A DNA stretch of 47,103 bases, from assembly GCA_030646915.1 (NCBI GenBank), contig JAUSKT010000012.1, positions 68,663 to 115,765 on the forward strand. The letters are read 5' to 3'. Below the pieces are notes generated by a model. The model worked only from the letters and a program-made list of their open reading frames with translations, was not told where the DNA came from and made no database searches. Position 1 is the stretch's first letter. Every line of letters starts with the position of its first letter. Positions 1 through 47,103 of the stretch are shown here, one piece after another. This DNA comes from a bacterium. Lineage in GTDB: Bacteria; Patescibacteriota; Minisyncoccia; UBA6257; 02-FULL-45-10c. Made by a program: the position numbers and the translations under genes.

Positions 1-408
1 TCTCAGGATGATTTAACAAAAAGATTGCATGATAAATTGATTAAAGAATGCGATGGCAAGCCGGACGATGGCAGCAATAAACTTCCTAGCTACGGAATGA
101 TTCTCGAAAAGGTAACTATCGGTCCGATTAAGCCAATCGGTTTAGCGGTGATAGAAGCTGCCGAACTTGAGGCAAAAGAAAAGCTTGAGAGAAGAGGAGA
201 ATTAGCCGAAACTGCAACAGAACTTGAAATTGCAAAAACTGTTTCTGTCGAACTTAATATATCTCGCGAGAAAGCATTTAAATTAATGAAGGAATATAAG
301 ATGATAAGCGCCGGTCACGGGCAAGTTTTGAAAGTAGATTTTGCTAATATTCCAGAAATTCTTAGTTTTGGAAAGCGTTTACTTGCTGGAATAGCAGGTG
401 GCGCGTAA
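1..408 (+). CDS. Hypothetical protein, 5' truncated by window edge
   Basis: The frame is open from the first base of the window, so the gene starts upstream and only its C-terminal part (about 136 residues) is here. A TTG at 25 is in frame but nothing marks it as the real start. The visible part has a charged, Glu/Lys/Ala-rich helical stretch following a VTIGPIKP motif and ends in a hydrophobic Gly-Ala tail. The motif and coiled-coil-like run resemble the C-terminal part of SPFH/band-7 proteins, but this is a weak impression. Its TAA overlaps the ATG of the next gene (TAATG), so the two are probably translationally coupled. Confidence 0.6.
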   Translation, partial: SQDDLTKRLHDKLIKECDGKPDDGSNKLPSYGMILEKVTIGPIKPIGLAVIEAAELEAKEKLERRGELAETATELEIAKTVSVELNISREKAFKLMKEYKMISAGHGQVLKVDFANIPEILSFGKRLLAGIAGGA

Positions 409-890
409 TGAATAAGAAATTTCCGAATGCATTAAAGTATGGATCAAAACTCGCGGCAACTGTATTAATTGTTGGCTTAGTTGTAGCTTTAACGAGCTTA
501 GCGTTTAGCCATTTTTTTACATCAATAAGTTCAGCTTCTAATCCTCAAAAATCGCCAGCCGATTCTTTGCCCAATACTTGCCAAGATTCTTTTGCTGTAA
601 ATCTTGATTTGGAAAATAGGTTTGTCCAGCAAAAAGTCCATAAGCATTGCTTATCCAAGGCGGTGTTTCTGCCCGACTTGCCGTTGGACAGAATAGGTAT
701 TGATGCTCCGCCAGGAGAAATCAATATTTGCCTGTGGTATAACAACCGCTGCGTTGATTGGATACGCTCTAAAGATGGCGATAATATCGGAAAAACTAAG
801 AAAGAAATTCCGGTTTACAGCGCTCTCCGTTTTATGGGCGATGAAGGAGTTGTGAAAATCCATATTCTAGAAAGAGTCCAAAAGAAATAA
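408..890 (+). CDS. Hypothetical single-pass membrane protein
   Basis: 160 residues. The start ATG overlaps the stop of the upstream gene, so the two are an operon pair. Residues about 15-40 form one hydrophobic segment preceded by basic residues, giving an N-in membrane anchor or uncleaved signal. The remaining 120 residues would be extracellular and contain four or more cysteines (motifs NTCQDSF, KHCLSK, CLWYNNRC), which could form disulphides. No family is recognised. The gene is followed directly by a strong hairpin terminator. Confidence 0.6.
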   Translation: MNKKFPNALKYGSKLAATVLIVGLVVALTSLAFSHFFTSISSASNPQKSPADSLPNTCQDSFAVNLDLENRFVQQKVHKHCLSKAVFLPDLPLDRIGIDAPPGEINICLWYNNRCVDWIRSKDGDNIGKTKKEIPVYSALRFMGDEGVVKIHILERVQKK

Positions 891-905
891 TCGTTAAAAT
901 CAAAA

Positions 906-933
906 CCCGCCAGGTTTAACTGGCGGGTTTTTT
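906..933. terminator. Bidirectional intrinsic terminator
   Basis: An 8-bp perfect stem CCCGCCAG/CTGGCGGG with a 6-nt loop is followed by six T on the plus strand and preceded by AAAA. It therefore also serves the convergent minus-strand gene ending at 953. Confidence 0.9.
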
Positions 934-952
934 CTTTGCCTAAATTTATTTT

Positions 953-1297
953 TTATCTCAAAATGCTTTCCACGATAAATCTTACACTGCCAGCAAGTAA
1001 AGCAACTGCAATGGCAATAACCGAATAAATTAATTGGTCTTTTGCCTTAGTCAGTCTTTCTGGATCGCCAGCCGCGCCTAAGTATAAGTAGGCTGCATAG
1101 AAAAGAAAGAGAATTGCCGCTACAAAGAATAAACCGGTTACCCAGTTTACTAAAGTAACAAGAATTCTACTTACATCATCAAGAGATCGAACTCCGGTGA
1201 CGGGAACATTTGGAGAAGGAATAACTCCCTGTGCAAATCCTAAAGAAGGAAGAGCCAGTAATGTTGCAGAAATGACTTTTTTAGTTAAATTTTTCAT
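953..1297 (-). CDS. Pilin-like small membrane protein (TrbC/VirB2-like), copy 1
   Basis: 114 residues with a cleavable-looking signal peptide (hydrophobic stretch ending SLGFAQG) and two transmembrane segments separated by a short polar loop GAAGDPERLTKAKDQ. This layout, with a Gly-Asp/Glu-x-x-Lys loop and a second helix starting at an Ile/Tyr-Ser/Ala-Val pattern, is that of VirB2/TrbC-type pilin subunits, which are common in Patescibacteria. It is the last of three related genes in a row reading leftwards (1984-2382, 1383-1979, 953-1297). A role in a type IV secretion-like or surface apparatus is inferred from family architecture; no VirB4 ATPase is visible in this window. Confidence 0.7.
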   Translation of the reverse strand: MKNLTKKVISATLLALPSLGFAQGVIPSPNVPVTGVRSLDDVSRILVTLVNWVTGLFFVAAILFLFYAAYLYLGAAGDPERLTKAKDQLIYSVIAIAVALLAGSVRFIVESILR

Positions 1298-1382
1298 TAT
1301 TTATATAATTAAGTAATTACGTATTTTACTCAATTTTTATTTATACAATCTCGACCTTTCGAAATTTATAATAACATTTTTT

Positions 1383-1979
1383 TTACCGCGCGCCAAGAAG
1401 GTTTTCTATAATTTTTATTATTCCAGTCGAAAGAAGCAATAATGCATATCCGATAACCGCGTAAGTAATTGTATGCCTGCCCTTTGTAACCTTATCCGGC
1501 TCTCCGCCCGCGGTAAGGAATTGGAAAGCGCCAATGATAATCATCAAAGTTAAAATCGGCGCGCCGATTACCAAAAGCCAATTAACAATCCGGCTGATTA
1601 ATTGCGTGAATGTTGTTGTCGTGCCGAGCGGATTTGGGATTCTGATAGTTTGTTGACCGCCAGATCCTGGAGGATTAATCGGTAAGGTAATTCGGCTTCC
1701 TCCGCCAGGCCCAGATGGTGGGCAGACTTGAGGCACTTGAACTTTAGTTCCGTCCGGACAAGTTATTATCACGGGTCCAGGGCTGGTAAGGGCTGATCCT
1801 CCATCAACTGGAGAGCCGGTATTATCTGGAGTTCCTATAAGGCCAGGAGTGCCCCCTGGAAGATGCGGTAATGAATCTTGAGCAAAGGTAATTGGCAAAA
1901 AAGTTAAAAACGTAAAGTTTAAAATTAAAAAAGCAATAAAAAATATGTTGTTAGTTGTTAATTGTTGTTTGTTAATCAT
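1383..1979 (-). CDS. Pilin-like membrane protein with Pro/Gly-rich linker, copy 2
   Basis: 198 residues. An N-terminal hydrophobic segment (about residues 12-33, ending TFAQD) looks like a signal peptide. It is followed by a low-complexity Pro/Gly/Ser/Thr linker of about 90 residues, then two transmembrane helices around the loop LTAGGEPDKVTKGRHT. The C-terminal two-helix unit matches copies 1 and 3 in this cluster, while the linker is unique to this copy. It could place the pilin-like domain away from an N-terminal tail or be a surface-exposed spacer. It is separated from the upstream copy by only 4 nt, so the two are co-transcribed. Confidence 0.7.
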   Translation of the reverse strand: MINKQQLTTNNIFFIAFLILNFTFLTFLPITFAQDSLPHLPGGTPGLIGTPDNTGSPVDGGSALTSPGPVIITCPDGTKVQVPQVCPPSGPGGGSRITLPINPPGSGGQQTIRIPNPLGTTTTFTQLISRIVNWLLVIGAPILTLMIIIGAFQFLTAGGEPDKVTKGRHTITYAVIGYALLLLSTGIIKIIENLLGAR

Positions 1980-1983
1980 TGTA

Positions 1984-2382
1984 TTAAAAAGTGCATTGAA
2001 TTTGATCCCATGGAAGTTTTGACGGGGATCCGGTTAAAATTTGAAGCGCCGTTCCTATGATGAGCCATGCAGAAATGGCGATTACTACGCCGGTTACAGC
2101 GATGGTCATAGTTTGCTTCCCGGTTTTTACTTTTTCTTCAGAATCTCCTGCTGTCATTATAACAAAAGCGCCCCAGGCAATAAATAAGGCCGCCGCCGCA
2201 AATCCGATTTCCAAGGAGAAAGTAATTAGATTTTTACCAAGCTGAAGAACGTGGCAAAGATTGCAGGTGTCTGCCGCGCCTCTTTCCCCGACGGGATTGC
2301 ATTGAGGAAGAAGGGCAGCGGAAGCTACATTAGTAATTAGTAAGTAGTAAGTAGAAAGTAGAAAGGCAGTGATTCTTTTCAT
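1984..2382 (-). CDS. Pilin-like small membrane protein, copy 3
   Basis: 132 residues: signal peptide (LLSTYYLLITNVASA), a short Cys-containing extracellular region (QCNPVGER, DTCNLCHVL), then two transmembrane helices around the loop MTAGDSEEKVKTGKQT. The GD/GE-x-x-K-V loop is shared with the two downstream paralogues. A CxxC-like pair (CNLC) and a C-terminal QCTF add possible disulphide cysteines that the other copies lack. This is the first of the three genes in transcription order, behind the solute-binding protein gene. Function is assigned only as VirB2/TrbC-like by topology. Confidence 0.65.
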   Translation of the reverse strand: MKRITAFLLSTYYLLITNVASAALLPQCNPVGERGAADTCNLCHVLQLGKNLITFSLEIGFAAAALFIAWGAFVIMTAGDSEEKVKTGKQTMTIAVTGVVIAISAWLIIGTALQILTGSPSKLPWDQIQCTF

Positions 2383-2384
2383 AA

Positions 2385-2471
2385 TTTTATTCTATAATTT
2401 CTAATTCCAAATATCCAATTTCTAATTTAGGAATTTCATTAGAAATTAGTAATTAGGAATTGGGAATTTTA
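2385..2471. repeat. AT-rich near-palindromic repeat tract
   Basis: The gap between the solute-binding protein gene and the first pilin-like gene consists of variants of AATTTCTAATT and AATTAGGAATTGGG arranged as direct and inverted copies. A similar tract occurs in frame inside valS near 40870-40905. Confidence 0.6.
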
Positions 2472-3782
2472 TCAGCGTCTTGCCCTCATCAATTCCGTGA
2501 CTTGCCGTTCAGCTTGGCTGATGGCCGCCGCCGCATCAAGATTTCCATTAATTACAGATTGGATCATTTCGGAAAAAATTACTGATATGGATTTTTTATC
2601 AATCTGAGGCCAAGATCTGGCAGTAAGCGCTTGCTTTGCAAAAACTCCAAGCTCCGGATGATCGGAATATTTTTGGATTAATGTTCTAAGGGCGGGAGGA
2701 CGATTGGAAACTTTCAAATAATTTTCCGCGGAAGTATCATTGGCAGTCAGGTATAAAATTAAATCCCACGCCCAATCAGGACTTTTACTGTTATTTGTTG
2801 CTGAAAGCCCCCAATAATCCGCGTAATTTACCGCTTTTTCTCCGGATTTTGGCTGTGGCATTTGAGAGACTTTAAAATTTAAAAATGGATTTTTATTTTT
2901 AATAGCAGTTTTACTAGAAGCATAATTAAAAATCATTGCCGAATCGCCGCTAGAAAAAGCGTCTAAGGAATATTTAAAATTATCATTCCAGGTGTAGTAA
3001 GTATTATCAGCCTTTGTGAATTTTGAATAAAAATTCATCGCATCCAGCCCTGGAAGCAGGCCGGCTACATTTTGTCCGAAGGTGGCGGAGCTAAATTCAG
3101 AGTCAGTCATTTTAGTTCCCGCTTGCAGCATTAAAAGCATTAAAAGATCCGATGCCTTATCTATGCTTTTTTCAGATCCGCCGATTGCGGCCGCAGCTTT
3201 GGTAATTTTACTGGAAGCGTCCTTTTGCCTTAGTTTTGGAATTAGATTTTGAAAATCAAGCCAATCTTTAGGCGCGACTGCGACTCCATTCCGGTCAAAA
3301 ATATCTTGATTATAGAAAAGCGCGAGCGTGTCTATATATAATGGAAGGGCGTAAATTTTGCCGTCCGGAGCAAAATCCTGCTCAATGACTGTAGGAAAAA
3401 CTTCCTGCAAAGTTTTTAATTTCATTTGAAGATCGCTTACCGGAACTAATTTATTGAAATGTTTCGGCAACCAGGAGTTGTGGAACATCATAATATCAGG
3501 GCCTTTTCCGGAGGCGAGCGCATTGATTAAATCCCCTTCGTAGTTATCAGCATCTAATTCTTCATAATTAACTTGGACATTTGGGCGCAGAGTTTGATAG
3601 CCGACCAGATTTTCCTGGAAGAATGCCCGGTCTTCAATTCCCCAGACTGTCAGGGTGATTTCGGGGGGTTTTTCAAAAGAATTTCTTAAGCCCGGAATTA
3701 TGCCGGTTACCAAAAGAATTATAAAAAGCAAAACTGCTCCAACTGAGCCGAGAATTATAAGCTGCGAACGAGTAAAGTTCAT
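2472..3782 (-). CDS. Extracellular solute-binding protein, family 1 (sugar ABC type)
   Basis: 436 residues. One N-terminal transmembrane segment (residues about 8-28) anchors it; there is no lipobox Cys. The mature part has the family-1 substrate-binding signature: ITLTVWGIEDRAFF at the start of the first lobe, GKGPDIMMFHNSWLP, an LPLYIDTLALFYNQDIF strand-helix, and YWGLSATNNSKSPDWAWDL in the hinge region. Length is typical. Proteins of this family bind sugars or oligomers for ABC importers, but no permease or ATPase gene lies nearby. It may act as a free surface binding protein or work with a transporter encoded elsewhere. It is transcribed with gyrA upstream and the pilin-like genes downstream. 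Confidence 0.85.
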   Translation of the reverse strand: MNFTRSQLIILGSVGAVLLFIILLVTGIIPGLRNSFEKPPEITLTVWGIEDRAFFQENLVGYQTLRPNVQVNYEELDADNYEGDLINALASGKGPDIMMFHNSWLPKHFNKLVPVSDLQMKLKTLQEVFPTVIEQDFAPDGKIYALPLYIDTLALFYNQDIFDRNGVAVAPKDWLDFQNLIPKLRQKDASSKITKAAAAIGGSEKSIDKASDLLMLLMLQAGTKMTDSEFSSATFGQNVAGLLPGLDAMNFYSKFTKADNTYYTWNDNFKYSLDAFSSGDSAMIFNYASSKTAIKNKNPFLNFKVSQMPQPKSGEKAVNYADYWGLSATNNSKSPDWAWDLILYLTANDTSAENYLKVSNRPPALRTLIQKYSDHPELGVFAKQALTARSWPQIDKKSISVIFSEMIQSVINGNLDAAAAISQAERQVTELMRARR

Positions 3783-3814
3783 AATTACATTATATATTAT
3801 CCAATTCAGCGAGA

Positions 3815-3972
3815 CTAATTCTTAAGCCAACATTGCGGAGGCTTTATTACAAATAAATGAGCGAATAGGAAATTTATCGGGATACCCAGGAAGAATAACT
3901 AGGGTGATAAATTTCCATCTATGAACGAATATTATTTGTTAAAGCCGGAGCAGCGGTTGGCAAGAGAATTAG
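3815..3972. repeat. Long imperfect palindrome between gyrA and the solute-binding gene
   Basis: About 158 bp fold back on themselves. The outer arms are CTAATTCTTAAGCCAAC and GTTGGCAAGAGAATTAG, with inner arm pairs GGCTTTATTACAAATAA/TTATTTGTTAAAGCC and GGAAATTTATC/GATAAATTTCC. It fills the gap after the gyrA stop codon and could act as a transcript-stabilising or terminating hairpin, or be a palindromic insertion like others in the window. Confidence 0.7.
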
Positions 3973-3983
3973 TTGAGCGTTAG

Positions 3984-6440
3984 TTATAAACAAACTACTC
4001 CAACCACTTTATCTCCAGAGCTTACATTCATAATCCGGACGCCTTGAGTTGCCCGGCCGCTTAGCCTGATACTTTCAATCGGAGTGCGGATGATTTGTCC
4101 TTTAGCAGAAAGTGCTAAGATTTCTTTTTCCTCATTAACCATCGGAGAGGCAATGACTTGTCCGGTTTTCGTAGTGACTTTAGAAGTTTTGATTCCAGAT
4201 CCGCCTCGCCCTTGGACTTTATATTCGGAAAGCGGAGTCCGTTTACCAAAACCGTTTGCCATAACAGTCAATAATTGCCCCTTTTCATTTTCCTTAGTGA
4301 CAATATTAAGCGCTACGACAGAATCTCCTTTTCTAAGCCGGATTCCGCGGACGCCCGAAGTAGCCCGGCCCATTGAACGGAGCTGGGATTCTTTAAATCG
4401 GATTGCCTGGCCTTGTGCAGTGGCTAGAGTTACCTGATCGTTTCCGGAAGAAAGCCTTACCCACTGGAGCGAGTCACCTTTTTTTAATTTGATTGCGATA
4501 ATTCCGTTCCGGCGGACATTGGAAAAATCTTGAAGAGGAGTTTTTTTAATCAGGCCATTATGAGTGACTATCACCAGGAATCCAGGAATTGATTTTTTCT
4601 CGGCAGGATAAGTAATAATAGCGCTTATTTTTTCTTCAAGCGGAATTTCTAAGAAATTATGAATTGCTTTTCCTTTGGCAATCCGGGTCGCTTCAGGAAT
4701 TTCAAAAACTTTTGTTTGGAAAACCCGTCCGCGCTCGGTAAAAAATAAAATATTGTCATGAGTGTTGGAGGTCATGAAGTGGCTTAAGAAATCTTCTTCC
4801 GCGACATCGGATCCGATCAATCCTTTGCCGCCGCGTTTTTGCGAACGGAAACTGGAAGGCGGAACGCGCTTAATATATCCGCCCTGGGACATAGTGATTA
4901 TAGTTTCTTCTTTTGGAATTAAATCTTCCTCGTTAAATTCTTTAAGTCCGCCAATAACCACCTTTGTTTTTCTTTTATCGCCGTACTTTTCTTTTATTTC
5001 TTGCATTTCGTCTTTTACAACCTTAAGAATTTTAGCTGGGCTTTTTAAAAGAATATTTAATTCATCAATTATTTTTTTCTTTTCTTTCAGTTCTTCCTCG
5101 ATTTTTTCTCTTTCCAGCGCAGCGAGAGTCTGAAGCCGCATTTCCAAAATCGCTGTTGTCTGAAGATCGCTGAATTTAAATTTACTGACTAAATTTCTAT
5201 GCGCCTCTTCTTTGTCTTTGGATTTTTTAATAGTGGTAATAACGGCGTCAATATTTCCAAGAGCCTTATGAAGTCCCATTAAAATATGGGCGCGCTCCTC
5301 GGCTTTTTTAAGATCAAATTCTGCCCGGCGCCTGACTATTTCTTTTCTGTGTTCAATATAAGCAAGAAGAATATCTTTTACCGACATTACTTCAGGCTGT
5401 AAGCCATTTTTAGTCAGCGCAATCATATTCAAGTTGAAATTCTTTTGCAGGTCAGTGAATTGGAAAAGTTGGTTTAAAACTTTTTGCGGAGCCGAGTCAT
5501 TTTTCAATTCAATAATAATCCGGAGGCCGTCTTTATCAGATTCGTCCCGGACATCCCTAATCCCTTGCACTCTTTTTTCTGTAACCAGTTCGGCAATTTT
5601 AATAATCAATTCTGATTTGTTTACTTGGTAAGGAATTTCAGTGATCTCAATATTATATTGGCCTTTTTTCTGTTCTACTACCTCGGTTAACGCGCGGGTA
5701 GTGATAGCTCCATGCCCTGAGGCGTAGGCTTCACGGATGGCTTTTTGGTCATAAATAATTCCGCCGGTTGGAAAATCCGGGCCTTGGATAAATTCCATTA
5801 AATCAATAGCAGTAGCTTTTGGGCTGTCTATTAAATGGGAAGCGGCATCCACTAATTCTGATAAATTATTTGGAGGAATATTAGTTGCCATTCCTACGGC
5901 AATGCCGACAGTTCCGTTTAAAAGCAAATTCGGGAATTTTGCCGGCAAAACTTTCGGTTCTTGGCGGCTGCTATCATAATTTGGATTCCAATCAACAGTC
6001 TCTTTTTCTATATCTAATAGAAGCTCCTCAGACATTTTAGATAATCTGGCTTCTGTATAACGATAAGCGGCAGCCGAATCGCCATCAATACTTCCAAAAT
6101 TGCCTTGCCCTTCTACTAATGGATAACGGAGAGAAAAATCTTGCGCCATGCGGACCATAGCTTCATATACTGAAGAATCGCCATGGGGATGGTATTTGCC
6201 AAGCACTTCACCCACAATATTCGCGGATTTTTTAAATTTCGCTGAATGAGTAAGCCCGCTATCCCACATTGCCCAAAGAATCCTTCTTTGTACTGGCTTT
6301 AATCCATCCCGGACATCCGGAAGGGCGCGGGAAACAATGACAGACATCGCGTAATCCAAATATGACTCCTGCAATTCATCGGTGATTTCCCTGTCTTCTA
6401 TTCCGCTATGTAATTTTGGTTTTTCTTTTTCTTCTTTCAT
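3984..6440 (-). CDS. gyrA: DNA gyrase subunit A
   Basis: 818 residues, full length. GyrA cuts and rejoins DNA to introduce negative supercoils together with GyrB. The N-terminal domain has the winged-helix region around residues 31-50 ([20 protein letters not shown]), the quinolone-pocket motif [10 protein letters not shown] (84-93, Ser89 equivalent to E. coli Ser83), and the active-site tyrosine in YRYTEAR (Tyr128). The C-terminal beta-pinwheel carries the GyrA box as QKRGGKG, which separates it from ParC. The start ATG is directly abutted by a palindromic element; no Shine-Dalgarno precedes it, and a second ATGAAA lies on the far side of that element. Confidence 0.97.
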
Positions 6441-6555
6441 CCCGTTAGAGGCAGGTCGCGGTCTATTTGACTTAGTCCCGCCTTGAATTTAATTAATGTT
6501 TTGAATAATAACCTTTTTATATATAATCCCGCTAGCGACCGCGGCCTCTAACGGG
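6441..6555 (-). repeat. CCCGTTAGA-family palindromic element, gyrA copy
   Basis: 115 bp with inverted ends CCCGTTAGAGG and CCTCTAACGGG, extended by GCGGTC/GCGACC pairing, and an AT-rich centre that includes TATATATAA. It abuts the gyrA ATG exactly. On the minus strand it is flanked by ATGAAAT before and ATGAAAG after, a likely 6-bp target duplication that includes the start codon. The frame opened by the upstream ATG here stops after four codons. Confidence 0.85.
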
Positions 6556-6566
6556 ATTTCATTCCG

Positions 6567-6935
6567 CTATGGGAGTTTTTTCGGTTTTACATCCTCTAAG
6601 CCGTTTACAATAAAATTAAAATTCGCTCCTTGGATGGTAACTGAATTTTTTTTGCTTAAAAAATCCTTAAGATAATCGGCTAATTTGCTTATATTCAATC
6701 CGCTTTCTTTGGATAATACTATGATGCCATTTTTAAAAATTGAAAAAACACCAGTATTATTTTGCAAATTAACATCTTCTTTTTGGAGGCTTTTGACAGT
6801 CAGGTTAATATAGAAGATCCATAATATTAAAACTATAAGCATTGAACTACCGCTTAAAACAAAAAGCCAGCGTTTTTTTGTGTCTTCGCCGCTTTGCTGG
6901 ATTTCCATAAAAAAATTTTGAATTTTTGGAATCAT
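6567..6935 (-). CDS. Hypothetical single-pass membrane protein
   Basis: 122 residues. A charged N-terminus is followed by one hydrophobic segment (about residues 23-45, FVLSGSSMLIVLILWIFY) and an extracellular or periplasmic remainder with no cysteines. It is preceded by the MBL-fold gene with a 3-nt gap and followed by gyrA. No family recognised. Confidence 0.6.
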   Translation of the reverse strand: MIPKIQNFFMEIQQSGEDTKKRWLFVLSGSSMLIVLILWIFYINLTVKSLQKEDVNLQNNTGVFSIFKNGIIVLSKESGLNISKLADYLKDFLSKKNSVTIQGANFNFIVNGLEDVKPKKLP

Positions 6936-6938
6936 ATT

Positions 6939-7556
6939 TTAAATTTTTAATACTACTAATTTTATCCCCTTTTGTTCCAAAACTTCTTTTTTCCTGATAG
7001 TTAATTTTTCCTCAACTTCCGGTTTTTGTCCCATTTCATCTGCCAGGGCCCTCCAATCAGAGCTGGCTCTTTTTAATCCGGGAGTTTTGAAAAAAGAAGC
7101 TACAACAATTTTGGGATTCAGCTGTTTGATTAATTTTGCAGCCTTCTCCTGATTAATAAATGGTTTTCCGCCAGCCGGAATAAATAAAATATTGACATCT
7201 TTTAAAGGTTCTTGGGCTTCGGCGGGCATTTCCTCGCTGAGATGCCCTAAAAATCCTAAGGTTAGATCTTCGGCGCCCACTTTATAAATAGTTTTAAAAA
7301 ATTTTTCCGATGACTCCCCTAAAATCGAAAATCCGCTAATTGTAACGCCTTGTATTTCATACTCTCCTCCTCCGCGGATTACCTTACCCCCCTCTTCGTC
7401 CTCTGTCATTGGCCAAGGAGTGAGGGTTTTTAAAATAATCTCAGTTTTTCCTCTTGGCGGTGTTAAGCCGATAGAAGATTCAAAGGGGTCGGTTATTAAA
7501 GTAATGCCCCCGGTTTGAATTTTGAAACAGCCTTCCCCGTACCAGTTGATAATCAT
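6939..7556 (-). CDS. MBL-fold metal-dependent hydrolase-like protein
   Basis: About 205 residues from the chosen ATG at 7556, which gives MIINWYGEGCFKIQTG, the usual first strand of UlaG-like metallo-beta-lactamase-fold proteins. A longer in-frame reading from a GTG at 7598 would add 14 residues encoded by a palindromic element, so the ATG is preferred. Visible elements are TLITDPFE (the Asp-containing second strand), a glycine-rich stretch GGGEYEIQGV, LGFLGHL, and DVNILFIPAGG. The canonical HxHxDH zinc motif is absent, so it may be a degenerate, non-hydrolytic member. Patescibacterial genomes often place such a gene next to gyrA. Confidence 0.75.
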   Translation of the reverse strand: MIINWYGEGCFKIQTGGITLITDPFESSIGLTPPRGKTEIILKTLTPWPMTEDEEGGKVIRGGGEYEIQGVTISGFSILGESSEKFFKTIYKVGAEDLTLGFLGHLSEEMPAEAQEPLKDVNILFIPAGGKPFINQEKAAKLIKQLNPKIVVASFFKTPGLKRASSDWRALADEMGQKPEVEEKLTIRKKEVLEQKGIKLVVLKI

Positions 7557-7557
7557 A

Positions 7558-7698
7558 CCAGGTAGTGAAACTGCGATGCTCTTCGCAGAATTTAACACGT
7601 GTTAATTAATTAAAACGACTTCTTTAAATACTAATATTGCATTGCCTAATAGCTTACTGCGAAGAGAGTTAAATTCTAGTCGCAGTTCTACTACCTGG
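7558..7698 (-). repeat. Palindromic element abutting the MBL gene start, pseudoknot-like
   Basis: 141 bp with ends CCAGGTAGTGAAACTGCGA and TCGCAGTTCTACTACCTGG. Inside, CTCTTCGCAG/CTGCGAAGAG and GAATTTAAC/GTTAAATTC pair in interleaved order, as in an H-type pseudoknot. TATG flanks both sides (CATA at 7554-7557 and 7699-7702), and the copy next to the gene is its start codon. The terminal sequence differs from the CCCGTTAGA family but the placement is the same. Confidence 0.75.
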
Positions 7699-7769
7699 CA
7701 TACTTAAAGATTTTAACAAATTTTATTTATAAATTCAATGCCTTTTATTTGTGTAGTTGCAAATCTTTT

Positions 7770-7823
7770 TATAATGCATTATTATTTTTATTAATGTTTC
7801 CAGTGGCTGATTATTAGCCGCTG
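7770..7823 (+). promoter_or_regulatory. Probable -10 box and leader hairpin of rpsA
   Basis: TATAAT at 7770-7775 has no strong -35 at the right distance (TTGTGT at 7749 is the best candidate). A hairpin CAGTGGCT/AGCCGCTG (7801-7823) sits 8 nt before the rpsA ATG, and no Shine-Dalgarno is visible between them. Autoregulation of S1 through this hairpin is possible but only inferred. Confidence 0.45.
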
Positions 7824-7831
7824 ACAATATA

Positions 7832-8923
7832 ATGATTAATAGTCTTAAAAAAACCGATTCAGTGATTGCCAATTTGCTTAAGTCTTCTCCGGATTTAATG
7901 GGGATGGTGAAAGAGGGCGATTTAGTGACGGCTAAACTTTTAAATCGCGCCCCTCGGGCAGTTTATTTTGATTTAGGAAAATATGGCACCGGAGTTGTTT
8001 ATGGAGTGGAGCTTTTAAACGCAAGGGAAGTTTTAAAGAATTTAAAAGAAGGCGATACGGCTTCCGCAAAAGTGGCAGATGTTGAAAATGAAGACGGCTA
8101 TGTTGAACTTTCTTTGGCTGGAGCGGAAAAACAAAAATCTTGGCAGGTAGTCCGGGAATTGGCGGAAAAAGGAGAAGAGGTTTCAGTTAAAATTGTTGGC
8201 GCAAATTCTGGCGGCTTAATGACAGAAATCGGAGGCTTAAAAGCTTTTTTGCCGGTATCCCAGCTTTCCAGCGAACATTATCCGCGGGTAGATGACGGCG
8301 ATAAGGCAAAAATTTTGGAAGAATTAAAAAAATTCGTCGGACAAGAATTAAAAGTAAAAGTTTTAGATGTTAATCCGCGCGCTGAAAAATTAATTCTTTC
8401 TGAGAAAGAAGTTACCAGCGTGAATCTTAAGGAAAAATTGGCTAATTATAACGTAGGCGATGTCATAGACGGAATTATTTCCGGAGTGGCGGATTTCGGC
8501 GCTTTTGTGAAATTTGCCGATAATCCTGACGTGGAAGGATTAATCCATATTTCAGAATTAGACCATAAATTAATTGAGAATCCGAAAGAAATTGTAAAAG
8601 TTAATGATCAGGTAAAAGCAAAAATTTTAGAAATCAAAGACGGCCGAGTGACTCTTTCTTTGAAGGCATTAAAAGAAGATCCTTGGCAAAAAGTAGAAGA
8701 GCGCTATAAGGCAGGAGCAGAAGTAGAGGGAACCGTAACCAGATTTAATCCTTTCGGCGCTTTCGTGGCTTTAGACGCGGAAATTCAGGGATTGATCCAC
8801 GTTTCAGAATTCGGCAGCGTGGAAGAAATGAAATTGAAAATAAAAGAAGGCGAACGCTACAAATTCCACATTGATTCAGTAAAGCCGGCAGAAAAAAGAA
8901 TCATCTTGAAGTTAAAAAAATAA
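7832..8923 (+). CDS. rpsA: 30S ribosomal protein S1
   Basis: 363 residues with four S1 RNA-binding domains, at about residues 25-90, 110-180, 195-265 and 280-350. The best conserved are domain 3 (GDVIDGIISGVADFGAFVKF, VEGLIHISEL) and domain 4 (GTVTRFNPFGAFVALD, IQGLIHVSEF). E. coli S1 has six domains; four is usual for compact genomes. S1 helps bind mRNA to the 30S subunit, which matters here because many genes lack an obvious Shine-Dalgarno. It has its own promoter region and terminator, so it is probably monocistronic. Confidence 0.95.
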   Translation: MINSLKKTDSVIANLLKSSPDLMGMVKEGDLVTAKLLNRAPRAVYFDLGKYGTGVVYGVELLNAREVLKNLKEGDTASAKVADVENEDGYVELSLAGAEKQKSWQVVRELAEKGEEVSVKIVGANSGGLMTEIGGLKAFLPVSQLSSEHYPRVDDGDKAKILEELKKFVGQELKVKVLDVNPRAEKLILSEKEVTSVNLKEKLANYNVGDVIDGIISGVADFGAFVKFADNPDVEGLIHISELDHKLIENPKEIVKVNDQVKAKILEIKDGRVTLSLKALKEDPWQKVEERYKAGAEVEGTVTRFNPFGAFVALDAEIQGLIHVSEFGSVEEMKLKIKEGERYKFHIDSVKPAEKRIILKLKK

Positions 8924-8948
8924 GCTCAAAAAGAGCTTATTTTTTTAT
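8919..8948 (+). terminator. Intrinsic terminator after rpsA
   Basis: The stem AATAAGCTC/GAGCTTATT with an A-rich loop begins within the stop codon region and runs into a T tract. Confidence 0.85.
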
Positions 8949-8977
8949 TTGACTTTTCCCGACTTTTATTATATAAT
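8949..8977 (+). promoter_or_regulatory. Consensus sigma-70 promoter for the 558-residue protein gene
   Basis: TTGACT at 8949-8954 and TATAAT at 8972-8977 are separated by 17 nt, close to the ideal vegetative promoter. Transcription would start near 8984 and give a leader of about 55 nt. Confidence 0.8.
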
Positions 8978-9037
8978 TTAACCAGCAGAAAGTTGTTCGA
9001 AATTGACAACTACATATGGAACACGAGGTAACCAGCC

Positions 9038-10714
9038 ATGACCGAGCCGATTCGAGCGGTGACCGATGGAGATATCCAAACGGCCTTCGGAGAAGGCCAG
9101 CAGGATATTCTCTCTGAGGAAGCCAAGGACTTTTTAGAAAAAGGTAATTTTCAGGAATTCATTAATCAAAAAGGATATTTTGAATTAATTTGGAAGCGGC
9201 GGAATCAATCCCAGATTACCCTTGAATCTTTGGGGGAATTTTGTGGCCACGATTCTTCCATTCCGGCAAATGTTCAACCCGTTTGCTCTGTGCATTTGGC
9301 AAGAAAAATTCAAGAAGAATTAGAAAGTAATTTTTCTGGCCTTCCTTCTCCTGTTTACCAATATAAAGGACTGGAAGATCTCTTAAAAGAATTTTCCGGT
9401 CCCAACCGCCAAACTTGGCTCCGCAATAATTATATTGAGTTTTATCAGAAAATTGATGCTTGGAAAAAAGAGCTTGCCCATCTTGCCAAGACTATGGATT
9501 TGGGGAAAGTTTGCCCCGCAATCCTTGGCATTAAGGAAAAGCTTTTAAAAAGCGATGAAGTTGAGGAATTTTCTTTTGCTCCGCGCTTTTATTATCGGAT
9601 CCGAACCCGCGAAGAAGACGGCCAGCTGGCCGGCGATATCGTGGCGAGAAAAGGCGGATCTAAATTAAAAATCGGATCGTTTATTCTGATCCGGGTTGAT
9701 TCTGAAACCCAGCTTTTCAAAATTCCATTCTTTCTTGGATTGGAATTGGGTTATCATATTCTTCCGGTTTGTCCGGAATGCACTGAAGAATTGCGGAATA
9801 CTTTTTTCAATTATAAAAAGGTTCAAGATCGACGAACCGGCCGGGAATCTTTGCGCTGGGATCTTCTTCCTGCGCAAACTTATGAAGATGCAGTTAAGCG
9901 GAGAGAATATCTGGAAAAAAGAAGCGAGTATAACAGCGACAAGCCGGAAGAGATTGATGAAAGAAATATTCATGATCAATCTTGCTTCGGCCTTTCTGTT
10001 GATGTTTTTACTCCGGAATTGGATAAAGAACTGGATCTTTGTGAAACCGAAAGAGATATCTATGGAGTTATCTCCAGGTTTTTGCAAAAATTCAATCAGG
10101 AAGAAATCAATAATTTAAAAGTTTTTCTTGGCGAGAATTTAGGAGATTTGGCTGAAGGCAAAACCATGGGGCAGGACGGCGATCGAGGAAAGCATGCCGG
10201 CCTCGGGCCCTTTGGCGGAAAGCCAGAACCTAAAGAAGAGCCGATTCCCGATTCAGGCCTGAGAAAGCTTTTACCAAAATGCCTTTATGATAAGGCAATG
10301 GCAGATTCTTTCTATAAGCGTCTAATTTGGGGATTGGTTCGGGAAATGCAGAATGAAAGCGGTTTTGAAATCGCTAAGATCTATTGCCGAGTGACCAGAA
10401 TTCCTAAGGCCAATAATACCCACTTCTACCATCTCTGGCTGGTGCGCATGAAAAACCCGACCGATACCGGACAGACTTTGCCGGTAAAAGAGCGGAGGGA
10501 AATGAATGCAAACCAGATGCGTTTTTGGATCCCGTTTATTGAACTTTTTCAAATGAAAGTGAGTAAGTTTGAGGGCGAAGAAGATTGCCGCCTTCCTTAC
10601 TTGAATACTTTGAAAAATATCATAAACTTCTTTCAGCGGTTCAGCGTTACTCCGCCGGATGGCATGGCTGAGTGCGAGGACAGGCTGAGGAAGCTTAAGA
10701 CTCAATTAAGATAA
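9038..10714 (+). CDS. Conserved-looking protein of unknown function, 558 residues
   Basis: Soluble and charged, without signal peptide or membrane segments. A possible metal site is PVCPECTEEL (about residues 243-252), and further cysteines are scattered (CPAILG, DLCETE, CLYDKAM, IYCRVTR, EDCRLPY). The first 30 codons are more GC-rich than the rest. It has a near-ideal promoter, a GAGGT Shine-Dalgarno 9 nt before the ATG and its own terminator, so it is a strongly expressed single-gene unit. No family is recognised. A function is not assigned. Confidence 0.75.
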   Translation: MTEPIRAVTDGDIQTAFGEGQQDILSEEAKDFLEKGNFQEFINQKGYFELIWKRRNQSQITLESLGEFCGHDSSIPANVQPVCSVHLARKIQEELESNFSGLPSPVYQYKGLEDLLKEFSGPNRQTWLRNNYIEFYQKIDAWKKELAHLAKTMDLGKVCPAILGIKEKLLKSDEVEEFSFAPRFYYRIRTREEDGQLAGDIVARKGGSKLKIGSFILIRVDSETQLFKIPFFLGLELGYHILPVCPECTEELRNTFFNYKKVQDRRTGRESLRWDLLPAQTYEDAVKRREYLEKRSEYNSDKPEEIDERNIHDQSCFGLSVDVFTPELDKELDLCETERDIYGVISRFLQKFNQEEINNLKVFLGENLGDLAEGKTMGQDGDRGKHAGLGPFGGKPEPKEEPIPDSGLRKLLPKCLYDKAMADSFYKRLIWGLVREMQNESGFEIAKIYCRVTRIPKANNTHFYHLWLVRMKNPTDTGQTLPVKERREMNANQMRFWIPFIELFQMKVSKFEGEEDCRLPYLNTLKNIINFFQRFSVTPPDGMAECEDRLRKLKTQLR

Positions 10715-10723
10715 TAGTAGTTT

Positions 10724-10757
10724 GCCCCGTCAGAAATGACGGGGCTTTTTCTTTTTG
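10724..10757 (+). terminator. Intrinsic terminator
   Basis: Stem GCCCCGTCA/TGACGGGGC with a GAAA loop, followed by TTTTTCTTTTT. Confidence 0.92.
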
Positions 10758-10793
10758 TAATTTGCTTATGTAAAACTTTCTTATATACTAACT

Positions 10794-11062
10794 AGAATCT
10801 ATCTCGATAATATTTTCTAAACGCGTTGTCAGCTAAAATGGATTAGATCAAGGAGTGACGACAAAGGTGTATCCTTAGATACTCCGAGGAGGAACGACAA
10901 AGAGTTAATTCATTTTAGCAACAACCCGAAGGGATACAGCCAATTTTATTCATAACTGCATTAGTTGTCGGAAAGGTAGCAAGCTACGATTTCCTCCCCC
11001 TGCCTTGTTCTGAATAAAATTGGCTAATATCGCGTTAGTAAACTATTATTGAGATAGGTTCT
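10794..11062. repeat. Structured ~270-bp repeat element, copy 1
   Basis: Outer arms AGAATCTATCTCGATAAT and ATTATTGAGATAGGTTCT pair fully if two G-U wobbles are allowed. Inside are a left hairpin (GCTAAAATG/CATTTTAGC), a small CCCGAAGGG hairpin and a right hairpin (AGCCAATTTTATTCA/TGAATAAAATTGGCT). The right loop carries GTCGGAAAGGTAGC and GCTACGATTTCC, shared with the copies at 37576 and 44776. The whole is a multi-branch junction. No open reading frame of note. It lies between a terminator and the ftsH leader. Confidence 0.8.
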
Positions 11063-11067
11063 TATAT

Positions 11068-11073
11068 TATAAT
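11068..11073 (+). promoter_or_regulatory. Possible -10 box upstream of ftsH
   Basis: TATAAT in an AT-rich run, without a good -35. If used, the CCCGTTAGA element would lie wholly within the ftsH 5' leader. Confidence 0.35.
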
Positions 11074-11086
11074 TGTTAGCATGGAC

Positions 11087-11191
11087 ATGAATCCCGTTAG
11101 AAAATTAACAAACATGTTTAACTTAACTAAAAATTTATTCAAGCATTATCGGAAGTTTTCAGTCGGCAAGATGTTTAATTTAATTTTCTAA
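11087..11191 (+). CDS. Upstream short ORF in ftsH leader, encoded by palindromic element
   Basis: 34 codons beginning at the ATG duplicated upstream of the element (an alternative in-frame ATG lies at 11081) and ending in TAA five nt before the ftsH ATG. The peptide begins MNPVRKL and ends VGKMFNLIF. The leader of hsp20 encodes a peptide of the same length with 21 of 34 residues identical. The spacing would suit termination-reinitiation onto ftsH. It may be translated by virtue of the displaced original start; whether the peptide itself has a function is unknown. Confidence 0.45.
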   Translation: MNPVRKLTNMFNLTKNLFKHYRKFSVGKMFNLIF

Positions 11192-11196
11192 ACGGG
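11093..11196 (+). repeat. CCCGTTAGA-family palindromic element, ftsH copy
   Basis: 104 bp. The arms CCCGTTAGAAAATTAA and TTAATTTTCTAAACGGG form a 16-bp stem with one bulged A. It abuts the ftsH ATG and is flanked by ATGAAT (11087-11092) and ATGAAA. Its last 29 nt are identical to those of the hsp20 leader element, including the bulge. Confidence 0.88.
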
Positions 11197-13062
11197 ATGA
11201 AAATTATAAAAAATGGCATGAAAAATGGGATGACTTTATATAAAAATATTTTATGGGCAGTACTTACTCTATTTATAGTAGCGGCTGTTTTTTCGCTTCT
11301 TTTTGAAACCGGCAAAAAACCCTTGGAATTAACTATGACGGGCTTGGTGGAAAAAATTAATAAGGGAGAAATCCAGACAATTGTCGTTCAGGGCAATGAC
11401 CTTTTGATTGATTTAAAAAATGGAGATAAGGGAACTGCTAAAAAAGAATCCGAATCCGGCTTGAGCCAGACCCTGAATAATTATGGGGTGAATGCCAAGG
11501 CGTTACAGTCTGTGGTTTTAGAAATAAAAGACCAGTCCGGATTTTATTTCTGGATGAATTTATTACTCCCGATCCTTTTGCCGCTAATTGTTATTGGCGC
11601 GATGTTTTGGTTTATTTTCCGGCAGGCAAAATCCGGCGCGGGCCAGGCTTTCAGTTTTGGCAAATCCAATTTAAAAATGTTCGGATCGTTTAAAGACCGG
11701 ATAAGTTTTAAAGATGTGGCCGGCTTGAAAGAAGCGAAGCAAGAATTGGAAGAGGTGGTGGATTTTTTGAAAAATCCGAAAAAATTTCTGGAAATGGGGG
11801 CGCGGATTCCGCGCGGAGTGCTTTTAATCGGCCCGCCCGGAACCGGCAAAACTTTGCTTGCCCGCGCTTTGGCAGGAGAAGCCAATGTGCCGTTTTTCCA
11901 TATTTCCGCTTCGGAATTTGTGGAAATGTTTGTGGGCGTCGGCGCTTCCCGGACTCGGGATGCTTTTGCGACTGCTAAAAAAGCCGCTCCTTCTATATTA
12001 TTTGTTGATGAAATTGACGCAGTAGGCCGGGAACGGGGCGCTGGAGTTGGCGGTGGCCACGATGAAAGGGAACAAACTTTAAACCAGATTTTGGTGGAGA
12101 TGGACGGTTTTGACCGGGATTCTAATGTGATTGTGCTGGCGGCTACGAACCGTCCGGATATTTTGGATCGGGCGCTGATTCGCCCAGGCCGTTTTGACCG
12201 GCAGGTGTTTTTAGATTTGCCGGATATTAAAGACCGGGAAGAAATTTTAAAGATTCACTCTAAAGGGAAACCGCTGGCAAAAGAAGTGGATTTGAGAAAG
12301 GTGGCGGTTCGGACGCCGGGCTTTTCCGGAGCGGATTTGGCGAATTTAATGAATGAAGCCGCGATTTTTGCCGCTCGGAATAGCCGGAAAATTGTTACTC
12401 AAGATGATTTATTTAGTTCCATTGAAAAAGTTATGCTTGGGCCGGAGCGGAAAAATCGGGTGATTACCCAGAAAGAAAAAGAAATTACCGCTTATCATGA
12501 AGCGGGTCATGCTTTGGTTGCGGCCAGCTTAAAAGACGCTGATCCGGTGCACAAAGTTTCCATTGTCAGCCGCGGCCGGGCAGGCGGCTATACTTTAAAG
12601 CTTCCTCTTGAAGAACAGCATCTTCGGAACCGAACGCAATTTTTGACCGATATCGCGGTAGCGCTTGGCGGATATGTGGCGGAAAAATTTGTTTTTGGAG
12701 AGATGAGCACCGGCGCTTCCAGCGATCTCCAACAAGCTTCAAAAATGGCGCGGGCGCTGGTTACTCAATTTGGAATGAGTGAGAAATTAGGTCCGCAAAC
12801 TTTTGGCGAAACCCAAGAACTGATATTTTTAGGCAGAGAAATTTCTACAGCAAAGAATTATTCGGAAAACATGGCAACTAAAATTGATGATGAAGTCAGA
12901 AATTTTATTGACCATGCCCATACTGCGGCTAAGAAAATTGTGAGTTCCCGCCGGAAAGTTCTGGATGCGATTGCCAAAGCTTTGATTGAAAAAGAAACTT
13001 TGGAACAAGAAGACTTTAATAAGTTAGTTGGACAATTTAAGTTGAAACCTTTGGGAATATAA
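11197..13062 (+). CDS. ftsH: ATP-dependent zinc metalloprotease FtsH
   Basis: 621 residues. Membrane-anchored AAA+ protease that degrades misfolded membrane proteins and short-lived regulators. Two transmembrane segments (about residues 19-37 and 110-133) flank a short extracytoplasmic domain. The AAA module has Walker A GPPGTGKT (from residue 212), Walker B ILFVDEID and the second region of homology [20 protein letters not shown]. The protease domain has the zinc motif HEAGH (His435) and a downstream acidic ligand in the SSDLQQA region. The start ATG immediately follows a palindromic element, with no Shine-Dalgarno at normal distance. Internal Met residues at 8 and 12 are possible alternative starts. 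Confidence 0.97.
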
Positions 13063-13065
13063 AAA

Positions 13066-13094
13066 AGCGCTCCGATGATTAGTCGGAGCGTTTT
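13066..13094. terminator. Bidirectional intrinsic terminator
   Basis: Stem CGCTCCGA/TCGGAGCG with A tracts on the left and T-rich sequence on the right. It serves ftsH and the convergent gene at 13097-13597. Confidence 0.88.
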
Positions 13095-13096
13095 GT

Positions 13097-13597
13097 TTAA
13101 ATTTTCAGTTCCCAGTAATACTGATCCTTGTAGCCCGGAAATAATCCGGCTTTTTTAATCGGGATTTTTCCGGAAAAAGTTATTTCAATAAGATAATCAT
13201 TAGCAGAGCGCAAAATAGTTCTTTTAACTTCTGGTAGTTTTAGATCGTCTGGTCCATCATAGGGCTCATAGTAATTAGGATAGCCAGTATGTGCCATGTG
13301 TATTCGGCTGTCGCTGTAAAAACGTTCGTAAGCGACTGACCAGCGATCTCCACCAAGACGGTTTCTTTTGGATATTGCGGTCCTATAAAAAAATACTTTT
13401 TTTCCGCCTATGATTATATTAAGGCCGTATTTTCTGTGACCGATGGCGAATTTTTTACCTTTCAAGTTTTTAGAAATTATGACTTTCCCGCCAAGTGAAC
13501 CGCGGAGACGGATATAAATCCGTTCTGGCTTAAAGTGTTTTAGCGCCAGCTGAATATTTTCAAAATATCGGTCTGGGAGAATTTCGTATTTTTCCAC
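13097..13597 (-). CDS. Hypothetical protein, basic, beta-rich
   Basis: 166 residues, no membrane segments or signal peptide. The composition is Lys/Arg/Tyr-rich with alternating hydrophobic strands (KVIISKNLKG, YGLNIIIGGKKVFFYRT) and aromatic ends (KDQYYWELKI). A RIYIRLRGSLGGKV stretch lies near residue 30. No family is recognised. It stands alone on the minus strand between two terminator or repeat regions. Confidence 0.6.
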   Translation of the reverse strand: MEKYEILPDRYFENIQLALKHFKPERIYIRLRGSLGGKVIISKNLKGKKFAIGHRKYGLNIIIGGKKVFFYRTAISKRNRLGGDRWSVAYERFYSDSRIHMAHTGYPNYYEPYDGPDDLKLPEVKRTILRSANDYLIEITFSGKIPIKKAGLFPGYKDQYYWELKI

Positions 13598-13688
13598 TTA
13601 ACCTCTTTATGTACTTGAAAGAATCTGAAAGTATTATATACCATTTTTAGAAAAAATGGTATTTTGTATAATATAATTTAATATAGAA

Positions 13689-13827
13689 GATCTGCTTATC
13701 TTTCGTACGGCAACTACGGAGCGCCAAATTACTTGGTCTTGCATTGCAAGAATTTGGCGCGAGGGGTAGGGCGGCGCCGATCGCAGGAATCGGCGAACGC
13801 CGATGCCGGTAGAAAGATAAGCAGATC
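13689..13827. repeat. Palindromic element just upstream of tRNA-Ile
   Basis: 139 bp. Perfect outer arms GATCTGCTTATCTTTC/GAAAGATAAGCAGATC, then CGGCA/TGCCG, enclose two GC-rich hairpins (GCGCCAAATT..AATTTGGCGC and CGCCGAT..ATCGGCG). This is the same three-way-junction design as the 270-bp repeats but with unrelated sequence. It ends 6 nt before tRNA-Ile. Confidence 0.8.
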
Positions 13828-13833
13828 GGAAAA

Positions 13834-13906
13834 GGGTCAGTAGCTTAGCGGTTAAAGCACCAAGCTTATACCTTGGTGATCGATGGTTCGAATCCATCCT
13901 GACCCA
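13834..13906 (+). tRNA. tRNA-Ile(UAU)
   Basis: 73 nt with a complete cloverleaf. Acceptor GGGTCAG/CTGACCC, D arm GCTT/AAGC, anticodon stem CCAAG/CTTGG with loop CTTATAC (anticodon TAT), T arm GATGG/CCATC, discriminator A. No encoded CCA. It reads AUA directly with UAU instead of the usual lysidine-modified CAU. Confidence 0.92.
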
Positions 13907-13950
13907 CAAAATGATATAATAAATGGAATATATAAAATAAATATATTATT

Positions 13951-14223
13951 ATGAAAACTATGGAACAGCCAAAAATGAATCATAAAGAAAATGGGAATTT
14001 ATCGCCAGAGAAAGCAGCCATTGAAATTGAAGCTAAGGTATTGGCTCTTTTCGGAATTCATCATGGAGACATCGAGGCTCAGCAAAAATGGGTGGAAAAG
14101 AATGGAAAAAAATTTCGAGAGATTTTTGAAAAAAATAAAACAGCCTTTATGGATGTTTATAAAGATTTAGAATCCCGATCAGATTTGCCTCAAATAATAA
14201 AAATGGCGATGGACAGAGAATAA
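13951..14223 (+). CDS. Hypothetical small helical protein
   Basis: 90 residues, highly charged and predicted all-helical, with no membrane segments. It includes KAAIEIEAKVLALFGIHHGD and a Lys-rich middle. No family is recognised. It stands alone between tRNA-Ile and a terminator. An internal ATG at residue 4 or 9 could also be the start. Confidence 0.6.
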   Translation: MKTMEQPKMNHKENGNLSPEKAAIEIEAKVLALFGIHHGDIEAQQKWVEKNGKKFREIFEKNKTAFMDVYKDLESRSDLPQIIKMAMDRE

Positions 14224-14236
14224 GATTTTCCATAAT

Positions 14237-14266
14237 AATCCCCCTCAAGTGAGGGGGATTTATTTT
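14237..14266 (+). terminator. Intrinsic terminator
   Basis: Stem AATCCCCCTC/GAGGGGGATT with a 4-nt loop, followed by TTATTTT. Confidence 0.9.
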
Positions 14267-14268
14267 GG

Positions 14269-14340
14269 TGCGCGCTGAGGGAATCGGACCCCCGGCCTAC
14301 TCGGTGTAAACGAGTCGCTCTACCATTGAGCTAAGCGCGC
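14269..14340 (-). tRNA. tRNA-Val(UAC)
   Basis: 72 nt. Acceptor GCGCGCT/AGCGCGC, D arm with GCTC/GAGC, anticodon stem ACTCG/CGAGT around loop TTTACAC (anticodon TAC), T loop TTCGATT. No encoded CCA. Confidence 0.92.
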
Positions 14341-14439
14341 TTTTATACAAATATAAACTTCATATTTTAAAAAATCAAATTTGCAATTTTATACAAAACC
14401 TATTATTTTAATAGCAAAGCTCTTTGATAAGGATTATAA

Positions 14440-15204
14440 GTGGCTAACAAAGTCTGGGTCTTTGATTTGGATGGAACTTTGATGAATAGCGATTTCTATA
14501 AAAAACCGGCCGAAGAAGCCTATGCGGAAATTATGCGGGCGCTGGGAGATAAATCCCCGTCTTTTGCTGAAATTAAATCTCGCCATAATGATTTTGATAA
14601 GGCGATGATTTATGTAAAAAATCCAAGCACTGGAAAACTTTATTTGTATTCAAAACAGCGTTTCCCAACCTCTTTAGTAAAATTCTACGAAATGCTTTGT
14701 AAAGAAGCAGGCGCGGAAACCGATTTCTCGCTCATGAGAAAGCTTTATAATATCGGCTTAAAGGCATTTAAAGAAGAGCGGTATATTAGAAAAATTAAGG
14801 CACAGGCTTTTACTGTAGCAAAATTTCTTAAGGGGAAAGGAGATACCTTATTGGTTCTTACTAAGGGTGATAAGCGGGTGCAGGGCGATAAGAGACGGGC
14901 TTTGAAGAAAGCCGGCCTTCTTAAATACTTTGACGATTTCATTATTGCGCCAGATAGCAAGTACGGATTTTTCAAGCTAATACGAAGCAGGTATAAAGGT
15001 GATGCTTATTATAGCATTGGCGATACTTATGCTGATGATATTCTGCCCGCAATCAAGGCTGGTTATTTCGGAGTATATATCCCATTTTCATTAAATTGGA
15101 AGGAAATCGGCAAATTTAAAAGAATTGAGCGCAGGCGAAGCAAGAAGAATTCTAACCGTTATGATAATTTAGTAGAAATAGCAGAAAAGTATGACCATTT
15201 GTAA
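14440..15204 (+). CDS. HAD-superfamily hydrolase
   Basis: 254 residues from a GTG start at 14440, chosen because the HAD motif I strand KVWVFDLDGTL begins four codons later and an AAGGA lies about 8 nt upstream. Motif I is DLDGT (nucleophile and acid Asp), motif II is the VLTKGDK region, the motif III Lys lies in KKAGLLKYF, and motif IV is IGDTYADDILPAIKAG. An all-helical cap follows motif I. Such enzymes are usually phosphatases; the substrate cannot be read from the sequence. Monocistronic with its own terminator. Confidence 0.85.
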   Translation: MANKVWVFDLDGTLMNSDFYKKPAEEAYAEIMRALGDKSPSFAEIKSRHNDFDKAMIYVKNPSTGKLYLYSKQRFPTSLVKFYEMLCKEAGAETDFSLMRKLYNIGLKAFKEERYIRKIKAQAFTVAKFLKGKGDTLLVLTKGDKRVQGDKRRALKKAGLLKYFDDFIIAPDSKYGFFKLIRSRYKGDAYYSIGDTYADDILPAIKAGYFGVYIPFSLNWKEIGKFKRIERRRSKKNSNRYDNLVEIAEKYDHL

Positions 15205-15230
15205 AACAGCGCTAAGCGCTGTTTTTTGTT
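15205..15230 (+). terminator. Intrinsic terminator after HAD gene
   Basis: Self-complementary ACAGCGCTAAGCGCTGT followed by TTTTTTGTTTTT. Confidence 0.85.
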
Positions 15231-15268
15231 TTTAATCCGGCAAATGTCGCATAATATTGGAGTGAAAC

Positions 15269-15338
15269 CCCGTTAGAAGTCCGCTCTCGCCAAGAGCGAG
15301 TGGCGGCAGCCACCTTGGGGCGGCTTACTTCTAACGGG
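15269..15338. repeat. CCCGTTAGA-family palindromic element in the GTGAAACA array
   Basis: 70 bp with ends CCCGTTAGAAG/CTTCTAACGGG and inner hairpins CGCTCTCG..CGAGAGCG-like and GGCGG/CCGCC. It is flanked on both sides by GTGAAAC, consistent with a 7-bp target duplication. Confidence 0.8.
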
Positions 15339-15513
15339 GTGAAACAATTATGTGAAACATTGGGTAAGATTTCCCTATTAAAGTAACCCAACTACCGTTA
15401 CGTGAAACATTTTTAACGCCTTAGTAAACGCTTTAAAATATGTTTCACGCTTAAAGCGTGAAACATTGGTACGGCTTTGAGCCTATTCTTGGAAGATGTC
15501 AGTTACGTGAAAC

Positions 15514-15582
15514 CCCCACACCTAATGAGTTTTAGTTTGCCAAAGGCAAACAAGATTTTAATTAAACTCATTAGGTGTGGGG
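15514..15582. repeat. Second palindrome flanked by GTGAAAC
   Basis: 69 bp with near-perfect arms CCCCACACCTAATGAGTTT and AAACTCATTAGGTGTGGGG and a GCCAAAGGC centre. GTGAAAC flanks both sides. The terminal sequence is unrelated to CCCGTTAGA but the target is the same. Confidence 0.8.
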
Positions 15583-15758
15583 GTGAAACACTGATTGGGC
15601 GTAATACATGAAACATTTTCAGATAAATAGGCCTATTTAAAAACCAATGTTTCACACTAGCGTGAAACATTGGTAATGATTTGTGGTTAAATTCTAAAAT
15701 TTGTTTCCGGTGAAACAAATCTATTGTAAAAGCTTTTGTTTTACATTAAGTTTTATTG

Positions 15759-16247
15759 ATGACGCAAAAATCTGAGATCGGAAAATTAGGAGAAGATCTA
15801 GCTTGTGAGTATTTAATTAAGAGGGGATATAAAATTATTGAGCGTAATTTTAGAAAGCCATGGGGAGAATTGGATATTATTGTGAAACAAAATAATGGGA
15901 CTTTAATTTTTGTGGAAGTAAAGACAATAAAGCAAACCGAAGAATTTCGTGGGATCTATAATTTGGCTGAATACGCTCCTAATTCTTTATGGCAAGCAAT
16001 TCGGCAATACGGCAATACGGCAATGCTTAGAAAAATGCGGCAAAAAATTGGCTGGAAAGAATCTTTGCAAATAATGCCAGAAGAAAATTTGACTGCGGCT
16101 AAACTTAAAAAACTTCAAAGAACCGCCCAATTATATGTTGGTCATAATCAAGAATTAGTAGACGATAAGATGGGATGGAGAATTGATTTAATTGCTATAA
16201 CTTTATGTGGCGATTCAGCCGACATTAAATATTTTGAAAATTTATAA
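15759..16247 (+). CDS. YraN-family (UPF0102) nuclease-like protein
   Basis: About 162 residues from ATG 15759 (a TTG one codon earlier is less likely). The family core is intact: IGKLGEDLACEYLIKRGYKIIERNFR, then GELDIIV and LIFVEVKT. The Glu, Asp and ExK residues are those of a restriction-endonuclease fold. The protein is longer than usual for the family (about 120) because of an insertion around residues 68-125, near a short tandem repeat (CGGCAATA at 16010-16024). The biological role of YraN proteins is not settled; a nucleic-acid-processing function is likely from the fold. Confidence 0.85.
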   Translation: MTQKSEIGKLGEDLACEYLIKRGYKIIERNFRKPWGELDIIVKQNNGTLIFVEVKTIKQTEEFRGIYNLAEYAPNSLWQAIRQYGNTAMLRKMRQKIGWKESLQIMPEENLTAAKLKKLQRTAQLYVGHNQELVDDKMGWRIDLIAITLCGDSADIKYFENL

Positions 16248-16253
16248 AAAAAG

Positions 16254-16283
16254 ACCGAGCACATAAATATTTATGTGCTCGGT
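16254..16283 (-). terminator. Intrinsic terminator of the porin-like gene
   Basis: Perfect stem ACCGAGCACATAAA/TTTATGTGCTCGGT. The minus strand continues into CTTTTTTTATA, while the plus side lacks a T tract. Confidence 0.85.
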
Positions 16284-16301
16284 TGGAGCCAAGCTTTATT
16301 T

Positions 16302-17633
16302 TTAAAAGCTTCGGACAAATGATACGCCCCATTGATAAACATTGGGGACAGGAAGATTAATTTTCCAATAGGAAAATTCCCATTTTATATCAAAATCTTC
16401 AGTCAGCGCATAATTGAGTCCAAAAGTATATTTATTAACTGATGTATTTATGCGTTTGTTACTTGGGGCAAATGCTAAATGTCTAGTATTTGAAGAAAAC
16501 ATCATTTCTGGCCCCCGCCTTTCTAACCGGCCAAAAGATACTATTCCCAATAATTGTTTTCTGATTGGAAATGCGCCTTGTAAATAAAGCCCCCTGTTAA
16601 TTTCTAATTTTGTAGGCAGTTGTTCCGTGTTTTGCAAGAAATCTATTTCTCCATCGGCGTCAGCCTGGGCATGGCGGAATTTATTTTCGCCATAAACATA
16701 TTCTCCAGTGAAGCTAAGGCGGCGGTATCGGAAAGAAAGATCTGTTCCTAAAATAGTATAAGGAAGGCCTGGTTCCAGCGAATAAGTTCCGCTATGCATC
16801 CCGGATAATCCCAAGCTGATGCCCGTCAGTTTTATGCGTTTTTTTTCAGAAATCGGATGGGAGAATTTAAAGTCGCCAAGAAGAAATTCCATTCTTCCGC
16901 CAAAGGCTTTTTGGTTGAAGTGGGACGCAAGCCGATTTTTGGTATTTCCAAAATCCAGATCCACGCCTCCAATTGGCGGAGGGGGAATGCCAGGCATTTG
17001 GGAATTAGGAAAAGTTCGGGATCGGTCGCTGATTTCTCCAAGTCCGTTTACTACATAAATGCTGAGAATTTTAGGAATATAAATTTTATCAGATTCAGAA
17101 TTATAACTTAAATTCAATCCAGTATCGCTATAGCCGGGAGTTAAAATAGCGCGAGGGCCATTAAGCCGGTGGCTGATGAAGTCTAAATCGCTGGGATCGG
17201 CATAGATATCCGGGCGGGTAAGGGTAAGAAACTGATCTGGTTTATATAAGCTATTGTAATAGCCGAAAGGAACCAGAAATTTTCCGATTTTAATTTCGTA
17301 ATTTTCATAAGTGAGTTGGGAATAAAGCTGATATAGGACAATATGTCCGTTTTCCGGCGGTGGAATTTTGAATTCCGCAAAAATTTTATTTTCCCAATGG
17401 GTGGGGCCGATATCAAATGCGGGATATTGCCAGTTCCATCCAAAAAAAGCAATGATCCAAATCGGATTTTGAATTATGAATTCATTCCTTTGATTTTCTG
17501 GGCCATTGATTCTGAAGTTTAAAGCAAAGCTGCCGTTAAAATTAGCAGGAGTTTGTTCGTCAGTTTTGGCGAAAGAAATAGGGCTAGAAGCAAAGAAAAA
17601 AATAATAGCAAGCAGAAGTTGGGACCTCTTCAT
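16302..17633 (-). CDS. Predicted outer-membrane beta-barrel porin
   Basis: 443 residues. A signal peptide ends near SSPISFA (residue 22). The mature protein is built of alternating polar/hydrophobic strands with aromatic girdles and turns, for example KIFAEFKIPP, LYSQLTYENYEIKIGKFLVPFGYYN and GRMEFLLGDFKF. It ends with a terminal strand WGVSFVRSF whose last residue is Phe, the signal read by the BAM machinery of diderm bacteria. The pattern resembles porins of the phosphate-selective/OprO-like group. Patescibacteria are generally regarded as lacking a standard outer membrane, so this is unexpected. Codon use is as AT-rich as in its neighbours. The gene is monocistronic with its own terminator. 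Confidence 0.7.
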   Translation of the reverse strand: MKRSQLLLAIIFFFASSPISFAKTDEQTPANFNGSFALNFRINGPENQRNEFIIQNPIWIIAFFGWNWQYPAFDIGPTHWENKIFAEFKIPPPENGHIVLYQLYSQLTYENYEIKIGKFLVPFGYYNSLYKPDQFLTLTRPDIYADPSDLDFISHRLNGPRAILTPGYSDTGLNLSYNSESDKIYIPKILSIYVVNGLGEISDRSRTFPNSQMPGIPPPPIGGVDLDFGNTKNRLASHFNQKAFGGRMEFLLGDFKFSHPISEKKRIKLTGISLGLSGMHSGTYSLEPGLPYTILGTDLSFRYRRLSFTGEYVYGENKFRHAQADADGEIDFLQNTEQLPTKLEINRGLYLQGAFPIRKQLLGIVSFGRLERRGPEMMFSSNTRHLAFAPSNKRINTSVNKYTFGLNYALTEDFDIKWEFSYWKINLPVPNVYQWGVSFVRSF

Positions 17634-17722
17634 TTTCAGTTTTTTGGATTTTCAATTTCCTATTCAGAATAGTATATCCAGTTAGGCTAAAAAGTCAATT
17701 TAATTTATACTATAATTAAGAT

Positions 17723-20164
17723 ATGAAAAAATATTGGGCTTTAGGAATTTTAATAATAGGAACCCTTTTTCTTTTTGGGAATTTAAATTTAGTCCAAGCT
17801 ATCCCCACTATTACTGGTCTTTCTTATCCCCCCTCGGATGACATCAAGAACTTCTATATTTGCCCAGAACAAACTGGGCATCCCGACGTTAGCAATATTC
17901 ATTCTTGGACTTCCTGTGATATTGGAGGAAATGGTAAATTATTAGTTCCAAATGTGCCAGATACTGCTCGCGGTAACCGATTGCAGTGGGCGGCTGAAGT
18001 TCTTGTAAATGCTGCTAATAAAATGGTTGATTCTTGTCGGGGCGGGTATATTCATATTAACAGTGGCACTAACCTTCAATGGGCTGGTTTGAGCGGAATA
18101 GCGATGAGAGCCTATCCTCAATTTAATTGGTCAGCGGGTAGTATGACTCGGAGTCCCTCCAGGACATCATTAATTCGTTATACGAATTGGTACGCCGGAA
18201 ATGGAGAAATTAATGGAATGAATATGCTGATTGCCCCCTGCCCTAGGCTGGATGCCTCGACGAGTCTTTGTATAAATAATGAAACTGGAATTTGTAATTT
18301 GGATTCAAATACTCCAATTATAGTTACTCCCGGCACAGAATATAAAATCACATGGAAATCTCAATATGCCGAAAGTTGCACAATGACGGGACCAGAAGAT
18401 ACTTTTGGTTCGCCTCAGATTAGTGAATATGACCCGGCAAACAGAAAAATTATTTCTATACAAACTCAGCGCCCTACGGCAGTTAAAAATAATAACAGTA
18501 GCGACATCAGAAGATATAGACTTTCTTGCACCGGGGTTTTAGACGGCAGCGTTAGTGGTGCTCCGAGTACCATAACCAGAGACGCCTTAGTATATATTGG
18601 CGACATTCCAGCAGCGCCGCAAGTCGTTTCTTTTACAGTCAGTCCAAACCCAATTAATAAAGGCCAAAAAGCAGTTTTAAAATGGCAGACTTCAAATGCT
18701 GATAGAGTAACAATTAAAAATTTAACTACTCAGCAAGTTGAGCAAGTAGCTGCCATAGAAGAAAGAGGCAAGGAAGTCATGCCAACGCAGTTCACCACCT
18801 ATACATTAAAAGCAGAAAATACTATATACCCGCTTACCAGCCCATCTAGGTCAGTTACTTTAAAAGTCTTGGCTCCAGGCACTAAGCCAATCCCAATAGT
18901 TCCTGGAGTTCCGGAAATTCCAACAGCTCCGCCAGATGAAGCTTCACCAACAGAAGCTCCATCAGAATCAGCGCCGGACAAAGTTGATGTGAAAGTTAAT
19001 GATTCAGACGGGCCAATAACAGTGGGCGCGCCCGCGAATTTAAATATTTCTTGGAATTTGGACCGATATTGCTTGGCTTATGGTTCTTGGTTTGGATTTA
19101 AAACAAAAGCCGGAAGCCAAATTGTGAATGTTGCAAAAGCCGGCGATTATACTTATAAACTTTATTGCCCAGGATTTAATTCAACTTCAGATGAAGTTTC
19201 GGTAAAAGTCTTGGGCGGGGGAAGTACCGCAGGTGTTTCAGGCACCCCAGGCGCGCCAGCAATTCCATTTCCAGCTGCGGAAGCGAGTATTAGTTTGGAT
19301 GGCAAAAACTTTTTAAGGAGCGTTCGGGTAACGCAAGGAAAACCAGTAAGCCTTTGGCTTTCTGCCGGTTATGATATTAATGGAGATCGCAGAGTTTCCA
19401 GAAGCGAAGATGGGGGATGGAGCAGTTTGATGTCCGGCGGAGGGAGATGCGATTTTAATTATGATTTGAAAGATAATCCAATTTTTGAGGCTTCGGTTTT
19501 TAATCCCCAAAATGCCAAAGAATGCACTGCGCCCTTGGAAGAGAAAGTATTTAATGATCCGCCAGGAGTTTATAGGTTTGCAGTATTACGGTTAGTTCAA
19601 TCTGACGGAAAAGTTTCCAATACTGGATATGTCAATATAGCAATTCAACCGCCTCCTCCCCCAACTGGTCCGCCAATAGTAGATTTTAAAATTAATGGAG
19701 TGGAAGGCCCGCTGAATTTGGGGGCGCCGGCTTCTTATAATTTAACTTGGCAAGTTTCTAATGCCGACACTTGCGATGCTTCAGGTTCTTGGAGTGGATC
19801 AAAAGGAATTGCCGGTTCAGAAAGTTTGGTGAGTTCAATTAAAAGAGATTTTGAATATACTCTTTCTTGCACGGGAAAATTAGGAACCACTGCAAAAACT
19901 ATTTTATTAAAAGTTGCGGAAATCCCGGTTTGTGAATTTACGGCATTGCCTAAAGTTTTAGGCCAGTCCGCATTTATTAATGAATCTGTTTTAAGCTGGA
20001 AATGCCAGTTTGCTAATAGCTGTTCAATTTCTCCGAGCGTCAATACAAGTGTTGATACTTTCGGTTCAGTCCGGGTTTCACCGGCAGTTACTACAAAATA
20101 CACCTTGAACTGCCAAAATCTTGAAGGCAGAGCGAGTTTTGACCAGGAAGTAGAAGTTCGGTAA
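17723..20164 (+). CDS. Large secreted protein with Ig-like repeats
   Basis: 813 residues. The signal peptide (residues 1-26, ending LVQA) is followed by an N-terminal domain of unknown type (residues about 27-180). Several Ig-like modules follow, with recurring patterns such as YKITWKSQYAESC, AVLKWQTSNADRV, YNLTWQVSNADTC and SVLSWKCQFANSC. Pro/Ala/Thr-rich linkers separate them (near residues 390-425 and 500-520). Paired cysteines in each module suggest disulphides, so it functions outside the cell. There is no obvious sortase motif or C-terminal anchor. It is probably an adhesin-like or surface-layer-associated protein. Confidence 0.8.
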   Translation: MKKYWALGILIIGTLFLFGNLNLVQAIPTITGLSYPPSDDIKNFYICPEQTGHPDVSNIHSWTSCDIGGNGKLLVPNVPDTARGNRLQWAAEVLVNAANKMVDSCRGGYIHINSGTNLQWAGLSGIAMRAYPQFNWSAGSMTRSPSRTSLIRYTNWYAGNGEINGMNMLIAPCPRLDASTSLCINNETGICNLDSNTPIIVTPGTEYKITWKSQYAESCTMTGPEDTFGSPQISEYDPANRKIISIQTQRPTAVKNNNSSDIRRYRLSCTGVLDGSVSGAPSTITRDALVYIGDIPAAPQVVSFTVSPNPINKGQKAVLKWQTSNADRVTIKNLTTQQVEQVAAIEERGKEVMPTQFTTYTLKAENTIYPLTSPSRSVTLKVLAPGTKPIPIVPGVPEIPTAPPDEASPTEAPSESAPDKVDVKVNDSDGPITVGAPANLNISWNLDRYCLAYGSWFGFKTKAGSQIVNVAKAGDYTYKLYCPGFNSTSDEVSVKVLGGGSTAGVSGTPGAPAIPFPAAEASISLDGKNFLRSVRVTQGKPVSLWLSAGYDINGDRRVSRSEDGGWSSLMSGGGRCDFNYDLKDNPIFEASVFNPQNAKECTAPLEEKVFNDPPGVYRFAVLRLVQSDGKVSNTGYVNIAIQPPPPPTGPPIVDFKINGVEGPLNLGAPASYNLTWQVSNADTCDASGSWSGSKGIAGSESLVSSIKRDFEYTLSCTGKLGTTAKTILLKVAEIPVCEFTALPKVLGQSAFINESVLSWKCQFANSCSISPSVNTSVDTFGSVRVSPAVTTKYTLNCQNLEGRASFDQEVEVR

Positions 20165-20264
20165 CTGGGTCTTGACTTTTTAAATTTTTTGATATATACT
20201 TAATTTTAATGATTGATTGTCCGCCTCGAGCGGATATTTTATTAAGAAGAAGATAATTAAAGGT

Positions 20265-20336
20265 ATCTCGCCTCTGCATAAAGCTTCGGCGAGATGCTCA
20301 ATTTTGTAGATAAATTTTTGTCGCTACAAATTGAGC
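20265..20336 (+). promoter_or_regulatory. nusA leader with two consecutive hairpins
   Basis: Hairpin 1 is ATCTCGCC/GGCGAGAT (20265-20295). Hairpin 2 is GCTCAATTTTGTAG/CTACAAATTGAGC (20296-20336) with one bulged base. An ATG at 20294 sits at their junction and is in frame with nusA. A smaller TCCGC/GCGGA hairpin at 20219-20233 may end the preceding transcript. Confidence 0.55.
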
Positions 20337-20359
20337 TAAAAAATTTATACAAAATTGGC

Positions 20360-21676
20360 ATGTTTAATTTAAAAGAATTAAAAAAAGCAGTAGAGCAGAT
20401 TTCCCAGGAAAAGGGCGTTGATCCGCAGAAAGTTTTTGAGGCGCTGGAAATGTCTTTGGCAGCGGCTTATAAAAAAGAATATTGCGGAAAAGGCGAAGTA
20501 GTCCGGGCTAAATTTGACCAAAAGACCGGCGCTTTGAAATTTTGGAAAGTAAAAACTGTAGTGGATGAAACCAAGGTTCGGATAGTTGAAGAAGAGCCAG
20601 TTCCGGAAGGCGGAGTGCCAGAAAATGACTCCCGCCAATTTAGAGAGAGAGAAGAAGTTTTCCAAGAAGGTGAGGGCGTTTTACCTCGTTACAATCCCGA
20701 CCGGCATATTTTTTTGGAAGAAGCTAAAAAGGAAAAATCCGATGCAGTTTTAGAGGAAGAATTGGTTTATCCATTGGAAACTCATGATGATTTCGGCCGG
20801 ATTGCCGCCCAGACTGCCAAACAAGTTATCTTACAGAGATTGCGCGAAGCAGAAAGAAATTCTATTTTAGAAGAATATAAAAATAAAGAAGGTGAAATTG
20901 TCAGCGGATTAATCCAGCGTTATGACCGCGGGAATGTTTTTGTCGACTTGGGCAGGGCAACGGGCATTATGTTTCATAATGAATCCATTCCTGGGGAGAG
21001 GTATACCGTCGGTGATCGTATGCGCTTTTATATTTTAGCGGTTCAAGAGGAATCCCGAATTCCAGGAGTTATCCTTTCCCGTTCTCATCCGAAATTTATC
21101 AGCAAACTTTTTGAATTAGAAGTTCCAGAAATTAATGATGGGATTGTAGAGATCAAATCCATTGCTCGGGAACCGGGCAGCCGGACTAAAATTGCAGTTT
21201 ATTCCAATACTGAAGGAATTGATCCTGTGGGATCTTGTGTCGGCCAGCGTGGAACTAGAGTAATGGCAGTTTCTAATGAATTGGGCCAGGAAAAAATTGA
21301 TATTATTGAGTGGGCAGAAGCTCCGGAAAAATTTATTGCTAATTCTCTTTCTCCCGCCAAGGTGACTAACGTGGAAATTTCGCCAAGGAGAGAAGCAAAA
21401 GCTTTTGTTCCGGAAGACCAATTGAGTTTGGCAATCGGAAAAGGAGGGCAGAATGTCAGATTGGCAGCGAAACTTACCAGCTGGAAAATAGATGTCCGTT
21501 CGCAATCCAATCCAGATGAAGCGATAGTTGGCGGAACAGCTGATTCTGTGGAATCTAAATCTTCAGATGAAGCTGCTGTTGAAAAAACAGAACCTGTTTT
21601 GGAAAATAAAAATTCTCCTGCTCCTGAAAATAGCGAAGCTCCAAAAAAACGAGGCCGAAAGAAAAAAACTGAATAA
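20360..21676 (+). CDS. nusA: Transcription termination/antitermination factor NusA
   Basis: 438 residues from ATG 20360, which gives [19 protein letters not shown], the normal N-terminus. An in-frame ATG at 20294 would add 22 residues encoded by a leader hairpin. Domains: NTD for RNA polymerase binding (1-140), S1 (about 195-260, [20 protein letters not shown]), KH1 ([14 protein letters not shown]) and KH2 ([16 protein letters not shown]). A Lys/Arg-rich tail ends in KKRGRKKK. NusA controls pausing, intrinsic termination and antitermination. The acidic repeats found in E. coli are absent. Confidence 0.95.
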
Positions 21677-21681
21677 AATTT

Positions 21682-23658
21682 ATGTTAACTTTATTAATTT
21701 TTATACCAGTTGTTTTAGCTGTTACTTACAGTGTTTATCTAATGCTTTGGCTTCAAAAACAGCCCAATGGAAATGCAAAAATGGTTGAAATTGCCGCTGC
21801 TATTCAGGATGGGTCGGCTGCTTTTTTGAATCGCCAATATAAAAGTGTGGCTGTTGTGGCCGCTATTTTACTTATTGCTATTTATTATTTATTAGGAGGA
21901 ATGTCCGCTCTCGGATTTTTAATCGGGTCTTCTGCGTCTGCTTTGGCTGGTTATATCGGAATGAATGTCGCAGTGCGGTCTAATTCTAAAACTGCAGAAG
22001 CCGCAAATCAAGGCTTGAATTCCGCGCTATCTCTCGCTTTCAGGGCTGGTTCAGTTACAGGATTTTTAGTTGTTGCCCTAGGTCTTTTATCAATTGCCGG
22101 ATTTTATCTTGCGACTAATGATGTTAAAGCTTTAATCAGTTTAGGTTTTGGCGCAAGTTTAATTTCAATTTTTGCCAGATTAGGAGGGGGTATTTACACT
22201 AAAGCCGCGGATGTGGGAACTGATTTAGTTGGAAAAGTTGAGGCTGGAATTCCAGAAGATGATTTGAGAAATCCAGGCGTGGTTGCGGATCTTGTGGGTG
22301 ATAATGTCGGAGATTGCGCTGGAATGGCCGCGGATCTTTTTGAAACTTACGCGGTTACTCTTATCGCAGCAATGCTTCTTGGTTCATTAATTGATAAAAG
22401 CGCAACCAGCCCATTGGTAGTTTTTCCTTTGGTTCTTGGCGGCCTTGCGATTGTGGCATCGCTTATAGGAAGTTTTTTTGTAAAAGTTAATCAGGGCGGT
22501 TCTATAATGGGAGCTTTATATAAAGGCTTGATTGCATCCTTGGTTGTATCAGCAGTTTTATTTTATCCAGCGGCAAGATTTTATTTTGGCGAGGGATATT
22601 GGAATTTTTATCTTGCGACTTTAGTCGGGCTTTTAGTTACTGCATTAATGGTGGTAGTGACGGATTATTATACGGCAAAAAATTATCGGCCGGTTAAATC
22701 CATAGCTGAAGCCTCTAATTCCGGACATGGCACCAATATTATTATTGGGCTTTCTGTTGGTATGGAATCTACTTTTATTCCAATTTTAATTATCGTCGCA
22801 GCAACTTTAGTCAGTTATTTTCTTGCCGGACTTTATGGAATTTCTTTGGCGGCAACTTCAATGCTTTCAGTTGCCGGAATTATCGTGGCAATTGATTCTT
22901 TTGGGCCGGTTACGGATAATGCCGGAGGCATAGCGGAAATGAGCGGCGCTCCTGCTAATGTCCGTAACATTACCGATGCGCTTGATGCGGTTGGCAATAC
23001 TACTAAAGCCGTTACTAAGGGCTATGCGATTGCTTCTGCTGGACTTGCCGCGCTTGTGCTTTTTACGGGCTATGTCGAAGAATTTGCGGCAAAATCCCAA
23101 AACTTAGCTTTTGACTTAAAAGATCCGTATGTTGCTGCTGGGCTTTTGTTGGGTGCTGCAATTCCATATCTTTTCGCTTCAATTGCAATGAAATCAGTTG
23201 GTAATGCTGCTGGAGCGGTAGTGGAAGAAATTAGGAGGCAATTCCGGGAAATTCCTGGAATTATGGAATTTAAAGCTAAGCCGGATTATGCCCGTTGTGT
23301 TGATATTGTTACTAAGGCTGCATTAAAAGAAATGATAGTACCGGCAATAATTCCAATTTTGTCTGTAGTTTTAGTAGGAGTATTTCTCGGACCAAAAGCG
23401 CTGGGTGGATTTTTAATGGGAACTATTGTTGCTGGAATTTTCTTGGGGATTTCCATGACGACTGGCGGAGCTGCTTGGGATAATGCGAAAAAATATATTG
23501 AGAGCGGAAATTTTGGCGGAAAAGGTTCTGAAGCCCATAAAGCCGCCGTCACTGGCGATACTGTCGGCGATCCATACAAAGACACTGCCGGTCCGGCAAT
23601 CAATCCCTTGATTAAAGTTATAAATATTGTTGCCCTTCTTTTAGTTCCATTTTTATAA
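21682..23658 (+). CDS. hppA: Membrane-bound proton-translocating pyrophosphatase
   Basis: 658 residues with about 15-16 transmembrane helices. It couples hydrolysis of pyrophosphate to H+ (or Na+) export. Substrate-site motifs are all present: [11 protein letters not shown], the acidic cluster [15 protein letters not shown], and [15 protein letters not shown] near the C-terminus. The determinant motif reads [10 protein letters not shown]: Lys where K+-dependent enzymes have Ala, so a K+-independent, probably H+-pumping enzyme is expected. It would supply membrane potential in a cell with little respiratory capacity. It starts 5 nt after nusA. Confidence 0.95.
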
Positions 23659-23666
23659 AATGAAAT

Positions 23667-24047
23667 CCCGTTAGAGATAACCATTTATCCCGTTAGAAAA
23701 TTAACAAATATGAAATTTTTAAATCAAAACTTATCAAGGATTATAGAAAGTCTTATGTCCCTAAGGCACCGGGTTTAATTTTCTAACGGGATGAATTATG
23801 TCTACGTTATACGGAGTAAAAAGAGCGGATATTTGTATACTGGGTATACGGCCGATCTACGGAAACGTTTTAACCAGCATAACGAGAATAAACATGGTTT
23901 TACTAAAAAACGGGGACCATGGGAACTTATCTACTATGAAGCATGTCATAATCAACAAGATGCAACGTCGAGAGAAAAATATTTAAAATCGGGAATGGGC
24001 AAGCGTTACCTAAAAAACAGGTTAAAACGTTTCCTATCTCTAACGGG
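23667..24047 (+). mobile_element. Candidate mobile element carrying a GIY-YIG nuclease
   Basis: 381 bp bounded by inverted ends CCCGTTAGAGATA (23667-23679) and TATCTCTAACGGG (24035-24047), and flanked by ATGAAAT (23660) and ATGAAAC (24048), a likely 6-bp target duplication. It contains a nested 102-bp CCCGTTAGA palindrome and one gene, the GIY-YIG nuclease. Removing the element would put the tig ATG one nt after the hppA stop, a normal operon junction. The termini match those of the non-coding elements at gyrA, ftsH and hsp20, so this may be the coding parent of the family. Confidence 0.6.
23689..23790 (+). repeat. CCCGTTAGA-family palindrome, nested copy before GIY-YIG gene
   Basis: 102 bp with arms CCCGTTAGAAAATTAA and TTAATTTTCTAACGGG, abutting the GIY-YIG ATG. 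Read in the same frame as the ftsH copy it encodes PVRKLTNM followed by a diverged 21-residue tail and a stop. The left flank ATTTAT only partly resembles the right flank ATGAAT. Confidence 0.82.
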
Positions 24048-24051
24048 ATGA
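23791..24051 (+). CDS. GIY-YIG single-domain nuclease
   Basis: 86 residues, the size of YhbQ/UPF0213-type proteins. The GIY-YIG core is intact: YVYVIRSKKSGYLYTGYTADLRKRFNQHN (Tyr pair, catalytic Arg), followed by the conserved Glu in WELIYYEA and a basic C-terminal helix. These nucleases cut DNA strands in repair, restriction and intron homing. The gene lies wholly within a CCCGTTAGA-bounded element, and its last codons are written by the element end. Its TGA overlaps the tig ATG (ATGA), which would couple tig translation to it. Confidence 0.85.
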   Translation: MNYVYVIRSKKSGYLYTGYTADLRKRFNQHNENKHGFTKKRGPWELIYYEACHNQQDATSREKYLKSGMGKRYLKNRLKRFLSLTG

Positions 24052-25298
24052 AACACACACTTAAAAAATTACCAGATTCAATTGTAGAGCTGGAGGTAGT
24101 TTTGGATCATGACGAGTTTTTGAATTATTGGCAGCCGGTTTATGACGCGGCGCTTTCGGGTGTTCATTTGAAAGGTTTTCGTCCTGGAACTGCGCCAAAA
24201 GATATGGCGGAAAAAGCCGTGGATAAAGAAAAAGTTTTTAGCGAGGCAGCTAACAAAGCAATCCGTGATTCTTTGCAGGAAATCAATGAAGAAAATGATT
24301 GGCAATTAATTGACCAGCCGAAAGTGGAAGTTTTGGAAAGCGAAAAAGGATTAAAATTTAAAGCAACCCTCACAATTTTCCCGGAGGTGAAAATTGGAAA
24401 TTATGGAAAAATTGTTAAACGCGTAATTTCTGATAAAAAAGAAGCCGTTATCACCAGCGAGGAATTGGAAAAATCCATTAATTGGGTTTTGGGTTCCCGG
24501 GCGAAAATTGTGAAAGCTAATCACGAAGCTAAAAAGGGCGATTTGGTGGAAGTGGAATTTTCCGGTTCTGTAGATGGAAAGCCCTTGGATGGCGCTAGCG
24601 GAAAATCTGACCAGTTTATTTTAGGAGAAGGAAAATTTATTGCCGGTTTTGAAGAAAATATTATCGGCCATAAATCCGGAGAAAATCTGGAATTTTCCGT
24701 TAATTTTCCGAAAGATTACTGGAAAGAGGATTTGCGGGATAAAAAAGTGGATTTTAAAGTTAAGGTGGAAGAAGTTTTTGACCGGCAATTGCCGGAATTA
24801 AATGATGAATTTGCCAAAGGATTAGGCAAATTTGAAACTGCAGAAGATCTTAAAAAGAGCATTAAAGACGGGATAATGAAGGAAAAATTGGAAAAAGAGA
24901 AAGAAAAAAACCGCTTGAAAATAATGGAAGAGATCATTAAGGATTCCAAAATTGAATTGCCTAAGGTCATGGTGGAACGGACTTTGGATAATTTGGTGGC
25001 GGAATACAAAGCAATGGTTTCTCCGGCCTTAAAAAAACTTGAAACCGACGAAGAAGTTAAAAAAAGATTGGAAGATAAAGCTCGGAGTAGCGTCGCCAGT
25101 AATTTGGTTTTATATCAGATAGCCAAAGACCAGAAATTAGAGCCGTCCCAAGAAGAAGTGGAAAAAGAAACCAATGCATTTTTGTCTAATTCTCATTTTT
25201 CCCGTGATCCGCAAATTGACCCGCAAAAAGTTTATGATTATAGTTATGGTATAGTTCAGAATCGGAAAGTTTTTGAGTATCTTGAGTCGTTAAAATAG
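24048..25298 (+). CDS. tig: Trigger factor
   Basis: 416 residues. Ribosome-associated chaperone that receives nascent chains. The N-terminal ribosome-binding domain has VHLKGFRPGTAPKDM (the signature loop, normally GFRxGxxP). The FKBP-type prolyl isomerase domain spans about residues 155-245 (GDLVEVEFSGSVDGKPLDGA, FIAGFEENIIGHKSGE). The C-terminal helical arm domain follows. The start codon is also the right-hand duplicated target of the GIY-YIG element, and no Shine-Dalgarno directly precedes it other than those inside the nuclease gene. Confidence 0.94.
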   Translation: MKHTLKKLPDSIVELEVVLDHDEFLNYWQPVYDAALSGVHLKGFRPGTAPKDMAEKAVDKEKVFSEAANKAIRDSLQEINEENDWQLIDQPKVEVLESEKGLKFKATLTIFPEVKIGNYGKIVKRVISDKKEAVITSEELEKSINWVLGSRAKIVKANHEAKKGDLVEVEFSGSVDGKPLDGASGKSDQFILGEGKFIAGFEENIIGHKSGENLEFSVNFPKDYWKEDLRDKKVDFKVKVEEVFDRQLPELNDEFAKGLGKFETAEDLKKSIKDGIMKEKLEKEKEKNRLKIMEEIIKDSKIELPKVMVERTLDNLVAEYKAMVSPALKKLETDEEVKKRLEDKARSSVASNLVLYQIAKDQKLEPSQEEVEKETNAFLSNSHFSRDPQIDPQKVYDYSYGIVQNRKVFEYLESLK

Positions 25299-25366
25299 TT
25301 AAAAGTTCATAATGTCTGTAAAGTACTTTAAGGACTTTATGACTTTAGACTTTACAAACTAAACTT
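25299..25366 (+). repeat. Short tandem ACTTTA-type repeat between tig and clpP
   Basis: Several copies of ACTTTA(A/T)GG/GACTTTA units at intervals of 8-10 bp (25320-25360). No promoter or terminator stands out. Confidence 0.5.
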
Positions 25367-25972
25367 ATGGAACACAGCGATTATTTAATCCCAACAGTAA
25401 TAGAAAAAACCCAGATGGGCGAGCGCGCCTATGACATTTATTCGCGACTTTTGAAAGAGCGGATTATTTTTCTTGGCGGGCCAATTAATGACGGGGCGGC
25501 AAATACAGTAATTGCCCAGCTTTTATTTTTAGAGCATGAGGACGCAAAAAAAGATATCAAGCTTTATATTAATTCTCCGGGCGGATCAGTTACTGCCGGA
25601 CTCGCGATTTATGACACTATGCAATATATTAAGCCGGATGTTTCTACGATTTGTATTGGAATTGCCGCTTCTATGGGCGCAGTTTTGCTTGCCGGCGGGA
25701 AAAAGGGAAAACGGATCGCGCTTCCGAATTCAGAAATTCTTTTGCATCAAGTTATGGGAGGCGCAGAAGGCCAGGCGTCAGAAATTGAAATTACTGCCAA
25801 GCACATTGTGCGGATGAAAGAACAGCTTAGCCAGATTCTTGCCAAGCATACTGGGCAATCGCTTTCAAAAATTGAAAAAGACACTGACCGGGATTTTTGG
25901 CTTACTCCTCAGGAAGCCAAAGAATATGGACTAATAGACGAAGTTTTGAAGGGAAGGAATAATGCGAAATAA
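25367..25972 (+). CDS. clpP: ATP-dependent Clp protease proteolytic subunit
   Basis: 201 residues. Serine peptidase forming the double heptameric barrel that degrades proteins fed by ClpX or ClpC. Catalytic triad: Ser102 in [11 protein letters not shown], His127 in [11 protein letters not shown], Asp172 in KDTDRDFW. The oxyanion-loop GGSVTAG is present. Only a short propeptide is possible. It follows tig, as in many bacteria where tig-clpP(-clpX) form an operon; clpX is not here. Confidence 0.97.
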
Positions 25973-25973
25973 T

Positions 25974-26006
25974 AAAAGCTCCTGTTTAAGACAGGAGCTT
26001 TTTGAT
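25974..26006 (+). terminator. Intrinsic terminator after clpP
   Basis: Stem AAAAGCTCCTGT/ACAGGAGCTTTTT with a short loop. Confidence 0.9.
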
Positions 26007-26024
26007 TTATAATAAAAGCATTGT

Positions 26025-27203
26025 ATGAATAATGATTTATTAACCCGCGGAGTGGTGGAAGTCATAGAAAAAGAGCATTTAGAGAAGCTATTAGATGGCA
26101 ACCCTTCGGCTGGGCTCAGGGCAAGAAAATTGCGGGTTAAATTTGGCATTGATCCGACTGCGCCGGATTTGCATTTAGGACATACGGTGCCGCTTCGAAA
26201 ATTGCGGCAGTTTCAGAATGCGGGACATAGGGCTATTTTAATAATCGGTGATTTTACGGCAAAAATTGGCGATCCGTCCGGACGCGATAAAACCCGCCCC
26301 CAACTTTCAGATGTAGAAATTAAAAAGAATTTAAAAACTTATTTAACTCAAGCCAAAAAAGTTTTAGACCTTAAAAAAACGGAAATTCATAACAATAGCG
26401 AATGGTTTAAAAAAGATAAATTGATTTTGGAGTTGATGTCGCAGATGTCCATCGAACGGGTGATAGAGCGGGAAGATTTTCAAAAAAGAATTAAAGCCGG
26501 CCAGGAAGTGACTATGCTTGAAACTTTATATCCGATTTTGCAGGGCTATGATTCCGTTGCGGTAAAAGCGGATTTAGAAATTGGCGGCAGCGATCAGAAA
26601 TTTAATTTGCTGATGGGAAGGCGGTTTCAAAGGAAATATGGCCAGTCGGAGCAAGATGTTTTAATGCTCCCGCTTTTGGAGGGTACAGATGGAGTTCAAA
26701 AAATGAGTAAAAGTTTGGGAAATTATATTGGGCTTACAGAAAAGCCGGAAATTATGTTCGGGAAAATTATGTCCGTGCCGGATGAATTGGTTATGAAATA
26801 CGCGGAACTTTTGACGGATTTGCCTTTGGATAAGATGTCCGGAAAATTAAAATCTGATCCGCGCGGGGCAAAACTAGAGCTCGCTAAAACTTTAGTAGAA
26901 ATGTATCATGGCGCTCCTGCCGGAAAAAAAGCTGAAGAGGAATTTGTGCGAGTAGTATCAAAAAAACAAACACCAACAAAAGTTATAAGTTATAAGTTGT
27001 CAGTTATAAGTTTACCCCTGGTTGATTTATTAGTTGAAACAAAAATGGCTTCCAGCAAAGGCGAAGCGCGGCGTTTAGTTGAGCAAGGCGGAGTAAAAAT
27101 TGGCGGAGAAAAACAAGGCGATCCAAATAAAATAATTGATTTAAGTTCAAAAAAATTGCTTCAGGTTGGAAAAAATAGATACTTGCAAGTTTTTCATAAA
27201 TAG
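26025..27203 (+). CDS. tyrS: Tyrosyl-tRNA synthetase
   Basis: 392 residues, class I. Charges tRNA-Tyr. HIGH-type motif in GIDPTAPDLHLGHTVPL, KMSKS motif in VQKMSKSLGNYIGL, and a C-terminal S4 RNA-binding domain (from about residue 330, LVDLLVETKMASSKGEARRL). Two likely in-frame insertions interrupt it: residues 25-34 (NPSAGLRARK) from a CCTTCGG..CTCAGGGCAAG repeat, and residues 319-330 from tandem GTTATAAGTT copies (26979-27010). Both lie in linkers outside the catalytic core. Confidence 0.96.
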   Translation: MNNDLLTRGVVEVIEKEHLEKLLDGNPSAGLRARKLRVKFGIDPTAPDLHLGHTVPLRKLRQFQNAGHRAILIIGDFTAKIGDPSGRDKTRPQLSDVEIKKNLKTYLTQAKKVLDLKKTEIHNNSEWFKKDKLILELMSQMSIERVIEREDFQKRIKAGQEVTMLETLYPILQGYDSVAVKADLEIGGSDQKFNLLMGRRFQRKYGQSEQDVLMLPLLEGTDGVQKMSKSLGNYIGLTEKPEIMFGKIMSVPDELVMKYAELLTDLPLDKMSGKLKSDPRGAKLELAKTLVEMYHGAPAGKKAEEEFVRVVSKKQTPTKVISYKLSVISLPLVDLLVETKMASSKGEARRLVEQGGVKIGGEKQGDPNKIIDLSSKKLLQVGKNRYLQVFHK

Positions 27204-27242
27204 TTTAAAATCTTTTTAGTTCATCAAACTCAATAAATTCAA

Positions 27243-27533
27243 ATGGCGCAGCGCCGGAAGCTTTCCCATTATCAGAAAGTCCGCGAATTAGTCAATGTTT
27301 TAGGAAGCCGAAAAGCCGTAGTAAAATTTATGGGCGCTGCTTCTAAGTCCAGCCTTAAGCGTTGGACGCGAAGAGATTGTGAACCGCTTCGCGCTCACAT
27401 ACTTTTAGTTAATCAGACTCATAATATGGTTCGAAAAATGAAGGTTATTGAGAGAAATTTAAGGCGCGACGCAGAAGTGAAGGTGCGGATGGAAATGCTG
27501 GCACAAAGCGCAAAAAGAAACCGGCGAAAGTAG
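27243..27533 (+). CDS. Small basic protein, possible nucleic-acid binder
   Basis: 96 residues, strongly basic (more than a quarter Lys+Arg) and helical. The first half (KVRELVNVLGSRKAVVKFMG, ASKSSLKRWTRRD) could form a helix-turn-helix: a helix, a glycine turn, and a Ser/Lys-Arg-Trp recognition-like helix. There is no family assignment. Its own terminator overlaps the end of the reading frame. Confidence 0.6.
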   Translation: MAQRRKLSHYQKVRELVNVLGSRKAVVKFMGAASKSSLKRWTRRDCEPLRAHILLVNQTHNMVRKMKVIERNLRRDAEVKVRMEMLAQSAKRNRRK

Positions 27534-27545
27534 CCGGTTTTTTAT
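27519..27545 (+). terminator. Intrinsic terminator overlapping gene end
   Basis: Stem AACCGGC/GCCGGTT, loop GAAAGTA, then TTTTTATTT. The stop codon lies inside the loop. Confidence 0.88.
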
Positions 27546-27589
27546 TTGAGATTTATAGTCAGTTTGTTATAATTTGTATCATTCATAAT

Positions 27590-30100
27590 ATGTTTATAAA
27601 AATACTAAAGTTTGGCGGTTCTTCAGTGGGCACGTCGAAAATGATTAAAAAAGCCGGTGAAATTGTTAAAATTGCATCAAAAAAAGAAAAAGTTGCAGTT
27701 GTTGTTTCTGCATTTCAGGGGGTTACGGATCAGCTTCTAAAATGCGCTAAATTGGCGGTTAAAAATGGCAGTAATTTAGATGAGGTAAAGAAATTAAAAA
27801 ATAGGCATACAAAAGCAGTAAATCAATTAGCCAAAAGCCAAAAGTTAAAAGCAGAATGTCAAGAGTATATTGAAAATTTATTTCAGGAATTATCGGCAGT
27901 TTCAGATGAAATTCAAAAAGAGAAATTCATTTCTGATAAAAATTTGGATTTAGTTGCGAGTTTTGGCGAGCGGCTGTCCGCTTATATTATTGCGGCTTCT
28001 GTTAAAAATGCTTATTTTGTTGATGCGCGCGATTTGGTAAAAACCGATGATAATTTTACAAACGCCGCAGTAGATTTTAATAAAACAAACCGCCGGGTAC
28101 AGAATTTTTTTAGAAATAAAAAAGGAATTCCGGTTATAACAGGATTTTTAGGTTCAACCAGTAAGGGCGAAACCACTACTTTGGGGCGAGGAGGATCAGA
28201 TTATACCGCTTCGATATTTGGAGCTGCTTTAGGCGTGAAAGTCGTTGAAATTTGGACTGATGTGGATGGAGTGATGAGCGCCGATCCAAAGCTGGTAAAA
28301 AACGCCCAAGTTTTGCCTAAGATCAGCTATGAAGAAGCTATAGAAATGGCATATTTTGGCGCAAAAGTTATACATCCAGCGACTATGCTTCCGGCTATTA
28401 AAAAAGGTATTCCTATACTTATAAAGAACACTTTTAATCCGAAGGCGCACGGAACTTTAATTTCTAAAGAATTTGTCTTACAACCTCTGGTAAAATGCGT
28501 TACTTCAGTTGATAATGTTGCTTTGATAAATATCGGCGGGGTAAGTTTGGCTGGCATTCCGGGGAGCGCTGCCAGGGTTTTTGAAGCGACTGCCCGCGCA
28601 AAAGCCAATGTGATTTTAATTTCTCAGGCTTCTTCCGAAAACACTATTTGTTTCGCGATTAAATCCGGCGAATTAAAATCGGCGCTGTCCGCGCTTAAAA
28701 AGGAATTTCAAAAAGAAATAAAATCCGGACAAGTTAATTTAGGCATCATTTTAAATCAGTCCATTCTTGCAATGGTTGGCGATGGAATGTGCGGCGTTCC
28801 GGGAATTGCCGGCATGCTTTTTAGCGTTTTGGGCGGTGAAGGGGTTAATGTTTCAGCGATTGCGCAGGGCGGATCAGAAAGAAATATTTCTTTCGTGGTG
28901 GATTCAGCAAGTAAGATAAAAGCTTTAAATGTCGCGCATGATGAATTCTTTTACTGCGGACGGAAAAATATTTTCTTAGTCGGAACCGGGAATATTGGCG
29001 GGGCGCTTTTGGATCAGATAAAAGATCTCCAAAAAAATGGCAGCGCATTGAGGATTTGCGGAATCATAGATGCGTTCCATATGCTTCAAAATGAACGAGG
29101 CAATAATCTTTTAAATTGGAGGAAAACTTTTGAAAAAGGAGAAAAGCCCAACTTAGAAAAATGGCTTTCTTGGGCAAAAGTTTTGCCGGTTGGAAATAAA
29201 GTTTTCGTTGATTGCACGGCAAGCGATGGCGTTGCTAAAAAATATATTGAAATGGCGGAAGCCGGCTTCCATATCGTGACTCCGAATAAGAAATTTAACG
29301 TTTTTCCGATGAAAGAATATAAAAAGTTGCGGGAAGTAATGGCGAAGAATAAAAAGCGGTTTTTATACGAAACTAATGTTGGCGCGGCGCTTCCTGTGAT
29401 TTCCACTTTGCAAGATTTATTAAAAACTGGCGACAAAATCACTAAAATTGAAGGAATTTTTTCCGGGACCCTTAGTTATATTTTTAATAATTTTGGTAGT
29501 CCCGTTAGAGGCCGCGAGGGCACGCAGCGCGCCTCTGCCTCTACCGGGATGGCGGCTACGAAATCATTTAGTGAAGTCGTGGGAATGGCCAAAAAACTTG
29601 GATACACGGAACCGGATCCAAGAGAGGATTTGAATGGCAATGATGTCGGCAGAAAGCTTTTGGTGCTTGCTAGAGAGACGGGCTTAGAAATGGAAATGAT
29701 AGATGTAAAAATTGAAAATTTGGTGCCAAAATCACTTCAGAAATTAAAAACCAGCGATGAATTTTTGAAAGTATTGCCGAAATATGACGATTATTTTAAA
29801 AAGCGCTTAGAAAATGCGAAAAAGAAAAATAAAGTTTTGCGGTACGTTGCAAAACTTAGTCCCGTTAGAGGCCGCGAGGGCTCGCAGCGCGCCTCTGCCT
29901 CTAACGGGATTGGGTGGCGTGCATCAGCGTCATTGCAAGCGATAAGCTTAGATAATCCGCTTTCGGCTACTAAAGATGCTGATAATATTTTTGCGTTTTA
30001 TACCAAGCGATATAATAAAAGGCCCTTGGTCGTTCAGGGTCCGGGCGCTGGGAGAGAAGTAACGGCTGGGGGAGTGTTGGCGGATATACTCAGAATTTAA
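27590..30100 (+). CDS. thrA: Bifunctional aspartokinase / homoserine dehydrogenase
   Basis: 836 residues. It catalyses the first step (aspartate to aspartyl phosphate) and third step (semialdehyde to homoserine) of the threonine/methionine branch. The kinase domain has ILKFGGSSVGT and GRGGSDYTASIFGAAL, followed by two ACT regulatory regions (near residues 305-465). The dehydrogenase has the NAD(P) loop LVGTGNIGGALL, NVGAALPVI, GTLSYIFN and the C-terminal GPGAGREVTAGGV. Two 48-bp palindromic elements are inserted in frame at residues about 638-653 and 758-773, adding PVRGREG..RASAS each time. Both fall in the dehydrogenase part, so activity should be tested. Confidence 0.93.
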   Translation: MFIKILKFGGSSVGTSKMIKKAGEIVKIASKKEKVAVVVSAFQGVTDQLLKCAKLAVKNGSNLDEVKKLKNRHTKAVNQLAKSQKLKAECQEYIENLFQELSAVSDEIQKEKFISDKNLDLVASFGERLSAYIIAASVKNAYFVDARDLVKTDDNFTNAAVDFNKTNRRVQNFFRNKKGIPVITGFLGSTSKGETTTLGRGGSDYTASIFGAALGVKVVEIWTDVDGVMSADPKLVKNAQVLPKISYEEAIEMAYFGAKVIHPATMLPAIKKGIPILIKNTFNPKAHGTLISKEFVLQPLVKCVTSVDNVALINIGGVSLAGIPGSAARVFEATARAKANVILISQASSENTICFAIKSGELKSALSALKKEFQKEIKSGQVNLGIILNQSILAMVGDGMCGVPGIAGMLFSVLGGEGVNVSAIAQGGSERNISFVVDSASKIKALNVAHDEFFYCGRKNIFLVGTGNIGGALLDQIKDLQKNGSALRICGIIDAFHMLQNERGNNLLNWRKTFEKGEKPNLEKWLSWAKVLPVGNKVFVDCTASDGVAKKYIEMAEAGFHIVTPNKKFNVFPMKEYKKLREVMAKNKKRFLYETNVGAALPVISTLQDLLKTGDKITKIEGIFSGTLSYIFNNFGSPVRGREGTQRASASTGMAATKSFSEVVGMAKKLGYTEPDPREDLNGNDVGRKLLVLARETGLEMEMIDVKIENLVPKSLQKLKTSDEFLKVLPKYDDYFKKRLENAKKKNKVLRYVAKLSPVRGREGSQRASASNGIGWRASASLQAISLDNPLSATKDADNIFAFYTKRYNKRPLVVQGPGAGREVTAGGVLADILRI
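29501..29548 (+). repeat. In-frame palindromic element in thrA, copy 1
   Basis: 48 bp (16 codons) beginning CCCGTTAGAGGCCGCG and ending TGCCTCTACCGGG. The terminal arm has one base changed from TAACGGG. It belongs to the same family as the gyrA element. Confidence 0.9.
29861..29908 (+). repeat. In-frame palindromic element in thrA, copy 2
   Basis: 48 bp, exactly 360 bp after copy 1 and differing from it at two positions, with intact TCTAACGGG terminus. The reading frame is kept in both copies. Confidence 0.9.
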
Positions 30101-30128
30101 AAACAAAAGCCGCTTTGTGGAAAGCGGC
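30100..30128 (-). terminator. Intrinsic terminator of the small membrane protein gene
   Basis: Stem GCCGCTTT/AAAGCGGC with loop GTGG. On the minus strand it runs into TTTTGTTTTTAA; it lies just after the thrA stop on the other strand. Confidence 0.8.
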
Positions 30129-30156
30129 CGAACCTTTCTGCGTCATCTTTGCCCCC

Positions 30157-30318
30157 TTATTTGAAAAATAGAATGAGGATGAGTAGGGTGATTATTACGT
30201 CGCTGTTTGTCATCTGACTCCAGTTCGTGTTCATGAGCAAATACAGCCAGAACCCGGGGATTAGCGCTATGAGGCTAGCTATTATGCCAATCACCAAAAC
30301 ATCCTTCATTCTTTCCAT
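30157..30318 (-). CDS. Small membrane protein, 53 residues
   Basis: Starts MERMKDVLVIGIIASL and ends LLILILFFK. It has two hydrophobic segments (about residues 7-28 and 41-52) around a polar loop MNTNWSQMTNSD. A very strong Shine-Dalgarno (GGAGGAGG) lies 7-8 nt before the ATG. A TTGACA-N17-TATACT promoter and a terminator make it a complete transcription unit antisense to its neighbours. Codon use is richer in GC-ending codons (AGC, CTC, ATC, CCC) than in thrA or asd. Function unknown. Confidence 0.75.
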   Translation of the reverse strand: MERMKDVLVIGIIASLIALIPGFWLYLLMNTNWSQMTNSDVIITLLILILFFK

Positions 30319-30359
30319 AAGATTTCCTCCTCCATACTTAGAGATACTGTATTGTATTT

Positions 30360-30388
30360 AGTATATCATATAATCAACGATTTGTCAA
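30360..30388 (-). promoter_or_regulatory. Consensus sigma-70 promoter of small membrane protein gene
   Basis: On the minus strand TTGACA (30383-30388) and TATACT (30360-30365) are 17 nt apart. The -35 box ends 2 nt from the asd start codon on the other strand, so transcription here may interfere with asd initiation. Confidence 0.8.
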
Positions 30389-30389
30389 T

Positions 30390-31466
30390 ATGCACAAAAA
30401 ACTAATAAAAATTACTAAAAAAATCAGAATTGGTATCCTCGGTGCCACCGGCATGGTCGGGCAGAGATTTATTACGCTTTTAGAAAATCATCCGTGGTTT
30501 GAGATTGTTTTAGTTGCCGCTTCGCCGCAATCAGCTGGAAAAACTTATAAAGAAGCCGTTGTCAGACGTTGGTATATGGCTAAACCAATTTCTGAAAAGG
30601 TCCGCGATTTAAAAGTAAAAGCAGTTGAAGAAGATTTTGATAAAATTACAAAAGAAGTTGATCTGGTTTTTTCCGCTCTTGATTTAGATAAAGAAAAAAT
30701 TAGAGAAATTGAAGAGCAATATGCTTCTGCCGGAGTAGCAGTAATATCCAATAATTCTGCGCACCGCTGGACTGAAGATGTGCCGATGATTATGCCGGAG
30801 TTAAATGCGCATCATCTATCTTTAATTGATGTTCAAAGAAAAAATCGCGGCTGGAAAAAAGGTTTAATTGCGGTTAAGCCAAATTGTTCTTTGCAATCTT
30901 ATCTTCCGGTAGTATATGCGCTTAAAGAATTTAATCCTAAATTAGTTTCAGTTACGACTTTGCAGGCAATTTCCGGAGCCGGGAAAACTTTTGAATCCTG
31001 GCCGGAAATACTGGACAACTGCATTCCTTTTATAAAAGGTGAGGAAGAAAAAACCGAAAAAGAGCCAATGAAGATTTGGGGAGCGGGTTGCCCGGTTATT
31101 TCAGCAACTTGCATTAGAGTGGCAGTTTCTGACGGCCATATGGCAAGTGTGTCAGTAAAATTTGAAAAAAAGCCGAACTTAGAACAAATTATGGAAGCAA
31201 TTGAAAATTTTAAAAATCCGCTTCAGGGATTGGATTTACCTTCGACGCCAGAGAAATTTATTAAATATTTTCCAGAAGATGATCGTCCACAGACTAAATT
31301 AGATCGAGATTATGAAAATGGCATGGGAATTACTTGCGGACGATTTCGGGAAGATGTTAATGGCAGTTGGCGATTTGTGGCTCTCTCGCATAACACAATT
31401 CGAGGCGCTGCCGGCGGAGCGATTTTAATCGCGGAACTTTTATATAAGAAAGGATATTTAAAATAA
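30390..31466 (+). CDS. asd: Aspartate-semialdehyde dehydrogenase
   Basis: 358 residues. NADPH-dependent reduction of aspartyl phosphate to the semialdehyde, the step between the two thrA activities. N-terminal Rossmann motif GILGATGMVGQRF, active-site Cys in VKPNCSLQSYL (about residue 170), and a His-containing motif CIRVAVSDGHMA. These, with RRWYMAKPI near the N-terminus, mark the archaeal/fungal-type subgroup, not the E. coli type. The start at 30390 is chosen because the Rossmann strand begins at residue 13; no Shine-Dalgarno is evident. Confidence 0.93.
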   Translation: MHKKLIKITKKIRIGILGATGMVGQRFITLLENHPWFEIVLVAASPQSAGKTYKEAVVRRWYMAKPISEKVRDLKVKAVEEDFDKITKEVDLVFSALDLDKEKIREIEEQYASAGVAVISNNSAHRWTEDVPMIMPELNAHHLSLIDVQRKNRGWKKGLIAVKPNCSLQSYLPVVYALKEFNPKLVSVTTLQAISGAGKTFESWPEILDNCIPFIKGEEEKTEKEPMKIWGAGCPVISATCIRVAVSDGHMASVSVKFEKKPNLEQIMEAIENFKNPLQGLDLPSTPEKFIKYFPEDDRPQTKLDRDYENGMGITCGRFREDVNGSWRFVALSHNTIRGAAGGAILIAELLYKKGYLK

Positions 31467-31470
31467 ATAC

Positions 31471-31545
31471 TGGAGCGGGTAACGGGAGTCGAACCCGTAT
31501 TTCGACCTTGGCAAGGTCGCATAATAGCCGCTATACGATACCCGC
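31471..31545 (-). tRNA. tRNA-Gly(GCC)
   Basis: 75 nt including an encoded CCA. Acceptor GCGGGTA/TACCCGC, anticodon stem CGACC/GGTCG around TTGCCAA (anticodon GCC), T loop TTCGACT. Confidence 0.93.
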
Positions 31546-31684
31546 AGTAGTTTTTAGTTTATAAAATTTTTAATAGAAAATCAATCTGGTGCCCTCGCGT
31601 GGAATCGAACCACGATTACAAGATCCGTCCCGACGCTTCAGTTGGGACCCAGACACATTGTCGTCGGGGCATCCTCTATGCGTC

Positions 31685-31766
31685 CTATCCACTCCGACGT
31701 TCCGCTATGCGGAAGTCGGAGAGCTGACTTCTTTATATTATCTTATGGTGCGTCGGCTTTGAACGA
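31685..31766. repeat. 82-bp repeat in split tRNA, copy B
   Basis: Contains CTCCGACGTTCCGC/GCGGAAGTCGGAG and further CCGAC/GTCGG pairings. 80 of 82 positions match copy A at 32123-32204. Confidence 0.9.
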
Positions 31767-31776
31767 TATGATTTTG

Positions 31777-31848
31777 TGCGCTCGAGAGGAATCGAACCCC
31801 TATTGCAAGATCCGCAATCTTGCGTCCTATCCGTTGAACGACGAGCGC
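31777..31848 (-). tRNA. tRNA-Arg(GCG)
   Basis: 72 nt. Acceptor GCGCTCG/CGAGCGC, anticodon stem CAAGA/TCTTG around TTGCGGA (anticodon GCG), T arm around TTCGATT, no encoded CCA. Most bacteria read CGU/CGC with an inosine-modified ACG, so GCG is unusual. It lies inside the cassette that splits the other tRNA-Arg. Confidence 0.85.
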
Positions 31849-31852
31849 AGGT

Positions 31853-32116
31853 TTAGATTTTCATTTTAATATAGCCATCTTCTATTATTTTCTCAATATA
31901 ATCTTTTCGCTTTAATTTTTTAATTCTAGCTTTATTTTTTCTCGCTCGCTGTAAAGAGTCAAATTTTTGACTAAATGCCAACACAGGATTCTGCATATTT
32001 CTAGTCGTCTGGGTATGACCTATATAGTGTTGTTTCAGTCGCCTTTCTAAATCATCGGTACTGCCTATATAGAGTCTTCCATTATTATCTTTAAGTATAT
32101 ATACAAAACCAAACAT
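31853..32116 (-). CDS. GIY-YIG single-domain nuclease, second copy
   Basis: 87 residues. Core motifs FGFVYILKDNNGRLYIGSTDDLERRLKQH (with the GIY-YIG tyrosines and catalytic Arg) and a basic C-terminal tail KNKARIKKLKRKDYI. The family Glu after the core is not at its usual place (FSQKFDSLQRA), so activity may differ from the copy at 23791. It sits between the two 82-bp repeats inside a split tRNA-Arg; its ATG follows the repeat copy after 6 nt. Confidence 0.82.
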   Translation of the reverse strand: MFGFVYILKDNNGRLYIGSTDDLERRLKQHYIGHTQTTRNMQNPVLAFSQKFDSLQRARKNKARIKKLKRKDYIEKIIEDGYIKMKI

Positions 32117-32122
32117 AATTTT

Positions 32123-32204
32123 CTATCCGCTCCGACGTTCCGCTATGCGGAAGTCGGAGAGCCGACTTCTTTATATTATCTTATGGTGCGTCGGCTTTGA
32201 ACGA
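32123..32204. repeat. 82-bp repeat in split tRNA, copy A
   Basis: This copy joins directly to the 5' tRNA-Arg piece. With copy B it forms a direct repeat enclosing 356 bp with a GIY-YIG gene and tRNA-Arg(GCG). Confidence 0.9.
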
Positions 32205-32256
32205 CGAGGGCAGAATTTATTTATAACTTAGAACTTATAAACTTACAACTCATTAG

Positions 32257-32721
32257 TTAAAACCCGATTCTTTTAAAAAGGTGGTCGCTTAAAGATTCCT
32301 CGTATTCTATTTCTGCAAGATGATTTTTTAAGAACTCTTTTATTTCTGGAGCATCATCTTCTAACATTAAAATTATTACATAAGGATGCAGCTTGTTTCT
32401 GGTTTTTAAAACTAATTCTGGCTGATTCCTAAGTTCTGAAATATGGAATCCATCAAGTTCCTCGAAAGAATATGATTTTAATCTGCCCAATTGGATTCCG
32501 CGGTCGCTTATTTTAAATTGCAAAATTTTAGGAGTTTCTTTTGCCCAAAATATCAGCATGGTTTCCGCCAATACGACAAAAATAGCAAAAAGGAAATTTA
32601 ATTGCCAAAGCGCTACCAGCGCTAAAATTGCCGATACGATGATAGTAAGCCAATACCAGGAGGCGTCTTTGTGTTGGAATTCAAATTCCGGCGCTTGCCA
32701 GATTATTTCTTTTTTATCCAT
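32257..32721 (-). CDS. Hypothetical two-pass membrane protein with PH-like cytosolic domain
   Basis: 154 residues. A cytosolic N-terminus (KKEIIWQAPEFEFQHKD) is followed by two adjacent transmembrane helices (about residues 23-62) and a soluble C-terminal domain with strands (ILQFKISDRGIQLG, YSFEELDGFHI). This layout resembles small patescibacterial membrane proteins with a bacterial PH-like domain, but no exact family is assigned. It is 5 nt downstream of ddl, so co-transcribed. Confidence 0.65.
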   Translation of the reverse strand: MDKKEIIWQAPEFEFQHKDASWYWLTIIVSAILALVALWQLNFLFAIFVVLAETMLIFWAKETPKILQFKISDRGIQLGRLKSYSFEELDGFHISELRNQPELVLKTRNKLHPYVIILMLEDDAPEIKEFLKNHLAEIEYEESLSDHLFKRIGF

Positions 32722-32726
32722 GAATT

Positions 32727-33668
32727 TTAATTTCGGGCAGAATCAATTATTATCTCTAAGAGTTTTGGAAAAGAAATACCCATTTTTTCCGCGGCTTGGG
32801 GCAATAAGCTGGTTTCAGTCATACCAGGAATAGTATTTATTTCCAAGATATATAATTTGCCGTCGTTTCCTAATATCATATCAGTTCGGGACATTCCGGA
32901 ACAGCCGATTAATTTATGGATTGCCAGGGCAAGTTTTTGGATTTCTTTAATTGCGGATTTGGGCAGGTTTGGCGGAGTTATTTCTTTTGAACCGCCGATT
33001 TTATATTTAGAATTATAATCAAAAAATTCTCCTTCTTTTGGGATTATTTCAGTCGGCAAAAGAGATATCGGCGTCCCGTTTATTTCTAAAACCCCACAGG
33101 TAAGTTCCCGCCCGGAAATATATTTTTGGATAATCAGATAATCAGAATAATTAAAGGAATCAGAAATCGCTTTTTTTAAATCATCCCAATCATTAACTAA
33201 ATTAATTCCAACACTTGAGCCGCCGCTTGTCGGTTTTATAATAAGGGGAAGCCCCAATCTTTTAATTCTTCGCCAATTTATCAGCGGATCAGATTTTTTT
33301 ATTGATAAATAATCGGGAATTAAAAAATCATTTTCCCTCAATATTTTTAAAGTTTTAGATTTGTCCATTGCGATAGCGCTGGCTATCGGATCAGAGCCGG
33401 TGTAGGGAATTTGGAAAGTTTCCAATAGGCTTTGGACTTGTCCGTCTTCTCCGTATTCGCCGTGCATTGCCACAAAAACAATATCTGACTGGCTCTTTAG
33501 ATATTCCATATTCATAGGCCAAGAGCCATCCTTTTCTATTTTAATCGGCAATGGCTTGAATTTTTTCTTATCTAAATTTTTAAGAATCATCTGGCCGGTT
33601 TTTAAGGAAACTTCGTGTTCTGACGAAGGACCGCCCATTAGAACTGCAATCCTTTTTTTTCTGCCCAT
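32727..33668 (-). CDS. ddl: D-alanine--D-alanine ligase
   Basis: 313 residues. ATP-grasp enzyme joining two D-Ala for the peptidoglycan stem peptide, so this cell makes a cell wall. N-terminal IAVLMGGPSSEHEVSLKTG, central MHGEYGEDGQVQSLLE and YTGSDPIASAIAMDK, the GGSSVGI phosphate loop, and the metal-binding ILEINTIPGMTETSLLP. Length is normal. Confidence 0.96.
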   Translation of the reverse strand: MGRKKRIAVLMGGPSSEHEVSLKTGQMILKNLDKKKFKPLPIKIEKDGSWPMNMEYLKSQSDIVFVAMHGEYGEDGQVQSLLETFQIPYTGSDPIASAIAMDKSKTLKILRENDFLIPDYLSIKKSDPLINWRRIKRLGLPLIIKPTSGGSSVGINLVNDWDDLKKAISDSFNYSDYLIIQKYISGRELTCGVLEINGTPISLLPTEIIPKEGEFFDYNSKYKIGGSKEITPPNLPKSAIKEIQKLALAIHKLIGCSGMSRTDMILGNDGKLYILEINTIPGMTETSLLPQAAEKMGISFPKLLEIIIDSARN

Positions 33669-33684
33669 AATTTAATTGTAACAA

Positions 33685-33706
33685 AAAACGCCGTTTTGGG
33701 CGTTTC
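33685..33706 (-). terminator. Intrinsic terminator after arfB
   Basis: On the minus strand the stem AACGCC/GGCGTT is followed by TTTTTG. It separates arfB from ddl. Confidence 0.65.
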
Positions 33707-33733
33707 TATATTTTAGGAAAATTAAGATAAACT

Positions 33734-34171
33734 CTAACGCTCAATATTCTTCCGAGACTCTTTTTTTTTGGATTTGTGTTTCTTTTCGTTAAGCCGTTTT
33801 TCTTTTTCCCGCCTTGGCACTTTTGTATCTTTTCGCTCTTCAGGAACTTCCAGCGCTTGATTTACTAAATCATTTAAAATTTCTACCGCCTTTTCTTTAT
33901 TTTGAGATTGAGATCGTTCTGCTTGGGAATAAACCATTAATTCACCTGATTCACTCATTCGATTTTTAAGCATCGGATTTTTTAAAATCAACTCTTTTTG
34001 TTCTTCGGTTAAGGAGGGAGAGTTTTTAAAATCCCACCGTGCCATTACTTTAGTTTCCACCTTGTTCACATTCTGGCCGCCTTTGCCGCCGCTCCGGCTG
34101 GTGTCAAATTCCAGTTCGGATTCCACCACTAAAAATTTTGATTTTTTTTCAGGCATCTTTTCGAAATTCAT
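33734..34171 (-). CDS. arfB: Ribosome-rescue peptidyl-tRNA hydrolase ArfB
   Basis: 145 residues. It has the release-factor catalytic loop RSGGKGGQNVNKVETKV with GGQ (about residues 29-31) but no codon-recognition domains, and a long Lys/Arg-rich tail (from about residue 110) of the kind that probes the empty mRNA channel. ArfB frees ribosomes stalled on broken mRNA. The start at 34171 gives the usual short N-terminal segment. Confidence 0.9.
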   Translation of the reverse strand: MNFEKMPEKKSKFLVVESELEFDTSRSGGKGGQNVNKVETKVMARWDFKNSPSLTEEQKELILKNPMLKNRMSESGELMVYSQAERSQSQNKEKAVEILNDLVNQALEVPEERKDTKVPRREKEKRLNEKKHKSKKKESRKNIER

Positions 34172-34274
34172 AATCTATTATTTATTTAATTTTATCAGAT
34201 AAGCTTGATTGACGCCAAGCAATATTTTAGATAAAGTTTTAGATATAGAATTTTGAAAATTGAATGAGGCAGAA

Positions 34275-34757
34275 ATGAAAGAATTTCGAGGAACCTATCT
34301 TGGCCTTACTCCTACTGATGAGTCTAATTCCGGAGGGGGAGAAATTGAAGTTGTGATCGATAATAAGTACTTTAAAACTCGAGAAGCCACAGGTTTAACT
34401 ATTATGGCATCAGAGACGCCAATTTCTGAATTTAAATTACTATCAAAAGAAGAATTTCGTTCAATTTTAACTGCCAGCGAAGAAGATAAGGATAAAGTCA
34501 TTAATTCGGTAACTGCATTTAAAAGAATTCCTGAATTCCCGAAGTATTTATTTTTTTATAAAAATGAAAAGGGAGATCTTTTATTATGGATTATTCGCGG
34601 AGATTTGGGAGATTCGCTTGGGCCAACTATTCTTTTCAGTTCACCAATGGTTGCTCGGGGAGAGTTTGATAAGTTGGTTGCGAGAGCAGAGGCTGATTAC
34701 GGAAAAGGATCAATTGCTCGTTTACGGAATAACGGAAAACCCGAAGATGAAAAATAA
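34275..34757 (+). CDS. Hypothetical soluble protein
   Basis: About 160 residues from ATG 34275, chosen for a GAGG Shine-Dalgarno 5 nt upstream; a TTG at 34260 is in frame but weaker. There is no signal or membrane segment. Mixed strands and helices include EIEVVIDNKYFKTREATG and KYLFFYKNEKGDLLLWIIRGD. No family recognised. Monocistronic with its own terminator. Confidence 0.6.
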   Translation: MKEFRGTYLGLTPTDESNSGGGEIEVVIDNKYFKTREATGLTIMASETPISEFKLLSKEEFRSILTASEEDKDKVINSVTAFKRIPEFPKYLFFYKNEKGDLLLWIIRGDLGDSLGPTILFSSPMVARGEFDKLVARAEADYGKGSIARLRNNGKPEDEK

Positions 34758-34786
34758 TTGCCCAAATAGGGCAATTTTTGTTTTTA
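34756..34786 (+). terminator. Intrinsic terminator
   Basis: Stem AATTGCCC/GGGCAATT, then TTTGTTTTT. Confidence 0.88.
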
Positions 34787-34835
34787 AAATATATTTGAAA
34801 ATAAAGTTTATATAATGTAATATGCTTATATTCAT

Positions 34836-34922
34836 GGAGGCGTGGCCGAGCGGCTTAAGGCAGCATCCTGCTAAGATGTTGTTCGGGAAACCGGACCGAA
34901 GGTTCGAATCCTTCCGCCTCCG
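34836..34922 (+). tRNA. tRNA-Ser(GCU)
   Basis: 87 nt, class II with a long variable arm. Acceptor GGAGGCG/CGCCTCC, anticodon loop CTGCTAA (anticodon GCT), T loop TTCGAAT, discriminator G. Confidence 0.93.
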
Positions 34923-34923
34923 C

Positions 34924-34961
34924 AACAACTAAAAATACCCTTAAGGGTATTTTTAGTTGTT
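34924..34961. terminator. Perfect 38-bp palindrome acting as bidirectional terminator
   Basis: AACAACTAAAAATACCC mirrored by its complement. It is self-complementary, with the T-rich arm giving a plausible terminator after tRNA-Ser. Confidence 0.75.
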
Positions 34962-34994
34962 AAAAATTAATTTTTATGGTATTTTGATTAAGTT

Positions 34995-36497
34995 ATGGAA
35001 AATGATAATCTAAAAAATTTTCCGCCAAAGGCGGATCAGCCCTTGGTTGAAAAACGTCCGCCAGTGGTAGTGGTGGTTGGGCACGTTGATCATGGGAAAA
35101 CCAGCTTGCTGGATTATATCCGCAAATCCAATGTAGCCGGAAAAGAAGCAGGCGGAATTACCCAGTCGGTTGGCGCTTATGAAATTGAACATCCTTCGAC
35201 GGGCTCGGGACAAGCAAGAAAAATTACTTTTATTGATACTCCGGGACACGAAGCATTTTCTAAAATGCGGGCTCGGGGCGCACACGTTGCTGATGTGGCG
35301 ATTTTAGTAGTGGCAACTGACGAAGGAGTGAAGCCCCAGACTAAAGAGGCGTTAAAAGCTATTTTAGATTCCAAAACTCCTTTTGTTGTGGCATTAACTA
35401 AAGTTGATAAGCCAAATGTTGATTTGGAAAGAATAAAAAATGATTTAACTGCCAATGGCGTGCTTCTGGAAGGTTATGGGGGGAATGTAAGTTATCAAGG
35501 AGTTTCTTCTAAAACTGGCGAGGGAGTAAATGAGCTTTTGGATTTGCTTTTATTGACTGCGGATGTGGAAGATTTAAATTATAGCCCGGATAATTTGGGG
35601 AAAGGAATGGTTCTTGAGGTAAAATTGGACAAGCAGAGGGGAAATACCGTGACGGTAATTTTAAAAGATGGAAAATTAAAAAAAGGAGATTTAATTGCTA
35701 CCGCAACTGCTAAGGGCAAAATTAAAATTTTGGAAAACTTTTTAGGAAAGCAGGTAGTGGAACTGTTGCCTTCCAGCCCTGCGGTAGTTTTAGGATTTGA
35801 AAGTTTGCCGCAAGTCGGAGAAGAATTTTTAGCTGGAAAATTAACTGAAGAAGATTTAGCTAAGGTAAAACAGTTAACGGCAAGAAAATTAAGCTCTTCA
35901 GATACTAGCAGCAAGGAATCGCAGACTATCAGGGTGATTTTAAAAGCAGATTCAGCTGGATCGCTGGAAGCGCTGCACGATCTTTTGCGGAAAGTTCCGA
36001 TTAAAGAAAATCAAACTTTGGATATTGTTAGCCAATCAGTTGGAGAAATTACTGATGGTGATATAAAAGATGCGGTTGCCACCAGCGCTATGGTTTTGGG
36101 TTTTCGGGTGAGCCCGAATAAAGCCGCGGAAAATCTGGCGAGGGCCCAAGAAGTGACTATTGTTACTGATGAAATTATTTATAAATTAGTTGAGGGAACC
36201 GAGAAGGCATTTTTGGAAATGGGCAGAAGTAAGTTTACCGGAGAGCTGGAAGTTTTAGCGGTTTTTAGCTCTAAAAATAATAAGCAGACCGTCGGCGGAA
36301 AAGTCAGCAGTGGCCAAATCAGGATTAAATCTTGGGCGGACATAGAACGGAAAGACGAGGTTGTCGGAAAAGGAAAAATTATAAGTCTTCAGCAAGGGAA
36401 GAAAGAAGCTAACGTAGTTAATCTAGGGAATGAATGTGGGCTGATTTTAGAATCAAATGTTAAAGTTGAAGTAGGAGATAAATTGTTAAGTAAGTGA
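34995..36497 (+). CDS. infB: Translation initiation factor IF-2
   Basis: 500 residues, lacking the long N-terminal extension of E. coli. The GTPase places initiator tRNA on the 30S subunit. G1 GHVDHGKT (29-36), G3 DTPGHE, G4 as TKVD where NKxD is usual, then domains II-IV with the C-terminal initiator-tRNA-binding barrel ([16 protein letters not shown]). An in-frame insert PSTGSGQA (about residues 67-74) sits between the switch-I strand and DTPGHE and is written by a CCTTCGACGGGCTCGGGACA repeat. It forms an operon with rbfA. Confidence 0.97.
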
Positions 36498-36515
36498 TGT
36501 TTTGTTGATATATTT

Positions 36516-36872
36516 ATGGCTAATGCATTTAAACGACACCAGAGAGTAGAAAGCCTGATTTTAGAAGAGTTGAATAAACTTATTTTAAAAGAACTGGAGT
36601 TTCCCGGCGCCTTGGTAACATTAAGCGGGATTGATGTGCAGAAAGATTTGGATTACTCCAATGTGAATGTTTCAGTGATTCCAGTCCAAAAAAGCGTTGA
36701 TGTCTTAAAGATTTTAGATGCCAGCCGTCGGCATTTGCAGCATTTGCTCTTAAGAAAAATTAATATTCGTCCGATGCCGGAGATTAGATTTAAAATTGAT
36801 TATGGATTGGAGAAAGCCGCGGAAATAGAGCGCACTTTTTTGGAAATTGAAAAAGAGAAAAATTCGAAGTAA
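36516..36872 (+). CDS. rbfA: Ribosome-binding factor A
   Basis: 118 residues with the KH-like fold. N-terminal FKRHQRVESLILEELNKLI, central LVTLSGIDVQKDLDYSNVNV, and RRHLQHLLLRKINIRPMPEIRFKID, which matches the family C-terminal signature. It assists late 30S maturation. It follows infB by 18 nt, the usual arrangement. Confidence 0.94.
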   Translation: MANAFKRHQRVESLILEELNKLILKELEFPGALVTLSGIDVQKDLDYSNVNVSVIPVQKSVDVLKILDASRRHLQHLLLRKINIRPMPEIRFKIDYGLEKAAEIERTFLEIEKEKNSK

Positions 36873-36884
36873 GATATTTTTATC

Positions 36885-36956
36885 GGCGCGGTAGCCAAAT
36901 GGTAAGGCGGGAGTCTGCAAAACTCCTATGCGTGGGTTCGATTCCCACTCGCGCCT
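36885..36956 (+). tRNA. tRNA-Cys(GCA)
   Basis: 72 nt. Acceptor GGCGCGG/TCGCGCC, anticodon stem GGAGT/ACTCC around CTGCAAA (anticodon GCA), T arm around TTCGATT, discriminator U as expected for tRNA-Cys. Confidence 0.93.
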
Positions 36957-36971
36957 CAAAATTAGTAGCCA

Positions 36972-36999
36972 TTGACAAATATTTATAGTATGGTATAAT
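36972..36999 (+). promoter_or_regulatory. Consensus sigma-70 promoter of the GC-rich gene
   Basis: TTGACA (36972-36977) and TATAAT (36994-36999) are 16 nt apart. Confidence 0.78.
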
Positions 37000-37085
37000 A
37001 TATTTATAAGCTGAAAAGCTTATTTAGTACCTTGAAGTGAGTGGTTGAAGGGGATAAGTTATTCCCCCGCCACAGGAGAGGAAAT

Positions 37086-37499
37086 ATGATCAACACGTTG
37101 TTTAACACGCTGTCTGATGTGCTGCTCGGATGCTTGGTGCTCGTAAAGATCGCACTGGCGTTGGTCGCGCTGTACTTCGTCGGCAAGTCGTCGCTCTTCA
37201 TTGGGGCGGTGGCGGTGACCTTCGTGGTGGCTTTCGGCATGGGCTTCACGCTCATCCGGACCATCATGAAGGCCAAGCGCAATGTGGTCACGCTGTCGAT
37301 CGGATCGGAGAACAACTCCGACCTCGAGAAACTCGTGAATGGCCGGCGGGTCTCGGGCCGCCTGATCGCTTCGGCGATCGGCATGGAGCACTCGCGCAAT
37401 CAGGGCGATGTTCAGAAGATGCTCAATGCGCTCCCCAACTTCGGCATCCGCTACACGCGGACGAATAACCCGAAGCTGTACATCCTCACCTGGGCCTGA
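37086..37499 (+). CDS. GC-rich small membrane protein of unknown function
   Basis: 137 residues from ATG 37086, set by a strong Shine-Dalgarno (AGGAGAGG) just upstream; a GTG at 37041 is less likely. Two hydrophobic segments (about residues 9-30 and 36-57) are followed by a soluble, basic C-terminal domain (MKAKRNVVTLSIGSENN, NGRRVSGRLIAS). Codons are strongly GC-ending (CTG, GTC, ATC, CGC), unlike every neighbour. It has its own promoter and terminator. It may be recently acquired or adapted for very high expression. No family recognised. Confidence 0.75.
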   Translation: MINTLFNTLSDVLLGCLVLVKIALALVALYFVGKSSLFIGAVAVTFVVAFGMGFTLIRTIMKAKRNVVTLSIGSENNSDLEKLVNGRRVSGRLIASAIGMEHSRNQGDVQKMLNALPNFGIRYTRTNNPKLYILTWA

Positions 37500-37543
37500 A
37501 AGGGCTACTCCCCAACCAACCAAATCCTGCAATCCTTTGCAGG

Positions 37544-37573
37544 TAGCCCCGGCATCATGTCGGGGCTTTTTTA
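37544..37573 (+). terminator. Intrinsic terminator of the GC-rich gene
   Basis: Stem AGCCCCG/CGGGGCT, then TTTTTT. Confidence 0.92.
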
Positions 37574-37575
37574 TA

Positions 37576-37817
37576 ATATCTCCCCTAATTGATAAGAGAA
37601 ATTTTGCATTAGATTCAAGGCAGGAGGAGCGAAGTGTATCTTTAGATACATAAGCGACGACTAACGAAGAAGCTGATACAAAATTTCCTTACCCTTTGGG
37701 AATCTTGATTTTGACCAATTTCTTCGTCGCTCGTCGGAAAGGTAGGTAACCCTACGATTTCCTCCTCGCTCCTTGAAATTGATATCAAAATCAATGATTT
37801 CAATTTAGGGGAGATAT
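37576..37817. repeat. Structured repeat element, copy 3 (divergent)
   Basis: 242 bp. Outer arms ATATCTCCCCTAATTG/CAATTTAGGGGAGATAT (one bulge). Left hairpin GAAATTTTG/CAAAATTTC, small hairpin ACCCTTTGGGA, right hairpin GATTTTGA..CAATTTC/GAAATTG..TCAAAATC. The right loop keeps GTCGGAAAGGTAG and CTACGATTTCCTCC from the other copies, but the stem sequences are different. No gene. Confidence 0.78.
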
Positions 37818-37822
37818 AATAA

Positions 37823-37850
37823 AAAAGCCCCGTGGGGCTTTTCTTTTTTT
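37823..37850 (+). terminator. Intrinsic terminator
   Basis: Stem AAAAGCCCC/GGGGCTTTT, then CTTTTTTT. Confidence 0.85.
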
Positions 37851-37889
37851 AAAAAAGAATTATTATATACTTATATCCTGTCCTCTTAA

Positions 37890-37972
37890 GCTCGGGTGGT
37901 GAAATGGCATACACAGCAGACTTAAGATCTGCCGCTGTTAAAAGCGTGTGGGTTCGAGTCCCACCCCGAGCA
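37890..37972 (+). tRNA. tRNA-Leu(UAA)
   Basis: 83 nt, class II. Acceptor GCTCGGG/CCCGAGC, anticodon stem GCAGA/TCTGC around CTTAAGA (anticodon TAA), T loop TTCGAGT. Its 3' end is repeated 172 bp downstream. Confidence 0.93.
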
Positions 37973-38155
37973 CAAAAATAAAAATGGCAATTTTGCCATT
38001 TTTGTTTTTTCTGGTGGACTCGAACCGAAGGCTCCCTGTTTTCTTAGTGAGTGAAGCGAGCTTAGTAAACAGCAGTACTTTAGTACCGAAATCACGAAGT
38101 GATGAGGTCTCGACTAAAAGGAGAGGCGAGTCCCACCCCGAGCACAAAAATAAAA
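37955..38155. repeat. tRNA-Leu 3'-end duplication bounding a small insert
   Basis: 29 bp identical at 37955-37983 and 38127-38155 (from CGAGTCCCACCCCGAGC into ACAAAAATAAAA). Between them are a terminator and about 115 bp with an inverted copy of a T-arm-like sequence (GGTGGACTCGAACC) and small hairpins. The pattern resembles att sites left by integration at a tRNA 3' end. Confidence 0.7.
37980..38010 (+). terminator. Intrinsic terminator after tRNA-Leu
   Basis: Stem AAAAATGGCAA/TTGCCATTTTT, then GTTTTTT. Confidence 0.85.
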
Positions 38156-38177
38156 CCGCATTAACTGCGGTTTTTAT
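38151..38177. terminator. Bidirectional terminator
   Basis: Stem AAAACCGCA/TGCGGTTTT. It overlaps the last codons of the patatin-like gene. Confidence 0.8.
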
Positions 38178-39187
38178 AATTTGCTCCAAAATTCTTCTGG
38201 AAGTTTTGAACATTGTTCAATGGCGGCGATAATATCTCCCGGATAACCGATTTTTCGGTTTTCTTGCCGGAAACTTAAGGTATGGAGTGAGGCAATCGGG
38301 CTTGGCGGAGTAAGGATGATGATGCGATGCGGGAGAAAAATATCCTCCACGCCGTCTTTTGAGGTTACTGCTTCAATAGCGCTATCTACCAGATGTTTAA
38401 TTTTCCTTCTAGTTTTTTTATGGAATGGGTTAGTGTCATCGAATAATCCGGAAGGATTATTTTCAAAAATGTCATAACCGCGCCCTCTTGCGTATTTAAT
38501 TTCTTTTTTATCAAGTTCCATTACTACATCATGGAATCCGGAAATAAATTGTCGGTAGTAAGGCAGTTCGCCGTAATTCTGATTAGTTGCGGTAAATTGG
38601 TTATTCATAAGTATGAAAATGGTGTCGCAACGGGCTTTGATCGGTTCATTAAGAAGGAAAGACATCCCATCTCCATACCAATCGCCGTCGATTAGTACAG
38701 GCGGCAGAAATCCATAAAGGCCAATAGCGCCTTGAAGGATTTTTTTGATTCTGGACGGATCGTCTTTGGTGGCTTGGCTATGATTAGAGAAAGCAACAAA
38801 TTTCTTTTTATTCCGGTTATTGGCAATGATGTGAAATGGGATCGGCGAGTCAGTGATAGCTTTAAAATTTATGCCTTGAATGATTAGTTGATCAATGTGG
38901 CTTGGGCTGTAAATAGACGGATTAAGCCTCGGTAAATTTTTAGGCAGATCCCAAGCATTAAAGATGCTTGATGGACCCAGTTCTTGGATTTTTAGCCAGG
39001 TTTTTTCCAGATCTCCTATATTCCAGCCATTAGACATTAATTTTGCTGAAATTAAAGACCCTACTGATACGCCCTGCACATAGTCCGGCTTTATCCCTTT
39101 TTCGGCTAAAGCTTTCGCAAAGCCTACGCTATAGCATCCTGCTAATCCGCCCCCATTAAAAATAAACCCTACCTTTCCGAGATTCAC
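38174..39187 (-). CDS. Patatin-like phospholipase
   Basis: 337 residues. A Ser-Asp dyad lipase fold: oxyanion-hole motif FNGGGLAGCYSVG near residue 10, nucleophile elbow GVSVGSLISAKL (GxSxG, about residue 42), and the catalytic Asp in DGDWYGDG (about residue 165). No signal peptide, so cytosolic or membrane-peripheral. Such enzymes hydrolyse phospholipid acyl chains; in a probable episymbiont they might serve lipid salvage or act on host membranes, which is inference. The gene stands alone. Confidence 0.9.
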   Translation of the reverse strand: MNLGKVGFIFNGGGLAGCYSVGFAKALAEKGIKPDYVQGVSVGSLISAKLMSNGWNIGDLEKTWLKIQELGPSSIFNAWDLPKNLPRLNPSIYSPSHIDQLIIQGINFKAITDSPIPFHIIANNRNKKKFVAFSNHSQATKDDPSRIKKILQGAIGLYGFLPPVLIDGDWYGDGMSFLLNEPIKARCDTIFILMNNQFTATNQNYGELPYYRQFISGFHDVVMELDKKEIKYARGRGYDIFENNPSGLFDDTNPFHKKTRRKIKHLVDSAIEAVTSKDGVEDIFLPHRIIILTPPSPIASLHTLSFRQENRKIGYPGDIIAAIEQCSKLPEEFWSKL

Positions 39188-39252
39188 TAGACCTCTATTT
39201 TTTCAAGATTTTCTACTATTAAAATAACAGAAATTTTAAAAAAAATCAAATT

Positions 39253-39279
39253 TAAAACCCCTTTTAAGGAGGGGTTTTA
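39253..39279. terminator. Intrinsic terminator of hsp20
   Basis: Stem AAAACCCCT/AGGGGTTTT flanked by A and T tracts on both strands. Confidence 0.8.
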
Positions 39280-39286
39280 AAGTTTT

Positions 39287-39781
39287 TTATTCGAATTTTA
39301 CTTTAAGTTTTTTGGATTTTTGGCGGTTAAGTTTGGGCATTTTAATTGTCAGTACGCCATTTTTTATTATGGCAGAGGAATTTTCCGCATCTACTTCCTG
39401 CGGCAAGATAATTGAACGGGAAAATTTGCCCCAATAGCATTCCTGGTAAAAATAATCTTCATCGATAACTTTTTGCTCCTTCACTCTTTTGCCAGTGATA
39501 GTAACTGATTCATTCGTAATATTGATATCCACATCGTCGGGGTTAACGCCAGCAATTGTTGATTCAACAACAATTTCATTTGGAGTCTGATAAACGTCCA
39601 CAGTTAATTGGCCCACCCCTTCTTCCATAAGATCGCTAATTTGAGTTTCTTTTTTAGAAGCCCTTTTTTCTTTAAGCGGAATACTTGTAGCCCTTACTAA
39701 TTCTACTTCCGGTTCTAAAGAAATTTCTTCTTCAGGAGCATGGGATAATTCTTCAAAAAATTTTTTTGCCTCTTCATCCAT
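39287..39781 (-). CDS. Small heat-shock protein, Hsp20/alpha-crystallin family
   Basis: 164 residues. The alpha-crystallin domain spans about residues 55-160: GQLTVDVYQTPNEIVVESTI, GVNPDDVDINITNESVTITG, YWGKFSRSIILPQEVDA, ending with IIKNGVLTIKMPK (A-x-x-x-N-G-V-L signature). The acidic N-terminal arm contains EEISLEPEVELVRA. The chaperone holds unfolding proteins. The ATG directly follows a palindromic element that also precedes ftsH, another proteostasis gene, so shared control by the leader hairpin is possible. Confidence 0.93.
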   Translation of the reverse strand: MDEEAKKFFEELSHAPEEEISLEPEVELVRATSIPLKEKRASKKETQISDLMEEGVGQLTVDVYQTPNEIVVESTIAGVNPDDVDINITNESVTITGKRVKEQKVIDEDYFYQECYWGKFSRSIILPQEVDAENSSAIIKNGVLTIKMPKLNRQKSKKLKVKFE

Positions 39782-39885
39782 CCCGTTTAGAAAATTAAAT
39801 TAAACATCTTTCCGACTAAAGACTTCCGATATTGTTCCATAAAATTTTTATTAAATGTAAGCATAGTTATTAATTTTCTAACGGG
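39782..39885 (-). repeat. CCCGTTAGA-family palindromic element, hsp20 copy
   Basis: 104 bp, the same length and orientation relative to its gene as the ftsH copy. It is flanked on both sides by ATGGAT (minus strand), a clean 6-bp target duplication that starts with the hsp20 start codon. The 16-bp stem with bulged A is conserved. Confidence 0.9.
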
Positions 39886-39891
39886 ATCCAT
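39787..39891 (-). CDS. Upstream short ORF in hsp20 leader, encoded by palindromic element
   Basis: 34 codons from the duplicated ATG to a TAA five nt before the hsp20 ATG. The peptide begins MDPVRKL and ends VGKMFNLIF. It matches the ftsH leader peptide at 21 of 34 positions, and several changes are conservative (N/D, F/L, H/Q). Expression is not proven. Confidence 0.45.
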   Translation of the reverse strand: MDPVRKLITMLTFNKNFMEQYRKSLVGKMFNLIF

Positions 39892-39899
39892 CACCTTAT

Positions 39900-40550
39900 T
39901 TATAACCTTTTAAGTTTTTCAAAATCGTATAAAACAAATACGGCAAAAACCATGAGAAAGGCAGTTGGTATTGCTGCCGGTTCAAATCTAAGTATAAGGA
40001 AGTTAAAAAGGGTGTGCAATAGGGTGGCAAGTGCAAAACCTGTTAATAATAGGTGATATTTCCCTTTTATTAAAGATTTTGCCCAGTAATATCCGAAGAG
40101 TCCCGAGCTTAAAGTATGAAGAAGGGTGGCTCCGATAAATCTTAATGTGGCAGTTTCAAAGATAAGGTCTTTGGCATGGTAGATTGCTCCAATATTTTCT
40201 ATAGTGGCAAAGCCAAGGGCGGCAACTATAAGATAGATCATGGCATCTACTGGCTCGTCCAATTCATTTTTATGGTCGTCAATTACCAGCCGAGCAGCAC
40301 CGAATTTAAAAAATTCTTCAATGGCGGCTAAAAAAAGAAAAGAAAGAAAACTGTATTGCGCTATGCCTTCTGAATTTGCCCAATTATTAAAAGCAGTCTG
40401 GACTCCTAAAACTAAGAAGGTGATTAAACCTCCGGCCAAGAAAGTTTCAAAAATTAATTTTTTTGGTTCCGGATGAGGGTCTTCTTCAAGATAGAAAATC
40501 AACCAAGCAAAGCCGGGAATTAAGCCAATAACTAAAGGAAGATAATTCAT
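39900..40550 (-). CDS. PrsW-family intramembrane metalloprotease
   Basis: 216 residues, about seven transmembrane helices. Family motifs are visible: EEDPHPEPKKLIFETFLAGG after the first helix, the catalytic AAIEEFFKFGAA, GFATIEN, and HTLSSGLFGYYWAK with LLHTLFNFL in later helices. These Glu and His residues form the putative metal site. PrsW cleaves the anti-sigma factor RsiW in Bacillus; the target here is unknown. It precedes hsp20 in the same direction with only the palindromic element between. Confidence 0.9.
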   Translation of the reverse strand: MNYLPLVIGLIPGFAWLIFYLEEDPHPEPKKLIFETFLAGGLITFLVLGVQTAFNNWANSEGIAQYSFLSFLFLAAIEEFFKFGAARLVIDDHKNELDEPVDAMIYLIVAALGFATIENIGAIYHAKDLIFETATLRFIGATLLHTLSSGLFGYYWAKSLIKGKYHLLLTGFALATLLHTLFNFLILRFEPAAIPTAFLMVFAVFVLYDFEKLKRL

Positions 40551-40559
40551 ATAAAATAT

Positions 40560-42611
40560 TTACCAATCCTCTATCATTAATAAATCTTTATTTTTCGACG
40601 GCAAGTTTTGATAAATTTCTTCTGTGAGATGCGGCATGAATGGATGGAGCATTTTTAAAATCTCTATAAGTAAATGATATAAAACTTTCTGGGCATCTTC
40701 ATCTGAACGTTTTTTAGAAGCTTCAATATATTTGTCCGCCACTTCATGCCAGATAAATTCATATAAAATATGCAAAGCCTGCCCGAATTCATACTGGTTA
40801 ATTTGTTTTGTCACCGATTTTTTAGTTTCAGCAAGTTTTTCCAGAATTTCTTTATCTTCTTTTAATAAGTTATTAGAAATTAGTAATTGGTAATTAGTAA
40901 TTCCGTTTTGTTTTGATAAAATAAAACGGCTGATATTCCAAACTTTATTCGCGAATTTTTTTCCGGCCATTACCGCGTTTTCATCCCAATGGATATCCTG
41001 GCTGCCCATTGCCTGCCAGATAAGGCCGAAACGAGTGGCATCAGCGCCGTATTTTTCTATTAAAATCATCGGATCAATTCCAGTGCCCAAAGATTTGGAC
41101 ATCCTCCGTCCATCTTTGGTTAAAATCGTCCCATGTATAATTACATCGGAAAAAGGAATTTCTTTAGTGAATTCCAGTCCGGAAAAAACCATCCGCGATA
41201 CCCAAAGATTTATAATGTCTCTTGCTGTGGATAGCACTTGGGTCGGATAAAATTCTTTCAAATCTTTAGTTTTATTCGGCCAACCCAAGGTTGCAAACGG
41301 CCAGAGCGCAGAAGAAAACCAGGTATCTAAAACGTCAGTTTCGCCTTCTAGTGGAATTTTATGCCCCCACCAGATTTGCCGGGAAACATTCCAGTCGCGG
41401 ATATTTTCCAGCCAGTCAAAGTAAACCTTTTCCCAGTTTTTTGGATGGAAATTTATTTTCCCGTCTTTAACTGCCTGAGTTGCCAGTTTCGCAAGTTCGG
41501 TCATTTTTAAAAACCACTGGAGGCTGGGCATTGGTTCAATGACTGTTCCGCATCGGTAGCAAACCGCCACATTATGGGTGTAATCTTCTTCTTTTTCAAT
41601 CAAATTTTGTTTTTTCAGTTCTTCAATTACTTTTTCCCGAGCTTCTATCATTTTAATTCCTTTGAAATTCGCTCCAGCCTCATCAGTCATTTTTCCAAGC
41701 GGTCCGATTACCTTATATATAGGAAGATTATGCTTTTCGCCGATTCGGGCATCAAGCAAATCATGGGCAGGAGTAACTTTTACTGCGCCGGTGCCGAATT
41801 CCATATCAATTTCTTCATCGGCAATAATCGGAATTTCCCGGTTCATAATCGGTAATAAAACTTTTTTATTGATTAAATCTTTATAGCGCTTATCTTTTGG
41901 ATTTACGGCAACAGCTGAATCACCGAGCATAGTTTCCGGCCGAGTAGTGGCGACGGTGACGAAGTCACCGCTCCGACCTTGCGTCGGAGCTACTATTGGA
42001 TATTTCAAATACCACAATTTACTCTTCTCCTCTTTATATTCCAATTCCAAATCAGATAAGCTGGTCTGGCATCTTACGCACCAGTTGATTACCCGTTCAG
42101 CTTTATAGAGCCAGCCTTTTTTATGGTAATGGAGAAAAGCTTCACTAACGGCTTTTTGATAATCTTCGTCCATGGTAAATCGCGTTCGCGACCAGTCCAT
42201 TGAAGAACCGAGTTTTTTAAATTGGTTTAAAATTATATTTCCGTATTTTTCTTTCCATTCCCAGACTTTTTCTAGGAATTTTTCTCGGCCAAGATCATGG
42301 CGAGAAATGCCTTGTTTTTTTAATTCTTTTTCCACGACATTTTGAGTGGCAATGCCCGCATGGTCTGTCCCGGGAAGCCAAAGAGTTTTATATCCTTCCA
42401 TTCTTTTTTTCCGGATTAAAATATCCTGGATAGTGGCGTTTAAGGCGTGGCCCATGTGGAGTGAACCAGTGACATTGGGAGGCGGAACAACAATAGTGTA
42501 ACTTTTAGTTCCGGAAAGGTTGTCCGGATTAAAGTAGCCGGATTTTTCCCACATTTCATATATTTTCTCTTCGGTTTTTTTAGGATCGTAAGCCGATGGA
42601 AGTTCTTGCAT
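40560..42611 (-). CDS. valS: Valyl-tRNA synthetase (compact)
   Basis: 683 residues, against 850-950 in most bacteria. HIGH motif in PPPNVTGSLHMGHALN, tRNA-synthetase core WLPGTDHAGIATQ, editing-domain ATTRPETMLGD, DVLDTWFSSALWPF and KMSKS in GRRMSKSLGTG. The segment between WWGHKIP and DVLDTWFSS, often holding a zinc site, is cut to six residues, and the C-terminal coiled coil is absent. Two in-frame repeat inserts occur: a hairpin pair at about residues 208-219 and an AATTAGTAATT-type tract at about 564-580. It ends 10 nt before the PrsW gene. Confidence 0.95.
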   Translation of the reverse strand: MQELPSAYDPKKTEEKIYEMWEKSGYFNPDNLSGTKSYTIVVPPPNVTGSLHMGHALNATIQDILIRKKRMEGYKTLWLPGTDHAGIATQNVVEKELKKQGISRHDLGREKFLEKVWEWKEKYGNIILNQFKKLGSSMDWSRTRFTMDEDYQKAVSEAFLHYHKKGWLYKAERVINWCVRCQTSLSDLELEYKEEKSKLWYLKYPIVAPTQGRSGDFVTVATTRPETMLGDSAVAVNPKDKRYKDLINKKVLLPIMNREIPIIADEEIDMEFGTGAVKVTPAHDLLDARIGEKHNLPIYKVIGPLGKMTDEAGANFKGIKMIEAREKVIEELKKQNLIEKEEDYTHNVAVCYRCGTVIEPMPSLQWFLKMTELAKLATQAVKDGKINFHPKNWEKVYFDWLENIRDWNVSRQIWWGHKIPLEGETDVLDTWFSSALWPFATLGWPNKTKDLKEFYPTQVLSTARDIINLWVSRMVFSGLEFTKEIPFSDVIIHGTILTKDGRRMSKSLGTGIDPMILIEKYGADATRFGLIWQAMGSQDIHWDENAVMAGKKFANKVWNISRFILSKQNGITNYQLLISNNLLKEDKEILEKLAETKKSVTKQINQYEFGQALHILYEFIWHEVADKYIEASKKRSDEDAQKVLYHLLIEILKMLHPFMPHLTEEIYQNLPSKNKDLLMIEDW
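41954..41989. repeat. In-frame double hairpin insert in valS
   Basis: Adjacent hairpins CGGTGAC/GTCACCG and CTCCGAC/GTCGGAG. The second shares its arms with the 82-bp tRNA repeats. It encodes a variable linker before ATTRPETM. Confidence 0.7.
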
Positions 42612-42665
42612 AAGATTGTTTGATATTCTATTATTCTATTAGAATTTTTGACCTTTAACAATTGA

Positions 42666-42932
42666 ATGGCGACCAAAAAGAAGATCACCAAGTTTTTAAC
42701 CTGTGAGATTATTCCAGCCCCAGAAGAAGGAATGGTCGGGATTGTTGTAGTGCAATTAGATGGTTCGGTTATAGGAGGAACGATTGAAAAGGATAAAATA
42801 ATCGGCAATTTACTTCCAGTAGAAGTATTGAAAGAAGAAGGCGATGCAGTTCAGATTAATTGGCCGATTTGCGCCTTGCCGGAACATTGTCCCGGAGATC
42901 AGATTTGGGTAAAGAAAGAATTATTAAATTAA
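42666..42932 (+). CDS. Hypothetical small beta-rich protein
   Basis: 88 residues. Strand pattern FLTCEIIPAPEEGMVGIVVVQLDGSVIGG with cysteines at CEII, PICALPEHCPG, possibly a metal or disulphide site. It is divergent from valS and convergent with tsaD, whose stop codon it overlaps by 4 nt. No family recognised. Confidence 0.65.
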   Translation: MATKKKITKFLTCEIIPAPEEGMVGIVVVQLDGSVIGGTIEKDKIIGNLLPVEVLKEEGDAVQINWPICALPEHCPGDQIWVKKELLN

Positions 42933-43954
42933 AGGCTTAAATTGCCCTGCGCTTCCATTTGGAGGCGCTTTTTATTTTTTTGGAGAAGATTTATATAAGC
43001 GGCGGCGGCAATCATTGAAGCATTGTCAGTATTAAATTCAAAATCCGGAACTACAAAATTAACTTTTAACTTTTGACTTTGGACTTTTAGACTCTCCCTT
43101 AATGGTTTATTCGCCGATACTCCTCCGCAGAGTAAAATAGTTTTTGCTTTAAATTCTCCGGCAGCGCGGATAGTTTTTTTAGTTAAAACATCAATCACTG
43201 CCTGCTGAAATGAAGCAGCTACATCAGCTTTTTTTGTTTTCGGATTATCTCGAAGATAATAAAGCACGGAAGTTTTTAATCCAGAGAAACTAAATTCGTA
43301 GTTTGGCTTATTTAACATTGGCCGGGGAAATTTTATTGCGTTTGGATTTCCTTTAACTGCTATTTTTTGAATTTCCGGTCCGCCTGGATAGGAAAGATTA
43401 AGCATGCGCGCCACTTTATCAAAAGCTTCGCCTGCGGCGTCATCTAAAGTTTCGCCAAGCTTAGTCCATTTATTAATACTTTTCATATTTAATAATATGG
43501 TGTGTCCGCCGCTGACAATTAAAGCGATGGCGGGAAAAATAATTTTAGAACTTTTGACTTTAGTAATTGGCAGCCAATTGCTATAAAGATGCCCCTCCAT
43601 ATGATTGGCGCCGATAATTGGTTTATTTAATTTTTTACCCAATTCTTCCGCAAAATTTATTCCAGTCCAAAGTGCCGGCTCAAGCCCAGGCCCAACAGTA
43701 ACCGCTATTATATCTATCATTTTTTTAAGTCGGGATTCTGGAATGCCGATCTTTTTTAAAACTTTCGGAAGATTTTTTATATGTTCCCGTTTTGCAAGAT
43801 TTGGAACAACCCCGCCGAATTCCCGGTGCACCATTATCTGGGAGGAAACCACATTTTTCAGAATTTTAAATTTTGGCGATTTTAATCCGCCGTTGCATTT
43901 TAAAAGCGCAATCGATGTTTCATCGCAGCTGGTTTCGATAGCAAGTATGTTCAT
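42929..43954 (-). CDS. tsaD: tRNA N6-adenosine threonylcarbamoyltransferase
   Basis: 341 residues. Transfers the threonylcarbamoyl group to A37 of tRNAs reading ANN codons. N-terminal ILAIETSCDETSIAL, HREFGGVVPNLAKREH, metal ligands His118 and His122 in GANHMEGH, sugar-kinase-like GETLDDAAGEAFDKVAR, and the C-terminal NTDNASMIAAA. A repeat-derived stretch (KVQSQKLKVNF) lies between CGGVSANK and the final motif. Confidence 0.96.
   Translation of the reverse strand: MNILAIETSCDETSIALLKCNGGLKSPKFKILKNVVSSQIMVHREFGGVVPNLAKREHIKNLPKVLKKIGIPESRLKKMIDIIAVTVGPGLEPALWTGINFAEELGKKLNKPIIGANHMEGHLYSNWLPITKVKSSKIIFPAIALIVSGGHTILLNMKSINKWTKLGETLDDAAGEAFDKVARMLNLSYPGGPEIQKIAVKGNPNAIKFPRPMLNKPNYEFSFSGLKTSVLYYLRDNPKTKKADVAASFQQAVIDVLTKKTIRAAGEFKAKTILLCGGVSANKPLRESLKVQSQKLKVNFVVPDFEFNTDNASMIAAAAYINLLQKNKKRLQMEAQGNLSL
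42949..42976 (+). terminator. Terminator for the 88-residue gene inside the tsaD 3' end
   Basis: Stem GCGCTTCC/GGAGGCGC with loop ATTT, followed by TTTTTATTTTTTT on the plus strand. It is encoded within the last codons of tsaD on the other strand. Confidence 0.75.
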
Positions 43955-43956
43955 AG

Positions 43957-44565
43957 TTATTTGATTTGCCGGTCCAATACTATTTTTTGTTCTTGGACTT
44001 GTCTTGCCACTATTTTTTTAAGCGCTTCTTTTGCATATTCTTCTATTTTTTCTAGATAATTTTTAGTTTCAAGCGTCCGATCTGGTAAATCCTGCTCCAT
44101 AACCATAATATCGCTTTTATATACTTGTTTATTGGGATTTTTTGTAAAATCAAAAGTGGCGAAATAACGCTTTCGATCTTTTGGATCCAAATATTCCAGC
44201 CAGCCATCCACTCCGTGGAATTTATCAAGCGGCGTTCCTACTGCCGTGAAAAATCTTACTAAATCGCGGTCTTCTTCTTTTAGGGCGCCGGCGCTTTCTA
44301 ATAAATCCTGGAAAGCAATTCTAATATCTCTTGCAAATGGCTTATCAGGATTAGTCGGATCATATGGAGAGAATTGGCGGGCTAATTCCATAGCTGTTCT
44401 GAATCTCATATATTCACCGGATTTTCCGGTTTTTTTAGCTTCTTCTATTTGAGCTTCTTTTAGAGCTTTTTGGTATTTAGAATTTTCAGAATCAACTTTT
44501 CCAATATGTTGCCACTCAACAAGGTGTCCGGTGGATTCTCCTCCTTTTGATTCAAATCTTCTCAT
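43957..44565 (-). CDS. Hypothetical soluble protein
   Basis: 202 residues, charged, no signal or membrane segments. It contains FSPYDPTNPDKPFARDIRI, a middle helical part, and a coiled-coil-like C-terminus (KNYLEKIEEYAKEALKKI). The gene is directly upstream of tsaD (2-nt gap), so the two share a transcript. No family recognised. Confidence 0.65.
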   Translation of the reverse strand: MRRFESKGGESTGHLVEWQHIGKVDSENSKYQKALKEAQIEEAKKTGKSGEYMRFRTAMELARQFSPYDPTNPDKPFARDIRIAFQDLLESAGALKEEDRDLVRFFTAVGTPLDKFHGVDGWLEYLDPKDRKRYFATFDFTKNPNKQVYKSDIMVMEQDLPDRTLETKNYLEKIEEYAKEALKKIVARQVQEQKIVLDRQIK

Positions 44566-44670
44566 ATAATTATATTCTCATAGGGTTAATTTAAAATCCA
44601 GCCTAAAAATTGACTTTATTTTATAATTTAATTATCTTATATTAACTATATGGTTCGAGATTAATTATAT

Positions 44671-44743
44671 GGTCCTATCGTCTAATGGCTCAGGACATGT
44701 CCCTTTCACGGACAAAATACGGGTTCGATTCCCGTTGGGACTA
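44671..44743 (+). tRNA. tRNA-Glu(UUC)
   Basis: 73 nt. Acceptor GGTCCTA with GGGACT (first pair G-U), anticodon stem TGTCC/GGACA around CTTTCAC (anticodon TTC), T loop TTCGATT. Confidence 0.9.
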
Positions 44744-44775
44744 CAAGAATCTATTTCAATTAAGGTAGTTTTAAT

Positions 44776-45046
44776 AGAACCTATCTCCATAACAATCCTC
44801 AAACGCGTTGCTAAGATAAATTGAATAATTTCTAGGCATGCTGACGAGCTTGCGGTTGAATACCGCAGCGAGGAAGTATAACGAAGAAATTATCAATTTA
44901 GACAGCAACCCTTCGGGATACAGCCAATTTATATCCAGAACATTGTTAGTCGTCGGAAAGGTAGCAAGCTACGATTTCCTCCTCCTGCCTTGTTCTGAAT
45001 AAAATTGGCTTGTATCGCGTTATGGGATTATTATGGAGATAGGTTC
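44776..45046. repeat. Structured ~270-bp repeat element, copy 2
   Basis: Outer arms GAACCTATCTCCATAA/TTATGGAGATAGGTTC pair perfectly. Left hairpin AATTGAATAATTTCT/AGAAATTATCAATT, small hairpin CCCTTCGGG, right hairpin CCAATTTAT/ATAAAATTGG-like. The right-loop segment around GTCGGAAAGGTAGCAAGC is identical to copy 1. It ends 16 nt before the DoxX gene, so it would be in its leader if transcribed through. Confidence 0.8.
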
Positions 45047-45061
45047 AAATATTATTTTTTT

Positions 45062-45448
45062 ATGATTCCAGTATTATTAGCTTTTAGTGATTTAGCGCTT
45101 TTTATCTTGCGGGTAGTTTTTGCGGGAGTATTTTTGGTCCACGGAGTGCCTAAAATAAAAAATTTAAAATCTACCCAGGAATGGTTTGGTTCAGTTGGTT
45201 TTAAGCCGGGATGGTTTTGGGGAACTTTAGCGGCGCTTTTAGAAACCGTTGGAGCAGCTTTGATTTTATTAGGGCTTGGAACACAGCCATTGGGATTTCT
45301 TTTAGCAGGACAAATGGCAGTGGTAACTTTGTGGAAAATGAAAAATGGCCAGAAGTTGTCTGGCGGTTATGAATTAGATTTATTGCTTATGGCAATCGGA
45401 TTAATTCTCGCAACGATGGGCGGCGGCGCTTTGGCCCTCGGTTTTTAA
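45062..45448 (+). CDS. DoxX-family membrane protein
   Basis: 128 residues from ATG 45062; an earlier in-frame start would read through the repeat element. Four transmembrane helices with the DoxX pattern: LFILRVVFAGVFLVHGVPKI, FWGTLAALLETVGAALILLGLG, a GQMAVVTLWKM helix start, and a glycine-rich last helix. Members are small redox-linked or quinone-associated membrane proteins; the exact role is unknown. Confidence 0.85.
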   Translation: MIPVLLAFSDLALFILRVVFAGVFLVHGVPKIKNLKSTQEWFGSVGFKPGWFWGTLAALLETVGAALILLGLGTQPLGFLLAGQMAVVTLWKMKNGQKLSGGYELDLLLMAIGLILATMGGGALALGF

Positions 45449-45467
45449 AAAAAGATTTTAAATTAAT

Positions 45468-47103
45468 CTATTCTAAGTGGATTTCTTTTTGGAATTGCTG
45501 GAAGCGTTCTTTAAGCGCCGGAAAATTATAAAATTCCGAATCGTTGGAAATTATTTCTTTCGCTGCGTCACGGGCGGTTTTTACGAGCTGGATATCTTTT
45601 AGGGCATCCATTGCGATATCCGGCAATCCAGTCTGGCTTTCGCCCAAAAATTGTCCCGGACCCCGCAGCAATAAATCTTTTTCCGCAAGTTCAAATCCAT
45701 TTTTAGCTGTCAAAAGGAAATTCAACCTTCTTTTTACCGTATCAGAATCGGAATCAGTAAAAAGGAGGCAGAATGATTGATGCTCTGCCCGGCCGACCCG
45801 GCCCCTAAATTGATAAAGTTGCGCCAATCCGAACCGTTCTGAACCCTCAATCATCATAATAGCCGCATTCTGGACATCTACTCCGACTTCAATGACCGAA
45901 GTGGAAATCAGAATATCATATTTGCGGCCTTGGAAGTCTTTCATAATTTGGTCTTTTTCTTTGCCTTTCATTTTTCCATGCAGCATTACCACCCTCAAAT
46001 CAGGAAAGATTTTCGTGGATAATTTTTCAAATTCTTCCTTTACAGATTTCAATTCAAGCGCTTTCTTTTTAGCCTCGCTGAGAACTTCGCCTTCTTTTAT
46101 TGTTCCGGGTTCAATGCGCGGGCAGATTACAAATGCTTGCCGCCCCTTTATGATCTGTTCTTTTATAAAATCGTAAGCTTTGGGCCGATTTTCCGGAGCA
46201 ACTATTTTAGTGATAATTTCTTTTCTGCCGGCTGGTAATTCGGTAATAGTGGAGAGATCTAGGTCTCCAAATACGGTTAGTGTTAAAGTGCGGGGAATTG
46301 GGGTGGCGCTCATGGAAAGAAAATGCGGAATAGAGACATCTTGGTCATTTTCATTTTTAAGAAGAGCAGCTCTTTGCTGGACTCCGAATCTGTGCTGTTC
46401 ATCAACTATTGCCAGAGCCAAATTTTTGAATTTAACTCCTTTTTGGATGACTGCGTGGGTGCCGATGATAATTTTTGCATTCCCATTTTCTATTTCTTTT
46501 AAAAGTTTTGCTTTGGATATTTTAACATCTGATTTCTCGCCGAAACTCAATTCATTCTTATTAGCCGTCAGGAGCGCTATTCCTTTATTAAAATCTTTAA
46601 AAATTCCGGTAATGGTCCGGTAATGCTGGCCAGCCAGCACTTCAGTCGGAGCCATAAAAACCGTTTGAAATTGATTTTTAGCCACTAAGATTGCAGAGAG
46701 CGCGGCAATTACGGTTTTTCCGGATCCGACATCTCCTTGGAGTAGCCGATTCATCGGGTGGGGTTTTTGCAGATCCTCAATAATTTCTTTCAAACTTTCT
46801 TTTTGTGATCCGGTTAATTGGAAGGGGAGCTGGCTGATTAATTCCTGCAGGTAATTTTTATCCGTAGAAATCGCATCCGCTTTTTTTATGGCCAGCTGAG
46901 ATTTAATTTTTAGATTATTCAGTTGCAATAAAAATAAATTTTCAAAAGCAAATCTTTTTTTTGCTAATTCCGCATCAACTAGTTTTAATGGGAAGTGAAT
47001 TCTTTTTAAAGCCAAGTTAATGTCAGGAAATTTTTGTTCTTTTAATATTTCCGCGGGAATAAAATCGTCTAAAATATCCAGGCTTTTTAAAAGTGGCTTT
47101 ATT
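45468..47103 (-). CDS. recG: ATP-dependent DNA helicase RecG, 5' part outside window
   Basis: About 545 residues visible and the frame is open to the window end, so the N-terminal wedge domain is mostly missing. RecG remodels stalled forks and Holliday junctions. Walker A GDVGSGKT, DEQH box AIVDEQHRFG, motif III SMSATPIPRTL, motif V STSVIEVGVDVQNA, motif VI QFRGRVGR, then the RecG C-terminal block LLLRGPGQFLGESQTGLPD. A TTG at 47015 is in frame but lies in the conserved ALKRIHFP region and is not the start. Confidence 0.95.
   Translation of the reverse strand, partial: IKPLLKSLDILDDFIPAEILKEQKFPDINLALKRIHFPLKLVDAELAKKRFAFENLFLLQLNNLKIKSQLAIKKADAISTDKNYLQELISQLPFQLTGSQKESLKEIIEDLQKPHPMNRLLQGDVGSGKTVIAALSAILVAKNQFQTVFMAPTEVLAGQHYRTITGIFKDFNKGIALLTANKNELSFGEKSDVKISKAKLLKEIENGNAKIIIGTHAVIQKGVKFKNLALAIVDEQHRFGVQQRAALLKNENDQDVSIPHFLSMSATPIPRTLTLTVFGDLDLSTITELPAGRKEIITKIVAPENRPKAYDFIKEQIIKGRQAFVICPRIEPGTIKEGEVLSEAKKKALELKSVKEEFEKLSTKIFPDLRVVMLHGKMKGKEKDQIMKDFQGRKYDILISTSVIEVGVDVQNAAIMMIEGSERFGLAQLYQFRGRVGRAEHQSFCLLFTDSDSDTVKRRLNFLLTAKNGFELAEKDLLLRGPGQFLGESQTGLPDIAMDALKDIQLVKTARDAAKEIISNDSEFYNFPALKERFQQFQKEIHLE

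Follow-up and report, generated by a model that had tools for sequence, protein, structure and literature searches.

A predicted 16-stranded porin gene in the Harrisonbacteria, a patescibacterial family

The porin gene and its surroundings

The stretch of DNA analysed here (the window; 47,103 nucleotides of contig JAUSKT010000012.1, assembly GCA_030646915.1) contains an intact gene for a putative porin, flanked by the genes listed in Table 1. The first-pass annotation had called it an outer-membrane porin in a patescibacterial context, on account of a signal peptide, an alternating beta-strand pattern and a C-terminal Phe. On inspection, the N-terminus, MKRSQLLLAIIFFFASSPISFA followed by K, is Sec-like, and the C-terminus, ..VYQWGVSFVRSF, has GVSFVRSF as its last residues. 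All nine aligned homologs retain the terminal Phe; a hydrophobic N-terminus likewise occurs in the homologs, and inspection finds both the Sec signal and the C-terminal aromatic beta-signal in the window porin and its homologs.

Table 1. Features at the porin locus (positions in the window)
Feature	Position	Strand	Remarks
Porin gene	16302..17633	minus	ORF of 443 aa, ATG start, intact
Signal sequence, Sec-type, about residues 1-22 (MKRSQLLLAIIFFFASSPISFA)	17568..17633	minus	By inspection
C-terminal strand ..VYQWGVSFVRSF, BAM-type beta-signal, terminal Phe	16305..16340	minus	Phe in 9/9 homologs
YraN/UPF0102 gene	15756..16247	plus	Pfam PF02021, 6.2e-22; convergent porin neighbour, kept in three genera
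813-aa predicted secreted protein	17723..20164	plus	Signal-like N-terminus; divergent porin neighbour in three genera
nusA, H+-pyrophosphatase, trigger factor, apparent clpP, tyrS	20294..27203	plus	Pfam matches for nusA, hppA, tig, tyrS

The sole Pfam match of the protein is to OMP_b-brl and lies below threshold (E 0.07). There is no match in NCBIfam or PHROGs, and a comparison of PDB chain sequences with the porin sequence and with a porin profile returned nothing relevant. Single-sequence searches thus fail to name this protein. An AlphaFold2 model built from a nine-row alignment has 16 strands (pLDDT 67.6, pTM 0.70) and is weak in loops 141-160 and 199-239. All the matches listed by Foldseek are porins or porin-like outer-membrane channels (best E 8e-11), and VIA-align gives Z values above 20 to many solved 16-stranded porins across approximately residues 25-443. 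The model therefore gives good support to a 16-stranded porin fold, and the porin call and the strand alternation read from the sequence are both borne out.

The block containing nusA to tyrS is 59-93% identical to Harrisonbacteria loci. Within the stretches compared, the window and two of these loci (L010 and L011) have a common order of tyrS, clpP, tig, hppA, nusA, the secreted protein gene, the porin gene, yraN and a HAD hydrolase gene, with the porin on the opposite strand. In L016 the porin lies in the same region, beyond tyrS and after an acyl-CoA-ligase-like gene (L016:8103-9740, G379:C35). The latter is directly upstream of the porin homolog and is not conserved elsewhere; it might hint at fatty-acid uptake. 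In L012 the porin is found at a place other than the tyrS-yraN block. The GC content of the porin gene (39.9%), its codon fit and its 4-mer profile resemble those of its neighbours and of the whole 115,765-base contig, which is compositionally even. Synteny, even composition and the codon-position divergence described below speak against the chimeric assembly that the first-pass annotation had raised, and fit long residence in a patescibacterial genome.

Other features were seen at these loci. Between the HAD hydrolase gene and yraN (15200-15700 in the window), apparent inverted repeats and recurring 'aatgtttcac' motifs are visible by eye. A LAGLIDADG-endonuclease-like ORF adjoins yraN in L010 (11849-12307) and L011 (11924-12376); none was seen in the window.

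Distribution and origin of the porin

When 244 genomes of the order were searched, porin homologs turned up in four further genera, all within the same family: L010 (genome G382), L011 (G383), L012 (G380) and L016 (G379), all 'Candidatus Harrisonbacteria'. In this search they are 33-50% identical (32-48% in the overall comparison), full-length or nearly so, and contain no internal stops. Divergence amongst the homologs is greatest at codon position 3 and least at position 2, which, together with the lack of internal stops, indicates that the porin is more than a chance ORF. We are highly confident that the ORF is a real gene for a 16-stranded porin and belongs to the Harrisonbacteria.

The genome containing the window was the only one with a porin match, both when 383 sampled class genomes were searched with a profile and when 379 sampled phylum genomes were searched with the single sequence. 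An alignment-based pattern scan of a collection of 84,980 species genomes brought to light homologs in three metagenome-assembled genomes (MAGs) of Elusimicrobia, together with one weak Chlorobiota match. Full-length relatives outside the family were found only in these Elusimicrobia MAGs (L013, L014 and L015; 33-45% identity). No convincing relative was found in viral contigs or plasmids; a match to an Alteromonas plasmid was weak (E 0.1) and was rejected.

The Elusimicrobia porins share 37-45% identical residues with the four closer Harrisonbacteria proteins and 33-36% with that of L016. In a phylogenetic tree the Elusimicrobia and Harrisonbacteria porins are separated with support of 99/99; L016 and the Chlorobiota sequence sit on long branches, and the position of the root is uncertain. 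Elusimicrobiota are diderm and, in the genomes sampled, the gene is limited to one patescibacterial family; from this we infer, including as to direction, that the porin was transferred into the Harrisonbacteria from an Elusimicrobia-like donor or from a shared third source, which supports acquisition, one of the options named in the first-pass annotation. The gap in GC content between the porin genes of the Elusimicrobia (59-66%) and those of the Harrisonbacteria family (40-50%) points to an old transfer. An ancestor of the family probably gained the gene from an Elusimicrobia-like diderm, and inheritance thereafter seems to have been largely vertical, under purifying selection.

Outer-membrane machinery and the site of porin action

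A search for BamA and LptD had been proposed as a check on the porin call. Canonical BamA, LptD and LpxC were not detected in any of 17 genomes of the family, nor was TolC over cut-off; the absence of LptD is weak, as the control of that search matched in only 2 of 14 genomes, and the LpxC control exceeded its cut-off in 4 of 14. Omp85-type proteins were found in three family genomes (G388, G389 and the porin-bearing G383).

The Omp85 profile (PF01103) exceeded its cut-off in G388 and G389. The proteins encoded there (L026:4246-8145 in G388; L025:138-3995 and 4106-8035, in tandem, in G389) are of approximately 1,300 aa and combine a zinc-peptidase-like region, a TolB-like propeller and a C-terminal Omp85-like barrel. 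The G383 protein (L018:178-1854, G383:C4) has 558 aa, with a signal sequence, one POTRA and an Omp85-type barrel. It matches TIGR03303 at 9.1e-16 and Omp85_fam at 3.7e-6; its score against the BamA equivalog TIGR03303 is 57 bits against a cut-off of 297, and the match extends over no more than one POTRA and the beginning of the barrel. It thus falls short of the BamA equivalog and is filed here as Omp85-superfamily-like only. The gene is flanked by an HtrA-like protease gene and an LTD-domain-like gene; in G380 the porin is found in this neighbourhood.

No relative of the G383 protein was found in the other family genomes. An Omp85 insertase was not found in the genome containing the window (G000, 77% complete), nor were Omp85 or POTRA found by profile searches in the porin-bearing G382 (99% complete). 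Absence of Omp85 from family genomes is not firm, because PF01103 itself missed the G383 protein. Amongst 360 sampled genomes of the phylum, Omp85 matched in two, in one of them over cut-off. An apparent full-length BamA (L031; G271:C18:3527-4543) is present in another patescibacterial family, where contamination is possible. Three further matches were rejected. A sub-cut-off Omp85 match in G243 was judged spurious, since the protein looks like a multi-spanning membrane protein with repeats; a POTRA-like match in G000 (C17, E 0.003) is a stretch of under 100 aa beside an HU-like gene and was judged to be due to chance; and a TolC-like match in G383 falls in a protein of 522 aa whose sequence suggests the membrane-fusion/HlyD type rather than TolC.

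Small barrels matching OMP_b-brl (PF13505) over the curated cut-off are present in four family genomes, and the control genomes matched in this search were all diderms. Two of the genomes concerned, G384 and G392, have 6-7% contamination and are to be discounted. One of the barrels comes from a genome that is 99% complete; its gene sits on a contig of 554 kb, with dnaX-like and typA-like genes next to it. Small OMP_b-brl barrels with a signal peptide and a terminal Phe were seen in the family at L048:9485-10186 (G385:C3), L037, L043, L044, L041 and L012:181-867; a single-sequence fold of the one in L012 gave no confident model (pLDDT 31.5).

Patescibacteria are generally regarded as cells with a single membrane and as episymbionts. 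The reading we prefer, to which we give about an even chance, is that the porin, most like OprO/OprP, sits in an LPS-free outer layer of the organism's own cell. The protein would exit via Sec, lose its signal peptide and be inserted into this outer lipid layer as a diffusion channel, probably trimeric; this step would depend on a divergent Omp85-type protein. The family also encodes other barrels of outer-membrane type, which lends circumstantial support to an own outer layer, an option already named in the first-pass annotation; that canonical BamA, LptD, LpxC and TolC went undetected weakens it. It is also at odds with cryo-EM and gene-content work, from which CPR cells are inferred to lack an outer membrane (PMC7137472, PMC6744442), as in a further study (PMC12102498). 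An incomplete literature search, mostly by title, found no description of porins in Harrisonbacteria or other CPR. More tentatively, and on balance improbably, the Harrisonbacteria, within the supposedly monoderm Patescibacteria, may have come to possess an LPS-free outer membrane a second time, its porins and small barrels being derived from neighbouring diderms and assembled by a minimal or divergent Omp85 system.

Alternatively, as the first-pass annotation also allowed, the porin may act on a partner cell, a diderm, and work in the outer membrane of that cell, which we consider unlikely. It would be exported through the epibiont envelope and inserted with the aid of the partner's BAM, so that the partner leaks small nutrients. 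An episymbiotic lifestyle, the existence of porin-bearing genomes such as G382 without a detectable insertase, and the presence of porin relatives in diderm Elusimicrobia, some of them from groundwater like Harrisonbacteria, are consistent with this. However, Sec is the only evident export signal on the porin, and the Omp85-type proteins encoded in the family would be odd for export alone. Moreover, we know of no well-established precedent for the insertion of a porin from outside.

A different function for the barrel within a monoderm envelope, whether as vesicle cargo, embedded in the wall or a lipid-like surface layer, or reworked into a surface or adhesion protein, is similarly doubtful. 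Such a role would agree with the failure to find lipid-A and LPS-export genes, or any TolC over cut-off, and with the large secreted protein encoded by the conserved neighbour of the porin. Against it, five genera have kept the terminal Phe together with the fold and its barrel pattern, so loss of a membrane role is not evident. Finally, although the porin-bearing genomes are apparently all MAGs, and that containing the window is in 22 contigs, an assembly or binning artefact is highly improbable given the same gene order in separate assemblies from three genera, a homogeneous contig and native codon use in the porin gene.

Current reconstructions have the outer membrane being lost along the stem that leads to CPR/Chloroflexota (PMC12329446). 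A family with an intact, selected porin and other outer-membrane-type barrels is a direct exception to the monoderm view, and identifies the Harrisonbacteria as a specific lineage in which a second membrane is worth seeking. Should there be no outer membrane, the conserved porin would suggest that it acts on a host or that porins can take on a new function. Whether or not a second membrane is found, the result bears on how epibionts acquire nutrients and on how far the diderm/monoderm transition can be reversed.

Comparison with known porins

The best structural matches of the model are the Pseudomonas phosphate- and pyrophosphate-selective porins OprP (Z 22.9, rmsd 3.2 over 297 residues) and OprO (Z 22.5), which belong to Pfam PF07396 (Porin_O_P) and have the same 16-stranded barrel. 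The window porin is only approximately 12% identical to them and does not match PF07396; its best relative in the family scores 19.6 bits against a gathering score of 20.9 (E 5.9e-4). The VIA-align matches lie within 1-2 Z units of one another, so that a particular affinity of the modelled porin to OprO/OprP is suggestive only. In contrast to these porins, that of the window belongs to a phylum thought to be monoderm, and the predicted likeness is at the level of the fold.

The general trimeric porins (OmpF/OmpC, OmpU and PorB) also have the 16-stranded fold, with Z values of 20-22. The window porin is approximately 6-11% identical to these and is longer, with residues 199-239 ill-modelled. 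The Elusimicrobia porins have different gene neighbours (ferredoxin-like and alpha/beta-hydrolase-like), but share with the Harrisonbacteria porins the motifs GKFLVPFG.YNELYRPD and LADNNNNKA.GGR, as well as the C-terminus.
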